64,000 nucleotides of DNA, taken from assembly GCA_002869925.2 (NCBI GenBank), contig NEWT02000017.1, positions 26,831 to 90,830 on the forward strand, in the 5' to 3' direction. The notes under the pieces are model-generated. The model made no database searches. It was not told the origin of the DNA and worked only from the letters and a program-made list of their open reading frames with translations. Position numbers and translations under genes: made by a program. Positions within the stretch are counted from its first letter, which is position 1, and every line of letters begins with the position of its first letter. Of the stretch, positions 1-64,000 are shown one piece after another. Source of the DNA: Nitrospira sp. CG24A. Its GTDB lineage: Bacteria > Nitrospirota > Nitrospiria > Nitrospirales > Nitrospiraceae.

Positions 1-79
1 GCGACGGGCTCACCCACCCCGCTTCCGATTCGTTTGATTAATGTAGTGTGGGGAGTGAAGAGAGTCTGTGCGGGTAGGA

Positions 80-607
80 TCAAGCCGCTTTGTCGGCGGG
101 AACAGCTTCGCGGGCTTCTGCTTGCTTCTGTAACTGCTCGAGTTCGTGGATGCGCTGATCTCGTTCGGCGAGTTGGAGCATGACTTCATCAAGCGCGATT
201 CGATGTGTCTCATCTCGTTTCGTCAGTTGTATGTCTAGCCACTCGATCCATCCCCCTGCCTCTTCCGATTCCTGCAATCGCGCGTGAAGTCGATCGGTAT
301 CGAAGCCGAGACGTTCTGAGTTCGTAACCGGCTCTTGCGATGTGAAGTCTTCTTGGTTGAAATGGCTGAGGGTTTGGGATGTCGTCAGCCCACTTTCTCC
401 TGGCGGAAAGTTCGAGGTGACCTCTCCTCTCAGCTGCTGCCTGGCCTTCTCCAACATCTGTTCTTTGAGATGCATCATGGCGGTGACGTCTGCGAGTTGT
501 TGCGCGCTCTTGTCGGCGGAGACGTGTCTCAGGAGCCATCCGACTACGCCGCCGATGCCGGCTGCGATGATGAGACATCCCAACATTTGATTGAAGAACA
601 GCGTCAT
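80..607 (-). CDS. Membrane-anchored coiled-coil protein of unknown function
   Basis: A 175-residue protein that I do not recognise. Residues about 5-27 form one hydrophobic membrane segment rich in Gly and Ile. The rest is polar, and the C-terminal third (LAERDQRIHELEQLQKQAE) has heptad spacing typical of a coiled coil. A topology with one anchor and a soluble coiled coil is therefore likely. Its ATG overlaps the stop of the OmpA-like gene by 4 bp (ATGA), so the two are probably translated together and may work at the same envelope site. The function is unknown; the reading frame itself is well supported by the overlap. Confidence 0.7.
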   Translation of the reverse strand: MTLFFNQMLGCLIIAAGIGGVVGWLLRHVSADKSAQQLADVTAMMHLKEQMLEKARQQLRGEVTSNFPPGESGLTTSQTLSHFNQEDFTSQEPVTNSERLGFDTDRLHARLQESEEAGGWIEWLDIQLTKRDETHRIALDEVMLQLAERDQRIHELEQLQKQAEAREAVPADKAA

Positions 608-1239
608 AACTCGGGCTGCCCTTTCACACGTAGTTCGATGCGCCGGTTGCGCTGGAGGCTGGCACGTTTCTCCGACACCGACAACGGTTGTGAGGCCCCG
701 TAGCCGACGGCGGTGAACTGCTTGGGTAGACCCTGCTTGGCAAAGTAGCGCCGCACGGCATCGGCACGGCGCTGGCTGAGTTGACGATTGTATTCAGGCT
801 CGCCGTACTTGTCCGTATGACCACCGATCTCAATGTCTGTGTATGGGAATTGCCGCATTTCGGCAATCAGTCGGTCTAATGTAGGTAAACTGGTGGGAGT
901 GATCGTCGAGCTCTTCGATTCGAACTCGATGGACCCACGCACGAGGATCTCATTTAACTTCTTCTGTAGCGAGGCAGGAGAAGCTTCTGCCATTGATGGG
1001 GCTACCGGTGGGGTTGGAGTCTTTGGGGCCAGAGCCACTACTGGAGAAGCTGTCGGGCGCGTTGAGGGTACGAAGCCTGGAACCTTCGGCGCTAGGGCCA
1101 CCACCATAGAGGGATTTTTCTTGAATGACGGAGAGGGTGAGTGAACCTTTGGGGAGGCTTTTCCCGACGGTGAACTCATCAGAATGCGATCTTCCAACTC
1201 CAGCCCTGTTTGTATCAGAGGCCCAATCGTTTGCAGCAC
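604..1239 (-). CDS. OmpA-family C-terminal peptidoglycan-binding protein (3' part of a probably frameshifted gene)
   Basis: A 211-residue frame starting at GTG. Residues about 100-205 form an OmpA C-terminal domain, with the IEIGGHTDKYG...YNRQLSQRRADAV pattern and a final RNRRIEL that bind peptidoglycan in this family. The N-terminal part is a Pro/Ala/Lys-rich linker. There is no signal peptide in this frame. The upstream frame (1215-1463) supplies a membrane segment and a BON-like segment and overlaps it by 25 bp. The frame stays open upstream of the GTG and encodes SAAKSAVLQTIG, which would continue the BON-like domain. A single lost base near 1256-1262 would join the two into one BON-OmpA protein, a common bacterial arrangement. 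Confidence 0.75.
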   Translation of the reverse strand: MLQTIGPLIQTGLELEDRILMSSPSGKASPKVHSPSPSFKKNPSMVVALAPKVPGFVPSTRPTASPVVALAPKTPTPPVAPSMAEASPASLQKKLNEILVRGSIEFESKSSTITPTSLPTLDRLIAEMRQFPYTDIEIGGHTDKYGEPEYNRQLSQRRADAVRRYFAKQGLPKQFTAVGYGASQPLSVSEKRASLQRNRRIELRVKGQPEL

Positions 1240-1463
1240 AGCAGACTTGGCCGCGCTAGGGCTTGTTGGAGGATGGCTGCCTTGCTGGCTTCATTGGGCA
1301 GTGAGCCGCGGAGGATCAGCGTTCCATACTCCACGCGCGCATGAAAATTAGCAGGGGTCGGAGTGAGCGATGCGGTCGATGGGGGAGGGTAATGTGGAAG
1401 GCAGAGCGCGGCAAGGAGAGCCAGGGCAACAATTCCAGTTGCTACAATGGCTGCACTCTTCAT
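1215..1463 (-). pseudogene. N-terminal membrane/BON-like part of the split BON-OmpA gene
   Basis: An 82-residue frame with a hydrophobic N-terminus (residues about 5-23) that serves as membrane anchor or signal, a Pro-rich linker, and a segment VEYGTLILRGSLPNEASKAA resembling the first strands of a BON domain. It runs out of frame in LARPSLLCCKRLGL, a tail without resemblance to the domain, while the alternative frame continues it naturally. I therefore read it as the 5' part of the OmpA-like gene that follows. A sequencing error, a real frameshift or a coupled two-gene arrangement cannot be told apart here. Confidence 0.55.
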
Positions 1464-1843
1464 GGTTCACCCCAGGGTGGACAGGCGTCTTCCGATCTCA
1501 GTAAAATTTAGCAGATATGTGGGAAAATGTGCCGGAGTTGCTCCGGCCCACAACAAATTTTTCAGTTTGTGAATCTTGGCAACAGGGTCTTACAGGATTG
1601 CTGGAGGTCCCAAGGGTCTTGGACGCAATGAATTCATGCTATCGGTCTCATACGAATGTTTCGCGGGCCTGTTGGGAAGCATCTATATAGTCGGGCAAGT
1701 TCAAGGGTGAATGGCAGGCGTATTGCTTTTAGTTTCAATTAGTTGAAGATCCAAGGCCCTGGTTTGCACCTTGCTTTGATAGCTCAGGTCGGACACTACT
1801 ATTCACATGAACCAGGCGGAGGAGCGCATGGGTGGTGCGATGG
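1464..1843. other. Intergenic region of 380 bp without a recognised gene
   Basis: This stretch between the divergently unrelated neighbours holds no frame with coding character on either strand. It must contain the promoter of the membrane/OmpA group, which reads leftward, and the 3' end of the beta-barrel gene. I see a short GC hairpin (CCGGAGTTGCTCCGG, near 1533-1547) but no convincing terminator or promoter. Confidence 0.4.
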
Positions 1844-3073
1844 TTAAAGGGAGGCCAGAACGACGCGTAAGAGACCAGAGATATCTTCTGTGCCGGTAGC
1901 AGATGTGGCGCGATGTGTCATCCGATTATAGCCGGCTTCTAAGGAGATCAGCGTGGTCCATCCCCGTGATTTCTGGATATCCCATGCAAGCCTTCCTCTT
2001 CCGCCCATGTGCACCGTATCAATGAGTCCATCGCTCGAGCGTATTCCGGCGTAGTTGCCCATCGCGCTGAACAATATCTCAGGACTCTGCCTGTACTGCA
2101 GAGCTACCGACACCGAGGGCGAATGGATTCGGACTCCCGACCAATCCCGTACTTCCTCCCGATACCCAAGGGTAGGAGAAATAGTCAGGGTATCCAGGGG
2201 ACGAACGGTCGCTGTGAACGTCTGCATCCTCACCGTATACTCTGCTCCACCACGAAGGAGATCGTTTCCAAGGATATAGGTCGATGCAAGGCGGGCATTC
2301 CAGCCCATGCCGTCATAGGCGAGTGCACTTTCCAGACTGTGACTGTGGTTTCGTTGAGGAGCGATGCCGAGAGGGTCAAGGGTGCTGTTCAAGGAGTTGT
2401 GCGCATAGGTCAGTGTGATCTCAGGCCAGACTGGACGCTTCCAGGCTACGCCGAATTTCCCATAGGTCTGCTCAAGTCTGGGTCGGGTAGAGTCTTCGAT
2501 CACATTATTCCATTGTTGCCCGAACGCGCTCCGAAACGAAGTCCAGCCGGATGTCCATTCCCCCCATACCTCACGCCGTGTCTGGTCCGGCACTTGTAAG
2601 AAGGCCTGCCCGGCGGATCGGGACAGTATCCCATAACGGATCGACCCTGCTGTCCCCGTTAGACCGAGTCGGATCATGCGTTGTGACGCATCGCCAGTCG
2701 TATCGCCTGGAATCCTGCTTTGGAGCCACCCGGCTCCTCCTTGATTCTGGGAAAGCTCAGCTTCTGTGACCAAGATCCCATTGAGCCATGTGGTCGAAGA
2801 CAGGAAACCTTGCGTGCGAGCTTGATGGGACTCTGGTGCGAGGTCGCGCAGACGAGCCGAGGCCGTGGGTAGAGTAAATGAGGTCACGGTGAGACTGGTT
2901 TGGTAGAGAGACGGGGTGGCCTGTTTCGATTGAGCGTGGAGATCATGATCGGAGAATATTCCTGTCCAGCGTTGAGCAATAGGGTCTGACAGTGACTGAT
3001 CATTTCCCCAAGCTGGAAGAGTACACAGAACCAACACAATCACAAGGGGCAACTTCAAGAGTTTGTGCATCAT
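1844..3073 (-). CDS. Putative outer-membrane beta-barrel protein
   Basis: A 409-residue protein with a cleavable signal peptide (residues 1-23, ending LPAWG). The mature part shows alternating hydrophobic and polar strands with many Trp, Tyr, Ser and Thr, repeated turns rich in Asn/Asp/Gly, and a C-terminal strand ending GLLRVVLASL, all usual for outer-membrane barrels. No named porin family is recognised. It stands alone with 5' and 3' intergenic spaces of more than 200 bp. The barrel assignment is inference from composition and periodicity; ligand or transport specificity is unknown. Confidence 0.6.
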   Translation of the reverse strand: MMHKLLKLPLVIVLVLCTLPAWGNDQSLSDPIAQRWTGIFSDHDLHAQSKQATPSLYQTSLTVTSFTLPTASARLRDLAPESHQARTQGFLSSTTWLNGILVTEAELSQNQGGAGWLQSRIPGDTTGDASQRMIRLGLTGTAGSIRYGILSRSAGQAFLQVPDQTRREVWGEWTSGWTSFRSAFGQQWNNVIEDSTRPRLEQTYGKFGVAWKRPVWPEITLTYAHNSLNSTLDPLGIAPQRNHSHSLESALAYDGMGWNARLASTYILGNDLLRGGAEYTVRMQTFTATVRPLDTLTISPTLGYREEVRDWSGVRIHSPSVSVALQYRQSPEILFSAMGNYAGIRSSDGLIDTVHMGGRGRLAWDIQKSRGWTTLISLEAGYNRMTHRATSATGTEDISGLLRVVLASL

Positions 3074-3296
3074 TCACATGATCGAGGTGGTTCAGATTCA
3101 TATGAACTCTAGCACTTGATAATTAGACTGTAAGTTATTGATAAGATACGCCTGTTCATGATGCCATGGAGAAGCTTGCTGAGATCGAGCACGTCAAATG
3201 ATGATAGACGTAGCGCGCCTGAAGTTTTGAAAGATGGTAAGTCGATGGTTCGGTGAGGCTAAACCAGTCGCAAGAGGAGCGCGGTGAAAATCTAGG

Positions 3297-4262
3297 TTAG
3301 CTCCTGATTCGAAGCGAAATCGAGCGTGAAGCGGTGAGAGTCGTGGGCAACGTGGAGTCGCGAACGGTATATGTTCGGCTGAAGTTGGTGGTCGTCGTCG
3401 GTGTGCCCGTAAGAGACCCAGTAGACTCATCGAGTTGAAGCCAGGTCGGCAAGGCCGGTGAGACAGACCATGTATAAGGCGGGGTGCCGCCTGCGGCGCG
3501 TAGGGTTTGGCTATAGAACTCATCCTCCGCCCCAATCGGCAACCTGTCACCGACAGGGAATGTAATTGTTGGAGGAGGCACGGTCAGATTGATCGTTAAG
3601 GATAGTTGGCGGTTGTTTGTTTGATTGATGGGGGCAGTGGAATCAGTCGCGGTGAAGGTATGGCTCGTAGTCCCTTCCGTTCCAGCCAGTGGAGTGCCAC
3701 TGATCGAGCCTGATGACACGATATTGAACTGCAATCCGTTCGGCAATGCAGGGTTCACCGACCACGTATAGGGCTGGAGACCACCTGTTACTGCCAATAT
3801 GGTGGTTGTATAGGGTTGATTGACCGTACCCCTGGGAAGCGAGGCGGTTGTCATCGATAGTGTCTGCGGGGTAGTCAAGATCGAGATCGTTAAGGATTTT
3901 TCGACAACCCCCGACGGCGAGGACGCATCTTGTAATCGGAATATCGGAGTGGTCGTCACAAGGACAGTCGGTGTCCCGACGATTGCGCCAGTTGTTGTAT
4001 TCAATGAAAGGCCCGCCGGCAGAGCGGGAGATCCACTGGCAAGACTCCATGTATATGGTGTCGTCCCCCCTGAACCGCCTACGACGGCGGCGTAGGGCTG
4101 ATTAATCGTACCGCTCGGGAGTGATGATTGTGTGGCGATCGACAACGGCCCTGGTCCGGCAGGGGGAGGCGAAACATTAGAGGTGTCACCACAGGCGGCT
4201 AGGCTTGAGGCATACACCAATGCCAAAAGAAAAGGCATATCGTGTGACGAAGTCGATTGCAT
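3297..4262 (-). CDS. Lipoprotein with tandem Ig-like (putative Ig, He_PIG-type) repeats
   Basis: About 321 residues from the chosen ATG at 4262; earlier in-frame starts at 4304 and 4376 exist, but the longest would overlap the divergent tsaC. The lipobox LAAC gives a diacylated Cys about 23 residues in. After a Pro-rich stretch come three repeats of roughly 90 residues with the recurring pattern LPxGxxNQPYxxxxxxxGGxxPYTWS...LPxGLxLxxxTGxxxGTP, diagnostic of bacterial surface Ig-like domains. A role in surface adhesion or scaffolding is usual for such proteins, but nothing here fixes a partner. The three repeats differ clearly in sequence, so recent slippage is not evident. Confidence 0.7.
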   Translation of the reverse strand: MQSTSSHDMPFLLALVYASSLAACGDTSNVSPPPAGPGPLSIATQSSLPSGTINQPYAAVVGGSGGTTPYTWSLASGSPALPAGLSLNTTTGAIVGTPTVLVTTTPIFRLQDASSPSGVVEKSLTISILTTPQTLSMTTASLPRGTVNQPYTTTILAVTGGLQPYTWSVNPALPNGLQFNIVSSGSISGTPLAGTEGTTSHTFTATDSTAPINQTNNRQLSLTINLTVPPPTITFPVGDRLPIGAEDEFYSQTLRAAGGTPPYTWSVSPALPTWLQLDESTGSLTGTPTTTTNFSRTYTVRDSTLPTTLTASRSISLRIRS

Positions 4263-4336
4263 TTGAAAATGCTCACTATAGGACCGATATTGCGAGTCGT
4301 GCATTTTCCCACCGTATACCACGCTGAAGGGGACTA

Positions 4337-5005
4337 ATGGTTTCTGCCATGACAATGATCGAGCGCTACGATGCATCCACCGTTTCAGCGCTTGCTGAAA
4401 GGATGCATCAGGTGCTCGTAGAGAATGGACTCATCGCCCTGCCGACAGAAAGTTTCTACGGACTTGCTGTAGATCCATTCAACGAGCAGGCACTCGCAAA
4501 ATTGTGGCAGGTCAAAGGCCGGTCGAAGGGAAAGCCGGTTCTTGTGCTGATTGGAGAAGGGTCTCAGTTGAACCCATTCGTTCGAAACATCCCACCTGCC
4601 GCCACCGTGCTGATGAATGCCTTCTGGCCCGGACCGCTTACCATTGTCTTCCCTGCAGCGCTTGGACTTTCCGACGCGGTGACTACGGGTACCCACTCTG
4701 TCGGCATCCGCTTCAGTGCCTGGCAGCCGCTGTGTGAGCTCTTGCGGCGAGTCGGGCCTGTAACCGGCACCAGTGCGAATCGTGAGGGGATGCCGCCGCC
4801 TACGACCGCTATAGAAGTTCGGCACTATTTTGGCGACGCACTTGATCTGATCGTCGATGCTGGATCGACACCCGGTGGACGACCGTCCACTGTGATTGAT
4901 GTGCAGGGTCCGATTCGAATCATTCGCGATGGCGCGATCGATCGAGAGGACATCGTTGCACAGTTGGCTGCCCACGGTTTCCCCCTCGATCCTGATAGTG
5001 AGTGA
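4337..5005 (+). CDS. tsaC: L-threonylcarbamoyladenylate synthase (TsaC/YrdC/Sua5 family)
   Basis: A 222-residue protein of the YrdC fold that makes threonylcarbamoyl-AMP from Thr, bicarbonate and ATP, the first step of the tRNA t6A modification. The diagnostic pieces are present: PTESFYGLAVDP near the N-terminus, the KxR-type motif KGRSKGKPVLVLI, a WPGPLTIV segment, GIRFS, and GTSANREG. The length fits the short bacterial form without the Sua5 C-terminal domain. The ATG at 4337 follows GGGGA at good spacing. The partner gene tsaD, which completes t6A, lies at 59.4-60.5 kb of this window. Confidence 0.92.
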   Translation: MVSAMTMIERYDASTVSALAERMHQVLVENGLIALPTESFYGLAVDPFNEQALAKLWQVKGRSKGKPVLVLIGEGSQLNPFVRNIPPAATVLMNAFWPGPLTIVFPAALGLSDAVTTGTHSVGIRFSAWQPLCELLRRVGPVTGTSANREGMPPPTTAIEVRHYFGDALDLIVDAGSTPGGRPSTVIDVQGPIRIIRDGAIDREDIVAQLAAHGFPLDPDSE

Positions 5006-5042
5006 AGTCGATCGTCTAGTTTACACTGAAAGGAGAATCCCG

Positions 5043-5486
5043 ATGATTCGAACAGCGATGGTGCGTAACCTGGTTGCGGTAGCCGCCATAACGCTCGTCT
5101 CGGTGAGTGTATCCGGGTGCGATTACTGGCCTCCGGCGCTCCAAACGCAAATCGAACAACTCCAATCCGAGCTCCAGAGTGCGACGATGGAAAAAGCTCA
5201 ATTACAGAGTCAGCTGACCTCCATGGCAAAAGTGAAAGACGATTTACAGACGCAAGTGAATGACCTCTCTAGAGCGAGTCAGGATAAATCGACCATGATA
5301 GCGAGCTTGCAGAACGGCTTGGCCGCAGCGCAGGAACGCTTAGCGAAATCGGCGAAAGTTGCCGCGCCGAAGGTTGGCGCCGTCAAGTCGTCGATAAAGG
5401 TTGCGCCAAAAAAAGTCACGCATAAGGCTCCCCCAAAAGCCCCGGTGAAGAAGAAGGCTCCAGCGAAGGTCACAAGCAAACACTAA
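5043..5486 (+). CDS. Coiled-coil lipoprotein with a Lys/Ala/Pro-rich cationic tail
   Basis: A 147-residue protein starting at the ATG 7 bp after AAAGGAG. A signal peptide with lipobox VSGC predicts a lipidated Cys near residue 26. Residues about 35-100 are a Gln/Leu-rich coiled coil (LQTQIEQLQSELQ), resembling Lpp/YgdR-like envelope spacers. The last 45 residues are dominated by Lys, Ala, Pro and Val (APKKVTHKAPPKAPVKKKAP), like the tail of histone H1. Such a tail could bind peptidoglycan, LPS or nucleic acid; this is not known. A palindromic repeat follows directly. Confidence 0.75.
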   Translation: MIRTAMVRNLVAVAAITLVSVSVSGCDYWPPALQTQIEQLQSELQSATMEKAQLQSQLTSMAKVKDDLQTQVNDLSRASQDKSTMIASLQNGLAAAQERLAKSAKVAAPKVGAVKSSIKVAPKKVTHKAPPKAPVKKKAPAKVTSKH

Positions 5487-5562
5487 CAGTTTGCTGAAAA
5501 ACTCAGTTTTTGCGCGGCTAGGTCCACTGGTAATAGGTGTGTTGATAGTGCCGGATCACCGG

Positions 5563-5746
5563 CAGAATGCTCAAAAAGGCTATCCAGCAAGGCCGCAGCG
5601 AGCGAAGAGGCGAGGAGGTACCATCCGCACTTTGTGTGGCCGTTCGCCAGCAGAATGGGTCTTGGCGAACGGAAAATACCCTCCAGTACTTCCGAGCCTC
5701 TGAGCGACGCGAGAACGCCGCTGGCAGACTTTTTCAGCATCCTGCT
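5563..5746. repeat. Palindromic intergenic repeat, family A, copy 1
   Basis: The left end AATGCTCAAAAAGGC and the right end GACTTTTTCAGCATCCTGC are inverted copies of each other, and the arms also carry CCAGCAAGGCCGCAGCGAGCG / CGCTGGCAG. A perfect 10-bp inverted repeat (CCGTTCGCCA at 5640-5649 with TGGCGAACGG at 5663-5672) sits in the middle. The same ends recur at 21.1, 22.0, 36.1 and 42.8 kb. Confidence 0.8.
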
Positions 5747-5767
5747 AACTGACCTCACCTTCGTGAG

Positions 5768-6142
5768 CTACTTCGGGGTAGAAGGCGCCGGCGCGGTCGT
5801 TGTTGCCTGTGTGGCCGTGCTCGACGAGGCGCTTGCCGGTGAGGGTGAGGGAGTTGGAGTAGAAGGAGCTGTGGACGTCGATGGCTCAGAGGTACTTGGC
5901 GGCGAGTCTTTCTTTTCCCCGGTCTGAGCTGTTGGTACGTCACTGCCTGAAGACGGCTTCATTTTGTCGGAGTAGTCCGTCACATACCACCCGCTGCCCT
6001 TGAACATGATGGCCGGTGATGAAATAAGACGCTGTACGGACTTCCCGCAACGCGGGCAGGTTGTAAGAGGATCGTCCTTCATGCTTTGTTTAATTTCAAA
6101 CTTGTCTGTGCAGCTCTCACATTGATATTCGTAGATGGGCAC
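5768..6142 (-). CDS. FmdB-family zinc-ribbon protein with Ser/Thr/Pro-rich tail
   Basis: A 124-residue protein from a GTG start preceded by GGAGGAA. The first 50 residues are an FmdB-type zinc ribbon: MPIYEYQCESC, then CPRCGKSVQRLISSPAIMFKGSGWY, giving two CxxC pairs for zinc. The family is often called a putative regulatory protein, but its role is not established. The tail after residue 60 is low-complexity Ser/Thr/Pro/Ala. It lies 104 bp after aspC on the same strand and may be the last gene of that operon. Confidence 0.85.
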   Translation of the reverse strand: MPIYEYQCESCTDKFEIKQSMKDDPLTTCPRCGKSVQRLISSPAIMFKGSGWYVTDYSDKMKPSSGSDVPTAQTGEKKDSPPSTSEPSTSTAPSTPTPSPSPASASSSTATQATTTAPAPSTPK

Positions 6143-6246
6143 GGTTCAGTTCCTCCAGCCTCAAAGCGCTGAAACAATCAGCGCCATTCCTGAAATGTTA
6201 GGGTTCAATTGCCACCTCAACCCCGGTGTCCTTTCGGTGTTCCAGG

Positions 6247-7440
6247 CTAGATCAGTTGCTTAAATGCGACATCGAGGCGATCCATTCCGCGAACGATTGT
6301 CTCCATACTGGTCGCATACGATAGTCGAATATGCTCGGTGCTTCCGAACGGCTCGCCGGGAACTACCGCAACGTTGAACTCATGCAAGAGATAGTTTGCA
6401 AGATCGGTTGGAGTATGGATTGTTCCACGTGAGCCCTGCTTTCCGAGCAACGCACGAACATTGGGAAATGCGTAAAACGCGCCGGTAGGCCTTCGGCAGT
6501 GAATGCCGGGCATTGCATTCAAACGCTCAATCATGACGCGCCGTCGCCGATCGAACTCTGCCACCATCTTTTCCGTGAAGACATCGCCGTCGCGGAACGC
6601 CACAACTGCAGCCTTTTGTGAAATAGAACAAGGGTTGGATGTACTCTGACTTTGAATATTCGCCATTGCGGTTAACAGGTCTTTGGGCCCTGCTGCATAG
6701 CCGATCCGCCAGCCAGTCATCGCGTACGCTTTGGAGACACCGTTGATGACAACGGTACGGGCTGCTACTTCCGGTCCTAGCGAGGCAATGCTCGTGTGCG
6801 TCGCCCCATCGTAGAGGATTTTTTCATAGATCTCGTCTGAAATCAGCAGGAGATCCCGACGAAGCGCCAGCTCGGCAAGGCGTTCGAGTGTCCTCCGATC
6901 ATAGGTCGCTCCGGTCGGGTTACCGGGGCTATTGACGATAATCGCTTTGGTGCGTGCTGTGATGAGCTGTTCCAACGCATGGGCGTCGATGGCATAGCCA
7001 TCTTCTTCTCTCGTCTGCAAGAACACCGGTGTCGCATCGTTCAGTAGCGCTTGATCAGCATAGGAGACCCAATAGGGAACGGGAATGATGATTTCATCAC
7101 CTGCTTCAAGGAGCGCTTCGGCAAGGTTGTAGAGCGAATGTTTTGCGCCGCAGGAGACCAGAATCTGGGATTTCTCGTACCGCAGCCCATGCTCTCGTTG
7201 CAGTTTGTCGATAATCGCATGGCGGAGCTCATCGGTGCCTGACGAGGGGGTGTATTTGGTAAACCCGGCACGAATGGCAGCTTCTGCAGCGGCTTTAACC
7301 GGCTCCGGTGTATCAAAATCCGGTTCGCCGGACGAGAAATCGGCGACGTCGATTCCCTGTGCGGCCATCGCTTTTGCAGTTGCGGCCATCGCCAAGGTAG
7401 GGGAGGGAGCGATTCGCCCTGCTCGCGCAGCAAGTCTCAT
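6247..7440 (-). CDS. aspC: Pyridoxal-phosphate aspartate aminotransferase
   Basis: A 397-residue class I/II aminotransferase that moves amino groups between aspartate and 2-oxoglutarate. Family marks are NSPGNPTG near residue 170, SDEIY near 201 and the PLP lysine in NGVSKAYAMTGWRIGY at about Lys237; the substrate-carboxylate arginine is in HIRLSY near the C-terminus. Length and motifs fit the Ib subgroup (thermophile-type AspAT). Some members also act on prephenate, which cannot be judged here. Its ATG overlaps the stop of coaD by 4 bp. Confidence 0.93.
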   Translation of the reverse strand: MRLAARAGRIAPSPTLAMAATAKAMAAQGIDVADFSSGEPDFDTPEPVKAAAEAAIRAGFTKYTPSSGTDELRHAIIDKLQREHGLRYEKSQILVSCGAKHSLYNLAEALLEAGDEIIIPVPYWVSYADQALLNDATPVFLQTREEDGYAIDAHALEQLITARTKAIIVNSPGNPTGATYDRRTLERLAELALRRDLLLISDEIYEKILYDGATHTSIASLGPEVAARTVVINGVSKAYAMTGWRIGYAAGPKDLLTAMANIQSQSTSNPCSISQKAAVVAFRDGDVFTEKMVAEFDRRRRVMIERLNAMPGIHCRRPTGAFYAFPNVRALLGKQGSRGTIHTPTDLANYLLHEFNVAVVPGEPFGSTEHIRLSYATSMETIVRGMDRLDVAFKQLI

Positions 7441-7925
7441 GATTTCAAACTCCTAATCCGTTCCTGCAATCGGTGCGCAATCTCTGGATGGAGAAATTCT
7501 GTGAGGGCCCCACCATGAGTGGCCACATCTTTAATGATGGTGGAGGAGAGATAGGAATATTCTTCACTGGGCATCAGGAAGACGGTCTCAACCTGTTTGG
7601 CGATCTTTCGATTCATGAGGGCCATCTGAAACTCATGTTCGAAGTCTGAGATGGCCCTCAAGCCGCGGATAATCGCATGGGCACCGAATCGCTGAACAAA
7701 GTCTACAAGTAAGCCGTCGAAGTGGGTCACCTCGACGTGCTCCAACTCCTTCATCACGATCCTGATCATTTCCAGTCGTTCAGTCAGGGTGAAGAGTGGA
7801 TGTTTTGATGGATTGGGCGCAACAGCGACCACAACTTTATCAAACACGCGCAAGCTTCGCCTGATGATATCGGTGTGTCCGTGTGTAATGGGGTCAAAGG
7901 TGCCCGGATAGATGCCGATCTTCAT
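7437..7925 (-). CDS. coaD: Phosphopantetheine adenylyltransferase
   Basis: A 162-residue nucleotidyltransferase of normal length that makes dephospho-CoA from 4'-phosphopantetheine and ATP, the fourth step of CoA synthesis. It has the N-terminal GTFDPITHGHTDII with the T/HxGH signature, the RGLRAISDFEHEFQMALMN block and the YSYLSSTIIKDVA block. Its start overlaps rsmD by 4 bp, so rsmD-coaD-aspC is one transcript. The rsmD-coaD pairing is conserved widely in bacteria. Confidence 0.96.
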   Translation of the reverse strand: MKIGIYPGTFDPITHGHTDIIRRSLRVFDKVVVAVAPNPSKHPLFTLTERLEMIRIVMKELEHVEVTHFDGLLVDFVQRFGAHAIIRGLRAISDFEHEFQMALMNRKIAKQVETVFLMPSEEYSYLSSTIIKDVATHGGALTEFLHPEIAHRLQERIRSLKS

Positions 7926-8494
7926 GATATGGTCGACGCTAAAGTGGAGACACGATAGAGATACAGTGCGGTGTCGCCATATTGGTATCGTCGAATAAGG
8001 GTGGCATGGTCGATCGATGTAGGCAATGCGGCGCGCGAGTCTTGCTCAATCATGACGGCTGCATGCTCCGATAAGAGTCCAGGTTTCCAGGCGTGGATCA
8101 GGATGTCTATCTCATCCAGCGCGGCATACGGTGGATCCGCAAAGAGTACATCGTAGGGGCCGTCCCAGCAATCTTTCTGATCAAGGAAGGCGGAAGTCCG
8201 TCCCAGATGTATCTGCGCATGGTTGAGCAGTTGACAGGTCTGTAGATTTTTCTGTAACAGCTGAACGGCCGCGGGGTCCGACTCAACAAAGGTGACCGCT
8301 GCGGCTCCACGGCTCAACGCTTCGATCCCCACGGCTCCAGTACCGGCATACAAATCGAGAAAGCGTCTTCCAGGCACCTGAGCCCCGAGAATTGAAAAAA
8401 TAGCCTCGCGCACCTTATCAGATGTGGGACGTAGTGCAGTCCCTTGTGGCCCATTTAATCTGCGACCTCGGTGGGATCCGGCAATAACACGCAT
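7922..8494 (-). CDS. rsmD: 16S rRNA (guanine-966 N2)-methyltransferase
   Basis: A 190-residue SAM-dependent methyltransferase. The N-terminal RVIAGSHRGRRL and RPTSDKVREAIF blocks, the SAM-binding FLDLYAGTGAVGIEALSRGA (about residues 46-64) and the catalytic DPPY at 120-123 match RsmD, which methylates G966 in the 30S head. The gene is first in an overlapping operon with coaD and aspC. Confidence 0.94.
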   Translation of the reverse strand: MRVIAGSHRGRRLNGPQGTALRPTSDKVREAIFSILGAQVPGRRFLDLYAGTGAVGIEALSRGAAAVTFVESDPAAVQLLQKNLQTCQLLNHAQIHLGRTSAFLDQKDCWDGPYDVLFADPPYAALDEIDILIHAWKPGLLSEHAAVMIEQDSRAALPTSIDHATLIRRYQYGDTALYLYRVSTLASTIS

Positions 8495-8632
8495 ACGTTA
8501 TGTGAGTGGTATCTCGTGGATTATTAATCTAACACAGCGTTTTTGAAGGGGTCAAGATGCGTGTGGTGATTGGACTGGTCCAGAGTAGGTGGGAAGCAAC
8601 GGAGATGGTTGTGTAAAAGTGTTGGAGGTATT

Positions 8633-8661
8633 TTGACGATCTCAGAACCGAGGACTATAAT
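8633..8661 (+). promoter_or_regulatory. Near-consensus sigma-70 promoter without an obvious gene
   Basis: TTGACG at 8633-8638 and TATAAT at 8656-8661 are separated by exactly 17 bp. It reads rightward, opposite to the small zinc-ribbon gene at 8774-8947, and radC begins only about 460 bp downstream. It may drive a long radC leader, an antisense RNA or an uncharacterised small RNA. Confidence 0.6.
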
Positions 8662-8773
8662 GACGCCCCATGCGATGACGCAAGACACGAATGGCAGGCT
8701 TCCTCAGAAGAGGGACATAGACCATCTGTGGCAATGGAGAGGATTGACCAATATGGTGATAGCCCACAATTCT

Positions 8774-8947
8774 TCAGGGGGTCACCACCGTTTGGGGTTT
8801 CCGGGCAGCCAGGCTCTTTTGCCGATTATTCGAAATGGTACGATCGATGATGGCACCGCAATTGATGCATTTCCAGGCGTAGAACACTAAGAAGAAGTCG
8901 GAAAACCGCTCGAGCATCATGAGACCTTTGCACTTCGGACATTCCAT
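8774..8947 (-). CDS. Small zinc-ribbon protein, 57 residues
   Basis: A short frame read on the reverse strand: ATG at 8947 with a strong GGGGAGGA ribosome site 4-5 bp upstream, stop TGA at 8774. The product begins MECPKCKGLMMLERFSD and continues ...YAWKCINCGAIIDR, giving two CxxC knuckles 20 residues apart, a classic zinc ribbon, followed by a basic tail (NNRQKSLAARKP). Cys spacing and ribosome site together make it a confident gene despite its length. Small zinc-ribbon proteins often bind nucleic acid or other proteins; the role is unknown. It stands alone. Confidence 0.8.
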   Translation of the reverse strand: MECPKCKGLMMLERFSDFFLVFYAWKCINCGAIIDRTISNNRQKSLAARKPQTVVTP

Positions 8948-9128
8948 CGATTCCTCCCCTGATGGTGGTGTACTGCTGCAAGCCTACCAAAGCAAGTACT
9001 ACACCAAATTTGTCGCTGTACGTAATTTCAACAGCTTAGATCATACGTATTTGTTTGCAGAGGGCTTCTGAGGGGCAAATGTGAGTACGATAATGTTCAG
9101 AGTGTCATTTTTTGTCCGAGGAGGATAA

Positions 9129-9845
9129 GTGGCTGCAAAGAAAGGAAGGCAAGGCATCACTCAATGGCCTGAAACAGAACGGCCACGCGAACGCCTGCTC
9201 TCTCAAGGGCCACAGGTGCTTACCGATGCCCAACTCTTGGCCATTCTCCTTCGAGTCGGTCGTCACGGCTCTTCAGCGGTACAAGTGGGGATGGATATCT
9301 TGGGTTGCCTTGGAGGAGTGGCAGGGCTTGCACAATGCGGAATTGAAGAGCTCTGTGCAATCCCAGGTGTGGGGAAGGCTAAAGCTGCTCAACTGAAGGC
9401 AGCCCTTGAATTGGGAAAACGTGCCCTCGCCGGCCCTCTGATCAAAGGGGCAAAAATTACATCCAGCCGAGACCTTTTTACCCACTACCATCCAACCTTG
9501 CGCGATTTACGCCATGAAGTCTTTAAAGTGGTGTTACTCGACGCCAAGCACGCTATTATGCGCGATGCCACGGTATCGGAGGGCAGTTTGACCCTCAGCA
9601 TTGTCCATCCGCGTGAAGTCTTTACACTCGCCGTGAAAGAATCAGCAGCGGCAGTAATTTTTCTGCACAACCATCCTAGCGGCGACCCTACGCCAAGCCA
9701 GGAAGATCGTGTCTTAACGGCGCGACTAGTATCGGCAGGGGAGGTGCTGGGCATTCGGGTTCTCGACCATCTCGTCGTCGGCGATGGACGCTATGTCAGC
9801 TTTGCCGATCAAGGATGGTTGACCACCCCTGGCGCCGACGTGTGA
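9129..9845 (+). CDS. radC: RadC/JAB-family DNA-repair-associated protein
   Basis: A 238-residue protein from a GTG start after GAGGAGG. It has the N-terminal helix-hairpin-helix region (IPGVGKAKAAQLKAA, about 78-92) and the C-terminal JAB/MPN+ metal site HNHPSGDPTPSQED with His180, His182 and Asp193. The protein was named for repair, but in most bacteria its actual role is unsettled. It is monocistronic here, about 85 bp before the EF-G paralogue. Confidence 0.93.
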   Translation: MAAKKGRQGITQWPETERPRERLLSQGPQVLTDAQLLAILLRVGRHGSSAVQVGMDILGCLGGVAGLAQCGIEELCAIPGVGKAKAAQLKAALELGKRALAGPLIKGAKITSSRDLFTHYHPTLRDLRHEVFKVVLLDAKHAIMRDATVSEGSLTLSIVHPREVFTLAVKESAAAVIFLHNHPSGDPTPSQEDRVLTARLVSAGEVLGIRVLDHLVVGDGRYVSFADQGWLTTPGADV

Positions 9846-9930
9846 GCAAAGGAGGAGTCGTCACGATGTAAGGAGGCCATGTCATTTTCGGAAGAACCAC
9901 CTATCTTCTGATTAGCATGAGGAGGGCGCC

Positions 9931-12030
9931 ATGAGCGAGCTAGCCAGAGAGTCACTCAGAAATGTGGCCCTGATCTCGAGTGCCGGTGCCGGGAAGACTT
10001 CGCTGGCTGAGGCTATGCTCTTTGCCTCCGGCGTTGTTCCCCACCTCGGGTCTATCACCCAAGGCACGACTGTCTCGGATTTCGAGCCGGAAGAGTTACA
10101 CCGACGTAGTTCCGTCAACACCAGTCTGCTCCGCTGTTCCTGGAATCACACCACAATCAATCTCGTTGATCCTCCTGGTGCGGGGACCTTGCTCGGCGAG
10201 ACGGTAATGGCATTGCGGGCGGTGGATGCCGTCGTGCTGGTGGTCGGCGCCTCTTCGGGGATCCGGAGCGAGCTTGTCAGAGTCTGGTCTCGTATTACAG
10301 CACTGGGTTTACCGTGCATTCTATTCCTCAACGAATTGGACAAAGAAGGCGCCTCACTCGACGGGGCCTGCTCGATGTGTCAACGCGATCTGGGATTCAC
10401 ACCATTGCCGATCTCATTGCCCCATGGCAGTGGCGCCCAGCTTGAAGGTGTGTTGGATCTCATACAACAAGTCCTCATCACATCGCGGGCGGAGACTCCT
10501 CTGCATCAGCAGTTACCCATACCCGAAGATGCGCGGGCGTTGGCCGCTGATGCGCGAAAACGGATTCAGGAGTGCGTGGCCGAGTGTGATGATCGATTAT
10601 TAGAACAGTATCTCGCGATGGGTGAGTTGACCCAGGAGGATCTGATCGAAGGACTTCGTGTTGCCGTCCAGACTCGCGCAGTCGTCCCGCTCTACAGCGG
10701 TTCCGCGATCAAAAACATCGGGATCGTCCCTCTCCTCAACGCCATCGTCGATGTGTTGCCATCGCCAATGGGCCGGGCTTTGACAGCTCCGTTGGAAGGC
10801 CTGCATCCGGATACAGGCGAGACCGCGCATCGCCGTGCCGTTTGTGAAGACCCTTTTTCAGGAATGGTCTTTAAGACGCTGATAGACCCATTCGTCGGGC
10901 GGCTATCCTTTCTACGGATTTTCTCAGGGGCTCTTCAGGCAGACGCGACTGTTTTCAACAGCTCGCGAGGCAGTAAAGAAAAAAGTGGGCATCTGTACGC
11001 CGTGTTGGGAAAGAAACATACGGCACTCGCTTCGGCCGGAGCAGGGGAAATTGTTGCGATCGGGAAACTCAAAGATACACAAACGGGCGACACGCTTTGC
11101 GACGAACAGGCTCCCATCTGTTATCCAAAGCCGGTGCTTCCGCGCCCCGTGTTGTCCTTTGCGATTGAGCCAAAGTCCCATGCCGATATCGAAAAAATCA
11201 GTCTCGGACTGCATAAGCTGATCGAGGAAGATCCGACACTCGAATTTTCGCGCCATGCCGACACGAAGGAAATGGTGCTGAGCGGTATGGGGCAGTGGCA
11301 CATCGACCTTGCGCTTGAAAAATTGCGCCGCAAGTACGGTGCGGAAGTGGTTCTGCATATGCCGAAAATTCCGTACCGTGAAACCATTCGCGCCACCGTA
11401 CAGGCGCAGGGAAAATACAAAAAACAAACCGGTGGACATGGCCAGTATGGCGATTGCTGGTTGGAACTCGCGCCTCTGCCGCGTGGAGAGGGGTTCAAGT
11501 TCGAAAATAAAGTGGTCGGCGGAGCCATTCCACGCAACTTTATTCCAGCGGTAGAGAAGGGGGTGATTGAGGCCATGCACCATGGAACTGTGGCAGGGTT
11601 TCCTGTCGTCGATTGCCGGGTGGCAGTGTACGATGGCTCGTACCATACGGTCGATTCATCCGAAATGGCGTTTAAGATTGCCGCATCCATGGGATTCAAG
11701 AAGGCCTTGGAGACCGCGCATCCCGTCCTGTTAGAACCGATCATGACGGTGGAGGTCGAGGCGCCGGCAGATCATATCGGAAGTGTGATTGGGGATCTGA
11801 ATGCGCGTCGAGGGCGGATTCTCCACGTAGAGGCGAAAGACCATACGGAGCAGATCACAGCCCTGTTGCCAATGGTGGAGCTGCTCACGTATGCCACCAC
11901 GCTGAACTCCCTCACTGCTGGGCGCGGCAGCTATGCCATGGAATTCGCGCGGTACGACGAAGTGCCTCGCGAACTGGCAGGGCGAATCATTGAGGCGCAC
12001 AAAGTGGAGATTCACGCGGCGGCACATTGA
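9931..12030 (+). CDS. EF-G-like translational GTPase paralogue
   Basis: A 699-residue protein colinear with elongation factor G: G domain (1-270), domain II, and domains III-V ending in the GRGSYAMEF segment. The P-loop SSAGAGKTSL is intact. The switch-II motif reads DPPGAG instead of DTPGH, so the catalytic His is missing, and G4 is NELDKEG instead of NKxD. These departures are typical of the second EF-G-like class, whose role (recycling, stress or a different ribosomal task) is not settled, rather than of housekeeping FusA. The start follows GGAGGGC. It is not near rpsL/rpsG, which also argues against the main EF-G. Confidence 0.85.
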   Translation: MSELARESLRNVALISSAGAGKTSLAEAMLFASGVVPHLGSITQGTTVSDFEPEELHRRSSVNTSLLRCSWNHTTINLVDPPGAGTLLGETVMALRAVDAVVLVVGASSGIRSELVRVWSRITALGLPCILFLNELDKEGASLDGACSMCQRDLGFTPLPISLPHGSGAQLEGVLDLIQQVLITSRAETPLHQQLPIPEDARALAADARKRIQECVAECDDRLLEQYLAMGELTQEDLIEGLRVAVQTRAVVPLYSGSAIKNIGIVPLLNAIVDVLPSPMGRALTAPLEGLHPDTGETAHRRAVCEDPFSGMVFKTLIDPFVGRLSFLRIFSGALQADATVFNSSRGSKEKSGHLYAVLGKKHTALASAGAGEIVAIGKLKDTQTGDTLCDEQAPICYPKPVLPRPVLSFAIEPKSHADIEKISLGLHKLIEEDPTLEFSRHADTKEMVLSGMGQWHIDLALEKLRRKYGAEVVLHMPKIPYRETIRATVQAQGKYKKQTGGHGQYGDCWLELAPLPRGEGFKFENKVVGGAIPRNFIPAVEKGVIEAMHHGTVAGFPVVDCRVAVYDGSYHTVDSSEMAFKIAASMGFKKALETAHPVLLEPIMTVEVEAPADHIGSVIGDLNARRGRILHVEAKDHTEQITALLPMVELLTYATTLNSLTAGRGSYAMEFARYDEVPRELAGRIIEAHKVEIHAAAH

Positions 12031-12166
12031 TCGAGCAGGTGCTGCGGGAGAAGTGGAGTCATGTCGACTTCAACGTTCAATAAAAATACTGTGCTCTTAT
12101 TTTAACTTCAACATTAGCATGAACTTTAGGCTTCTTCGTGCCTGCGGGCTTTTTCATTATCCTGTG

Positions 12167-13555
12167 TCAGGGGTCGGTCAATTTCAACACGACATAGAAC
12201 GCGCGGCTTTCTCTCAACACACGAAGGAGAATCGTTTCGCCTCGCCGGATCTTAGAGACTGCGCTGCTGAATTCTCCGACCGACCCGATATCGACACGAT
12301 TTACTTCTTTGATGAGATCGCCTTCGTGAAGGCCTTCTGATTGGGCGAGGCTTCCTGATTCCACTTTGCTGATGATGACCCCTCGGTTTTCCCGCAGTTT
12401 AAATTTATCGGCAAGGCCCGGTGTGAGGTCTTGCACATCGAGTCCGAGCTTGGCTTCAGTGCGCGCTTGGGGAAGCGAGGTCATGACGGTATGATCCCGA
12501 CGTTCAATGAGCGCGACGTCCAACACAAGGCGCTGTTGATCGCGGACGATCTCTACTTTAGCCGTCGAGCCCGGGAGTAACCCTGCCACGACGCGAGAGA
12601 GCCGGTTCGGCGTGTCGATCACAATTCCCTCGATACGGGTAAGGATGTCGCCGGGTTTAATGCCCGCTGCCGCAGCCGGATCCTTCTCAAAGACTTCGTT
12701 GACCAGCACGCCGTCGCCTTCGTTCACGCCGAATTTACGCGCCAACTCCATCGTGAGTGGCTGGATGCCGACGCCCAACCAGCCTCGTGTCACTCGCCCC
12801 TGTGCCAGCAATTGTTGAATCACTTGCTTGGCCATATTGGAGGGAATGGCAAACCCGATTCCTTGGGCAAAGTTAATGATGGCCGTATTGATGCCGATGA
12901 TTTCGCCGCGGAGATTGAAGAGCGGTCCGCCGGAATTGCCGGGATTGATGGAGGCGTCTGTCTGAATAAAATTTTCGTATCGCGAGAGATTGATGTTTTC
13001 CCGGCCGATCCCACTGACGACACCGAGCGTAACCGTTCGATCGAGCCCGAATGGATTTCCCACGGCGAGCACCCATTGGCCTACGCGCACAGACGACGAA
13101 TCCCCGAATTTCGCGCTTGAGAGGGGATGGTCGGCGGTGACCTTGAGAACGGCTAAGTCTGTATCCAGATCCTTCCCGACCACTTGTGCAATCAACTTTG
13201 ACTTATCAGAGAAACGAACCTCGATCTCCATGGCATCGCCGATGACGTGGTTGTTCGTCACGATGTATCCGTCAGGATCGATGATTACGCCGGACCCAGA
13301 TCCTGAGGCATTGGGGGCCCGTTCTTGCAACAACGGTTCACGCCCTCGCCCCGGTCCAGGGAGGGGAGTGAGATTTACGACGGAGGGCTTCGCCGATTCG
13401 GCCAAATCTGTGATGACGGTTTGAATCTCTTCCAGTAGGCGAAGACCCGGTGAGTCGCTGGATTTTGGTGCAGCAGGCGCAGCAACGGCGAACGAGTGAA
13501 CATCGAGCAAGGTTATGAACGCAAGGCTGATGACGACACGGTACAGGTGAGTCAT
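12167..13555 (-). CDS. HtrA/DegP-family periplasmic serine protease
   Basis: 462 residues from the ATG at 13555, which follows AAGGGGG; a longer frame to 13624 would run into the upstream gene. A signal peptide (about 1-26) sends it to the periplasm. The trypsin-like domain has the triad His103 (TNNHVIG), Asp133 (DTDLAVLK) and Ser208 (NPGNSGGP). Two PDZ domains follow (about 275-365 and 375-460). HtrA proteases degrade or hold misfolded envelope proteins. It starts 25 bp after the TrkA-C-domain gene, so the two may be co-transcribed. Confidence 0.93.
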   Translation of the reverse strand: MTHLYRVVISLAFITLLDVHSFAVAAPAAPKSSDSPGLRLLEEIQTVITDLAESAKPSVVNLTPLPGPGRGREPLLQERAPNASGSGSGVIIDPDGYIVTNNHVIGDAMEIEVRFSDKSKLIAQVVGKDLDTDLAVLKVTADHPLSSAKFGDSSSVRVGQWVLAVGNPFGLDRTVTLGVVSGIGRENINLSRYENFIQTDASINPGNSGGPLFNLRGEIIGINTAIINFAQGIGFAIPSNMAKQVIQQLLAQGRVTRGWLGVGIQPLTMELARKFGVNEGDGVLVNEVFEKDPAAAAGIKPGDILTRIEGIVIDTPNRLSRVVAGLLPGSTAKVEIVRDQQRLVLDVALIERRDHTVMTSLPQARTEAKLGLDVQDLTPGLADKFKLRENRGVIISKVESGSLAQSEGLHEGDLIKEVNRVDIGSVGEFSSAVSKIRRGETILLRVLRESRAFYVVLKLTDP

Positions 13556-13580
13556 CCTGTTCCCCCTTGGCCGAGGTGAT

Positions 13581-14213
13581 TTATGCCGGTTTGCCGTTCC
13601 GGGCATTGGTGAACTCAGCAACAACCAGTGTTAGGTCTGCCTGTAGTCCGATCAAGATCAGGATATCGTCGACGCGGAGGACCAGGGTATCATCCGTCGA
13701 TAGGAGAAATGGTCCGCGCAAGATTGTGACGAGGCGAACCGACGGAGGCATGACAACCTCATCAAGTCTTTTCCCAATAACTGGTGACCCTTGGACGACG
13801 GTGAGCCGTTCGAGGGCCGCGGCGCGAAGGCTCAGGTCCTGTTGTAGAGTCAAGAGTTCATCGTGAATCGTTTCCAGCTTGAGCTCGCGAATTTGACTAT
13901 CGACGTGAAGCAAGTTCTGTTTCAGTTGCTGCGTACGATCGCCGGCCTGACCGAGGATATATCCCAATTGATCGAATGACGGGGTTGGCTCCTGGTTGAG
14001 CGGAGATCGTTTCGCGCTGAGGGCGACAATGTGTCGCCCGAGGTCGCCGTGACCCTGTTCAATCTGGCCCAATAAATTTGACGCCTGGTTATGCAGTCGA
14101 AGAACCTGGACTTTACGGTTGGCTCGTTCTGAGAGCGCGAGAACAGTCTCATAGATGGCGCTGCCGGTGATGGCAAGTTCTTGCTGGATGCGGCCGAGCA
14201 GTTCGAAGGACAT
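13581..14213 (-). CDS. Coiled-coil protein with C-terminal TrkA-C (RCK_C) domain
   Basis: A 210-residue soluble protein. The first 140 residues are helical with long heptad stretches (LLTLQQDLSLRAAALERL). Residues about 143-205 (GSPVIGKRLDEVVMPP...DDTLVLRVDDILILIG) match the RCK_C ligand-binding domain found at the end of K+ channel and transporter regulators. No channel or RCK_N domain is attached, so what it regulates is unknown. It precedes the HtrA gene in the same direction. Confidence 0.7.
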   Translation of the reverse strand: MSFELLGRIQQELAITGSAIYETVLALSERANRKVQVLRLHNQASNLLGQIEQGHGDLGRHIVALSAKRSPLNQEPTPSFDQLGYILGQAGDRTQQLKQNLLHVDSQIRELKLETIHDELLTLQQDLSLRAAALERLTVVQGSPVIGKRLDEVVMPPSVRLVTILRGPFLLSTDDTLVLRVDDILILIGLQADLTLVVAEFTNARNGKPA

Positions 14214-14339
14214 ACGTCAAAAATCAATCGCGTCTGATAAGAATGATTATGTCAACTCATAGATTTATCTCAATCCACTCTCCCACACTACCCTCGTCGC
14301 GCAAAGATTTCAACGGACGATGTTCTCGGCAGACAGAAA

Positions 14340-15710
14340 TTACTCCAATGAGTTGAGGCTGCCTGTTGCTCTGGCTAGATTCACGCGAGCGGCGTTCACT
14401 TGGAATAACGCCTCCACCAAATTCTCCCGAGCTCGAGCCACAGCCGATAACCCGTTGGTTAACTCGAAATGGCTTGAGGCCGTAATCACAGCATAGCGTT
14501 CACGAGCCAGATCGAGCTCTTTCGTTGCCGCCCGCATGCCGGACTGCGCGATATTCACTTGATCCTTTGCGGCCGTCACCCCGGCCATCGCATCATGCAC
14601 TTCCATTTTTACATGGTTCAAGATGGATTGGAGACGGAGCGCCTCCTGCCGCAATTGGCTGCGGGATTCTGCGATACGGCCTTCTCGTTGTCCTCCATCA
14701 AAAATTGGCACTTGGAGTAACAGCGCCATATTGTACGTGTCCAGCGTGTTGTTCCAGCGATTCCCAATGAGGCCGTAGTCCCCTTGCGCCACCAACGACG
14801 GCAACCGTTCGCCGGTGATAGAGGAATAAGTCAATTCTGTGGCGCGTACGCGTGTCACCTGAGCCATCACCTCCGGCCGCTGTTTCAAGGCATCTTCGAC
14901 GGCAACCTGAACAGCCGGTCCGTCAAGCACGTCGGTGCGAAATTCATCGCGCAATGACAGTGGTGTTTCATAGGGAAGCGCCAACAAATTAAGCAGGTTC
15001 AGTTTGGCACGCTCAACGGAATAGTATGCGACTGACGCCTGCTGCCTCTCGCTGGCAAGCTGGGCGTCGAGCCGAGCAAGGTCGAGACCGGTTGCGACGC
15101 CTGCGCGTTGTCGCTGCTTGATGAGCGCGAGCAGATCGTTCATGACTTGCTGGTTGGCTTCATGCATCTTCACCAGGCCCATGGCCTTCAGGCCCTCCAT
15201 ATACGTGAGTGCCACGCTCGCCATCGTGTCGAACTTTCGACTCTCGGACTCCGCTTCACTGACGTGGAGCATTTCGCGTGAGGCGCGCCAGCGCTGAATC
15301 AAGCTGATACTAAAAAGGTTTTGAGACGCACTCACCCGCGCGTCAAAAATACTGAACGGATCGGATCTGACAGGGTCGAGTCCGAAGGTTCCACGAAACT
15401 GAGTTTGCCTAGTTTGACGCGCGGTCACTGAGAGATTGGGAAGCATCGCGCCAAATTGGGTGTGCACTTGCCCACGGGCTGCTTCGATCCGCTCACGGTA
15501 CAGGAGCACATCGGGATTGTTGTCGACTGCCGCAGCCAAGGCATCGCGTAAGGTCAAAGACAGCGGCTGGAGCGGAGATGACTGTGTGGTCAGGCTGCCC
15601 TCCCCTCCTCCAAGAGCATCTTCAGCTTGACAGATTAACCCCAGACTGAACAAGGTCACTATAGTAAGATGAGAATAAACATATACATAAACTATCAATG
15701 GTTTACTCAT
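14340..15710 (-). CDS. TolC-family outer-membrane efflux/secretion channel
   Basis: A 456-residue OEP-family protein with an N-terminal signal segment and two internally similar halves of long helices and strands (residues about 60-250 and 260-450), as in TolC. It forms the outer-membrane and periplasmic tunnel of type I secretion. Its ATG overlaps the stop of the HlyD gene by 4 bp, so the three-gene operon HlyB-HlyD-TolC is complete. Confidence 0.9.
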   Translation of the reverse strand: MSKPLIVYVYVYSHLTIVTLFSLGLICQAEDALGGGEGSLTTQSSPLQPLSLTLRDALAAAVDNNPDVLLYRERIEAARGQVHTQFGAMLPNLSVTARQTRQTQFRGTFGLDPVRSDPFSIFDARVSASQNLFSISLIQRWRASREMLHVSEAESESRKFDTMASVALTYMEGLKAMGLVKMHEANQQVMNDLLALIKQRQRAGVATGLDLARLDAQLASERQQASVAYYSVERAKLNLLNLLALPYETPLSLRDEFRTDVLDGPAVQVAVEDALKQRPEVMAQVTRVRATELTYSSITGERLPSLVAQGDYGLIGNRWNNTLDTYNMALLLQVPIFDGGQREGRIAESRSQLRQEALRLQSILNHVKMEVHDAMAGVTAAKDQVNIAQSGMRAATKELDLARERYAVITASSHFELTNGLSAVARARENLVEALFQVNAARVNLARATGSLNSLE

Positions 15711-17098
15711 CTCTCCCTGAGGCTTTCCTTAACTGATTTCAGTAAGGGGCTCAGGAGATATTCGATCACGCGACGCTGGCCGGTCTTGATCTCAACCGTG
15801 ACAGCCATACCTGGCGAGAGATGGACCTGCCTCCCCTCCACCTGGATTGTGGCCCGGTCCATGCTGACCCTGGTGGGATACACAAGCCCGACCTTTTCAA
15901 TCGGCGCCGCATCATCAGACACACTCAATACCTTCCCTGGAATCGTGCCGTACAGTGTGAAGGGAAAGGTCTCAACCTTAATCTCCACGATCTGGCCGTT
16001 TTGCACAAACCCGACATCCTTGTTCTCGACTTGAGCCACCACTTCAACGGGATGGTCCTGCGGCACGATGATCAGTAGATCCTGAGCTGGGGTGACGACT
16101 CCACCTACCGTATGGACCGCCACCTGCTGCACCACGCCGTCAATGGGTGTCGTCAATCGTTGAAGGTCAGCCTTCTGTCCGGCTTTCGTGACATCCTGAA
16201 CCAAGGAAGAAACCTTCGTTTCCAATAGAGACAATTCTGCCTGTTTCGTCTGTTGAAACTCGGAGATGAGCGCTCGATAGTTGGTGTCTGCTTCTGATAG
16301 CGCAGCCTGGTCCTGGTGCAGTTTCTTCCGTTGCCCGGCAAGCTCTTGAGTCTTGTCGATCCGTTGCTGTTCCGCTTGAAGGAAGTCCAGCTTGGTCGCC
16401 GCATCGTGATCCAACAGTTTCTTGAACGCGTCGGCACGTTCTGCCTCCATGGGTACCGTCGCTTCGAGTCGTTGGATATTCTCTACCGTTTGCTCAAGCG
16501 CGGCCTTTCGTTGATCGATCAAATGTTGCGAGGCCCCGACCCTGGCCTGATACTCCGCAAGTTGATCGCGAAGCAGTTGGCGTTGCAGGAGGACATGTTG
16601 GGGATCGCCATCGGCAGGGGCCTTGAACGTCGATTGGCCGGCAATGAGGGCGCGTAAGCGAGCCGCGTCAATCTTCGCCGCCTGGTATTCATTCGTAGCT
16701 TGGTGCTGGTCGGCTCGGTTCTGTGTGGAATCGAGCTCAATCAGCACCTCACCCCGCTTGACGATCTGCCCATCCTGCACGTGAATGGCGGTGATCACAC
16801 CAGCTTCATACGGCTGAATCACTTTGGAGTAACCGCTGGGAATAATCTTGCCCTGTGCCGTCGCCACAATATCGATCCATCCCAACGTCGCCCACAAGAC
16901 GCCGCTCCCGAATACAGCCATGATCGTCCAGAGGATGGCTCGGCCGATCGGTGAGGGCGGCGCCTGTTGAATTTCCAGCACCGCAGGAAGAAATTCCGTC
17001 GCGCGCCCGCCTGAAATTGCGCCAAGTGTATGGCCCTGCTCAGCCTGCCAAGCCGCCTTCCAGACTGTCCAATGACGTGAGAGTGCGCCGAATGCCAT
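15707..17098 (-). CDS. HlyD-family membrane fusion protein of type I secretion
   Basis: A 463-residue adaptor with one N-terminal membrane helix (about 50-75, IGRAILWTIMAVFGSGVLWA), a lipoyl/biotinyl-like hairpin (GKIIPSGYSKVIQPYEAGVI), a long coiled coil rich in Gln (about 110-300) and the C-terminal beta region with the HlyD signature (VEIKVETFPFTLYGTI). It bridges the inner-membrane ABC transporter and the TolC channel. It begins 18 bp after the ABC gene and overlaps tolC by 4 bp. Confidence 0.93.
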   Translation of the reverse strand: MAFGALSRHWTVWKAAWQAEQGHTLGAISGGRATEFLPAVLEIQQAPPSPIGRAILWTIMAVFGSGVLWATLGWIDIVATAQGKIIPSGYSKVIQPYEAGVITAIHVQDGQIVKRGEVLIELDSTQNRADQHQATNEYQAAKIDAARLRALIAGQSTFKAPADGDPQHVLLQRQLLRDQLAEYQARVGASQHLIDQRKAALEQTVENIQRLEATVPMEAERADAFKKLLDHDAATKLDFLQAEQQRIDKTQELAGQRKKLHQDQAALSEADTNYRALISEFQQTKQAELSLLETKVSSLVQDVTKAGQKADLQRLTTPIDGVVQQVAVHTVGGVVTPAQDLLIIVPQDHPVEVVAQVENKDVGFVQNGQIVEIKVETFPFTLYGTIPGKVLSVSDDAAPIEKVGLVYPTRVSMDRATIQVEGRQVHLSPGMAVTVEIKTGQRRVIEYLLSPLLKSVKESLRER

Positions 17099-17116
17099 GC
17101 CTGTTCCTCTACCCCG

Positions 17117-19306
17117 CTATCCCGTTACCGGTACAGGGCCGTCTTGATGTCGGTAGAGGCGTGCATAGAATCCCTGCATATGCAGCAACTCTTCGTGTGA
17201 ACCCTGCTCGACAATCTCACCCTTGTCCACCACATAAATCCGATGCGCCGGACGCACCGTACTCAGCCGATGGGCGATGATGAAGACGGTGCGCCCCTGA
17301 CTAATCTGCGCCATGTTCTGCTGAATGATGGCCTCAGATTCATAGTCCAACGCGCTCGTGGCTTCATCGAAGATCAGGATACGCGGGTTCGCGACCAACG
17401 CTCTGGCGATCGCAACCCGCTGGCGTTGCCCACCGGACAGCGAGCAGCCATGCTCTCCCACCATCGAGTCATAGCCTTCCGGTAATTCAAGAATGAATTC
17501 GTGCGCCCCAGCCAGCTTAGACGCCCGGATCACTTGCTCCATCGCCAACCCCGGATCGGTCAGCGCAATGTTGTCACGCACGGAGCAATTGAAGAGAAAG
17601 TTTTCTTGGAGTACCACGCCAACCTGTCGACGGAGCCAGGCCGGGTCCACCTGCGCAAGGTCCACCCCATCCACGAGAATACGCCCGCGCTCCGGTACGT
17701 AGAGCCGTTGAACCAACTTGGCAATGGTACTCTTGCCGGACCCGGATCGTCCGACAAGCCCGATCACCCTGCCTGGCGTGACGGCGAACGACACCTTGCG
17801 TAAGACTTCTGTCCCATCAGGCCGATAGCGAAATGTCACATCTTCGAACACCACCTGCCCCGCCACTTGCGGGAGCGTAGTTCGATTTGGATTGTAGGAA
17901 GGCTCCGGCTGAGTGTTGAGGATATCCCCCAGTCGCTGAACCGAAATGCCGACCTGCTGGAACTCTTGCCAGAGATTCACGAGCCGCAATAGAGGCCCAG
18001 TGACCTGGGCCGATAACATATTAAAGGCGATCAGTTGTCCAATCGTCAGATCCCCTTCGATCACACGATAGGCCCCCATCCACAGCACGGCAACGGTCGT
18101 GACCTTTTGTATGAACGTCCCAGTGTGGCCGGCGATGGTCATGAGGCTGGTCGCGCGAAAACTTGCCCGCACATACCCGGCGAGTTGTTCTTCCCACTTG
18201 CGCAACAGCGGCGGCTCGACGGCCAAGGCCTTCACTGTTTGAATGCCGCTGATCGCTTCCACAAGGAAAGACTGATTGTCTGCGCCGCGATTGAATTTCT
18301 CATGGAGCCTGGCGCGGATCGCCGGGGTGATGGAGATCGAGAGCAGCGCATAGAGTGGCAAGGATGCCATCACCACCAACGTGAGAGCCGGACTGTAGAA
18401 CCACATGACGGCGAGAAACACGATCGTGAACACGACATCAAGCACGACCGTCACAGAATGACTCGTGAGGAACTGCCTGATATGTTCCAGCTCACGTACC
18501 CGCGCGACCGTGTCCCCCACCCGCCTTGCCTCGAAATAGGCCAAAGGGAGCGCCAACACATGGCGAAATAACTGCGCGCCCAAGCCGACATCGATGCGGT
18601 TCGTCGTATGCGAAAAGAGATACGTCCGAAGTCCCCCCAAGACTGCATCGAACAGAGCCAGGGCGATCATGCCGATGGCGAGGACGTGCAACGTCGTGAA
18701 GCCTTTATGTACGAGCACCTTGTCGATGACGACTTGCGTAAAGAGCGGCGTCAGCAAGGCAAACAACTGCAAAAAGAACGACGCGACCAGCACCTCGCCA
18801 AGGAGCGTACGGTACTTCACGATGGCAGGAATGAACCAGGTGAAATCGAACTTCAGATCTTGCAGACGGAGATTCGCGCGCTTCGTAAAGAGCAGGAGTT
18901 CTCCTGTCCAAGCCGATTCAAACTGTTCACGCGACAGCACAAGCGGACGAGCCTCGACAGGATCTTGAACGAGCGCCTTCTCGCCTTCGATTTTCGCCAG
19001 TACGACATAGCGCCCGTCCGTTCGCTTCACAATGGCAGGGAGCGGTGTTTTGGCAAGTGTGCCCCACTCCGTGCTCCGCAATCCTGCCTTGAGCCCAAGA
19101 TGTTTGGCGGCACGGAGAAGATCAGTATCGGAGAGTGGTCGGCCTGACTGCGCAAACTGATGGCGTAGCTGTGATCCGTCAGCTGGTAAATCGTAGAAAC
19201 GGGCTAAGATCAACAGACAAATCAGGCCCGTATCCGTGACTTCCGTTGCAGCAAATGGCGGGGTTGAATCAGGAGGCGCAAACACACTCCCTACGTCGGC
19301 TGGCAT
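17117..19306 (-). CDS. HlyB-like type I secretion ABC transporter with inactive C39-like domain
   Basis: A 729-residue exporter. The N-terminal 130 residues resemble peptidase C39 but have DTGL where the active Cys would be and RYVVL where the His would be, so this is a non-cleaving C39-like domain as in HlyB, which binds RTX substrates. The six-helix ABC membrane domain covers about 155-440, and the ATPase domain has Walker A GRSGSGKST, signature LSGGQRQRVAIARAL and Walker B ILIFDEATSALD. HlyB-type exporters usually carry large unfolded RTX proteins in one step; no Gly-rich nonapeptide protein is visible in the window. First gene of the operon. Confidence 0.92.
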   Translation of the reverse strand: MPADVGSVFAPPDSTPPFAATEVTDTGLICLLILARFYDLPADGSQLRHQFAQSGRPLSDTDLLRAAKHLGLKAGLRSTEWGTLAKTPLPAIVKRTDGRYVVLAKIEGEKALVQDPVEARPLVLSREQFESAWTGELLLFTKRANLRLQDLKFDFTWFIPAIVKYRTLLGEVLVASFFLQLFALLTPLFTQVVIDKVLVHKGFTTLHVLAIGMIALALFDAVLGGLRTYLFSHTTNRIDVGLGAQLFRHVLALPLAYFEARRVGDTVARVRELEHIRQFLTSHSVTVVLDVVFTIVFLAVMWFYSPALTLVVMASLPLYALLSISITPAIRARLHEKFNRGADNQSFLVEAISGIQTVKALAVEPPLLRKWEEQLAGYVRASFRATSLMTIAGHTGTFIQKVTTVAVLWMGAYRVIEGDLTIGQLIAFNMLSAQVTGPLLRLVNLWQEFQQVGISVQRLGDILNTQPEPSYNPNRTTLPQVAGQVVFEDVTFRYRPDGTEVLRKVSFAVTPGRVIGLVGRSGSGKSTIAKLVQRLYVPERGRILVDGVDLAQVDPAWLRRQVGVVLQENFLFNCSVRDNIALTDPGLAMEQVIRASKLAGAHEFILELPEGYDSMVGEHGCSLSGGQRQRVAIARALVANPRILIFDEATSALDYESEAIIQQNMAQISQGRTVFIIAHRLSTVRPAHRIYVVDKGEIVEQGSHEELLHMQGFYARLYRHQDGPVPVTG

Positions 19307-19454
19307 ACGTCAGTTTAGAGGAGTCTGGATCAACGGCCAAACAATATCGTCGATCGTGCATAAAAAAACCTATTCATCGTTCCCCCGGACTAATCTTCAT
19401 TCCTCACCCCGCCCCTCACGTTTCACATCTTCTTAAAGGAAACTCGAACAGCTC

Positions 19455-19560
19455 GTGCAGCAGGGTCGCAATGAGCGAAGAAGTAACGTGTACGCTGTCC
19501 CATAACTTGATCCTCTAATTGATGTGAGAACGCCGTTGGTGGATTTTTTACCGATCTGTT
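19455..19560. repeat. Degenerate family A repeat next to the IS fragment
   Basis: GAGCGAAGAAGTAACG on the left and GTGAGAACGCCGTTGGTGGATTTTTTACC on the right echo the family A arms (GAGCGAAGAGGCG, GAGAACGCCGCTGGCAGACTTTTTCAGC). The copy is weakened by substitutions. It abuts the left end of the transposase fragment, so the IS may have landed at its edge. Confidence 0.4.
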
Positions 19561-19561
19561 A

Positions 19562-19840
19562 GGGCGTGTTAACACTAATGGCCATTTTTATGAGATACTG
19601 CGTCCATGGAAATCACCGACGCACAGTATCGCCACATCGAGCCGTGCTTGCCGAGGCCACGCGGCAACGTGACGCTCGACAATCTGCACGTGCTGAACGC
19701 CATCTTGTACGTCACCGAGCAGGGGTGCAAATGGCGCGGCCTACCCAAGCGGTTCGGCAACTGGCACACCATCTATACGCGCATGAATCGTTGGTCGAAG
19801 AGTGGGGTGCTGGATCGCGTCTTTGCCCAGTTGCAACACA
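19562..19840 (+). mobile_element. Left end of an IS5-family element, truncated
   Basis: The stretch begins GGGCGTGTTAACAC, resembling IS5-group termini, and encodes the first 77 residues of a transposase from ATG 19606. These contain the DUF4096 N-terminal pattern with LPKRFGNWHTIYTRMNRW. The DDE catalytic part and right end are missing; the sequence changes abruptly to P5C dehydrogenase near 19836-19846. Confidence 0.75.
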
Positions 19841-20172
19841 CGGAAATCTTTGGGCCGATCCTCGCCGTGATGAAGGCGTCTTCTTACCAGGACGCCTTGA
19901 CCCTGGCGAATTCAACGCCCTACGCACTCACCGGTGGAGTCTACTCGAGAAGCCCAGCCCATCTAGAACTCGCCCGGCAACGATTCGATGTCGGGAATCT
20001 CTATCTGAACCGTCCGATCACCGGCGCATTAGTCGGACGCCAGCCGTTTGGAGGGCACCGACTCTCCGGAGTCGGCGCGAAAGCCGGAGGGGAAGAGTAC
20101 CTGATGCAATTCGTGGTCAATCGCGTGGTCAGCGAACAGACCCTCCGTCGAGGATTCGCGCCGCCCGAGTGA
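19606..20172 (+). pseudogene. Chimera: IS5 transposase N-terminus fused in frame to the C-terminus of P5C dehydrogenase
   Basis: An open frame of 188 residues. Residues 1-77 are the IS5-family transposase start (EITDAQYRHIEPCLPRPRGN). From about residue 80, EIFGPILAVMKASSY...GVYSRSPAHLELA...VGNLYLNR...QPFGGHRLSG, it is the last fifth of L-glutamate gamma-semialdehyde (P5C) dehydrogenase, RocA/PutA type. The NAD-binding domain and catalytic Cys of the dehydrogenase and the DDE site of the transposase are absent, so neither activity is possible. Either a deletion joined the two remnants, or the assembly is chimeric at 19.84 kb. Its 3' end overlaps the convergent 309-residue gene by about 144 bp. 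Confidence 0.8.
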
Positions 20173-20958
20173 GGCCTTCGACGGTTTAATCTCGTACGAT
20201 TCCAGTTCTTCCATGATATCGGTCACCACGCCCCGGTCTTCCATCTGCGCCAGCTCCTGCCGCTCGACATACTTGACCAGCCCGACACCCTTTGCAAACC
20301 AGGCGGTCATCACATCGGTTCCCATGGCAGTCTTCTTCGCGCCGGAGAGATGAATTTGCATGTGCATGCGCGCTTCCAGCTTCACGGCATCCTTGAATGT
20401 GCCGGCTGGGACCGTCACCGATTCATGCCCCAGCACGGTGGCATCGCCCTGCGAATCTGCCTTTTCGTTGACGCCATCACGGTCCAAATCCGTGCCGAAG
20501 TCCATGTCCTTGCGGTTGAATTGCTGGAAGGACGACAAGAGCTTCATCGGGAACCGTACGATCTGATAGGGCACGAGTTGTTTTTCGAAGGGCGTGCCAG
20601 GTTCTGAACCGTAATAGACGATGCCGACGCTATCACGCCGGTAGAAACTATCCATGGGGCCATGGTTGCCTGGATTGGCATCGTGAAACACGGTGACCGT
20701 CATGCCCTTCATGACTTTCGTCTCGGTGACCGAAGACACGTTGGAGAAAAATTTATGCTCGATCGTTTGCAGAGGTCCTTCGGTTATCTGGCCACGATAG
20801 CGCCACGTATTGCCGATCTGATCGGGAAAATAATCGGCGGATTGCGCAATGAGGCTGGTATCATCTGCTGCGAAGGCGGTTGCCCAGGGGGTACAATTGA
20901 GCAGTAGCACTGAGCCCACGATGAAGACCCATCGATATCCCAGTTTCATCAGCGGCAT
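20029..20958 (-). CDS. Exported protein of unknown function
   Basis: 309 residues from the ATG at 20958, placed 9 bp after GGAGG; the frame extends to 21120, but that part (STKLADFFNI) is only the family A repeat read through. A signal peptide (about 5-30, ending ATAFA) exports the protein. The mature part (DYFPDQIGNTWRYRG, then VPAGTFKDAVKLEARM) resembles the FPLPxGxxWxY-type periplasmic proteins of unknown role. The last 45 or so codons are antisense to the P5C-dehydrogenase remnant, so the natural stop may have been lost or this tail may be spurious. Confidence 0.6.
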   Translation of the reverse strand: MPLMKLGYRWVFIVGSVLLLNCTPWATAFAADDTSLIAQSADYFPDQIGNTWRYRGQITEGPLQTIEHKFFSNVSSVTETKVMKGMTVTVFHDANPGNHGPMDSFYRRDSVGIVYYGSEPGTPFEKQLVPYQIVRFPMKLLSSFQQFNRKDMDFGTDLDRDGVNEKADSQGDATVLGHESVTVPAGTFKDAVKLEARMHMQIHLSGAKKTAMGTDVMTAWFAKGVGLVKYVERQELAQMEDRGVVTDIMEELESYEIKPSKASLGRRESSTEGLFADHAIDHELHQVLFPSGFRADSGESVPSKRLASD

Positions 20959-21084
20959 GCGCAAGATCCTCCAGTAGTTGATCGATGAGATGACCGTACC
21001 ATAGGAATCCTGGAAGCGGCAAGGGAAGGAGAGCGGTGGGCCTACAGGCTTGCCTTCGCGCGATATCCCACCCATAATCCTCGT

Positions 21085-21210
21085 GCAGATGTTGAAAAAG
21101 TCCGCCAGCTTCGTACTCACCTTGAAAGCATCCTCAACGTAGCCCAGAGGCTACGCCTCCGGTGCTTTCATCGGCTGCGGCCTTGCTGGAGGAACTTTTT
21201 GAACATCTGC
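21085..21210. repeat. Palindromic intergenic repeat, family A, copy 2
   Basis: The ends GCAGATGTTGAAAAAGT and ACTTTTTGAACATCTGC are inverted copies over 17 bp with one mismatch. The interior carries CTCAACGTAGCC and GGCTACG in a smaller hairpin and the CTGCGGCCTTGCTGGA arm. It lies directly before the SDR gene, in the same orientation as copy 3. Confidence 0.85.
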
Positions 21211-21242
21211 ATGGCAGTGTTCTCTTCGTCGGAGGAGCCGAG

Positions 21243-21983
21243 ATGGCGAGACCGGATAGACAATTCACACAGGCGGTGTTGGTCACTGGCGCGTCTGGAG
21301 GAATTGGTCGAGCGATCAGCCTGGCCTTTGCGACGGCTGGCTGGTCTGTCGGGATCCATTACCATCGAAACAAAGCCGCGGCCGAGGAGACGCTCGCACA
21401 AGTGGTGGTCGCCGGTGGAACTGGAGCGCTCTATGAAGCCGATGTTCGCGAGACGCATGCGGTGCAACAGATGATAGAGTCCGCATGTCGCCGGGCGCCT
21501 GTGCCGTCAGTGCTGATCTGCAACGCTGGAATTGGCGGAAAGCATCTCCTCCTTCGACAACGTGATGAAGATTGGGCCGATGTGATTGCCACGAATCTGA
21601 CAGGAACATTTCACTGCCTCCGCGCGATGGCCCCTCCCCTCCTCGCTCACGGTGGCGGGTCTATTGTCGTCATTGGTTCGCACGCCGGATTTCATGGTTC
21701 GAGTGGACAAGCCGCCTATGCGGCGTCGAAAGCCGGTCTCATCGGGCTGGTGCACACTGCCGCCCAAGAGTGGGGCGCGGGCAACGTTCGTGTGAATCTC
21801 CTCTTGCCCGGCTGGCAGAAGACGGGACTCACAACGGGAATCATGCCGGCACACGATAACTGGAACGATCATGCGTTGGGTCGACCACCATCGCAAAAGG
21901 AAGTAGCCAAGACTGTAGTGTATCTGGCACAACAGAACGATGTATCGGGGCAGGTGTGGAACTGTGACAGCCGCAATCTGTAG
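21243..21983 (+). CDS. Short-chain dehydrogenase/reductase, FabG-like
   Basis: 246 residues from the ATG at 21243, 6 bp after GGAGGAG; the in-frame extension to 21162 is repeat-derived. Classical SDR marks are present: TGASGGIG (15-22) for NAD(P), NAG in the CNAGIGG block, and a catalytic Ser plus YAASK near residue 160. The product resembles 3-oxoacyl-ACP reductases but lacks specific evidence for its substrate. bioD follows by 200 bp, so a role in pimeloyl/biotin precursor reduction is conceivable, though only inferred from position. The gene is bracketed by two family A repeats. Confidence 0.85.
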   Translation: MARPDRQFTQAVLVTGASGGIGRAISLAFATAGWSVGIHYHRNKAAAEETLAQVVVAGGTGALYEADVRETHAVQQMIESACRRAPVPSVLICNAGIGGKHLLLRQRDEDWADVIATNLTGTFHCLRAMAPPLLAHGGGSIVVIGSHAGFHGSSGQAAYAASKAGLIGLVHTAAQEWGAGNVRVNLLLPGWQKTGLTTGIMPAHDNWNDHALGRPPSQKEVAKTVVYLAQQNDVSGQVWNCDSRNL

Positions 21984-22109
21984 CAAGATGCTGAAAAAGT
22001 CTTCTAGCATTGTTCTCGCGTTGTTTAGACCCTCAACGTACCCCTGAGGGTACGCCTCGGGCCTGCACTCGCTGCGGCCTTGCTAGAAGAACTTTTTGAG
22101 CATCCTGCA
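21983..22109. repeat. Palindromic intergenic repeat, family A, copy 3
   Basis: Begins GCAAGATGCTGAAAAAGTC and ends GAACTTTTTGAGCATCCTGC. The centre has CTCAACGTACCCCTGAGGGTACG, a perfect hairpin (CGTACCC/GGGTACG), and CGCTGCGGCCTTGCTAGAAG. It starts at the stop codon of the SDR gene. Confidence 0.85.
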
Positions 22110-22179
22110 GGGAAACTGTTCTGGTCCTTTTTGCCTAGATATGCCAATAGAATTTTTTCAGCCTGCTTGATTCCGATCC

Positions 22180-22962
22180 ATGCGAATCACTAAACAACAG
22201 AGTCACGATTCTCGTCCACGAGGGGTTTTTATCACTGCGACCGATACCGGAGTTGGGAAAACGCTCGTTGCTTCTGCTCTCGTACGATGTCTGATTCAAC
22301 AGGGGATCGATGTGGGAGTGATGAAACCGATTGAGACGGGAGTCTCTCGGTCGCGCAAACTTCAGTCTGATGGAGCGCGGTTGCGAAAAACGGCGGGAAA
22401 TCGAGATCCGATGACTGACGTGTGCCCCTATGTCTTTCGACTCCCAGTGGCGCCGCTTTCTGCTGCACGAGCGGAAGGGAAAACCGTACAGATGGCAACG
22501 ATCTTACGAACCTTCCGCACCCTGCGTCAGAAGCATACGTTCATGGTAGTAGAAGGTGTTGGTGGAATATATGTGCCTATTACACAATCACTTAATCTGT
22601 CAAACCTCATCTATCAAATGAGGTTGCCAGCGATCGTGGTTGGACGATCAGGCGTGGGGGGAATTAATCACGCGCTGCTGACCCTTCATGCGCTTCGCGA
22701 CCAGAATATTCCTGTCGTGGCATTGGTGTTAAACCAGCAGCGGCCTGTGCGGACGAAGATTGCTCGCGCGCAGGAACAGTCAACCATCAACCTCCTTCGA
22801 CGACTTGCAGGGGTTTCCATAGTGGGGCCGCTCCCCTATGCCCCTATGATGAACCGAAGTTGGGACGATGGATTGACCGACTTTGCCAAGACTACGCCTA
22901 TGACGAAGCTGGCGAATTTAGTCCTGACAACTGCCCAAGGAACAATCTCACGGCGTGACTGA
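22180..22962 (+). CDS. bioD: Dethiobiotin synthetase
   Basis: A 260-residue P-loop protein with TATDTGVGKT (about 20-29), VMKPIETGV, and VVEGVGGIYVPI, the three diagnostic segments of BioD, which closes the ureido ring of biotin from 7,8-diaminopelargonate, CO2 and ATP. It is slightly longer than the E. coli enzyme. Its 3' end overlaps the convergent thiE by 65 bp. The biotin-dependent accB/accC pair lies 27 kb away. Confidence 0.93.
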   Translation: MRITKQQSHDSRPRGVFITATDTGVGKTLVASALVRCLIQQGIDVGVMKPIETGVSRSRKLQSDGARLRKTAGNRDPMTDVCPYVFRLPVAPLSAARAEGKTVQMATILRTFRTLRQKHTFMVVEGVGGIYVPITQSLNLSNLIYQMRLPAIVVGRSGVGGINHALLTLHALRDQNIPVVALVLNQQRPVRTKIARAQEQSTINLLRRLAGVSIVGPLPYAPMMNRSWDDGLTDFAKTTPMTKLANLVLTTAQGTISRRD

Positions 22963-23557
22963 TATCAGGCGCCTTGAGGATTGCTGAGATCACCGCTACC
23001 CCATCAGCTCCCGCTCGCACGACCTCATCGACCCGATCGAGATGAATCCCGCCGATCGCAAAGACGGGCAACGGTGTGAGCGAGCGTATCGCACGGAGTC
23101 CCTCAAGCCCAACCACCGGATCATGATCTTGCTTAGAGCCTGGTGTAAAAATGGGGCCAAAACCAAGATAGTCCGGTTTCCCAGCGGTGGCGCCTCGCAC
23201 CTGCATCGGACTATGGGTGGAAATCCCGATCAGCTTCTCTGGACCCATCACTTTCCTTGCTAAGTCGAGCGGCAAGTCCCCTTGCCCCAAATGGACGCCA
23301 TCGGCATCAATGGCCAAGGCCAGGTCGCAGCGATCATTGACAATGAAGAGGACACCGGCCTTCGCCGCGGCCTGTCGGAGTGTCAGGGCTTCCACATAGG
23401 CGTCTTTCATCGATGCGGTTTTGTTGCGATATTGAAAGAGGACAGCGCCGGCCTCAGCTGCCATTGTCAGTACCTCAATCAAAGGGCGCGCAGGATAAAC
23501 CGATGGGTCGAGAATAAGGTAGAGACCAGAGAGCACGCGCGAATGTGAGGCAGTCAT
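22898..23557 (-). CDS. thiE: Thiamine-phosphate synthase
   Basis: A 219-residue TIM-barrel enzyme that couples HMP-PP and thiazole phosphate. It shows LFQYRNKTAS near residue 40, FIVNDRCDLALAIDADGVHLGQGDLP (NDR, GVHLGQ), ISTHS, GFGPIFTPGSK, and FAIGGI/GADGVAVISAI phosphate loops. There is no TPP riboswitch in the 180 bp upstream that I can recognise. It overlaps bioD tail to tail by 65 bp. Confidence 0.94.
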   Translation of the reverse strand: MTASHSRVLSGLYLILDPSVYPARPLIEVLTMAAEAGAVLFQYRNKTASMKDAYVEALTLRQAAAKAGVLFIVNDRCDLALAIDADGVHLGQGDLPLDLARKVMGPEKLIGISTHSPMQVRGATAGKPDYLGFGPIFTPGSKQDHDPVVGLEGLRAIRSLTPLPVFAIGGIHLDRVDEVVRAGADGVAVISAILKAPDISHAVRLFLGQLSGLNSPASS

Positions 23558-23738
23558 ACGAGAGCCATTCTAGCAGGAACGTCAAAAAGTCCGCCACCAG
23601 AAGAACACCATAGTCGCGGTTGGTTCAATACGCGATGAAAAGAGGGAAGCAGGTGAATCTGATCAACCCATTCTGCCCAGTCTCGTGTTGGGTCCTGAGT
23701 CGCGTACGTTGGTGTCGGCTGTGTTCATACGTTCCTAC

Positions 23739-24638
23739 TTACTGTTGAGTGCCCGACTCTCCCAGTTTTCCATCAGTTTCCACTCGGCAATTGGGTGCCG
23801 CCGGCAGAAGTCGATATGACACGTCTTCTTCTAACAGTGCCGGATCCGAGGGATCGAGATTCCGACTCTCCACCTTGTCAGCCACGGATATGCTTCTCTC
23901 ACCGCTTTGCATTTTAGTCTCCAACATCACCATGGTCGAGTCGCTGATCTGAGCGACTGTCAAGCCGACGTTCCATAGCTGATCAGCCGAGAGGAACGCG
24001 GTTGGGATACGGAAGGTATGGTGTTCGTCGTACAAGGCATGCCGCATGGTGTCGTTAATGGGAGTCTGTAGTGTCACCATCGCTGACACATTAGGCGCAA
24101 GGGCGTCGATAGAAATGACATACATGGGAAGACCATCTTTCGCGCGAGACTCCACCCTTCCCTTAGCTTGGATGTTCGGAGTCGCCGATAATTCGGTGAA
24201 CTGATTGAGGAGAGGAGAAGCGACCGCCATGCGGATGTGTGTGATGGTCTGGTCTGACGTATTTTCAAGAAGATACTTGCTCAAGACCCATGCGTGCAAA
24301 TCGGTTATCTTTATGCTGGTTTTTGGGAGCACCGGTGGAAATCGCCAGAGCGTGCAATTGGAGAGGAGGTTCTGCATATGAAAGAGAGTCGTCTTGGTGG
24401 TTCCCTCCAGCATGAAACCGCGCTCGTACGTGTACAAGGCTGCTCTGACATGGATCACGGAATTTGGCTTGAACCAGGTGATGAACCAGATGACGGCTGC
24501 AACAATAAGACAGAGCACCGCGGCCAATTCTGCCGAACCTTGGAGCATCTCGCCTAACGTGAGACTTCGAATTGCGCCCCACAGACTCATGCCAGTGCGT
24601 GCCCGGGCTAACAAAGTTTTATATATGACGGCCGGCAT
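23739..24638 (-). CDS. Membrane-anchored protein of unknown function
   Basis: 299 residues with one strong membrane helix at about 37-56 (LAAVLCLIVAAVIWFITW) and a long C-terminal domain of beta character with no recognised motif. Upstream GAGAG spacing supports the ATG at 24638. The domain after the helix (about 60-299) probably lies on one side of the membrane. Nothing in its surroundings suggests a role. Confidence 0.65.
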   Translation of the reverse strand: MPAVIYKTLLARARTGMSLWGAIRSLTLGEMLQGSAELAAVLCLIVAAVIWFITWFKPNSVIHVRAALYTYERGFMLEGTTKTTLFHMQNLLSNCTLWRFPPVLPKTSIKITDLHAWVLSKYLLENTSDQTITHIRMAVASPLLNQFTELSATPNIQAKGRVESRAKDGLPMYVISIDALAPNVSAMVTLQTPINDTMRHALYDEHHTFRIPTAFLSADQLWNVGLTVAQISDSTMVMLETKMQSGERSISVADKVESRNLDPSDPALLEEDVSYRLLPAAPNCRVETDGKLGESGTQQ

Positions 24639-24901
24639 GATTCGCTCTCGTTACGTGAATTGCCTAGCGAGAGATGGCTCAACGCGTCGCGAGGCAAAAG
24701 CCAGGAACATGGCAATAGCGACGAATAGAGAAGGGTGGGGATTCGTGTGTACGGCGGGGGCGCGCATTCTGCAGTCTGTCCATACTTCTATTGAGTCGCA
24801 ATCTTGGACGTGATTTCATCGCACGCAGTGCGACAAAGAGTCGACTGGTGCTACAGCTGCTGTTACCACTCTGTGATGAACAGGACTGCTCGTCGGCACG
24901 A

Positions 24902-25402
24902 TCATTTCTTCTCGCATGCCACTTTCCAGAGCGTTCGATTGATCGTACGAGGGACAACCGGTTCCCACTGCAGTTGTTCCATGGTACTGTACACGACGTT
25001 CCCGTTTCCCATGTTGCCTGAAAACCACGTATAGCCAAGCATGCGTGTGCGCTCTTCTGTGCAATCATATTCGTTGAATTGCTTCATAGACAATAACGAA
25101 TCGCCTGCCACGGTTTGTACGGTCTTATAGTCGTGCAATTTCCACATTTTCGCCAGAGTCCCATTCCGGCGAAGGGTCGCGGGATCGACGTAGACCTTTA
25201 ATCCCACTTCATCGTCGCCACTCACCAAGACCCATTCGGCATAGACTGGTTGGCCGGTCAGTATCAGGAGTATGAGTAGTAACCCGAGTCTCAAAATATA
25301 GGTCTGTGGGAACTTGGAGAAAAGACCCAGGTAGTGGGACAGACCGTATGGCACAGGGGAGAGACCTTGGTGGCGAATCGTGAAAGGCATAGGCACCCTC
25401 AT
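24902..25402 (-). CDS. Surface-adhesin protein E-like exported protein
   Basis: 166 residues. A hydrophobic segment (about 38-54, LGLLLILLILTG ending PVYA) is a signal peptide; the 35 residues ahead of it suggest the true start is further in, for example a TTG before RLGLLL. The mature domain EWVLVSGDDEVGLKVYVDPATL...LHDYKTVQ...YDCTEERTR...WEPVVPRTINRTLWKVAC has the conserved Trp, one YDC Cys and one final Cys of the surface-adhesin E-like domain, common in Gram-negative periplasmic proteins. Ligand unknown. Confidence 0.7.
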   Translation of the reverse strand: MRVPMPFTIRHQGLSPVPYGLSHYLGLFSKFPQTYILRLGLLLILLILTGQPVYAEWVLVSGDDEVGLKVYVDPATLRRNGTLAKMWKLHDYKTVQTVAGDSLLSMKQFNEYDCTEERTRMLGYTWFSGNMGNGNVVYSTMEQLQWEPVVPRTINRTLWKVACEKK

Positions 25403-25524
25403 AGAGTGGCGTATTCTAAAAGGGCCAAGAGCGAGGATGCAAGATCAATGAATCGCGCTGCGCAACGTGATGGGCAGGCTGGTATACTGAAGGGAGCAAA
25501 CCCGTCGTCGAAGGAGGGAGTCCC

Positions 25525-25761
25525 ATGAAATCAAAAAATCCTGATGCTCAGCATATGGGAGAAGGGAATTTGTCCCCTGAGCCTGAGTCGATGCAGAAGT
25601 ATTCAGATGAGGTGAGGGAACGGATTGCGAAAAAAGCCTATGAACTCTATGAGCAGCGAGGTCGACAGGCGGAGCGCCACCTAGAAGATTGGTTGGAAGC
25701 TGAAGAACTGGTTCGGAAAGAGATGACTGACAGCCGCACAGGTCCCACGCTCCAGGGATAG
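25525..25761 (+). CDS. DUF2934 small protein
   Basis: A 78-residue acidic protein preceded by GGAGGGAG. The segment RIAKKAYELYEQRGRQAERHLEDWLEAEELV (about 34-64) is the DUF2934 signature, a short helical domain frequent in soil and Nitrospira-like bacteria. The function is not known. It is monocistronic. Confidence 0.8.
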   Translation: MKSKNPDAQHMGEGNLSPEPESMQKYSDEVRERIAKKAYELYEQRGRQAERHLEDWLEAEELVRKEMTDSRTGPTLQG

Positions 25762-25905
25762 TGCATAGGGGGTGTCTGTTGCTCCCCCTATGCCCGCACA
25801 CCTGTGCAACGAGAAGTACGCCATGGTACCCCCGCTAGCCCTTCCCCTATCCCACTCTGTCCCTGTCATACTTTCAGGCCGGAGCAATAATGGATTGGGC
25901 TTTGA

Positions 25906-26877
25906 TCACCAGGCGTAAGCTTCTGGCGCAGGCCCACCGGGGCCGGGGAAGATCTCATCGAGCCGTTTCAGCGTCTCCTTGCTCAACCTGAGACTCAGGA
26001 CCCGCATCGTACCATTTAGTTGTTCCATCGTACGCGGGCCGATAATCGAGGATGTCACGGCCTTCTGATGCAGCAACCAGGACAGGGCCACGTCGGCTGG
26101 ACGCTCGCCGAGCTGTGCGCACAGTGCTTCATAGGCTTCCAACTTGGGGCGATAGGTCTCAACATCTTTCTTGAGATCTTCTTTCGCGCGTCGACCGACT
26201 GTGGCTGGTTTCAAAGACCCGGCCAACAGGCCGCGCGCGAGCGGACTCCAAGGAATCAGGCCGATGCCATAGGCTTCGCAAGCTGGAATCACTTCTAACT
26301 CGACTGTCCGCTCGTTCAAATTGTAGAGACTCTGTTCCGACACGAGGCCAAGAAAGTGGCGGCTGCGAGCTAATTCTTGCGCCTGGGCCAGATGCCAACC
26401 GGCAAAATTGCTGCTGCCGACGTAGAGCACCTTGCCTTCACGGACGAGTTGCTCCATCGCCTGCCAGATTTCCTCCCATAGCGTCTCCCGATCAATATGA
26501 TGGATCTGATAGAGATCGATGCAGTCGGTCTGCAGACGCCGCAGGCTCGCCTCGCACGCTCGTTTGATGTGCAGGGCCGACAACCGAGATTGATTCGGCC
26601 AATCGCCCATCCGACCGAACACTTTGGTTGCCAACACAACTTTTTCACGCCGGCCTCCGCCCTGAGCGAACCAACGTCCCATAATCTGCTCGGTCCAGCC
26701 TTCGCCGACTTTCCACCCATAGACGTCCGCCGTGTCGAAAAAGTTGAGGCCCAACTCCAGCGCTTGATCCATGATGGCAAAACTGTCTGCCTCGTTGGTC
26801 TCCGGCCCAAAGTTCATCGTGCCGAGACAGAGCCGGCTGACTTTCACGCCAGCCCGACCGAGATGAACATATTCCAT
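25906..26877 (-). CDS. Aldo/keto reductase
   Basis: A 323-residue NADPH-dependent oxidoreductase with the family tetrad: Asp48 and Tyr53 in FFDTADVYG, Lys85 in VVLATKVFG, and His126 in LYQIHHID. It also has GSSNFAGW and SWLLHQKAVTSSIIGPRT, the cofactor segment. The sequence is like the YajO/Tas-type general stress reductases; its carbonyl substrate cannot be read from sequence. Confidence 0.93.
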   Translation of the reverse strand: MEYVHLGRAGVKVSRLCLGTMNFGPETNEADSFAIMDQALELGLNFFDTADVYGWKVGEGWTEQIMGRWFAQGGGRREKVVLATKVFGRMGDWPNQSRLSALHIKRACEASLRRLQTDCIDLYQIHHIDRETLWEEIWQAMEQLVREGKVLYVGSSNFAGWHLAQAQELARSRHFLGLVSEQSLYNLNERTVELEVIPACEAYGIGLIPWSPLARGLLAGSLKPATVGRRAKEDLKKDVETYRPKLEAYEALCAQLGERPADVALSWLLHQKAVTSSIIGPRTMEQLNGTMRVLSLRLSKETLKRLDEIFPGPGGPAPEAYAW

Positions 26878-26941
26878 CAGTAAGACCCCTTGTCACACAC
26901 GCCATGCATTCGTGTGCACGGATGGGATAAGCGCAAAACGC

Positions 26942-27097
26942 TCATGACTCCTCCTCCTCAATATCCTCGATCGATTGTTTGAGCGCTGAAACAAAGGCCT
27001 CTGGCTGAGCCAGCGCGTTCTCCGTCAGTTGGAACTCAGAAACCAGCACACCGGCTTTATCGACAATGATCAACCGATAACCCTGTTTCACGCACAT
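26942..27097 (-). CDS. Small protein of unknown function
   Basis: 51 residues from the ATG at 27097, which follows AGAGGG; an in-frame ATG at 27124 has no ribosome site. The sequence GYRLIIVDKAGVLVSEFQL is compact and beta-like, followed by an acidic helix ending EDIEEEES. No family recognised. It sits between two well-supported genes, on the strand of the aldo/keto reductase. Confidence 0.5.
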   Translation of the reverse strand: MCVKQGYRLIIVDKAGVLVSEFQLTENALAQPEAFVSALKQSIEDIEEEES

Positions 27098-27256
27098 GCC
27101 CTCTTTTGATGTAATGTCATGCACAAGAGCCTAACATAGTGGGAACGAGACTTCGATATCGGAACATTGAGGGTAAATGCGTCTCTTGACGACGACGCCA
27201 TGGTGCGGCATTCTCCAGATAGGAAAATTTTGAGAGAAGATTGAGAAGGAGGCCCC

Positions 27257-27820
27257 ATGGCCATAGCGTCAGTCATGTTACCGCTCGGAACACCTGCGCC
27301 TCCATTTGCGTTGCGCGATGTGGTAGGCGATCAGATCTACTCGCTTGACTCGTTTGCGGACAAGACAGCCTTGCTGGTCATGTTCATCTGCCGTCACTGT
27401 CCCTATGTGGTGCATGTCGAGTACGAGATCGCCAAATTAGGGCGAGACTACATCGACGCGGGGCTTGGTATTGTCGGTATCAGCAGCAACGATCCAACCC
27501 AATATCCTGATGACGCACCACCACGGCTGAAAGAGATGGCCGAACGCGTGGGCTTCACCTTTCCCGTGTGTTTTGATGACACACAGGAGATTGCGCAGGC
27601 CTATCGGGCGTCCTGCACCCCTGATTTCTATCTCTTCGACCAGGAGAGGCGGCTGGCCTACCATGGACAGCTCGACGGCAGCCGCCCTGCTAGCAACAAG
27701 CCGGTTACAGGTCGTGATCTACGTGCGGCGATCGACGCAGTGCTGACTGGGAAGCCGGCCGATAGCAACCAGAAAGCAAGCATTGGGTGCAGTATCAAGT
27801 GGAGGCGAGAAAAGGGATGA
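27257..27820 (+). CDS. Thioredoxin-like redox protein (AhpC/TSA-type fold)
   Basis: 187 residues with a CxxC active site (Cys45-Arg-His-Cys48 in MFICRHCPYV) in a thioredoxin/peroxiredoxin fold. The segments PAPPFALRDVVGD, GIVGISSNDPTQYPDD, and CTPDFYLFDQERRLAYHGQLDGSRP are typical of the cytoplasmic thioredoxin-family proteins related to AhpC/ResA. No signal peptide is present. The ATG follows GAAGGAGG. The partner reductase is unknown. Confidence 0.87.
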   Translation: MAIASVMLPLGTPAPPFALRDVVGDQIYSLDSFADKTALLVMFICRHCPYVVHVEYEIAKLGRDYIDAGLGIVGISSNDPTQYPDDAPPRLKEMAERVGFTFPVCFDDTQEIAQAYRASCTPDFYLFDQERRLAYHGQLDGSRPASNKPVTGRDLRAAIDAVLTGKPADSNQKASIGCSIKWRREKG

Positions 27821-27848
27821 CACGCCTGCATGCTGATCCGTTGTTCCC

Positions 27849-27890
27849 GGAACGCGCATGATCAGAATGTGCTCGTTCGACGAGCGCAGT
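27849..27890 (+). repeat. Palindromic repeat, family B, copy 1
   Basis: GGAACGCGCATGATCAG followed by AATGTGCTCGTTCGACGAGCGCAGT is nearly identical (about 37 of 42 bases) to the reverse complement of 32006-32047. Each copy is itself an imperfect palindrome (GAACGCGCA / TGTGCTCGTTC). The remainder of the 300-bp gap to the purL chimera shows no gene. Confidence 0.75.
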
Positions 27891-28120
27891 GGGACCAGAG
27901 CCGGGTGCCATTCCCAGAGAGGAAATACAAATGAGCTTGGAAGGGTTATTTCTGAAATGATAAAGAGTTCGGCGTGTGCAGGAAAGACGATCTCGCTACT
28001 CTCGCTAGGAGAGAATAAGAAAGATCAAGCTGAATGCTCAGTCAATGTACCTATGGCATTGCTCAGTTCTGAAAAGTAGACTGCTTCGGCTTATTTCTTC
28101 AAGAATCTAAGAACCATGGA

Positions 28121-29257
28121 CTATGGAGTCTTCGCACACCGAAACCCGGTCCCCATACCCCGGGCCGACAGCAAATGGCTGTCCCGATCCGTGGAGCGTA
28201 GATCCTTCGGACCGCTGCCCCAGGAACCACCCCGAATCACCTTGGACTGGCCCTTCAGCGGCCCTGTCGGATTCTCCGATGGACTGGACGCATAATAGTC
28301 AGCATCATACCAATCGCTGAATTCCGATAACATTATTTCATACGCCGTCATGCCCGGCTCACGCCGCGGCACATCGGTCAAGTCCAGATCGATTCCGTTG
28401 CCGGCACGCGACGCCATTTCGCAGGACGAACTGGTCAGCCCTGCCGCCCCCATGTCCTGAATACCAACCAGCAGATCGCCGGCCATCAGTTCAAGACAAG
28501 CTTCCAACAACAGCTTCTCTGTAAAAGGATCGCCCACCTGCACCGTGGGCCGCTTCTGCTCTGACTGGTCATCAAAAGAATCGGACGCCATCGTCGCGCC
28601 ATGAATTCCGTCACGGCCCGTCTTCGAACCAAAATAGATGACCGGATTACCGACCCCGGCCGCTGTCCCAAGGAAAATCTTGTCCTTGTGCGCAATGCCG
28701 AGGCAAAACACATTCACAAGCGGATTCTGCGAATATATATCGTTGAAGACAATTTCGCCTCCAATCGTCGGCACACCCATACAGTTGCCATAGCCCGCGA
28801 TGCCAGCCACGACACCCTTAACCAGATGCCGGTTCTTCGCATGATCGAGCCCGCCGAACCGCAACGCATCGAGCAAGGCAATCGGGCGCGCCCCCATCGT
28901 AAAGATGTCGCGCAGAATTCCGCCTACCCCGGTCGCCGCCCCCTGATAGGGCTCGATAAACGAAGGATGGTTGTGCGACTCCATCTTGAAGACCGCGCAG
29001 AGCCCATCGCCGATGTCCACGGCCCCGGCATTTTCCCCAGGTCCCTGAACCACCCGAGGCCCCGTCGTCGGCAATTTCTTCAAATGCACGCGCGAACTCT
29101 TATAGGAGCAATGCTCCGACCACATCACCGAGAACATACCCAGCTCAGTAATGTTCGGCTCGCGCCCGAGTACCTCGACGATCTTCTTAAACTCATCGTC
29201 AGTCAGATTATGCTGCGCAATGAGGTCTTTGGTAATTAAAGGTGATACAGATTCCAT
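28121..29257 (-). pseudogene. purL: Truncated purL (FGAM synthase II N-terminus) fused to the tail of an FGE/SUMF1-type gene
   Basis: A 378-residue frame. Residues 1-311 are PurL from its normal start: [64 protein letters not shown], ending [11 protein letters not shown]. The usual continuation (SQERML and about 430 residues with the ATP-binding second half) is missing. Instead, from about 28320, the frame reads [19 protein letters not shown]...RGGSWG...[10 protein letters not shown], the C-terminal end of a formylglycine-generating-enzyme-like domain. FGAM synthase cannot work from this product, and purine synthesis needs it, so either an intact purL exists elsewhere or the join is an assembly error. 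The start fits the purS-purQ-purL order of the operon. Confidence 0.85.
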
Positions 29258-29261
29258 AACA

Positions 29262-29554
29262 CTACACTTTCTTCCTTGGCCGTTTGCTCTTTGCCAACAT
29301 GACTGTTACATGACTCTTGAGAACAGGAAGACGTTGCGCATCCCCGTTATGCTTCGCCAAGGAACCTCCGCGTACGACTTTCTCAGATCAACAATAAGAT
29401 TCCTCGCTGCTTCCCCAATGATCTCCAGATTACGGATCACTGAATCCTGAATCATCGTGTCTTCTAAAAATGTCTTCCGGCCACCCTCTGTGTACTTCTC
29501 GATTTTAACGATGGCTTCGCGGATATGCTTCAGGTAAGCGGACACATCTTTCAT
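29262..29554 (-). pseudogene. HepT-like HEPN toxin with internal deletion of the catalytic segment
   Basis: The open frame (29306-29554) gives 82 residues with the family pattern MIQDSVIRNLEIIGEAARNL and VPWRSITGMRNV, then derails into FLFSRVM. In the +1 frame the sequence continues [22 protein letters not shown] and stops at 29262, which is the expected HepT C-terminus. The missing part between RNV and LPVLK is the stretch that normally holds the Hx(Y) of the RX4-6H RNase motif. An out-of-frame internal deletion of some 60-70 bp is the simplest reading. The ATG overlaps the MntA stop by 4 bp. The ancestral stop lies 5 bp before purL. Confidence 0.75.
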
Positions 29555-29838
29555 AGAGGCTTTGCCGTTCGAAGAATGGTTCGCCGCAAGTGCGGACTCA
29601 GCCCGTTCTCGGTCACAACGTCCACGTCACAACCCAGTAAATCCTGAATGTCCAGCTTGAACTCCACCAGGTCCAAGAGATCCCGATCGGATTGCAGCGT
29701 GATCAACAAGTCCACATCGCTCGTCCGCCTCGCATGACCAGCAGCATGAGAGCCAAACACCCGCACCCGCGACACTCCATGCAAGCGGGCAATCCGCCCA
29801 ATATCACCAGCCTTGCGTTTCAAAGCACGAGCGGTCAT
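29551..29838 (-). CDS. MntA-like minimal nucleotidyltransferase antitoxin
   Basis: 95 residues from the ATG at 29838; the longer start at 29856 adds residues from the neighbouring purL remnant. It has the pol-beta-type motif GSHAAGHARRTSDVDLLI, that is GSx10DxD, and a third Asp in DVDVV. In MNT-HEPN pairs this protein neutralises the HEPN RNase by transferring AMP to the Tyr of its catalytic motif. Here the toxin partner has lost that segment, so the antitoxin has no target in this locus. Confidence 0.85.
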   Translation of the reverse strand: MTARALKRKAGDIGRIARLHGVSRVRVFGSHAAGHARRTSDVDLLITLQSDRDLLDLVEFKLDIQDLLGCDVDVVTENGLSPHLRRTILRTAKPL

Positions 29839-29860
29839 GAGTCCACCCCAATGCAAATTT

Positions 29861-29942
29861 GATCCCGCCCAATAATCTCGGCGATCTTCTCATACTAATC
29901 ATCCGTCAGACTATGCTACGTGATGAGGTCTTTGGTGATCAG
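29861..29942 (-). pseudogene. Decayed second copy of the purL 5' end
   Basis: Read leftward from 29942 it encodes LITKDLIT-stop-HSLTDD-stop-YEKIAEIIGRD, colinear with [27 protein letters not shown] at residues 7-33 of the purL frame. Two codons (Gln and Glu in the intact copy) have become TAG. The fragment ends where the MNT gene begins, so the toxin-antitoxin module sits between a dead and a live purL start. Confidence 0.8.
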
Positions 29943-29965
29943 CTGCCTTTGGTCAGCACCACAAC

Positions 29966-30460
29966 TCAGTCATTACTCCGTCTAAAGTTTTTCAAGAACT
30001 TTTCATACAAGGGAGACTGAACCTCTTTGGGAACTTCCGTATCAGGAATCTTCTCAAGTTCTGCCTTTGGAGTCAGATAGACCCCTTTTTTCTGCAAGGC
30101 GTAGCGATATTCTAAGGCCTTATCCCCATAAAGTTCCTTGAGTAGATTGGTGGCAAGTTCTTCATTATGTCTTCCAGCTTCATCCCAGTGACCAGCATTC
30201 CAAACCAACATGGCAGTTGTTTCTAATGCTATTCTCGTTGCTGCTTCTTCAGCGTCCTTCTTGATGTCATTTAACTCAAATCCGGCATACTTGATCGAAC
30301 GTGGCTGCACAAGCGAGACCAGAATCAACAATGTACCAAGCGTCAATAGGCCAAGAAATGCAGCATCAATTTTTTCTTTTCGCACGAACACAAACCAAAC
30401 AAATATTCCAATGATTCCGCACCCGAAAATCCCAATGATACAGAATTGCCAATTTGACAT
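29966..30460 (-). CDS. Two-helix membrane protein of unknown function
   Basis: 164 residues with two N-terminal membrane helices (about 5-26 and 34-51) and a cytoplasmic, Glu/Lys/Ala-rich C-terminal part. No family recognised. Its base composition is more AT-rich than the neighbouring purine genes and it splits purQ from purL, so it is probably an acquired passenger that arrived with or near the MNT/HEPN module. Confidence 0.55.
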   Translation of the reverse strand: MSNWQFCIIGIFGCGIIGIFVWFVFVRKEKIDAAFLGLLTLGTLLILVSLVQPRSIKYAGFELNDIKKDAEEAATRIALETTAMLVWNAGHWDEAGRHNEELATNLLKELYGDKALEYRYALQKKGVYLTPKAELEKIPDTEVPKEVQSPLYEKFLKNFRRSND

Positions 30461-30557
30461 CTCTATTCACCTCCCCGCTCAGGCGTGCAGAGAAGGATGC
30501 TCCGCTCATCCTTAGCGCCTTCACACACAGATGCCATGCTGCCGTGAGCGAAATTGG

Positions 30558-30670
30558 CCGAAGGAGCGGGGACCCACCGAGACTCTGCCAGGAAGGAAAG
30601 CGGAAACTGACCGAGTCTGCGAGGGAATTTCCGAAGGCTTCCGCCTGGTAGAGTCCGGAAGGGTCGCTCC
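30558..30670. repeat. Imperfect inverted repeat between purQ and the passenger gene
   Basis: The left arm (30561-30603, with GACTCTGCCAGGAAGGAAAG) and the reverse complement of the right arm (30631-30670, with GGACTCTACCAGGCGGAAG) match with a few gaps. The 30-bp centre contains a further GAGTCTGCGAGGGAA echo. It has no coding potential. The element is unrelated to families A and B. Confidence 0.5.
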
Positions 30671-30708
30671 GAGAGGCCATGAAGCGAACGGCCGAATGGC
30701 TTCACTCT

Positions 30709-31431
30709 TCACGTCCCCACCATCTTCAGCTCCTTCTTATTTCCCCTCAGCGCCTCCAGCATCGACAGGAAAATCAGCTTCCCTTCGTCATTGCCCAATA
30801 CCGCTTCCGCGCAGCGCTCCGGATGCGGCATCATGCCCAGCACATTCCCTTCGGCATTGATGATTCCGGCAATGTTATCGAGCGAGCCGTTCGGATTCGC
30901 CTCCGGCGTCACCTTGCCATCCGGGGTGCAATAGCGGAGCACGATCTGCGCATTCGCCTGCATCGACGCAAGCGTGACCGGATCGGTGTAGTAGTTCCCG
31001 TCTGCATGGGCAATCGGGATCTTAACCACCTGACCGGACTCATAAGCGCTGGTAAATGAAGTGGCCGCATTTTCAACCTTCACCGATACATCCTTGCAGA
31101 TGAAATGCAGCGACTTGTTCCGGAGCATGGCACCGGGCAACAGGCCTGCTTCCAGCAGAATCTGAAACCCGTTGCAGATGCCAAGTACCAACCCACCCTT
31201 CTTCGCAAACTCCTTCACCGCCCCCATCACCGGCGAGAAGCGCGCGATCGCGCCAGTCCGCAAATAGTCGCCATAGGAAAACCCGCCAGGCAAGACAATC
31301 GCGTCCAGCCCCGCGAGCAAGGTCTCCTTGTGCCAGATCATTTCCACATACTGGCCCAGCACATCCTTGAAGATATGCCGACAGTCGTGATCGCAGTTAC
31401 TCCCAGGAAAAACCGCCACTCCGATTTTCAT
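30709..31431 (-). CDS. purQ: Phosphoribosylformylglycinamidine synthase, glutaminase subunit
   Basis: A 240-residue class I glutaminase that feeds ammonia to PurL. The nucleophile Cys is in [14 protein letters not shown], and the His-Glu pair is in [27 protein letters not shown] is typical of PurQ. It starts 26 bp after purS. In the usual small-PurL system PurS, PurQ and PurL form one complex; here the purL gene is broken. Confidence 0.96.
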
Positions 31432-31457
31432 AATCTGTAGCCTGCTCGTTTCACGGC

Positions 31458-31700
31458 TTACGCCATGAGCTCGTACCGGTATTCCTCGACAATCGTATTC
31501 GCCAACAACTTCTCACACATGGCCTTCACTGCAGCATCGGCTTTCGCCTTATCCGCTTCATTCACATCCACTTCCATGTATTTCCCGACCCGCACATTGC
31601 CCGCATTCTTGAACCCCAGCGAATCGAGCGCATGCTCGATCGCCTTGCCCTGAGGGTCCAAGATTCCTTGTTTCAAGGTGACATGAATTTTGGCTTTCAC
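31458..31700 (-). CDS. purS: Phosphoribosylformylglycinamidine synthase subunit PurS
   Basis: An 80-residue protein from a GTG start with GGAGAA upstream. [30 protein letters not shown] is the PurS signature. It assembles PurL and PurQ into the active complex and channels ammonia. Its start codon overlaps the stop of the preceding small membrane gene (GTGA). Confidence 0.95.
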
Positions 31701-31921
31701 TGTTTATTCTCCTGCTCAGATGCTTTTGGCTGCCTGTCTATGTATTTCCTAATCCATAAAATCCCCGCAGCAGTTCCGATCCCGGCCAGCGCCAGCGCCA
31801 CCATCGGCCAGCGCCAGCGCGATCCCTCCAGGCGATAAGCCAATACAGCCACCAGCGCCGTTGACACTAAAATGGATAAGACCAACCCATAATTCATGAA
31901 CCATCCCCGAAACCCCTTCAC
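31697..31921 (-). CDS. Small two-helix membrane protein in the pur operon
   Basis: 74 residues with two membrane helices (about 10-30 and 39-56) and a basic, Gln-rich tail. The stop overlaps the GTG of purS, which argues that it is translated as an operon member. No family recognised. The DNA contains a 16-bp direct repeat (CGGCCAGCGCCAGCGC, near 31786 and 31806). Confidence 0.6.
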   Translation of the reverse strand: MKGFRGWFMNYGLVLSILVSTALVAVLAYRLEGSRWRWPMVALALAGIGTAAGILWIRKYIDRQPKASEQENKQ

Positions 31922-31981
31922 GATTCTCCCCTCTTCACTTCCCTCCCCCCTCTCCCAAAAAAGAAGGATTTGGAACTTCCC

Positions 31982-32079
31982 GACGGGATGGAGGGGTTAG
32001 CCTCAACTGCGCGCATCGAACGAGCACATTCCTATCGTGCGCGTTCTGCGAGCAAAGAGGCTGGCCCCTCCATCCCGTC
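31982..32079. repeat. Long hairpin between purC and the small membrane gene, carrying family B copy 2
   Basis: The outer arms are 31982-32004 and 32057-32079 (GACGGGATGGAGGGG with CCCCTCCATCCCGTC), 21 of 23 bases paired; the right arm ends in the purC stop. The loop holds the palindromic family B core (32006-32047). As RNA it would form a stable stem just after purC and could act as a processing or attenuation site in the operon. Confidence 0.75.
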
Positions 32080-32782
32080 ATCCGCATACTCTTTTCAGCA
32101 CTTCCCGATACGCTTCTTCAATCTTTCCCAAATCCTTCCGAAACCGATCCTTATCCATCGATTCTTTTGTCGTCTGATCCCAGAAGCGGCAGGTGTCCGG
32201 CGAAATCTCATCGGCCAGAATGAGTTGGCCGTTGTGCAGCCCAAACTCTAACTTGAAGTCGACAAGGATCATCTGTCGCTCACGGAAGAATGGCTGTAAG
32301 AGGCTGTTCACTTTCAACGCGAGCCTCTTGATTTCCGTCATGTGCTCCGGTGTCGCCAACTTCATCAATCGAATATGCTCATCGGCAATCAAAGGATCAC
32401 CCAGCGCATCGTTCTTGTAGTACCACTCGACGATGGCCGGCTCGATAGGATCACCCTCCTTTAACCCCAACCGCTTCGCCAAACTGCCTGCCACGACATT
32501 GCGAACCACCACTTCGACCGGCACGATAGTCACCTTCTTCGTGAGCAGTTCCCGGTCACTGAGGCGCTCGATAAAATGTGTCGGCACACCGGCCTGTTCC
32601 AGCAACCGAAAGAGCCGCTCGGACACTTTGTTATTGATCACGCCTTTCTCAACGATGGTTCCGCGCTTCTGCGCATTGAACGCCGTCGCATCGTCCTTGA
32701 AATACTGGACGACCTGATCCGGCGTATCCGTCGCAAAGACCTTCTTGGCCTTACCTTCGTAGAGTAGTGCACCCGTGGGCAT
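32078..32782 (-). CDS. purC: Phosphoribosylaminoimidazole-succinocarboxamide synthase
   Basis: A 234-residue SAICAR synthetase with LLYEGKAKKVFATD, the VEVVVRNVVAGSLAKRLG block, DFKLEFG and the ADEISPDTCRFWD signature. It condenses CAIR and aspartate with ATP. It begins 26 bp after chlorite dismutase on the same strand. Confidence 0.96.
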   Translation of the reverse strand: MPTGALLYEGKAKKVFATDTPDQVVQYFKDDATAFNAQKRGTIVEKGVINNKVSERLFRLLEQAGVPTHFIERLSDRELLTKKVTIVPVEVVVRNVVAGSLAKRLGLKEGDPIEPAIVEWYYKNDALGDPLIADEHIRLMKLATPEHMTEIKRLALKVNSLLQPFFRERQMILVDFKLEFGLHNGQLILADEISPDTCRFWDQTTKESMDKDRFRKDLGKIEEAYREVLKRVCG

Positions 32783-32808
32783 AGGTTGTCCTCAAACCAC
32801 AATTATAG

Positions 32809-33606
32809 TTACTGAGCCAACACCTCGATAATCTCGTCCAAGGATTTCACCGTTCCTAGCAACGTCGGATGACCGAAGCGTCGATTATGCCGGAACTCCT
32901 TCACCTTCTCCAATGCCAGAATCAAGCTTTGAAAGTCTTCCAGCCGCGATGTTTCGAAATAGGTGATGAAGTCCAGGTCATCGAGTCCAGTGGAGTGATA
33001 GAGCTTCCGCTTGACTGTCTTGCTATAGGGCAACGAGGCTTCGGTATGCTCTTGCATCATCGCTCCACGCTGTTCTTGCGACAGAGACCACCAGTCCGCA
33101 TCCTTCCGGATGGGGATCACGATCACGTAGGGTTTGGGACCCGGGTCGCTTGATACCTTTAGTTCTGCTTTAATATTATCAGGCATACCAGGAACATAAT
33201 TGGGCTTTTTCGTCAGGCCAGAAAAGATTGTGCTGCCGGTCAGGTGCTTGCCGAAGAGACTGCCTTGAAGATCCAGAAGAAATTGTTGGGTTTCACGCAA
33301 CTCAATTGCGTGTACACGAAAGAGCAGGTCCGCATGATCGGATAGTCCGCGAAGAAGATAGACGTCAATCGCCAGTTTCTCTCGATGCTGCTCGACCACT
33401 CCCTTCAGAACGGTCAATTGCGCGATGCGAACTGCCTGATCCTGCTTCCCCCAATTTTCATCGAGACTATACGAGGCAAAGGTGCCATAGACGCCAGGCT
33501 CGCTCAGAAGCTTGTCGCGATCGGCTGCCTCAACCGCCGGCACAACCGCCAGAACGACAAACACCAGCACGACAAAACGCGTGAGAGTAGCAATACATGA
33601 TTTCAT
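32809..33606 (-). CDS. cld: Chlorite dismutase, periplasmic haem enzyme
   Basis: A 265-residue protein that splits chlorite to chloride and O2. An N-terminal signal peptide (1-28, ending VEAA) predicts export. The mature part follows the Nitrospira long-form enzyme closely. Counting from residue 1, the haem-pocket residues are all in place: Lys168, Trp172 and Trp173 (RKDADWW), proximal haem ligand His187 (QEHT), distal Arg200 (KTVKR) and Glu237, at the same mutual spacing as in the characterised Nitrospira enzyme. Its start overlaps the purB stop by 4 bp, so it is translated with purine genes. The physiological substrate in nitrite oxidisers is unclear; a detoxification role is the usual assumption. 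Confidence 0.95.
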   Translation of the reverse strand: MKSCIATLTRFVVLVFVVLAVVPAVEAADRDKLLSEPGVYGTFASYSLDENWGKQDQAVRIAQLTVLKGVVEQHREKLAIDVYLLRGLSDHADLLFRVHAIELRETQQFLLDLQGSLFGKHLTGSTIFSGLTKKPNYVPGMPDNIKAELKVSSDPGPKPYVIVIPIRKDADWWSLSQEQRGAMMQEHTEASLPYSKTVKRKLYHSTGLDDLDFITYFETSRLEDFQSLILALEKVKEFRHNRRFGHPTLLGTVKSLDEIIEVLAQ

Positions 33607-34931
33607 CGTGTCCTCCCCTTCCCTGGTTTGCGCACCCCCGATCCGAAAACCCGCCCAAAAATCTTATCGAGATGGCGCAGATAATATTTTGGATCGAAAC
33701 AGGATTTAATCTCTGCAGCCGTCAGATGCTTCGACACAAAGGAGTCCCTGCCGACCAAGTCTTGCAACCCCCCCTCTCCTTTCCAGGAGGCCATCGCATT
33801 GCGCTGGACGGCCTCGTACGATTCCTTCCGCTGCGCACCCTTCTCAATGAGCCGCAACAGCAGCCGTTGCGAATAGACCAATCCCCCGGTGAGATCGAGG
33901 TTACGTTTCATCCTGTCAGGGTAGACCACCAGATGCTTGATGACGTCAGTGATCCGCGTCAGCATATAATCGATCAGGATCGTACTGTCCGGCATAATCA
34001 CGCGCTCGACGGAGGAATGGCTGATGTCACGCTCGTGCCACAGCGCGACGTTCTCCATCGCCGCAAGGCTATTGCTCCGCACGACGCGCGCCAACCCACA
34101 GAGATTCTCCGACGCGATCGGGTTCCGCTTGTGCGGCATGGCCGAGGACCCCTTCTGTCCTTCTGAAAAATACTCCTCCGCTTCGAGGACCTCAGTCCGT
34201 TGCAGATGGCGAATCTCCGTCGCAAACTTTTCAATGCTCGCAGCCAACAGCGCCAACGCCGAGGCATAGGCGGCATGACGATCTCGCTGCACAATTTGAT
34301 TCGAGACAGGGTCAGGCGTGAGCCCTAGCTTGGCACAGACGTAGGCCTCTACTTCAGGCCCTTGATGTGCGAACGTCCCCATGGCACCCGAAAGCTTGCC
34401 GACGGCAATCTCCTGTCGGACGTGCGTCAATCGCGTTCGGTGCCGACAGGCTTCTTCGTACCAAATAGCCAACTTGAAGCCGAACGAAATGGGTTCGCCA
34501 TGAATGCCGTGCGAGCGGCCAACCATCACCGTGTGCTTGTACTTCAACGCCTGCCGCTTCAACACAGCGATCAGCTCGTCAAGATCCTCGAGAATGAGGT
34601 CGAGCGCCTCCGTCATCTGCACAGCCAAGGAGGTGTCGACGATATCCGATGAGGTCAATCCCATGTGAAGGAATCGATGCTCCGGTCCCACCGATTCCAG
34701 CAGCGACTCGAGAAAGGCAATGACATCGTGTTTCGTCACCTTCTCGATTCTGGCGATGCGCTTCACATCGATGGTGGCCTTCTTCCCGATACGAGCCGCG
34801 GTGCCACGAGGGACCTGTCCCGCCCGTTCGAATGCTGCACAGGCAGCCAGTTCGACGGCGAGCCAGATCTCGTACTTCCGTTTCAATTCCCAGATGGCTT
34901 TCATCCTGGGACGGGTGTAGCGGTCAATCAT
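33603..34931 (-). CDS. purB: Adenylosuccinate lyase
   Basis: 442 residues from the ATG at 34931 (MIDRYTRPRMKAIWE, the normal PurB start). The frame runs on to 34982, but that part (AFHVSRFMSHG) is a translated GTGAAACGTGAAAC repeat. Signatures are HMGLTSSDIVDTSLA and the fumarase-type SSAMPHKRNPIASEN. It acts twice in purine synthesis, releasing fumarate from SAICAR and adenylosuccinate. The stop overlaps cld. Confidence 0.95.
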   Translation of the reverse strand: MIDRYTRPRMKAIWELKRKYEIWLAVELAACAAFERAGQVPRGTAARIGKKATIDVKRIARIEKVTKHDVIAFLESLLESVGPEHRFLHMGLTSSDIVDTSLAVQMTEALDLILEDLDELIAVLKRQALKYKHTVMVGRSHGIHGEPISFGFKLAIWYEEACRHRTRLTHVRQEIAVGKLSGAMGTFAHQGPEVEAYVCAKLGLTPDPVSNQIVQRDRHAAYASALALLAASIEKFATEIRHLQRTEVLEAEEYFSEGQKGSSAMPHKRNPIASENLCGLARVVRSNSLAAMENVALWHERDISHSSVERVIMPDSTILIDYMLTRITDVIKHLVVYPDRMKRNLDLTGGLVYSQRLLLRLIEKGAQRKESYEAVQRNAMASWKGEGGLQDLVGRDSFVSKHLTAAEIKSCFDPKYYLRHLDKIFGRVFGSGVRKPGKGRTR

Positions 34932-34945
34932 GGCGGCCCCGTGAG

Positions 34946-34975
34946 ACATGAAACGTGAAACGTGAAACGCAAGAG
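34946..34975. repeat. Short tandem repeat, GTGAAAC type (family C), copy 1
   Basis: CATGAAACGTGAAACGTGAA repeats the 8-bp unit ACGTGAAA three times just before purB. Related units occur at 35509-35545 and singly at 19415-19428, always as runs of (C)GTTTCACG or its complement. Confidence 0.7.
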
Positions 34976-35012
34976 AGAACACTGTTCGTTCTAGAATTCA
35001 ACGTCTCACCTT

Positions 35013-35462
35013 TCACATTTTACCTATCACGCCTGCCGCTTCGGCTCGCTTGGCGGCCAGCGTCAATTCCTTGCTCAAGATTTGATCCAGGATGCCGTTG
35101 ACGAATTTCGACGCATCGTCGTCGCCGAAACTTTTCGCTAATTCGATGGCTTCATTCACTGTCACCTTGGCCGGCACATCATCCATCCACAGCAGTTCAT
35201 AGACACCGGCACGCAAAATATTACGGTCCACAATCGGCATACGGCTGATTTTCCAATTGGTGGCATATTTGCCAATGACGGCATCCAACTCCTTTTTCTT
35301 TTCCAATACTCCGGAGACGAGGCGTTCGGCGAAGGCTCGCACCTCATCCGTTGCCTCATTCTCCTTCCAAAACACCTCCAGCCACAGGCCCGCCTTGCCG
35401 TGAATATCGTACTGAAACAAAATCTGGAGCGCGCGCTCCCTCGCGTGGTGACGTGATCCCAT
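35013..35462 (-). CDS. nusB: Transcription antitermination factor NusB
   Basis: A 149-residue helical RNA-binding protein with [16 protein letters not shown] at the start and the [25 protein letters not shown] block (here VNEAIEL) at the end. With NusE/S10 it binds boxA RNA during rRNA transcription. It starts 2 bp after the ribH stop; ribH-nusB adjacency is a common bacterial order. The last residues (GVIGKM) derive from the repeat-like spacer. Confidence 0.95.
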
Positions 35463-35464
35463 GG

Positions 35465-36025
35465 CTAGGCTTTTCGCTTTCGCGGCGCCTGCTTCTTATC
35501 TGACCTTTCACGTTTCACGATTAACGTTTCACGCTTCACGCTCATCTGAGTCTCCTCGCCTACCCGCAAGACACGCATCACCGTCGCCATTTCGATTGCA
35601 GACTTGGCGGCCTCTCCTCCGCGGTTGAACTTAGCCGGATCGGACCGTTCAATCGCTTGCGCGACTGTGTGCGTCGTCAGCACGCCGAAGATGATCGGCA
35701 CATCGGCATCCAGCGCCGCCTGCCCGATCCCGCGACTGGCCTCTGCGCTGATATAATCGAAATGCGGTGTGTCGCCCTGAATGACCGCCCCGAGACAAAT
35801 GACCGCGTCAAACCGCTTCGTCCGTGCCATCGTCCGTGCCACCAAGGGAATCTCGAAGGCCCCTGGTACCCGCACCGCTTCGATGTCGTCAGCCTTCACC
35901 CCCTGTGCGATCAAGCCGTCCACGCAGGAACTCAGCAGTTTGCTCGTGACGAACTTGTTAAACCGCGCGACGACAATCCCAAACCGCAACCCCGTCGCAT
36001 CATGAGAACCCTTCCGAAGTTTCAT
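35465..36025 (-). CDS. ribH: 6,7-dimethyl-8-ribityllumazine synthase with repeat-derived tail
   Basis: A 186-residue lumazine synthase with [45 protein letters not shown] and [16 protein letters not shown], and the catalytic His in the PHFDY part. It joins the ribBA and pyrimidine products of riboflavin synthesis. The family is about 155 residues; the extra 30 C-terminal residues ([14 protein letters not shown], then basic [10 protein letters not shown]) come from the family C repeat read in frame. Confidence 0.95.
35509..35545. repeat. Short tandem repeat, GTGAAAC type (family C), copy 2, inside ribH
   Basis: CCTTTCACGTTTCACGATTA followed by ACGTTTCACGCTTCACG gives four related 8-9 bp units. 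On the ribH strand they encode [12 protein letters not shown]. The run lies beyond the normal end of the enzyme domain. Confidence 0.75.
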
Positions 36026-36066
36026 GTACTAACAGTCACCTTCCGCTCAGCCATTATGTTCTCATC

Positions 36067-36235
36067 AGGCTGCTCAAAATGGTCATCCAGCGAGGCCGCA
36101 GGAGAGAAACGACCGGAGGCGTACCCTTTCTCACCCACCCTCCCTGAGCTGCCAAGACAGCTCTCTACCCATGTGGGGTACGTTGAGGATCGTTTCGAGC
36201 CGAGAACGAAGCTGGGGGCCATTTTCAGCAGCCGT
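36067..36235. repeat. Palindromic intergenic repeat, family A, copy 4
   Basis: The arms GGCTGCTCAAAATGGTC and GGCCATTTTCAGCAGCC pair, with CATCCAGCGAGGCCGCAG and GAACGAAGCTGG inside, and GTGGGGTACGTTGAGGATCG in the centre. It fills nearly the whole ribBA-ribH gap and ends on the first base of the ribBA stop, so it may act as an RNA hairpin between the two cistrons. Confidence 0.8.
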
Positions 36236-37443
36236 TATACCTTTTTAAGGATATGCCCCATCTTATTCTTTTTCGTTCGCAAGTACTTCACGTTCGCAGC
36301 GCGCGGCTGAATCTCGATCGACACTCGCTCGACGACTTGCAATCCATAGCCTTCGATTCCGACGATCTTGCGCGGATTATTCGTGATGAGCCTGATCTGG
36401 TGCAGCCCGAGATTGACGAGAATCTGCGCCCCGACCCCATAATCGCGCAAATCTGCCTTGAATCCCAGCTTTGCATTCGCTTCCACTGTATCGCACCCCT
36501 GATCTTGCAACCCATAGGCTCTGATCTTGTTGAGCAAACCGATGCCGCGCCCTTCCTGATTCAAATAGAGCAGCACTCCTCGCCCTTCTTTTTGAATCAC
36601 CTCCATCGCTTTGTGCAACTGATCCCGGCAATCGCATCGCAACGAGCCGAGGGCATCGGCCGTCAAACAGCCTGAGTGCACGCGCACCAGCGTTGGATCG
36701 CCTCCCTCTACACGCCCTTTCACCAGCGCAATATGCGTGACCCCATCCAATTCGTTTTCGAACGCCACGGCTTCAAAATCGCCGAACATCGTGGGCAGCC
36801 GCGCACTGGCCATCTTCCGCACAAAAGGCTCCCGCTGCATGCGGTATTCGATGAGCGCCTTGATCGTCACCATTTTCAATTTATGCGCTTTCGCAAATTT
36901 CCCCAGTTCAGGCACACGCGCCATCGTGCCGTCCTCGTTCATGATTTCGCAGATCACGCCGGCAGGAATGAGCCCGGCCAACCGCGCCAGATCGACCGAT
37001 CCCTCTGTCTGCCCCGCCCGCTTCAACACGCCGCCCTGCTGCGATTTTAAGGGAAAAATATGGCCGGGTCGTGCCAGATCGCCGGGTTTGGACTTCGGGT
37101 CGATCGCTACATGAATCGTCGTGGCCCGATCCGCCGCCGAGATGCCCGTCGTAATGTCTTTCCTGGCATCGATCGACACCGTAAAAGCCGTGCCGAAGGT
37201 CGCCGTATTCTCCACGGCCTGCTGCGGGAGATGAAGTTCTTCTACTCGCTGAGGCGTCAGAGCGAGACAGATCAACCCCCGGGCATGGCGAGCCATAAAA
37301 TTGACGGCCTGGGGCGTGACGTGTTGGGCCGCCATAACAAGATCGCCTTCGTTCTCGCGATCTTCGTCATCGACCAGGATGATAAGTTTGCCCTGTTTGA
37401 TGTCTCGAATGGCGTCTTCGATGCTATGAAAAGGTGTGGCCAT
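36235..37443 (-). CDS. ribBA: Bifunctional DHBP synthase / GTP cyclohydrolase II
   Basis: 402 residues from the ATG at 37443, preceded by GGGAATC. The N-terminal half (1-200) is DHBP synthase, with [16 protein letters not shown] and the acidic metal site. The C-terminal half is GTP cyclohydrolase II, with the zinc Cys motif in [21 protein letters not shown] and [23 protein letters not shown]. The enzyme makes both riboflavin precursors. There is no FMN riboswitch visible in the 100 bp upstream. The C-terminal [11 protein letters not shown] is short and basic. Confidence 0.96.
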
Positions 37444-37558
37444 GATTCCCATACTGTGAGATAGTCAATGATTCGTTCTCAATGGAGGGTCAATTTATCA
37501 TTTAACTTTGCAGATGTACCATGATTTTTTCGCCTGCCACGATCAACAAGGAATCCCT

Positions 37559-38758
37559 TCAGGAGGACGATCCTGCCACAGAGACGACCCGATTCCGCAA
37601 TGCGACGATCACCGTTCCCCAGGCACAGACACCACATCCCGCGAAAAGCCAGAGCCCCGTATCGTAGCTCTCGGTAAATCCTTTCATGGTTGCGGTCACG
37701 ATAGGCAAGAGAAATCCCCCGAAACCGCCGGCCGCTCCCACCACACCCGATGCCAGGCCAATGTCTTTCGGGAACCATTCAGCTACTAATTGAAAGACTG
37801 CGCCGTTCCCAAATCCCATCGCACCGGTCGCGAGCGCCATCATGGCCACAGCCACAGGGAGCGATGGACTCGTCACGGCCACCAACGACCCGACAATGAC
37901 CGGTAATGCATAATAGAGGGTCCGGAGTCCCCCCAGCCGATCGGCAACATACCCCCCCACGGGACGAATCAGGCTACCGAACAGCCCACATACCGCGGCG
38001 ATGGTCCCCGCCATAACCGCATCCAGCTGATACAGGTCGTGCAATAGTAACGGCAGCAGACTGCAAAACCCGACAAACCCGCCGAATGTGACGGCATACA
38101 AGAAGCAGAGCCAATAGGCAGAACGGCGGCGAATGAGTTCCGCCGCAGTACGCCACCATTCGGCGCGACTGGACACCACGTTCGACGGCCTCTTCGGCAC
38201 AAGAAACATGAATAACACCAGTGTGACGACGACGATACCGGCCATCACCGCGCAGACCTGGTGCCAATCCATCACGGCAACCCATCGCGGCGCAAGAAAC
38301 AGGATCAGCACCGTCCCGACGTTCGCTGACGCAGCTAGACCCAATACGAGACCCTGCGCTGCCGGTGGATAGGCTCGCCCGGCGATCGGCAACGAGACCG
38401 CAAAGCTTGCGCCGGCAACCCCAAGAAACAGCGCAAAGACCAACGCCTCATGATAGCCGGACACACCCAGCCAGCCCCATAGCAAGGCCGCCAATTCCGC
38501 AAGCAGAATCACGAGAGCAGTGAACCGTGCACCCACCCAGTCAGCGCTCCATCCCGCCAGCATTCTGAGGCCTGCCCCGCCAAGAAGCGGCAATGCCACC
38601 AACCACGCCACTTGCTGATCGCTCAACTGAAGATCGTGCGCGAGCGAAATGCTCATCGCGCCGATCAACAGCCAGACCATGAAGCTGACAGTCAAATGCA
38701 GCCACGCTCCAGCTAAGGACGGCCAATGCCCGCTCCGTAATACTTCCAGAATCGCCAT
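37559..38758 (-). CDS. NarK-family nitrate/nitrite transporter
   Basis: A 399-residue major facilitator with 12 predicted membrane segments. The family signature GNGAVFQLVAEWFPKDIGLASGVVGAAGGFGGFLLPI (here between about residues 310 and 346) and GGAGLRMLAGWSADWVGAR are diagnostic of NarK/NasA nitrate/nitrite porters. In a nitrite oxidiser it could import nitrite, export nitrate or exchange them; sequence alone does not decide. It is monocistronic, with ribBA about 106 bp after it on the same strand. Confidence 0.92.
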   Translation of the reverse strand: MAILEVLRSGHWPSLAGAWLHLTVSFMVWLLIGAMSISLAHDLQLSDQQVAWLVALPLLGGAGLRMLAGWSADWVGARFTALVILLAELAALLWGWLGVSGYHEALVFALFLGVAGASFAVSLPIAGRAYPPAAQGLVLGLAASANVGTVLILFLAPRWVAVMDWHQVCAVMAGIVVVTLVLFMFLVPKRPSNVVSSRAEWWRTAAELIRRRSAYWLCFLYAVTFGGFVGFCSLLPLLLHDLYQLDAVMAGTIAAVCGLFGSLIRPVGGYVADRLGGLRTLYYALPVIVGSLVAVTSPSLPVAVAMMALATGAMGFGNGAVFQLVAEWFPKDIGLASGVVGAAGGFGGFLLPIVTATMKGFTESYDTGLWLFAGCGVCAWGTVIVALRNRVVSVAGSSS

Positions 38759-38894
38759 AATGTCTAATTCGGCCTACTGTGTTCGGTATGTCTGTCGCAC
38801 CTGTTCAGAGCCTGCCATCATAGGGGACGCTGTTTCGTTTGCGCAAGAGAACGATCGTCGGCCGACTTTTTCAGCACCCAGACTGCAGGATCTT

Positions 38895-39911
38895 ATGATA
38901 ATCTCGACCGCTATGAGTCCCCGCAAGAAGGATCTCAACGAAGAACCCATCGAGCCGGAGGTCCTCGGTCCGTCCGATGAAGAGATCGCCGAGATTGGTC
39001 CGCCTCCTGAGGCCTCCCACCCTATAGCCAAGGAAGATCCTCACACTGCCGATTCCACTGCCGTGGTGCCGGTTACGGCCCTTCAGCAATACCTGGCCGA
39101 GGTCCGTCTCCACCCCTATCTCTCTAAAGAAGAAGAGCTGCGCCTCTTCCATGAATATAAAGTCCAGGGCAGCCGAGACGCTGCTGTCAAGCTCATCATG
39201 GCCAACCTGCGCGTCTCCATTTCGATTGCCGCGGAATATCTCCACACAGGCGCTGACCACATGGACCTCATCCAAGAAGGTAATGTCGGGCTGATGCATG
39301 CCATCAAAAAGTTCGACCCGTCGAAGAACGTGCGCTTTTACGCCTATGCGGCCTGGTGGTCCCGGGCCTACATCCTTCGCTATTTGCTGAACAACTATCG
39401 ACTGGTCAAGATCGGAACAACCCAAGATCAACGGAAGCTGTTCTATAACCTCAAAAAAGAGAAGGCCAAGCTTGAACGAGAAGGCTTTGCTCCAGACACG
39501 AAGTTACTCGCCGACCGATTACAAGTACGGGAGCGAGATGTCATCGAGATGGGACAACGACTTGGCAACTGGGAGCTCTCGTTGGATCAGCCCATCGGCG
39601 AGGACCAGGAAGGCAGCCTGCTGGACGTCCTCCCCTCCCAGCAGGTTCCAGCTGATGAGCAGCTGGCGCACACCCAATTACAGACGCTCTTCCGTGCCAA
39701 ACTCGCGGAATTCGTCAAGACACTCAACGAACGGGACGAAGACATCTTGCGGAATCGAATCCTCTCAGAAACCCCATTGACTCTCGACGATCTCGGCACG
39801 AAGTATTCCATTACGAAAGAGCGGACCAGGCAACTTGAAGCCCGCATCATCAAGCGCTTGCGTGACTACATTAAGAAAGATATTAAAGATTTCGAGCACT
39901 TGAGAGTCTGA
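38895..39911 (+). CDS. rpoH: RpoH-like alternative sigma factor (sigma-32 group)
   Basis: 338 residues from the ATG at 38895, which follows AGGA by 5 bp; an ATG at 38913 (MSPRKKDLNEE) is the alternative. Region 1.2/2 starts near TALQQYLAEVRLHPYLSKEEE, region 2.4 has RFYAYAAWWSRAYILRYLL, and the RpoH box reads TTQDQRKLFYNLKKEKAKLE. Region 4 ends YSITKERTRQLEARIIKRLR. The RpoH box and the groES-groEL operon 264 bp downstream make a heat-shock sigma factor the best assignment. The N-terminal 60 residues are acidic and unlike E. coli RpoH. Confidence 0.88.
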   Translation: MIISTAMSPRKKDLNEEPIEPEVLGPSDEEIAEIGPPPEASHPIAKEDPHTADSTAVVPVTALQQYLAEVRLHPYLSKEEELRLFHEYKVQGSRDAAVKLIMANLRVSISIAAEYLHTGADHMDLIQEGNVGLMHAIKKFDPSKNVRFYAYAAWWSRAYILRYLLNNYRLVKIGTTQDQRKLFYNLKKEKAKLEREGFAPDTKLLADRLQVRERDVIEMGQRLGNWELSLDQPIGEDQEGSLLDVLPSQQVPADEQLAHTQLQTLFRAKLAEFVKTLNERDEDILRNRILSETPLTLDDLGTKYSITKERTRQLEARIIKRLRDYIKKDIKDFEHLRV

Positions 39912-40023
39912 TGCCGCATTTTTATTTCAAACAATACATTCTGGCATATCAAATCCTCGATAGGTTATGATCCACCGTATCGGTGTGCTAAGGGTGCGTA
40001 GAAGAATTTCGTTGTTGCCCCCC

Positions 40024-40066
40024 TTGACTTGGACAAACACGGGGCTATCTTCACTCCCGTGTCCAA
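40024..40066 (+). promoter_or_regulatory. groESL promoter with an overlapping inverted repeat
   Basis: TTGACT (40024-40029) and TATCTT (40046-40051) with a 16-bp spacer fit a sigma-70 promoter; CCCTTGA with GGGGCTAT may also be read by a heat-shock sigma. An inverted repeat TTGGAC..ACACGGG (40029-40043) / CCCGTGTCCAA (40056-40066) spans the -10 and start site. It is not a CIRCE element. Confidence 0.55.
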
Positions 40067-40174
40067 GGATCAGGACTTCTGCTCGTTCTGGAGTAGTACG
40101 GTTACACCATCGAGTCCGAACCTGTTCTACATCGTTACTATTTACTGGTCTAACTTCATGAGGAGGGTGTTGCT

Positions 40175-40483
40175 ATGAGCACTGCAGCAAAGGAAACGAC
40201 AGACAAAAAGAGCGTAGCCAAGGGGTTTCAGCCTCTGGGTGATCGGGTGTTCGTCACCTACACAGAGGAACTGGATCGAACCTCCGGCGGGATTTACGTG
40301 CCGGACAGCGCAAAAGAGAAGCCACAGCGGGGCATCGTGCAGGCGATCGGCAAGAAGGTTGAGAACGTCAAGGTCGGCGAACAGGTTCTCTTCGACAAGT
40401 ACTCAGGCAGTAAGCTCCGCATCGAAGACGAGGATTGTTTGATCCTCAAGGAAGAAGACATCCTCGGCGTCTTCACCAGCTAA
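40175..40483 (+). CDS. groES: Co-chaperonin GroES
   Basis: A 102-residue Hsp10 with FQPLGDRVFVTYTEELDRTSGGIYVPDSAKEKPQ, the mobile-loop region, GEQVLFDKYSG and the final LILKEEDILGVF. It caps the GroEL cavity. It is preceded by GAGGAGGG and lies 44 bp before groEL. The first 10 residues (STAAKETTDKK) are an N-terminal extension beyond the usual start. Confidence 0.97.
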   Translation: MSTAAKETTDKKSVAKGFQPLGDRVFVTYTEELDRTSGGIYVPDSAKEKPQRGIVQAIGKKVENVKVGEQVLFDKYSGSKLRIEDEDCLILKEEDILGVFTS

Positions 40484-40515
40484 TCATCATCACACACGAC
40501 AACGATATTTTTTAG

Positions 40516-42168
<1,653 letters not shown>

Positions 42169-42218
42169 GAGAAGACAAAGAGCTACTGGCATCTAGCCGA
42201 TAGCTTGGCGTACACAGT

Positions 42219-42251
42219 GAAGGGCCTGGTGGATCATCCGCCGGGCCCTTC
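42219..42251 (+). terminator. Probable groESL terminator hairpin
   Basis: GAAGGGCCTGGTGGA / CCGCCGGGCCCTTC form a GC-rich stem with the loop TCAT (about 42219-42251), followed by CGTGTTTCTG. The U-run is weak, so termination may be partial. Confidence 0.6.
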
Positions 42252-42315
42252 GTGTTTCTGTGGCTCCTCACTGCCTACATTGAACGTCTGCGTACATCAG
42301 CCAAGGAACAGACTG

Positions 42316-42678
42316 CTAGCCGCCTCCGGCAATTTCACTCGCCTGGAGCCGGATCTTCTCCTCCACGCTCGCCAGCAGCTCGGCAAATTCTTTAGGTTGT
42401 GGCGCCGTTCTCGGATCGAAACACCCGGCATTCTGCAGCTTGTGCAAATAATTGAACTCCGTGAGCCACTTGCTCTTGTTGGCTCGTTCTTCCGCCAGCG
42501 CATAGTAGATGTCATGGAGCGGCGTCTCAGGCGTAGAAAGTTGGAGGGCTCGCAGATCGTTGAGGATGGTTGACACCGTCTTTTTACGAACGACCTGCAT
42601 GCCTCTTGGTGAATTCATGAAATAGACCAAGGCCGCGCCGGCGGCGATGACCACAAGAAGGATCACGAGGATTTCCAT
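42316..42678 (-). CDS. Membrane-anchored small protein of unknown function
   Basis: 120 residues from the ATG at 42678 (MEILVILLVVIAAGAALVYF), with one N-terminal helix (3-22) and a mostly helical soluble part (TILNDLRALQ, LHDIYYALAEERANKSKWL). No ribosome site is evident, and an upstream ATG at 42723 is possible. No family recognised. It converges on groEL. Confidence 0.6.
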   Translation of the reverse strand: MEILVILLVVIAAGAALVYFMNSPRGMQVVRKKTVSTILNDLRALQLSTPETPLHDIYYALAEERANKSKWLTEFNYLHKLQNAGCFDPRTAPQPKEFAELLASVEEKIRLQASEIAGGG

Positions 42679-42738
42679 GGGAGGTAGCCTACACCCGGCA
42701 AGGAGTCCGCACAAGTCACTCACCGATGCACGAGAACG

Positions 42739-42842
42739 CTTAACAAGGCCGCAGCGAACGAAGAGACGGGCAGAGGCTTTGGTGCCTTGAAGATCGGAGC
42801 GATGAGAGAATGCCGCTGGCGAACTTTTTCAGCATCCTGCTA
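42739..42842. repeat. Palindromic intergenic repeat, family A, copy 5 (left end missing)
   Basis: AACAAGGCCGCAGCGAACGA at the left and CCGCTGGCGAACTTTTTCAG followed by CATCCTGC at the right match family A. The expected left terminus with CTCAAAAAG is absent, so the copy is truncated on that side. Confidence 0.7.
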
Positions 42843-42878
42843 GGGATGGATTGGGATGTTCACTGACATAGAGGGGAG

Positions 42879-43247
42879 TTATTTCGTCTCGCGAACAGGA
42901 AGGAGTCGTCGTTCCGGGCCGCCCGGTCTGTTTTGATACCGTGCGATGAACATTTCACCCATAGTGCGGGCATGATCCTCTGCCTCCTCTCGCGTCGAAA
43001 AGCGCGTCTCCCCCACCTGCCACCACTGACTCGCACTCACACTCTCGCCAAGCAGCTCCGTCACCGACACCTTCAACGCCTTCGCCACTCGCACCAACGT
43101 ACTCAACGAAGGATCATGTTGTCCCAATTCCAGCCTCGTCAGGAATGTCCGCGACAGACCGGCGGTCACGCCAAGTTGCTCTTGCGTCAGACCACGGCTG
43201 GTTCGCAGTCGCTGGAGCTGTTTCCCGAAACGCTGAATCGCACGCAT
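42879..43247 (-). CDS. XRE-family transcriptional regulator
   Basis: A 122-residue protein. Residues 8-64 are a Cro/CI-type helix-turn-helix (QLQRLRTSRGLTQEQLGVTAGLSRTFLTRLELGQ and LVRVAKALKVSVTELL). The C-terminal 55 residues (ASQWWQVGETRFSTREEAEDHARTMGEM) form a small domain with no known family. The start follows AGGAAG. It is the last gene, 169 bp after the STAND gene, on the same strand; such regulators often control conflict-type operons, so it may repress its neighbours. Confidence 0.85.
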   Translation of the reverse strand: MRAIQRFGKQLQRLRTSRGLTQEQLGVTAGLSRTFLTRLELGQHDPSLSTLVRVAKALKVSVTELLGESVSASQWWQVGETRFSTREEAEDHARTMGEMFIARYQNRPGGPERRLLPVRETK

Positions 43248-43416
43248 GAGGCGCTTCCTGGTACAAAGGCGGAGGACAACGGGGTGAGTCTACACTGTCG
43301 GCAAGGGGGACGGAAGGGCACCCACGTTGGTCCTGTGCCCCTGACGCGCACAGTCGAGAGTTACGCTCGGCCACTTCAGATAGGCGGTACAGGGTCAAAG
43401 AGTAAAGGGTACCGGG

Positions 43417-46050
43417 TTATAAAATGTCCTGGGCCAGACGGAAGCCGACGCTGCTGCCCCGGTCGTCGGGGTTGCTCCCGGACCTGTTTGAGACACACAG
43501 GATTTCCCATTCGTTGTCCCAGGAACCGCCCCTGACCGCGCGCCGATCGGCTACTGAGACCTCAGTGCTTACCGGCAGGAGTACCTCCAATAGGTCGTAC
43601 AGGTTTAAACACCACTCCCAGACATTCCCGGCCATATCGAGAAGCCCGTGACGCGATGTTCCGCTTGCATACAATCCGACGGCGGTCGTCTGGCCCAGTC
43701 GGCTTTCCCAGCTATTACACCGAGCCGCATCCCAGCCACCAGGCCACGGATACTCGGTCGTTGGATCGCTTCCTGTGGCAGCCTGCTGCCATTCCCACTC
43801 GGTGGGTAAGCGAATCCTCGACTCCGTCCTATGGCCCAACCAGCGACAAAAGGCCACGGCTTCATACCAGGAGACTGTTTCCCTGGGGGCATTGGCGTCC
43901 CTCCATCTCGGTTCAGCCGCCGCGTCGATCTTCTCGATGCCTTCCCACCAGGCGTCGTTTCCATAGCCACCGTCGTCGATGAATACCTGAAACTGACTAT
44001 TCGTGACCGGGTATTTGGCCATCCGGAACGGCTTGACCTCGAAGATGTGATCAACACGATGAAGCCTAAGCCGACCCTGCGGAATCTCAATCCATGCGAT
44101 ATCCGGCAGACCGTCCTGACGCAAGCCGACACCGGGCCGTGGATCGCCGAACTCCGCGAGCTTTTGACCGATCAATAGGCGCTCTTGGTGAGAGAGGGTC
44201 TCGCTCTTAAGCTTCTCAATGAGCATCCGCTGTGGATGTAACAGCGTAGCAAGTTGACCCGAGGGCGACTTTGTAAACCGAGTCAGTGCTTGTTGAATCG
44301 ACTGTGCACGCTCATAGCGCCACAGCTCATGGAGATCCTCTCCAAGATCATGCCACCGCGTTGCTGCTTCCTCTGCATAATCGATGAGTCGTAAGTCGAC
44401 TCCGCTGCTCTCGATCCACTCTTTGAGCTTGTGCCATGCGACAAACAGTTTTTCATGCGCAACTTCGACCACTGAGTCCCGTTCATTGCCGCTCTTTACC
44501 AACACCCGGCAATCTGACCCTGCCAACGCATCGATCAGTTGGTTCGCAGCCATGTCTGGAATAAACCGCGTGAATGACGCGCGCTTTCTGGTCGGCGGAC
44601 GCTCGCGTTCGAGGTGCACCAACTCAGCAAACACGTTGTCGAAGGCGTCGCGCACATCGGCAGCCAATCCTGCCATGACCTGATCGGCCTGCGTGCCGAT
44701 GGCACCAGCCACCCCGCCAATGACTTTGTAGGCGTCGCGCATAAAGGTCCGCTCGTGCCGCCGCTCAAACAGTTGCTTTAAGACATAGGCAACAAGCGGA
44801 AGACTCCCAGGTTCTTGAGCGGATTCGCGTAAAATCTCGTCAAGCACTTGAGGTTCAAAGACATAACCGGTGGCATGAGCTGGCTGTTCAATCATGTCCT
44901 GCAACGCCCTCGGCGATACCGGACCCAGGTGATAGTGGTATCCGGCATTGAGGACTCGGAGAATCGGCTCTGACTCTTCAAGCCGCGCAATAAATTCGCT
45001 ACGCACAGTGGCGACTAGACGTACACGGTTCTGCTTGTGCTGAGCTGTGCCCACAAGTTGCGCAAGAATATTTTGAATGTCCTCATGGTGAAAACCACGT
45101 GTGAACAGCTCTTCCAGTTGATCGATAAACAAGACCAATTCCTGTCCCTGAGCCAGGTGTGGAACGAGAAGTTCCTCGATTGTCATCTGACAGTCAGCCA
45201 GACCTTTGGCAAGTTCAGGTGCGGATTTTGAGATTCCCCGGAAGGCCTGTTTCAAGCCCTGCGCGAGCGAATGAAAGGGGGTCTCGCCGTCGCTCGGCTG
45301 GATGCGCTGCCAGACCCAGCGCTCGCTCCCCGTGAGGCGACCTTCATTGATGACGGCATGCCACAGACCGGCTGCCACCAGAGAGGACTTGCCTGATCCC
45401 GACGCCCCGCTCACGAGGAGCACATGCCCCCCAGGCTCGCTCATCTTGCCGACCAGGTCGTCGACTTCCCGGTCGCGCCCGAAGAACAGCGGGGCATAGT
45501 CCTCGTCGAACCACAGCAGGCCAGGATAGGGAGACTTGCCCTCAGGCCAATCGATGAGCTCATGCTTCTGTGGCTCGGCCTGGGCCGACATGTTCTGTGT
45601 CAGCCAACGGCCCAGCGTCCCCGTCAGGTCGATTGAGCGAGGCTCTAAGCCAAACGATTCGACACCATGGCGTTGCTTTAACTGCTCGCGCCAGGCTCTG
45701 ATTCCAGGATCCTTGTCCAGCTCATCAAATTTCCGAGGCCAGGGCGCATCTTCTGTAAGCATGAACGGGACAATATCGACGCCTTGCTTGACGGCCGCAT
45801 CGTATTCCATCTGTGTAATGCTTCGCGTGTCACCCTGCGGCACATAGCCTCGACGAAACGCGACGAGTAACAGGCACAGATCGCAACCACTAAGCCGATC
45901 CTGGGAAAATCTCTTTGGCTCTTCGCTGTCCGCCGGCCACTCCTCCATCGGGTCCACGAAGAAGCCTGCTCGCCGCAAGGCGCGAATCACATGCGCTCGA
46001 TGATCTTTGAGATCTTCAAATGTCGAAGAAACAAATGCTTTGTAGGTCAT
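43417..46050 (-). CDS. DUF4062 - STAND NTPase - FGE/C-type-lectin-fold fusion
   Basis: 877 residues in three parts. Residues 1-110 (KAFVSSTFEDLKDHRAHVIR, CDLCLLLVAFRRGY) are DUF4062. Residues about 173-640 are an nSTAND1-type ATPase: PYPGLLWFDEDYAPLFFGRDREV, Walker A GASGSGKSS (215-223), Walker B LVLFIDQLEELF (305-316), arginine-containing VATVRSEF and a helical region. From about 645 an FGE-sulfatase-like domain follows (AKYPVTNSQFQVFI, SWYEAVAFCRWLG, RLPTEWEWQQAA, DMAGNVWEW, VRGGSW, GFRLAQDIL). The catalytic Cys pair of true FGE is missing, so the fold probably binds rather than oxidises. The last 41 codons look like a retroelement-diversified region. Likely a sensor/effector in defence; this is inference. 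Confidence 0.88.
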   Translation of the reverse strand: MTYKAFVSSTFEDLKDHRAHVIRALRRAGFFVDPMEEWPADSEEPKRFSQDRLSGCDLCLLLVAFRRGYVPQGDTRSITQMEYDAAVKQGVDIVPFMLTEDAPWPRKFDELDKDPGIRAWREQLKQRHGVESFGLEPRSIDLTGTLGRWLTQNMSAQAEPQKHELIDWPEGKSPYPGLLWFDEDYAPLFFGRDREVDDLVGKMSEPGGHVLLVSGASGSGKSSLVAAGLWHAVINEGRLTGSERWVWQRIQPSDGETPFHSLAQGLKQAFRGISKSAPELAKGLADCQMTIEELLVPHLAQGQELVLFIDQLEELFTRGFHHEDIQNILAQLVGTAQHKQNRVRLVATVRSEFIARLEESEPILRVLNAGYHYHLGPVSPRALQDMIEQPAHATGYVFEPQVLDEILRESAQEPGSLPLVAYVLKQLFERRHERTFMRDAYKVIGGVAGAIGTQADQVMAGLAADVRDAFDNVFAELVHLERERPPTRKRASFTRFIPDMAANQLIDALAGSDCRVLVKSGNERDSVVEVAHEKLFVAWHKLKEWIESSGVDLRLIDYAEEAATRWHDLGEDLHELWRYERAQSIQQALTRFTKSPSGQLATLLHPQRMLIEKLKSETLSHQERLLIGQKLAEFGDPRPGVGLRQDGLPDIAWIEIPQGRLRLHRVDHIFEVKPFRMAKYPVTNSQFQVFIDDGGYGNDAWWEGIEKIDAAAEPRWRDANAPRETVSWYEAVAFCRWLGHRTESRIRLPTEWEWQQAATGSDPTTEYPWPGGWDAARCNSWESRLGQTTAVGLYASGTSRHGLLDMAGNVWEWCLNLYDLLEVLLPVSTEVSVADRRAVRGGSWDNEWEILCVSNRSGSNPDDRGSSVGFRLAQDIL
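43420..43542 (-). other. Candidate DGR variable region of the STAND-FGE gene
   Basis: The final 41 codons (RAVRGGSWDN...DDRGSSVGFRLAQDIL) align without gaps to those of the TIR-FGE gene. Variable positions are dominated by NNC codons (GAC, ATC, TCC, AGC, GAC, GAC, GGC, AGC, AGC, GTC) that can all come from AAC/ATC by change of adenines, as in regions written by a diversity-generating retroelement. The end GFRLAQD is invariant. Confidence 0.6.
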
Positions 46051-46122
46051 GCTATCTACGGCCTCGATTGCACATGTCTCAGGCTATGTGGCAGACATAC
46101 AAATGGTATAAAGAACACAGGG

Positions 46123-47301
46123 CTAGGGAATATCCTGGGCGAGACGGAAACCGATGAGGAAGTTCCGGGAGCTGGCATCGAACCCGCCATGGTTGGAGAC
46201 ACGCAGGCTCCTCGGTTCGTTGACCCAGGCACCGCCACGGAACACGCGCAAATCTTTCTTTTCATCATGCCAGTCCGCACACCACTCCCAGACGTTTCCT
46301 GACATGTCATAGCACCCATAGAGGCTGACCCCATTGGGATACTGGGTAACCGGCGTCGTGTGCTCAAAGCCTGCCTCCGCGCTGTTGCATTTGTTCTTGT
46401 CAAACCCATCCCCCCAGGGATACTCCCGTCCGTCCTCGCCCCGTGCAGCCTTTTCCCATTCCCGCTCAGTCGGTAGGCGTTTCCCTGCCCATTTCGAATA
46501 AGCCTCTGCTTCGTAGTAACTGACTCCCACGACAGGATAATCCGCCTTGTTCCATTTCGTGTCATTCCAATATTCTGGAGCATTTATGTTCTTTTGGGCC
46601 TTCCACTTCCATCCTTCTACGCGCCAATAAGCCTGATTCCCATAGCCATCTGCCAAGATGAACCCGCGATACTTCTCGTTCGTCACAAGATATTTATCGA
46701 TCCAATAGTCGTGGTCGATCACCTCATGGACTCTCTTTCCCCCATACAGGAACGGCCCCTTTGGTACCTTCACCATTTCTGCGGGAGTGTCAGTGCGATG
46801 CAATGGGCGAACTGGTTCCGTGCGATACTCCTTCAGTCCCTGAATCTTTTGCGTGAGAGATTCGATTAATCGGTCCATATCCCGATGAAAATCAGGATCT
46901 GCTCGCACCGCGATACCGTTTCGGTAAGACAAATCCTGAATACTGAGCGGGAGTCTCTTTGCCGGCGGAATCGTTGCCCCACTCACCAGCACGGGAATCA
47001 CTGGAATCTGGCGCTTCAGTGCCGACTCGATCTCGATCCGAACGAAATCCCTTGGGTCATCGAGCCTGGTCTTTCCCGTACTGCCCATGTTTTTCATCCA
47101 GTCTCGTCCGATCACGGCGAGAAATACCTCGCACTTGGCCACTTGTTCATCCAGATAGATACGAAAATCGACACCAAGGGGAATTGAATCCACATCCTTG
47201 AAGACGGTCTCTCGGTCAAACTGCTGAATCAGTCGGTCGTAGATCCGCCCTGTGACATCGGCACTATCTTCACGACGATAGGAGATCAAGATTTTACTCA
47301 T
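46123..47301 (-). CDS. TIR - FGE/C-type-lectin-fold fusion
   Basis: 392 residues. Residues 1-130 are a TIR domain: ILISYRREDSADVTGRIYDRL, VFKDVDSIPLGVDF, EVFLAVIGRDW, and the catalytic-type Glu90 in DFVRIEIESAL, so NAD cleavage is possible. Residues about 172-392 are an FGE-sulfatase-like domain (DKYLVTNEKYRGFI, SYYEAEAYSKWAG, RLPTEREWEKAA, YPWGDGF, DMSGNVWEW, FRGGAW, GFRLAQDIP). The two Cys of catalytic FGE are absent in SLRVSNHGG. It is the first gene of the operon, 72 bp before the STAND gene. Its C-terminus matches that of the STAND protein in length, framework and end, with concentrated variation. A ligand-recognition domain coupled to a TIR effector is the likely logic. Confidence 0.9.
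   Translation of the reverse strand: MSKILISYRREDSADVTGRIYDRLIQQFDRETVFKDVDSIPLGVDFRIYLDEQVAKCEVFLAVIGRDWMKNMGSTGKTRLDDPRDFVRIEIESALKRQIPVIPVLVSGATIPPAKRLPLSIQDLSYRNGIAVRADPDFHRDMDRLIESLTQKIQGLKEYRTEPVRPLHRTDTPAEMVKVPKGPFLYGGKRVHEVIDHDYWIDKYLVTNEKYRGFILADGYGNQAYWRVEGWKWKAQKNINAPEYWNDTKWNKADYPVVGVSYYEAEAYSKWAGKRLPTEREWEKAARGEDGREYPWGDGFDKNKCNSAEAGFEHTTPVTQYPNGVSLYGCYDMSGNVWEWCADWHDEKKDLRVFRGGAWVNEPRSLRVSNHGGFDASSRNFLIGFRLAQDIP
46126..46248 (-). other. Candidate DGR variable region of the TIR-FGE gene
   Basis: The final 41 codons (RVFRGGAWVN...SSRNFLIGFRLAQDIP). The codon run AGC TCC CGG AAC TTC CTC ATC GGT matches the NNRNNNIGFR scheme expected from an AAC-rich template repeat after adenine mutagenesis. 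No template repeat or reverse transcriptase was found in the window. Confidence 0.6.
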
Positions 47302-47343
47302 GGCCTAGCCACTACTCATCAACCAAGGCTCCAACGGCGCTGG

Positions 47344-47372
47344 ATGATATTTTATCCGGCCATCGTTGTAAA
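47344..47372 (-). promoter_or_regulatory. Probable promoter of the TIR-STAND operon
   Basis: On the reverse strand TTTACA (47367-47372) and TATCAT (47344-47349) are spaced by 17 bp, about 43 bp before the TIR start codon. It lies between the operon and the 3' end of the symporter gene, so the operon has its own promoter. Confidence 0.55.
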
Positions 47373-47400
47373 GAGAGCGAAGGCTCTTACGCTACGTTCC

Positions 47401-48759
47401 TCAGGATGGCTGCCGCTCTATTGGATTGATAGTTTCGGATTGAGATTGAAGCGCGATTGCTTCGGTGGCGGGCTCGATACGCCCTACATCGAGCAGAATA
47501 GCGACCAGCATGTCGCTCAGAACGTTCACGCCCGAGCGGGCTCGGGCGATGATCCAATCCACTGTCAGGATCAGTGGAATGGCGGCGACGATGACGTGGG
47601 TCGGCAAACCGGCGGCTGAGAGAACGAGCGGCAACACGATCATTCCGGCTTCCGGAATGCCGGCCACGCCGGCCCCGGCGATCATCGATGCGGCGACGAT
47701 CAACAGCTGACTGCCGATCGACAGATCGAAGCCCAGCGCTTGGGCGAGAAAGAGCGCAGCCATCGCTTCATAGAGGGTAATGCCGTCGTTATTAAGATTA
47801 GTGCCGACACAGGCGGCGAGCCGCGCCGATTGCGGCGAGACCTGCATACGATCGAGGCACCGGAGGGTGACCGGCACGGTAGCGAGGCTGCTGTTGCAGG
47901 ACACGGCGGTCATGATGGCGTCGGCCCCCTGCCCCAGATAGACCTTCGGCGACTTTTTTCCCACTAGCCAGGCGACGAGCGGGTAGTAGACGAGCGCATG
48001 GATGGCGAGTCCCAAGAGCATGGCGGCGAGAAAGATCCAGAGGACAGCGAAGACGCCGATGCCTGCCTTGCCGACAACCTGCGCGACAACGCCGAACACG
48101 GCCAGCGGCACCGCAAGGATGATCCATCCGAGCATCTGCACGAGCCATTGATAGATGCGCTCAATGGTCCGGGCGAGGGTATGAACTGCTCCGCGACCCT
48201 GGTCTGTCTCGCCACGCAAGCGGCGAAGGATGGCGCCGATGCACAGGGCGAGAAGGACAACGCCGATGATGTTGCCGCTCGAAAACGGCGTCATGATGGT
48301 GCTGGGAATATAGGACGCGAGGTATTCGATCGGACTCTGTGCACCGGTTTGCACAGTCGCTGGGGTGCCCGTCGATAACTTGGGGCTAGGTACGAAGTTC
48401 AGCAATTCATCGACGTGGCCATGCCAGGCCAAGCCTGGCTGCCAGGTGTTCATGATCACAAGACCGATCGTCATCGCCACACAAACATTGACGAGGCAGA
48501 TGCCGAGCAGTTTGACACCCTGGCGCAATGGAAGATTCGTACGGATGAGCGCGTCGAGGATCGCAAAGAAAATCAGCGGGATGGCGAGGGTCTTGAGCAG
48601 CGTCACGACGAGCAGGCCGAGCCAGCCTAGATCCTCGTTGCGCAGACCGCCCAGATAGGGCTCCTGGCCAAAAGCCGCTCCAAGCAGCGCACCACAGGCC
48701 ACGGCGATGAGCACTTGTGCGTACAGCGGCAGCGGGATCCAGCGTGATGGTGCCTGCAT
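47401..48759 (-). CDS. Dicarboxylate/amino acid:cation symporter (DAACS/SDF family)
   Basis: 452 residues from the ATG at 48759 (MQAPSRWIPLPLYAQ). It has eight or more membrane segments and the SDF-family core: the Ser/Asn-rich SCNSSLATVPVT of the HP1 hairpin, GTNLNNDGITLYEAMAALFLAQ (the NMDGT-like motif reads NLNNDGT-related), and AGVAGIPEAGMIVLPLVLSAAGLP in HP2. It carries glutamate, aspartate or C4-dicarboxylates with Na+ or H+; the exact substrate is undecided. The variant NNDG in place of NMDGT is worth noting. Confidence 0.9.
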   Translation of the reverse strand: MQAPSRWIPLPLYAQVLIAVACGALLGAAFGQEPYLGGLRNEDLGWLGLLVVTLLKTLAIPLIFFAILDALIRTNLPLRQGVKLLGICLVNVCVAMTIGLVIMNTWQPGLAWHGHVDELLNFVPSPKLSTGTPATVQTGAQSPIEYLASYIPSTIMTPFSSGNIIGVVLLALCIGAILRRLRGETDQGRGAVHTLARTIERIYQWLVQMLGWIILAVPLAVFGVVAQVVGKAGIGVFAVLWIFLAAMLLGLAIHALVYYPLVAWLVGKKSPKVYLGQGADAIMTAVSCNSSLATVPVTLRCLDRMQVSPQSARLAACVGTNLNNDGITLYEAMAALFLAQALGFDLSIGSQLLIVAASMIAGAGVAGIPEAGMIVLPLVLSAAGLPTHVIVAAIPLILTVDWIIARARSGVNVLSDMLVAILLDVGRIEPATEAIALQSQSETINPIERQPS

Positions 48760-48907
48760 AATGGTCTCTCGTAAGCCGCAGAAGAATACCCCTTTCCCCA
48801 CGAGAAAGCACGTTGCCTTCTGACACAGAACTGAATTGCACCTCGCGGTCTTCCTTCAGAAATGTCAGCCCATGCATGGTATAGTTTCAGAAACAGGGAG
48901 GTGGCGT

Positions 48908-49159
48908 ATGTACAGGACCATCATCAGTATCGTGGCCCTCTTGTTCATAGGGTTTTCACAGACTGCGGCGGCAGCCTCATCGGCCTCTCCTGACAATCAT
49001 AAGACAGGGGACGGCAAGGGCCTCACGGTAGATGACCTCGGACGAGGGTTGAAGAGCGCGGCCAATAATATCGAGAAGGAGATTCCCAAATTCGGGTCTG
49101 CGGTTGGAAACGCAATCAAAAAGATCACCGAGAAGGGATCGGATAAGCCAGTGAAATAA
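48908..49159 (+). CDS. Small exported protein of unknown function
   Basis: 83 residues from the ATG at 48908, 6 bp after GGGAGG. A signal peptide (1-22, ending TAAA) leads to a short mature chain (SSASPDNHKTGDG, then a helical NNIEKEIPKFGSAVGNAIKKI). The pattern is amphipathic and Lys-rich. No family recognised. A perfect 12-bp inverted repeat begins 9 bp after its stop. Confidence 0.65.
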   Translation: MYRTIISIVALLFIGFSQTAAAASSASPDNHKTGDGKGLTVDDLGRGLKSAANNIEKEIPKFGSAVGNAIKKITEKGSDKPVK

Positions 49160-49697
49160 AATATGGGACACGCAGCACAGAGGATGTCGAGAATATCTGC
49201 TCAGAAGAAGACCGTTGTGCTGCGTGTGAGATGTCCGCCTCATGAGTGCGCCCTACAATTCAATCAGATACACCGCACACGCCAGATCAATCGAACCTAC
49301 CTGCCTTACTCCTACATGTGACACACCATCTGTTCCCCAGCTTCTGTGGGTAACTCTGTGGATGAGGGGTTTGTTTCGTTGAAAAGGCCGCCGCTGAAAG
49401 ACCTTGTAGCTGTTTGCCTAATAAATGGGCATTGTGGCCTGCCCTGTCGAGCCCCTATATTTAGTGGCTTGACGGATCGATTTTTTCTTATTTCACGCGT
49501 GTCGATTCGTGTGCGCTTTTTCGTTCAGTGCATACTTGAACTACATCTCCCAATGTGGGGTGATGTGAAATATTCTGCCCTTGAATAGGCGTCAGCACAC
49601 GTCGACATGAGACACCGCAGAACACGCGACCTGTACAATTGCATGTTGGGAAACAGGGGGATTCGTGAAATCGCTGTCGGACGGGGTTCGGACTGCG
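49160..49697. other. Gene-free region of 538 bp with one strong inverted repeat
   Basis: No frame on either strand has coding character. ACACGCAGCACA (49168-49179) and TGTGCTGCGTGT (49216-49227) pair perfectly around a 36-nt loop. Near 49346 CTGTGGGTAACTCTGTGGATGAG contains two 8-of-9 matches to DnaA-type boxes (TGTGGRTRA), in close spacing. The right half contains no terminator that I can recognise. Confidence 0.5.
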
Positions 49698-51038
49698 TTA
49701 GCTGGTAAGGAAACGTTCGAGGAAACTGGTTGAGACGTGGCCCTTTTGGAAGTCGGGGTCGTTAAGAATGCGCTTGTGCAGCGGGATGGTCGTCTTGATG
49801 CCTTCGATCACGAATTCGTCGAGGGCCCGGCGCATGCGAGCGATAGATTCCTGCCGGTCCCGGCCATGGGTGATGATTTTGGCGATCATCGAATCGTAGA
49901 ACGGAACGACCATCATGTTCGATTCCATCGCCGAGTCGACGCGCACACCGAATCCGCCAGGCGCGCTGTATTTGGTGATCATGCCGGGACATGGCGTAAA
50001 CTTTTCAGGATCTTCAGCGTTGATGCGGCATTCAAGACTGTGTCCGTTGAGCTTGATGTCTTGTTGTTTGAACGAAAGGGAGTGTCCGGCGGCGAGCCTG
50101 ATTTGCTCTTTAATGAGATCGATGCCGGTCACCATTTCGGTAATGGCATGCTCGACCTGGATGCGGGTATTCACTTCCATGAAGAAGAAGTTGTGATCCT
50201 TGTCGAGCAGAAACTCGACAGTCCCGACATTCCGGTAATGGACCGCTTTCACGGCTTCGACGGCGACGCGGCAGATTTCCCGGCGGAGCTTCTCATTGAC
50301 GGCGGGAGACGGCGTTTCCTCGAGTAGCTTCTGGTGCCGACGCTGGATCGAGCAATCGCGCTCGCCAAGATGCACAACATGGCCACGATGGTCGGCAACA
50401 ATCTGCACTTCGATATGGCGAGGTTCAAGAAAATATCGTTCGAGATAGACGGCGTCGTTGCCGAAGGTGGTCTTCGCTTCCGCCTGCGCAGCTTGAAATG
50501 CCCGAGCAAGGTCCTCGGCTTTGTTGACGACGCGCATGCCGCGCCCCCCCCCACCGGCTGAGGCCTTGATGATCACAGGATAACCGACTTTGTCGGCGGC
50601 TTCGAGGGCTCCCTGTTCGCTCTTCAATTCACCAGGACTGCCAGGCGTGACAGGTAAACCTCGACCGGCAACGATCTCGCGAGCTTTGGCTTTGTCGCCA
50701 AGGAGTGCGATATGTTCGGACGAGGGACCGATGAATTTCACGCCGATGGATTCGCAGACTTCAGCAAAGTGGGCATTCTCTGAAAGGAACCCGTAGCCGG
50801 GATGGATGGCGTCTGCTCCGGTGATCTCAGCGGCGCTCAGCACGTTGGGAATATTCCGGTAGCTGAGCGCCGCGTCGGCAGGCCCAACACAGATCTTCTC
50901 GTCGGCTGCGCGCACGTGTAGGCTCAATGCATCGGCCTCTGAGCAGATTGCGACGGTCTGAATACCGAGTTCCTTACAGGCGCGAATCACGCGGAGCGCG
51001 ATCTCACCCCGATTGGCTATCAACACCTTTTTGAACAC
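49698..51038 (-). CDS. accC: Biotin carboxylase subunit of acetyl-CoA carboxylase
   Basis: A 446-residue ATP-grasp enzyme starting at GTG. FKKVLIANRGEIALRVIRAC, the ATP loop KASAGGGGRGMR, EVNTRIQVEHAITEM and INAEDPEKFTPCPG are the marks of AccC, which carboxylates biotin on AccB. It is the last gene of aroQ-efp-accB-accC, 32 bp after accB. Confidence 0.96.
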   Translation of the reverse strand: MFKKVLIANRGEIALRVIRACKELGIQTVAICSEADALSLHVRAADEKICVGPADAALSYRNIPNVLSAAEITGADAIHPGYGFLSENAHFAEVCESIGVKFIGPSSEHIALLGDKAKAREIVAGRGLPVTPGSPGELKSEQGALEAADKVGYPVIIKASAGGGGRGMRVVNKAEDLARAFQAAQAEAKTTFGNDAVYLERYFLEPRHIEVQIVADHRGHVVHLGERDCSIQRRHQKLLEETPSPAVNEKLRREICRVAVEAVKAVHYRNVGTVEFLLDKDHNFFFMEVNTRIQVEHAITEMVTGIDLIKEQIRLAAGHSLSFKQQDIKLNGHSLECRINAEDPEKFTPCPGMITKYSAPGGFGVRVDSAMESNMMVVPFYDSMIAKIITHGRDRQESIARMRRALDEFVIEGIKTTIPLHKRILNDPDFQKGHVSTSFLERFLTS

Positions 51039-51070
51039 GCGCGTACTCCGATGTGGGTCGAGGGAGGAGG

Positions 51071-51643
51071 TTAGGATGTGGCAGTCGGATCGATGAGGAA
51101 AAGCGATTGGCCATACTCCACCGGTTTGGTGCTTTCAGCCAGAATTTTCGTGATCCGCCCACCCATCTCCGATTCAATTTCATTCATCAACTTCATCGCT
51201 TCCACGATGCAGAGGACCTGTCCCTTTTTCACGTAATCGCCTTCTTCGACATAGGGATCTGCGTCCGGCGAGGGAGAGCGATAGAACGTCCCGACGATTG
51301 GGGACACGATGGTGATCATGCCTGTCGTATCTTCGATCAGCGTGCCTGTCGTAGCAGGCACATAAGAGGCGGGTGTCGAGACAGACATCCCAGGCTCCTG
51401 GACCGCCGCCGTCATCGTTCTCAGCCCCGTTTCATACCGCACGCGGATTCTGAGGCCTTCGCGCTCGATCTCCATTTCGGTCAGGCTGTTCTTCTTCAGC
51501 AGATCGATCAATTCTTGAATCTGCTTGGTCTGTTGTCCTGACAACAAGGGCATCCCCTCCCCACTTTGGGTCGAGGCAACGGTCTGCGAAACGATGACCG
51601 GTTTCTTGTTCTTCTTCGACTTGTTGGAAGCCCGTTTGCTCAC
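51071..51643 (-). CDS. accB: Biotin carboxyl carrier protein
   Basis: 190 residues from GTG. The first 45 residues are Lys/Ser-rich and extend beyond E. coli AccB; the helix [27 protein letters not shown] and the C-terminal biotinyl domain with [12 protein letters not shown] (the Lys is biotinylated) are conserved. Its start overlaps the efp stop by 4 bp. Confidence 0.95.
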
Positions 51644-52200
51644 CGAACACGCTCCACATACTCGCGAGTACGGGTGTCGATCCTGATCACAGTCCCTGTT
51701 TCCATATAGAGCGGAACCTTAATAGTGGCGCCGGTTTCAAGAGTGGCAAGCTTGGTGCCGCCCGTGGCGGTGTCGCCTCGGAAACCCGGATCCGTATCGC
51801 TGACTTTCAGTTCGATAAAGTTTGGTAGCTCGACGTCGATCGGGCGGTGTTCGTATACCAGGATCTTCACCGTCATGTTTTCTTTCAAGAGGTCCGCATT
51901 TCCGCCGAGCTTTCCTTTTTCGAACGTGAGTTGTTCGAACGTCTCTGTGTCCATAAAGGTATAGGCATCGTCAGTCGCATAGAGAAATTGCATGGTGCGT
52001 TCTTCGAGATCAGGCTCCTCGAACCGTTCGCCTGATCTGAAGGTACGGTCCAGAACATTGCCCGAGAGATAACTCTTAAGCTTTGTGCGCACGAAGGCTC
52101 CACCCTTCCCAGGTTTTACATGTTGAAACTCAACGATATAGAACGGCTGGTTATCGACCATCAGGCGCACGCCCCCGCGAAAATCTGTCGTGGAAATCAC
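51640..52200 (-). CDS. efp: Translation elongation factor P
   Basis: A 186-residue EF-P with KOW-like N-domain and two OB domains. The loop [10 protein letters not shown] puts the modifiable Lys at position 32, and [19 protein letters not shown] is the C-terminal signature. It rescues ribosomes stalled at polyproline. GTG start after GAAGGGAG. No modification gene is visible nearby. Confidence 0.96.
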
Positions 52201-52250
52201 TCGATACTCCCTTCAAACTGTACATGGAGGCAGTTGTTGGACCGGCTCCG

Positions 52251-52754
52251 TCATGATGTTGTTCTTTTTACCGCCCGTCGCGATGCCGCCTGCGCTGGTA
52301 TGCTCTTCCCGCCTTTGGATGCAGTCAGATGGTCGTGCAGCCCCCGGAGTGCAAGGAGATAGCCCGTCGGGCCCAGGCCTGAAATTTGTCCGATCGAGAC
52401 TCCTGAAATATAGGATCGGTGACGAAATTCTTCCCGCTGATAAATATTGGACAGATGTACTTCAATCGTCGGCAGCCCAACTGCAGCAATTGCGTCACGA
52501 ATGGCGATGCTGGTGTGGGTGTAGGCTGCAGGATTAATAATGATCCCGTCGTATTCCTCCCGAGCCTCTTGAATCCAGGTCACCAACTCTCCTTCACTAT
52601 TCGATTGGCGCAGGTCCACTTTCACTGCCAGCTCATCCGCCAATTTCATGATGGCTGCGTCCATAGCTTTAAGGGAAAGCGTGCCATATAGGGATGGCTC
52701 TCTGCTCCCGAGGAGATTGAGATTGGGGCCGTGTAGGACTCGTATTCGCAGCAT
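52251..52754 (-). CDS. aroQ: 3-dehydroquinate dehydratase, type II
   Basis: A 167-residue dodecameric dehydroquinase with [23 protein letters not shown] (catalytic Tyr in the lid), [34 protein letters not shown] (catalytic His) and [17 protein letters not shown]. It performs the third step of the shikimate pathway. The last 15 residues ([19 protein letters not shown]) are a basic extension. The gene opens the aroQ-efp-accB-accC operon. Confidence 0.95.
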
Positions 52755-53039
52755 ATCGCACTGTTCACATAAGTTACGTAGCGAGTCCGAATCCCTCTAA
52801 TACAATCCAGCAGAGCGGCATTGTAGCAGCCTGCCTGGGACCGGTCAAACTTGTGGAGCGCCATGCGTTACAGCTGTGGTCCCTCTGGTATCTTCTGTGA
52901 ACCCGCGAAGCATGTCCTCCTTCGCCAAGGCTTCGGAGGACACCCGCTACGCATTCCTCCAGGGCGTGATCCATTCTCCGTAGCAGCCTACTGCGAAGGA
53001 CGGGCAGTAGTGGCTCCCTGCAGAGGCGGGTGAAAAGTC

Positions 53040-53780
53040 TTAGGAAGCTTTGCGGTGTGACTCGTTCACAGAGTCACGATCGTGACGACGGGATTGAATC
53101 CTATACAGCCAGGACTCTAACTGCACCACGACGTCAGCACGAGGCGTTGAAGAAGACTGCACAGCAGTCTCGGCGGGTGGGGAACCTGACTCCAGGTCTG
53201 CGGGCCGCTCCCCTATATGATCCGTAGGGTCTGGGGCTGTCTCCGTGGATGTGGTTGCCGCAACCTGTGACACAGCAGAGACAGTCTCCGGTTCGCCCTT
53301 CATTGATTTCGAACGCTCCGATGGCACAGGCGTAGCCGGTTCTTTCTTCTGAGCCTGTGGTCCACTGAGAGCAGATTGGATTGAGAGCGCTTCTTCATCA
53401 CGCGGGTTGATGGCCAGTATCAGCGAACAGGATTGCCGCGCGGACTCCATGAGCCCCTGGCTCTGGTAAATCTTTATCAGGGTTCGGTGGGCCCGCAGGT
53501 TTTCGGGACTTAACCTGACAGATTCTTCCAGAATCGCCTTGGCTTTTGTGGCCTGACCCAACTGGTCGTAGACACGTCCGAGGGCGACCATGGCCGTAAT
53601 AAAGCCAGGATACAGGGTCAGACCATCTTCGAGCACGCCCGCGGCTTCTTGCCACATGCCGGCTTTTCCGTACTCTTCAGCCAGTGGCATAAATACTTTG
53701 GAGCGTGGATCCTTGGCTAACTGGAGAGCCAGTCGGTCGATTTCCAGGGCGCTCTCGGCGGATTGCTGATTCTGAGCCAT
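53040..53780 (-). CDS. TPR-repeat protein
   Basis: A 246-residue protein. Residues about 25-135 contain three to four tetratricopeptide repeats (WQEAAGVLEDGLTLYPG, TKAKAILEESVRLSPENLRAH, ESARQSCSLILAINPRDEEA). The remaining 100 residues are low-complexity Pro/Ser/Thr/Glu followed by a short helix (VVVQLESWLYRIQ) that might contact a partner. It has no signal peptide. It is the last gene, 6 bp after coaBC, of a long operon. Confidence 0.8.
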   Translation of the reverse strand: MAQNQQSAESALEIDRLALQLAKDPRSKVFMPLAEEYGKAGMWQEAAGVLEDGLTLYPGFITAMVALGRVYDQLGQATKAKAILEESVRLSPENLRAHRTLIKIYQSQGLMESARQSCSLILAINPRDEEALSIQSALSGPQAQKKEPATPVPSERSKSMKGEPETVSAVSQVAATTSTETAPDPTDHIGERPADLESGSPPAETAVQSSSTPRADVVVQLESWLYRIQSRRHDRDSVNESHRKAS

Positions 53781-53786
53781 AGGATG

Positions 53787-55052
53787 CTAGCGTCCTCCCA
53801 TCACTGTCGTGGGGGTTTGGCTGGATTGTCTGGCGCGAAAGAGTTCATGCGCCCGGCTCAAAATCGCATCGGCAAGCGCACGTTTTGGCATGAGGGGTAG
53901 TTCTGTCATGATCCCCTGACGGTCGATCAATGTCGCTGCGTTCTGATCGCTACCGAATCCCGCTCCTTCCCTCGTAACATCGTTGGCCACGATCAGGTCG
54001 AGGCCTTTTGCTGTCAGCTTGGCTTGTGCATGAGCGATAAGATCGCTGGTCTCAGCGGCAAAGCCGACCAGAAGTTGCGTAGTTCGTTGTGCAGATAAGG
54101 AAGCCAGAATGTCAGTGGTTCGTTCAAGATTGAGTGTCTCGGCTATTTGGCCCTGTTTTTTGATTTTTTGCGAGGCAGGGTGTGTTGGGCGGAAGTCTGC
54201 GACAGCCGCAGCCATAATCACAGTGGTCGACCAGGCAAGACGCATGGATAACACTTGCAACATCTCTTCAGCCGTAGCCACCGCCACGACCTCGATACCT
54301 CTTGGAGTCGGTAATGCCGTCGGGCCAGTGACAAGGACCACCTGCGCGCCCCGTGCCTGGGCTGCTTCGGCGACAGCATAGCCCATCTTTCCGGAAGAGC
54401 GGTTCGAAATAAATCGCACCGGATCGATCGGCTCCTGTGTCGGACCGGCCGAGACCAGAACGCGATGCCCTTGCCAATCGCGTTGTGGAGCCAGCGCCAC
54501 TTGAACCGCCTCCAATATCCTACCTTCTGCGGCCAAACGGCCTTGGCCGATCTGCCCAGAAGCGAGCGGACCTAGTTCTGGAGTGACAATGACCGTTCCC
54601 CTTGCACGCAACGTGTTCACATGCTCTTGAACAGATGGATGCGTCCACATCCCGCCATCCATGGCAGGGGCCATGATCAACGGGCACTGCGACGTCAGAA
54701 GCATGGTCGAGAGCAGATTGTCTCCGAGGCCCAACGCTGCCTTTGCAAGACAATGAGCGGTGGCCGGCGCAATGATGATCGCATCTGCCTGTGCAGGCAA
54801 TGACAAATGTTTCATTTCCTGATGTGCTTCGAACATATCTGTCGAGACCGGATGACCTGAGAGCACTTCAAACGTGAGCGCGGTGACGAATTTCGTGGCC
54901 GAGTGCGTCATCACGACATGCACAACCGCCCCTTCACGGATCAAGCTCCGGAGCAATGCCACAGCTTTATAGGCTGCAATGCTGCCGGTCACGCCAAGCA
55001 CGATCCGTTTCCCGATCAATGTTGGGCCGATTGAATCGGAACTCTTCACCAC
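53787..55052 (-). CDS. coaBC: Bifunctional phosphopantothenoylcysteine decarboxylase / phosphopantothenate-cysteine ligase
   Basis: 421 residues. The FMN decarboxylase half has VTGSIAAYKAVALLR, the catalytic-type His in MTHSATKFV, and the substrate motif APAMDGGMWTHP, with Asp where E. coli has the Asn of PAMN. The clamp segment reads LASGQIGQGRL, with Ser instead of the usual Cys. The CoaB half has VSAGPTQEPIDPVRFISNRSSGKMGYA. Both are consecutive steps of CoA synthesis, and coaD lies at 7.4 kb. It starts 9 bp after rpoZ. Confidence 0.93.
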   Translation of the reverse strand: MVKSSDSIGPTLIGKRIVLGVTGSIAAYKAVALLRSLIREGAVVHVVMTHSATKFVTALTFEVLSGHPVSTDMFEAHQEMKHLSLPAQADAIIIAPATAHCLAKAALGLGDNLLSTMLLTSQCPLIMAPAMDGGMWTHPSVQEHVNTLRARGTVIVTPELGPLASGQIGQGRLAAEGRILEAVQVALAPQRDWQGHRVLVSAGPTQEPIDPVRFISNRSSGKMGYAVAEAAQARGAQVVLVTGPTALPTPRGIEVVAVATAEEMLQVLSMRLAWSTTVIMAAAVADFRPTHPASQKIKKQGQIAETLNLERTTDILASLSAQRTTQLLVGFAAETSDLIAHAQAKLTAKGLDLIVANDVTREGAGFGSDQNAATLIDRQGIMTELPLMPKRALADAILSRAHELFRARQSSQTPTTVMGGR

Positions 55053-55061
55053 TGACTCCTC

Positions 55062-55421
55062 TTACTCCCCGCTCTCGGCCACCACCGGCGGCTTTGGGGA
55101 ATCGTCGACATAGACGCTCAGTTCTTTCTTGATCTCTTTCGCATCGTCGCCGGTCATCAAGGCAATGCGCTCCATTTCGCCTTCTTTACCACGCTTCGAC
55201 TCTTTCATGGCATCCCGCGCTTCCTGGCCGATGAGATAGGTGACCTGCCCTCGGAGAACTTCATCAAGGGCAATCGTCGTTTCTTTGGTGAAGCGTGAGG
55301 GGGCATGACGTGAACCCTGGACAATATGTTTCGCCCGCTGGGCCGCAATAATCGTCAGCCGGTGACGTGAATCGAATTCGCCTTCTTTATATTGGGGCAA
55401 GACTCTTAACATGTCGCTCAT
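55062..55421 (-). CDS. rpoZ: RNA polymerase omega subunit
   Basis: A 119-residue omega homologue with SRHRLTIIAAQRAKHIVQGS near residue 18, KETTIALDEVLRGQVTYLI, and a charged C-terminal tail. It stabilises beta-prime. The start overlaps gmk by 4 bp, and gmk-rpoZ-coaBC is a common conserved order. Confidence 0.93.
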   Translation of the reverse strand: MSDMLRVLPQYKEGEFDSRHRLTIIAAQRAKHIVQGSRHAPSRFTKETTIALDEVLRGQVTYLIGQEARDAMKESKRGKEGEMERIALMTGDDAKEIKKELSVYVDDSPKPPVVAESGE

Positions 55422-56152
55422 GGATCCGGTACTCCTTTGGGTGAAGGAAGATCTTTGCGATCTTCAGTTTTCTGTTCATCGTCAAGAATGAAATTATTCT
55501 CGAGCCAGGTCATATTCAAACGTTTTGTCTTCAAGCGTTCAGACCAGAAGATGCTTTCGAGATCGCGAAGGGATCGGCCGAGATCTTCATTACGGACGAC
55601 ATAGGCGTATTCGCGATAACTCCACACCTCTTCTTTTACTTTGTTGAGCCGCCCCTGAATCTCTTCCGCGGTATCGGAGGCACGAGTCTGAAGACGGGAT
55701 TTCAGCACGGCCATCGAGGGAGGGAGAATAAAGATCGACACAGAATCTTCGAATCGTTTCTTAACCTGCATGGCGCCTTGTACATCGATCTCTAATAACA
55801 CATCCATCCCCTGCTCGATCTTTTCGGTCAGTGATTTCCGTGGCGTTCCATAGAGATGACCGTACACATGCGCCCACTCGACAAACTCATTCCGATCGAT
55901 CATCTCTCGAAATGGCTGCTCGTCAATGAAAAAATACTCACGCCCATGCTCTTCGCCTGGCCGAGGCTTCCTCGTGGTATAGGAAATTGAATGCCACAAC
56001 CCCGGGAGCTTCGCCGTCAGTTGCTTACACAGAGTTGTCTTCCCCGTCCCGGATGGTGCGGAGATAATGAAAAGAATCCCTCGCCTCTCCGTCGAGGAAC
56101 GTGGGTGGCCCGATGCCGGTATGGGAGAGCTGATTGTAGGGACTGAATTCAT
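55418..56152 (-). CDS. gmk: Guanylate kinase
   Basis: A 244-residue kinase that phosphorylates GMP. FIISAPSGTGKTTLCKQL is the P-loop, with SYTTRKPRPGEEHGREYFF, the GMP-binding EFVEWAHVYGHLYGT and LEIDVQGAMQVKKRF following. It carries N- and C-terminal extensions of about 25 residues (RSSTERRG; EDRKDLPSPKGVPDP). It overlaps yicC by 4 bp on one side and rpoZ by 4 bp on the other. Confidence 0.96.
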   Translation of the reverse strand: MNSVPTISSPIPASGHPRSSTERRGILFIISAPSGTGKTTLCKQLTAKLPGLWHSISYTTRKPRPGEEHGREYFFIDEQPFREMIDRNEFVEWAHVYGHLYGTPRKSLTEKIEQGMDVLLEIDVQGAMQVKKRFEDSVSIFILPPSMAVLKSRLQTRASDTAEEIQGRLNKVKEEVWSYREYAYVVRNEDLGRSLRDLESIFWSERLKTKRLNMTWLENNFILDDEQKTEDRKDLPSPKGVPDP

Positions 56153-57027
56153 TCGACGTTCTGGACCTGTTCACGAATGCGTTCGAGCTCGGCCTTCATC
56201 TGGACGACGTGACCTGCGATTTCCGCATCATTCGCTTTGGAACCGATCGTATTCACTTCGCGCCCGATTTCTTGAAGCAGAAAGTCAAGTGTTTTGCCTA
56301 TGGACTCTGCACGGTCAAGCGTCTGCTCAAACTGTATCATATGCGAGTCTAGTCTGACTATTTCTTCCGTAATATCGCCACGGTCCGCGTATACTGCCAA
56401 CTCCTGGTGGAGACGGGGAAGATCAGGAATCTCCGATCCCAACAGCTTCTCTACCCGCCCCTTCATTTTCACGAACATTTCCTGGGCTAACAATGGAGTC
56501 CGTGCCGCGACACTCGTACGGTGTCCTCGGATCGTCTGAATCCGTGAGCCCATATCCTCTGCCAGGGCCTTGCCTTCGCGTGTTCGCATGCCCTCAAGAT
56601 CCGACAGGGCCTCTGTCATCAATTGCTGAGACACCTTTGCCAGTTTAGGGTCTTCCGCCGGTTGATCCGATACCGACAGCACATCACGAAACCCCGCCAC
56701 GAGCGCAAGATCAATGGGGCCACTCAGCTTCAGCGATTTTTTGAGCGTACGGAGGGCCTGATGGTACTGTTTTGCGAGGGGTTGGTCAAGATTGACGCTT
56801 CCAGCCCGGCCTTTGCCGGCCTGGACAGTGACGGTGATGTCAATTCGTCCACGCGTACAGCGTTGCTGGATGGATTTTTTGAATACGTCTTCCAGATGAC
56901 TCAAAGGCCGGGGAAGACGGCAGGAAACTTCAAGGAAACGATGGTTGACGGAACGTATTTCCACCGTCACAGATCCATCCTGCCATGGGGCTTGTCGTCG
57001 GCCGAAACCGGTCATGCTTCGAGTCAT
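56149..57027 (-). CDS. yicC: YicC-family endoribonuclease-like protein
   Basis: 292 residues from the ATG at 57027, which overlaps the nth stop (ATGA); a longer frame to 57147 lies inside nth. SMTGFGRRQAPWQDGSVTVEIRSVNHRFLEVSCRLP at the start and GREVNTIGSKANDAEIAGHVVQMKAELERIREQVQNVE at the end are the family marks. YicC proteins are toroidal endoribonucleases that act on small RNA; the target here is unknown. Confidence 0.92.
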   Translation of the reverse strand: MTRSMTGFGRRQAPWQDGSVTVEIRSVNHRFLEVSCRLPRPLSHLEDVFKKSIQQRCTRGRIDITVTVQAGKGRAGSVNLDQPLAKQYHQALRTLKKSLKLSGPIDLALVAGFRDVLSVSDQPAEDPKLAKVSQQLMTEALSDLEGMRTREGKALAEDMGSRIQTIRGHRTSVAARTPLLAQEMFVKMKGRVEKLLGSEIPDLPRLHQELAVYADRGDITEEIVRLDSHMIQFEQTLDRAESIGKTLDFLLQEIGREVNTIGSKANDAEIAGHVVQMKAELERIREQVQNVE

Positions 57028-57686
57028 TGGGGACCTTTCTCTTTCCACGTACAATGCCGGTAGATCGAACACGTGCTGCACTGAGGTTTTCTGGCAAGAC
57101 ACACATAGCGGCCATGCAGTAACAAGCGCTGCGAGACGGCTGTCCACTGAGACTTCGGCATGAGCTGCTGCAGGTCCTGTTCGACCAGATCTGGATTATC
57201 TGATCGGGTCAGACCAAGTCGCTTCGCGACGCGCTTAACATGAGTATCGACGACGATACTGGGTTGGCCGAAGGCGGTCCCAAGAATGACGTTGGCTGTT
57301 TTTCTTCCGACGCCCGGTAAGGTGATCAACTCTTCCATTTTTTCAGGAACTTGTTCACTAAAGCGTTCGGTTACCGCTTTGCCGCAGGCGACAAGATGCT
57401 TTGCCTTGTTCTTAAAAAAACCGGTGGACCGAATAATCTGTTCGACGTCAGAAAGATGCGCGGCTGCCAGTTCTGCCGGTTGCCGATAGCGCTGAAAGAG
57501 AGTGGGAGTGACCTGGTTCACCCGCTGATCGGTACATTGAGCGGAGAGGATCGTGGCGACAAGCAACTCCCACGGGGAACGATGATCCAGTTCCATCTTC
57601 GGACTTGGCATCGCATGCTGAAGCGACTTTGCAATCGCTCCAAGTCGTGTTCGAGTATCCAATAAAGGTGAAGATTTCGTTGCCAT
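57024..57686 (-). CDS. nth: Endonuclease III
   Basis: 220 residues from ATG 57686; a TTG at 57737 is an alternative but would overlap hflX. The helix-hairpin-helix LPGVGRKTANVIL with the catalytic Lys, the Asp of VVDTHVKRVAKRLGL, and the iron-sulfur cluster motif C-x6-C-x2-C-x5-C (CLARKPQCSTCSIYRHC) are intact. It excises oxidised pyrimidines. Nested in tsaD-hflX-nth-yicC. Confidence 0.95.
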   Translation of the reverse strand: MATKSSPLLDTRTRLGAIAKSLQHAMPSPKMELDHRSPWELLVATILSAQCTDQRVNQVTPTLFQRYRQPAELAAAHLSDVEQIIRSTGFFKNKAKHLVACGKAVTERFSEQVPEKMEELITLPGVGRKTANVILGTAFGQPSIVVDTHVKRVAKRLGLTRSDNPDLVEQDLQQLMPKSQWTAVSQRLLLHGRYVCLARKPQCSTCSIYRHCTWKEKGPQ

Positions 57687-57720
57687 AGCTGATGTCAGAA
57701 TAATTCGATTGTGCAGCGGG

Positions 57721-59406
57721 TTAAGGGCGAGAAGCAAGTGTAGGTCCCTGGGTCGTCAATTTCTTCGACGACCCATCCAGTGGCACAAGGTCAGCCAATC
57801 GCTCTTCGAGGTGCCGGAGCAACGGGGGTAAGGTTTCCGGCTGCAACGCCGAAATCCCGATCGCGGCGTAGCGCCGGCAGAGTACTTCTGCTTGCCCGGC
57901 CGGAAGCTGGTCACACTTATTGAAAACAAGAACTCGTGGTATCTGATCCAGGGCAAGGCTTTGAAGCACGGTCTCGACCGATGCAATGTGGGCAGCGAGA
58001 TCTTTCGCCCCCGCATCGACAACGTGCAAGAGAAGATCTGCATCGCGCATCTCGTCCAAGGTCGTTCTGAATGCTGCCACGAGATCTTTGGGCAGATCTC
58101 GAATAAATCCCACCGTGTCCGTGAGAATGACTTCACGGCCATGCGGGAAATGCAGCCTGCGGCTCGTGGTATCAAGTGTTTCGAATACGCGCGGAGCGGT
58201 GCTGACTTCACTGTTCGTTAAGACGTTGAGCAACGTCGATTTGCCGGCATTCGTGTAGCCCACGATGGAGAGGACGGGAAAGGCCTGCCGAACTCGACGC
58301 GATCGCCTTTGGTCTTGATGACGGGCAAAGGCTTCAATCTCCCTCTCCAAATGGTCGATGCGCTCTCTGATACGACGTCGATCTGTTTCGAGCTTCGTTT
58401 CGCCAGGCCCTCTGCTCCCGATGCCGCCACCCAAACGTGAGAGGCTGACTCCCTGGCCGGAGAGACGCGGAAGTAGATACCGGAGCTGTGCCAATTCGAC
58501 CTGCACTTTACCTTCTCGACTATGGGCTCGTTGGGCAAAGATGTCGAGAATCAGCTGGGTCCGATCGATCACGGTGAGGTCGGTGATCTCATCAATGGCC
58601 CGTAGTTGTGCGGGGGCTAAATCTTGATCGAAAATGAGCAGGTCTGCGCCTTTCTGCATCGCGTGCATCAGCACATCTTTGAGTTTGCCGCTCCCCAGTT
58701 GAAATCGATGATGACCGCTCTGTGTACGCTGCACCAACCGATCGATCACCGTGAGGTCTGCCGAAGAAGCCAGTTCTGCTAATTCGACAAGGCGTTCCTC
58801 TTGGTCAGCCTTGTTCTGAGGCGAGGCGCTCACAAGAATGGCTGTGGGCTTTTGCGCCATCGTATGAGATCCGCTCTGACGTTGAAGATCTGCTTCCAGT
58901 TCGCGAATGAATGTATCGAAGTTCACCGGGCATTGATGCACCAACGTGGGCTTCAAAAGCGTATACAACTCTCCCTGCGGACTGGGTGGATTCAGATGGG
59001 CCAAGGAAAGCAGCCCAGGCTCGCCTTTGGGAGTGACCGCCATCGTTCCGATCATGTCGAGTCTGAGCAAGCCCAACAGCGTGAGGTCTTCTTGAGTCAG
59101 AGGCTGCTCCTTTGGATGCGACCGGATCAACCGAAGACCTCGCAACGACCGCGGGCTCGCTCGAAAGGCAGTCAGGGTCGTTGGCGAGGGCTCGGTACCG
59201 GACCCGACCAGAACATCTTGCACCGCGCCACGCCTGGTAATGACCAGACCTATCGGGCGCCGAATTTCATGCGTAAATTGTGCGAGAGTTTTTGCCGCTT
59301 CAGGCGATAACACTTCGTCTGCGGACATCCGGCGGCGATACAGCCGCTCAAGCATGGCGAGCTGGCCGGCGCGGAGACCAAGAACCTGTCCGTGGATTTC
59401 TGGAAT
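57721..59406 (-). CDS. hflX: GTPase HflX
   Basis: 544 residues from the first ATG (59355), probably 561 if translation begins at ATT 59406. The N-terminal domain has RRRMSADEVLSPEAAKTLAQ, GSGKLKDVL and DQDLAPAQLRAIDE, then RLGGGIGSRGPGETKLE, G1 GYTNAGKSTL, G3 DTVGF and G4 NKCD. HflX splits stalled ribosomes after heat shock. The codons upstream of the first ATG encode IHGQVLGLRAGQLA, which continues the family's N-terminal pattern, yet hold no ATG, GTG or TTG. AAGGA lies 10 bp before the ATT. Confidence 0.93.
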   Translation of the reverse strand: MPEIHGQVLGLRAGQLAMLERLYRRRMSADEVLSPEAAKTLAQFTHEIRRPIGLVITRRGAVQDVLVGSGTEPSPTTLTAFRASPRSLRGLRLIRSHPKEQPLTQEDLTLLGLLRLDMIGTMAVTPKGEPGLLSLAHLNPPSPQGELYTLLKPTLVHQCPVNFDTFIRELEADLQRQSGSHTMAQKPTAILVSASPQNKADQEERLVELAELASSADLTVIDRLVQRTQSGHHRFQLGSGKLKDVLMHAMQKGADLLIFDQDLAPAQLRAIDEITDLTVIDRTQLILDIFAQRAHSREGKVQVELAQLRYLLPRLSGQGVSLSRLGGGIGSRGPGETKLETDRRRIRERIDHLEREIEAFARHQDQRRSRRVRQAFPVLSIVGYTNAGKSTLLNVLTNSEVSTAPRVFETLDTTSRRLHFPHGREVILTDTVGFIRDLPKDLVAAFRTTLDEMRDADLLLHVVDAGAKDLAAHIASVETVLQSLALDQIPRVLVFNKCDQLPAGQAEVLCRRYAAIGISALQPETLPPLLRHLEERLADLVPLDGSSKKLTTQGPTLASRP

Positions 59407-59432
59407 GGGCGTCGTTTCCTTTTCGTCGTCGA

Positions 59433-60491
59433 TTACATTGTGCGTGCGAACGATGAAACCAGTGAGGCCTGGGCATCGATGTCTAACGGGGCACGGAGAC
59501 CTGCGAGAAGGGCCCGCCTTCCTGCTGCTGCGATCATTGCAGCGTTATCGGTACAGTAGGCTAACGGGGGAAGGCTGAGCTCTAGGCCTTCGGACGCCGC
59601 TCGTTGTTGGAGCAGTCCACGTAATCGAGAATTGGCCGACACCCCTCCGACAACGGCCAAGGCACGTGCGCCAGATGCCCGAACCGCAGCAAACGCTTTG
59701 TGGACCAAGACGTCCACAATCGCTTCTTGATAGCCGGCCGCTAAGTCAGCGGCCTGTGCTGCTCGGAGGCGTTCGGGTATGGATTGAAGTTTGTACAGCA
59801 AGGCTGTTTTTAAACCGCTGAAACTAAAGTCAAGACTCCCACCTTTCAGATACGACCGGGGAAACACAATCGCCTCTGGGTTTCCCTGTCGAGCTAAGCG
59901 ATCAATGGCTGGGCCACCAGGATACTCCAGCCCAAGTAACTGAGCGCCCTTGTCAAAAGCCTCCCCTGCTGCATCATCTCTTGTAGACCCCAGGAGACGA
60001 TAATACCCACTCACCTCTTTGTAATAGAGATGGGTATGCCCCCCCGATACGACCAGAACAACACAGGGTAATGGGAATGCCGGATCTTTCAGCCAAGCGG
60101 AGGCAATGTGGCCTTCAAGGTGGCTCACGCAAGCCATGGGAATATTTAAGACATAGGCAAGGGCTTTGGCATAGTTGACTCCGACAAGCAGCGCGCCGGC
60201 TAAACCCGGTCCTTGCGTCACGGCGATTCCTGTGAGATCCGACCATGCAAGGCCGGATTGTTGTACGGCCTCTGATGACACCTCTTCAATCAATTCAATA
60301 TGCGCACGGGAAGCGAGTTCAGGAACGACGCCGCCGAATCGACGGTGCACCGCATGTTGCGAAGCAATCATGTTTGAGAGGACTGTGCCGTCTGCGGCCA
60401 GTACCGATGCGGCTGTTTCATCGCATGACGTCTCAATGCCCAGGATAGGCCCTGGCACCCAGGTTGCTGCAGGCGGTTCAACTGCTGTCAT
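59433..60491 (-). CDS. tsaD: tRNA threonylcarbamoyltransferase TsaD
   Basis: 352 residues from the ATG at 60491, preceded by GAAGG; the longer frame from 60587 runs into the clpC terminator hairpin. GIETSCDETAASVL, ASRAHIELI, metal-binding HLEGHIASAWL and LVVSGGHTHLYY, and GLEYPGGPAIDRLA are typical. It transfers the carbamoyl group made by TsaC to A37 of tRNA. hflX follows on the same strand. Confidence 0.96.
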   Translation of the reverse strand: MTAVEPPAATWVPGPILGIETSCDETAASVLAADGTVLSNMIASQHAVHRRFGGVVPELASRAHIELIEEVSSEAVQQSGLAWSDLTGIAVTQGPGLAGALLVGVNYAKALAYVLNIPMACVSHLEGHIASAWLKDPAFPLPCVVLVVSGGHTHLYYKEVSGYYRLLGSTRDDAAGEAFDKGAQLLGLEYPGGPAIDRLARQGNPEAIVFPRSYLKGGSLDFSFSGLKTALLYKLQSIPERLRAAQAADLAAGYQEAIVDVLVHKAFAAVRASGARALAVVGGVSANSRLRGLLQQRAASEGLELSLPPLAYCTDNAAMIAAAGRRALLAGLRAPLDIDAQASLVSSFARTM

Positions 60492-60561
60492 GATATTACC
60501 TTCGACAATTACGCCACTGCGACCGCCTGCCATTTCCCGATTCTGAGAGTGGCGAAATAAT

Positions 60562-60596
60562 ACGGCCCTTGTGGCCACTAGCGCCACAAGGGCCGT
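60562..60596 (-). terminator. Intrinsic terminator of clpC
   Basis: A perfect 14-bp stem ACGGCCCTTGTGGC (60562-60575) / GCCACAAGGGCCGT (60583-60596) with a 7-nt loop. Reading leftward after clpC, the stem is followed by ATTATTTCGCC, a weak U-rich tract. It separates clpC from the tsaD operon. Confidence 0.75.
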
Positions 60597-60641
60597 GCGT
60601 ACGTTCCACGATGACCTTGCGCAGGTATCGCGCTGGAGATA

Positions 60642-63068
60642 TTAAACGCCCGCCATCGCTTCCTGTTCAATAAAGGCAGGAGCTCCGTCGCGAAGCACGA
60701 CACGGATCTTCCGGGATTCCTTGAACCGTCCTCGAATCATTTCTTCGGAGAGCGGATCGCCGATCGCGCGCTGAATCGTCCGGCGCATCGGTCTGGCCCC
60801 GTACAGCGGATCGTAACCCTCTTTAATCAACCATTGCTTGACATCGTCCTCAACCTCAATCTCGACGCCTTTTTCGAGCAGACGGACGTTGAGCTCACCT
60901 AAGAGGATGTCGAGAATATTAGAGAGATGTGTTTTGTCCAACTGGTGGAAGACCACGATCTCGTCGATCCGGTTGAGGAATTCCGGGCTGAATGAACGGC
61001 GTAATTCACTCAACACTTCTTCTTTTTTGTGGCGCTCTTGATCGCCTTCCGTGCTCTGAAATCCGAGCGAGACGCCCTTCTGGATCATCTTGGTCCCGAT
61101 ATTGGACGTCATGATGATGACGCAATTTTTGAAATCGACTTTGCGCCCGAGGCTATCGGTCAACACCCCATCGTCCAATACTTGAAGTAGGATATTGAAG
61201 ACATCAGGATGGGCTTTCTCGATCTCGTCGAAGAGGACGACTGAGTAGGGCCGGCGCCTGACTCGCTCGGTCAATTGGCCGCCCTCTTCATATCCCACGT
61301 ACCCAGGAGGGGCGCCGAAGAGCCGTGAGCTGGTGAACTTTTCCTGATATTCTGACATGTCGATCCGAATGAGCGAGTCTTCGCTGTTAAAGAGAAACTC
61401 GGCTAACGTCCTTGCCAGCTCGGTCTTCCCTACCCCGGTGGGTCCCAGGAAAATAAAGGAGCCGATAGGCTTCTTCGCTTCTTTCAGTCCAGCGCGTGAC
61501 CGTCGAATAGCGCGGGCCACGGCGGAAATCGCCTCGTTTTGTCCAATCACTCGCTTATGGAGGAATTCCTCCATGCGAAGCAGTTTGTTGGATTCTTCTT
61601 CTTCGAGCTTGAAGAGCGGAATGCCTGTCATCTTAGAGACGACATAGGCCACCTCTTCTTTTCCGATCGTCGGTTTATTTTTTTCCTGGTTCTTCTTCCA
61701 CTCGCGCTTGGACTCATCGAGGAGCTTGCGTAACCGTTCTTCTTCCTCGCGGTGACGAACAGCTTCTTCGAAGTTTTGCATCGAAATAGCCAATTCCTTA
61801 TCGCGAGAAACTTTTTTCAGCTCTTGCTCCATCGCCTTCAGCTCCGACGGCAAGGCATAGGTCTGCAACTTTGCGCGAGACCCAGTTTCGTCAATCAAAT
61901 CGATCGCCTTATCAGGGAGAAAACGGTCGCTAATATAGCGATCGGAAAGCTTGACTGCTTCAAGGATGGCCTCTTCAGATATCTCGACACCGTGATGTTC
62001 TTCGTACCGATCGCGCAGCCCTTGAATGATCAGCACCGTTTCGTCGATGCTCGGCGGCTGGACATGAATCGGCTGGAATCGTCGCTTGAGCGCTCCATCT
62101 TTCTCAATATGCTTTCGGTATTCATCGAGAGTCGTGGCGCCGATACATTGAATTTCGCCGCGTGACAGCGCCGGTTTGAGCATATTGGAGGCGTCTATCG
62201 ACCCCTCTGCCGCCCCTGCGCCCACCAAGGTATGGAGTTCATCGATGAAGATAATGATATTCCCGGCCTGGACGATCTCCTTCATCACAACTTTCAGCCG
62301 TTCTTCAAATTGGCCGCGATACTTCGTTCCTGCTACCAATGAACCAAGATCGAGGGCTATGACACGACGCGAAAGAAGGTTATCGGGCACTTCGGACTGG
62401 ATGATTCGTTGGGCCAGCCCTTCGACAATGGCTGTCTTACCAACGCCGGCTTCCCCGATAAGCACGGGATTGTTTTTCGAGCGGCGGCTCAGAATCTGAA
62501 GCACCCGCTCAATTTCGTCGGCTCGGCCAATGACTGGGTCCAATTGCCCTGCCTGAGCGAGTTGGGTAAGATCCCGACCGAACTCATCGAGTGCCGGAGT
62601 ATTGCTCTTCCGGTCACGTTCGCGAGGAGCAGACTTCCGCAGAAATGTCACGGTGAGTTGACGGGCAGTCAGAAGATTGGCCCCTAAGCTGCGGAGAATC
62701 TTTCCGCCAATCCCCTCCTCTTCCCGGAGAAGACCCAATAACAGGTGCTCGCTGCCGATGTGGTTATGTCCAAGAAGACGAGCTTCTTCGACCCCATATT
62801 CAATCACCTTCTTGACCCGCGGGCTGAAGGGAATTTCACCAAAGGTCATGGTGGTCCCTCCGCCGGGCAAGTTCCGTTCAATTTCCAATCGAACTTGTTC
62901 GGTCGAGAGTCCCATCTTTTTCAGGATCATCAGGGCAATTCCGTCAGATTCACGGAGGATGGCCAAGACGAGGTGTTCCGTTCCGAGGTAATCGTTTTGA
63001 TGACGCTCAGCCTCTTCCCGTGCGAGGATGATGATCTTCCGACCCTTATCCGTAAATCGTTCGAACAT
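60642..63068 (-). CDS. clpC: ATP-dependent Clp protease ATPase subunit ClpC
   Basis: An 808-residue AAA+ unfoldase. Two N-terminal Clp repeats (about 1-145), AAA1 with Walker [16 protein letters not shown] and [23 protein letters not shown], a middle coiled domain (about 410-480, shorter than in ClpB), and AAA2 with [15 protein letters not shown] and [10 protein letters not shown]. The short middle region and overall length identify ClpC rather than ClpB. It passes substrates to ClpP. ATG follows AAGGAGG at 5 bp. No mcsA/mcsB/ctsR is seen next to it. Confidence 0.96.
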
Positions 63069-63134
63069 CCTGCCTCCTTGTAGCTGGGCTATATCCGATT
63101 CCAGGCACCAAAAGTTCTCGAAAAATCTGACCTA

Positions 63135-63163
63135 ATTCTAACTAGAAGGATTTTAAGTGTCAA
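63135..63163 (-). promoter_or_regulatory. Sigma-70 promoter of clpC
   Basis: On the reverse strand a consensus TTGACA (63158-63163) and TAGAAT (63135-63140) are 17 bp apart, 67 bp before the clpC ATG. No CtsR operator pattern was recognised. Confidence 0.7.
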
Positions 63164-63252
63164 GACTAGGAGACAATCACACAGACGGAGAACTCGCGTG
63201 TCTGAAGCACGTGATCACGTCTAGTTGAGAAGGTCTGCTATGCTTCGGTTCG

Positions 63253-63282
63253 TTGACTTCAAAAGAACCCTCCCGATACAAT
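63253..63282 (+). promoter_or_regulatory. Sigma-70 promoter of nadK
   Basis: TTGACT (63253-63258) and TACAAT (63277-63282) with an 18-bp spacer, about 50 bp before the nadK ATG at 63334. Confidence 0.6.
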
Positions 63283-63333
63283 CGCACACGTTTTTAGGGC
63301 TCTCAACATCGCCCCACAACAGGGTTGCATCAG

Positions 63334-64000
63334 ATGAAAAGTAAAAGCATCGGAATCCTGGTCAAGCCAAAATTTCCTGAGATCAAGAGTACGCTACAGA
63401 ATATTGTGACCTGGCTGCGTGCTCGATGCATCGAGGTAATTTTAGATACGACATCGGCGAATCTTCTCGGGGAACAGGGGGGATATCAAAATACCCACTT
63501 GGCAGCCAAAGCAGATGTCCTTCTGGTCCTGGGTGGAGACGGGACTATGCTCAATGCCGCGCGACTGGCTGGAGAACGAAGCATTCCCATCCTCGGCGTC
63601 AACATGGGTGGGCTCGGTTTTTTGACCGAGGTCCGGCTGGAGAACCTGTATCCTTCACTTGAACGGGTCTTTGCAAACGACTATGTCCTTGATGAGCGAC
63701 TCATGCTCCGGACGCATATTCACCGACATGGAGAAACAGTCGCGCAAGGCGTGGTGTTGAACGATGTCGTCATCAGCAAGGGCACGCTCGCTCGGATGAT
63801 CGAACTGAAAATCGCGATTCAGGGTCGATTCGTGACGAACTTGCGTGGCGACGGGTTGATCGTGAGCAGCCCGACAGGGTCCACCGCGTACTCCCTTTCA
63901 GCGGGAGGTCCCATTATCGATCCGGCAGTCCAATCATTGATCCTGACGCCGATTTGCCCTCACACATTGACGCATCGGCCATTGATTGTGCCGGGCAACG
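63334..64000 (+). CDS. nadK: NAD kinase, 3' end beyond the window
   Basis: The frame from the ATG at 63334 stays open to the window edge, giving 222 residues of a protein usually about 290 long. KSIGILVKPKFPEIKS, the ATP/NAD motif VLGGDGTMLNAARLAG, GVNMGGLGFLTEV, the NDVVISKG segment and the SPTGSTAYSLSAGGPIIDP block are those of NadK, which makes NADP from NAD. It is divergent from clpC. The gene is complete at the 5' end. Confidence 0.95.
   Translation, partial: MKSKSIGILVKPKFPEIKSTLQNIVTWLRARCIEVILDTTSANLLGEQGGYQNTHLAAKADVLLVLGGDGTMLNAARLAGERSIPILGVNMGGLGFLTEVRLENLYPSLERVFANDYVLDERLMLRTHIHRHGETVAQGVVLNDVVISKGTLARMIELKIAIQGRFVTNLRGDGLIVSSPTGSTAYSLSAGGPIIDPAVQSLILTPICPHTLTHRPLIVPGN

Follow-up and report, generated by a model that had tools for sequence, protein, structure and literature searches.

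The 64,000-nucleotide stretch of Nitrospira sp. CG24A DNA analysed here (the window) very probably carries a decayed type VII HepT/MntA toxin-antitoxin module between purQ and purL of the purine operon, in which the toxin gene hepT was disabled by one 61-bp deletion and the antitoxin MntA was left partnerless (Table 1). The loss of hepT is ordinary toxin-first decay and one more example of a known pattern. Truncated or absent toxins beside retained antitoxins were reported at 23–52% of homologous loci in three Pseudomonas systems (PMC7280312).

Table 1. Features of the purQ-purL region, in positions of the window
Feature	Position	Strand	Remarks
purL N-terminal part (PurL 1-296) fused in frame to an FGE-sulfatase C-terminal piece	28121..29257	minus	
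C-terminal end of hepT, conserved (LPVLKSHV...KKV, stop TAG) but shifted to the +1 frame	29262..29330	minus	
Truncated hepT frame	29306..29554	minus	82 aa = 75 native residues + 7 out-of-frame; PF01934 E 7.4e-15; NCBIfam HepT 30 bits
Deletion junction	29330..29331	minus	61 bp absent against same-locus orthologues L054 and L055 (alignment)
Intact mntA antitoxin	29551..29838	minus	95 aa, GSX10DXD; PF01909 5.9e-14; NCBIfam MntA 51.7 bits
Decayed purL 5' copy (purL nt 11-111)	29850..29950	minus	nhmmer E 8e-21; 79% identical over 77 nt; two in-frame stops
orf164, older insert between purQ and the purL 5' relic	29966..30460	minus	
purQ, upstream border of the hotspot	30709..31431	minus	

The broken hepT gene and its antitoxin

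Read on the minus strand from position 29554, hepT is open to GMRNV, continues as FLFSRVM and stops at 29306. Its C-terminus in the +1 frame ends at a TAG (29262–29264) located 4 bp ahead of the purL ATG. A sequence-only reading of this stretch had described a frame that is normal to GMRNV with the expected C-terminus in the +1 frame, and the reading frames at 29554–29262 bear this out. The N-terminal part matches the HepT-like domain PF01934 over profile positions 1–89 of 120. The score of 30 bits with the NCBIfam HepT equivalog does not reach the cut-off of 60.

Two metagenome-assembled genomes, L054 (Nitrospira sp.) and L055 (Nitrospirae), carry mntA-hepT directly before an intact purL, in the same arrangement as the window. 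They are the best intact homologues, with identities to the window of 67–68% for mntA and 61–62% for hepT. In the same-locus alignment both carry the missing segment, as 61 extra bp at the junction AACGT/CTTCCTG, and this is the one absence from the window gene. The window hepT is broken by a single 61-bp frameshifting deletion, by which 20 codons are gone and the C-terminus is shifted. The segment encodes LIHEYFGVDLSIVWGVVSKR in L054 and includes the invariant H78 and Y80. R73, H78, Y80 and W89 are invariant in 28 intact HepT homologues; the Arg is present in the window, and the His, Tyr and Trp are gone. The remaining positions that are conserved in 80% or more of these homologues are retained, except at four where S, R, T or N stands as a replacement.

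The motifs RX4HXY of HepT and GSX10DXD of MntA have been described, and the Tyr of RX4HXY receives AMP (PMC7641770). When the window HepT was examined for RX4HXY, R was found, and H78 and Y80 were absent. The earlier claim that the motif had been lost was therefore right for the His and Tyr, which lie in the 61-bp gap against L054 and L055, and wrong for the Arg. The same-locus orthologues support the view that one deletion took the active-site His together with the AMP-acceptor Tyr. However, the wording that exactly the RNase motif was deleted was too narrow, because the deletion runs on past the motif into the residues that follow and shifts the reading frame of the C-terminus. The further claim, that the removal of the active site was not random decay, was not supported. 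A random 61-bp deletion in hepT removes both the His and Tyr codons with P = 0.18 (18% of the time), and the motif is lost by deletion or frameshift with P = 0.79; unrelated hepT deletions are also found in relatives. Therefore, nothing beyond chance is needed for the loss of the motif.

In L055 the lost segment is flanked by CGTCTT on the 3' side and by AACGTTCT on the 5' side, so that a repeat of about 3–6 bp is likely at the deletion junction. The exact position of the junction (29330/29331) is ambiguous by a few bp owing to this microhomology. The 61 bp were probably lost by replication slippage or end-joining at such a short, CGTCTT-like repeat. The catalytic His and the AMP-acceptor Tyr went with this event, as did the residues that follow them, and the 82-residue product is predicted from its sequence to be without RNase activity.

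The adjacent antitoxin had been read as intact, in agreement with the open MntA frame and its GSX10DXD motif. MntA has an NTP_transf_2 domain (PF01909) with GSX10DXD (GSHAAGHARRTSDVD) and adjoins HepT, and the mntA stop overlaps the hepT start by ATGA (4 bp). Its NCBIfam MntA score of 51.7 bits is under the cut-off of 60. The module resembles Class I of type VII HepT/MntA systems (PF01934/PF01909) in the mntA-hepT order, the 4-bp overlap, GSX10DXD and the Arg of RX4HXY. It differs from them in a toxin that is without the His and Tyr of RX4HXY and the residues following them, and whose C-terminus is out of frame.

Toxin loss at the same locus in relatives

In G027, mntA (92% amino acid identity to the window) runs into a gene designated X at a common sequence, ATGAAAGAT, and hepT is absent. 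In G019, mntA (82%) is joined to the last codons of a DUF5674 gene, which X follows, and hepT is again absent. Only 41–46 bp of the mntA 3' end are left in G020. Judged from these sequences, at least three different deletions seem to have disrupted or eliminated hepT (in G000, the genome of the window; in G027, possibly shared with G020; and in G019). The mntA frame is still open in G000, G027 and G019 despite the loss of hepT, and the toxin is intact in L054 and L055. The toxin gene would go first because its loss is harmless while the antitoxin is present, whereas loss of the antitoxin first is not. MntA in the window would now be an intact antitoxin without an active partner, dispensable or presumably neutral. 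The pairwise dN/dS of mntA is ~0.07–0.12 where calculable. This conservation could mean a remaining role, and most of the divergence behind the low ratio may predate the loss of the toxin. Decayed chromosomal toxin-antitoxin loci (xre-res, higBA, brnTA and ccdO157; PMC7280312) are alike in the disrupted toxin, the intact antitoxin and several independent losses. In contrast to them, the Nitrospira series lies entirely at one purQ-purL locus, beside relics of the purL start.

It has also to be considered that the deletion was selected, MntA no longer matching HepT after a swap of partners and active HepT being lethal. The G027 neighbourhood, where the closely similar MntA adjoins a different gene, would fit such a swap. 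However, X follows the DUF5674 gene without mntA in G005, G014 and G025, and the contacts between mntA and X in G027 and G019 are deletion joints; the swap was rejected as an explanation of these contacts. Moreover, mntA and hepT most likely travel together as a cognate pair, since their identities to the same relatives are similar. Selection by partner mismatch is thus highly unlikely.

We give as little credit to an adaptive truncation, in which the inactive HepT fragment would persist as a binding partner of MntA or as a buffer against other HepT toxins. The 75 N-terminal residues do retain nearly all conserved columns, the gene is still in its operon, and contig C29 holds another HEPN/MNT pair, whose HEPN gene is unbroken. 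On the other hand, the C29 proteins are distant from the window pair, relatives dispense with hepT entirely, and the retention of residues is equally expected from a recent deletion.

Another mntA-hepT locus was seen elsewhere in the genome of G012 (L163 2883–3513). The N-terminal part of its hepT looks broken, and it may be a further toxin loss.

Gene X encodes 116–121 aa and was located at L007 1144–1509 and L143 1012–1374, as well as in L144 (G025) and L153 (G005). It had no Pfam or NCBIfam match. It stands after the DUF5674 gene and directly before purL or a purL relic, and the two genes are possibly an undescribed module of toxin-antitoxin type.

Insertions between purQ and purL

The gap between purQ and purL is 27–123 bp in 11 members of the genus. 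In 16 other members, where it could be measured, it is 0.7 to ~2.6 kb and is filled with small genes. These are MntA/HepT, a HicB-like gene with HicA, DUF433/DUF5615, DUF433 with a 70-aa gene and ParE, DUF5674/X, and an Mrr-type nuclease. The HicB-like gene, which we take to be such, had no Pfam match. orf164 of the window had neither a Pfam nor an NCBIfam match and was present in no other region examined; its product has 164 aa and a hydrophobic N-terminus.

With a profile of the purL start, extra same-strand copies in a state of decay were found in the inserts. In the window the two matching stretches are 29850–29950 and 29150–29257, the latter at the 5' end of the purL frame. Similar relics are present in G004 (L138), G010 (L159), G014 (L143), G019 (L157), G030 (L152), G031 (L158) and L054, with weaker ones in others. 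A DNA search of whole genomes of the genus placed purL-start copies only near purL, and none were found away from this locus where the contig allowed the check. A control search with the purQ start in the same regions gave no same-strand relics. Many inserts lie downstream of such a copy, and no copies were seen at other places in the genomes; it therefore seems that the old purL start was pushed aside by insertions more than once. In G005, G024 and G025, X is immediately adjacent to the live purL, and a leader resembling the one ahead of purL there is present on the relics adjoining X in G014, G027 and G031. Because of this common leader, the relic has the appearance of an earlier purL start that a later cassette pushed away. 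The relic of L054 (2595–2706) hardly differs from the purL start of that same locus, by either recent insertion or gene conversion.

A fixed attachment site was considered and rejected, since the relic ends vary (nt 49, ~68–76, 91–95 and 105–118), though all lie within the first ~5% of purL. Several relics have the same joint and were probably inherited; therefore, independent insertions are fewer than relics, with about five distinct joints. No relic exceeds ~118 nt of purL, one possible reason being selection against long repeats that recombine.

On balance we favour, with some reserve, the reading that the purQ-purL gap is a cassette hotspot without an integrase, in which cassettes insert at the purL start, the old start is left as a relic of ~50–118 nt and the toxins are then deleted. 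Each cassette (MntA/HepT, HicB/HicA, DUF433/DUF5615, ParE or DUF5674/X) would bring or make a new purL start. Antitoxins would persist after deletion of their toxins, and the loss of hepT in the window would be one frame of that process. A literature search returned no description of a toxin-antitoxin hotspot at purL or in Nitrospira, which is not proof of absence. The nearest described analogue is the sequential displacement arrays of T6SS immunity genes in Vibrio cholerae (PMC5361080). The likeness consists in the repeated insertion of toxin-type modules at one place, the displacement of older modules, the loss of toxins and the keeping of protective genes. In Nitrospira, by contrast, the remnant pushed aside belongs to a housekeeping gene, being the 5' end of purL, and the modules consist of intracellular toxin-antitoxin pairs. 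For the displacement of the V. cholerae effector-immunity modules, homology-facilitated illegitimate recombination has been put forward (PMC5361080).

Since the toxin is intact in some related genomes, truncated in others and erased in others again, all at one orthologous position, the locus provides a natural series in which the rates of toxin and antitoxin decay can be compared. The purL-start relics supply the order of insertion, which is usually missing for toxin-antitoxin islands. If they mark real integrase-free insertion at the start of a housekeeping gene, the mechanism is open to test.

Split and irregular purL genes

The purL gene of the window is itself incomplete, with its break near 28310. 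Its C-terminal part lies together with purF on contig C31 (L161 11056–12282), ~30 codons are missing, and the split reflects either a real rearrangement or a misassembly. FGE-sulfatase fragments were examined as the reciprocal breakpoint and were rejected, as none of 21 matches in the genome adjoins the C31 breakpoint.

The split has a bearing on whether the hepT deletion is itself an assembly or consensus artefact, the population gene being intact and the 61 bp being lost in assembly. The genome consists of 40 contigs (3.36 Mb), and a purL that is chimeric with an FGE-sulfatase fragment and divided between two contigs only 1 kb from hepT makes a local assembly or consensus fault possible. Nevertheless, the repeat at the deletion junction is just a few bases, far under assembly k-mers, and k-mer assemblers do not collapse sequence by a 61-bp loss at a repeat of that size. 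ORFs of at least 100 aa cover about 90% of the window, which otherwise has a normal coding density and thus gives no hint of frameshift errors on a wide scale. Related genomes are also independently without hepT at the same place. An artefact is accordingly improbable, and a real deletion in a decaying module is preferred.

Two further irregular purL genes were observed. The minus-strand purL of G027 (L156), which starts near locus base 2595, passes in frame from codon ~31 straight to codon ~136, so that ~104 codons are gone. The purL product is a normally essential enzyme, and no other purL copy was found in the G027 genome. The gap is either a real rearrangement or an assembly fault. In G019 (L157 8132–11809), PurL is one frame of 1225 aa with an in-frame insert of ~470 aa between YGNC and CMGVP. 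The insert ends in HN before Cys and looks like an intein.
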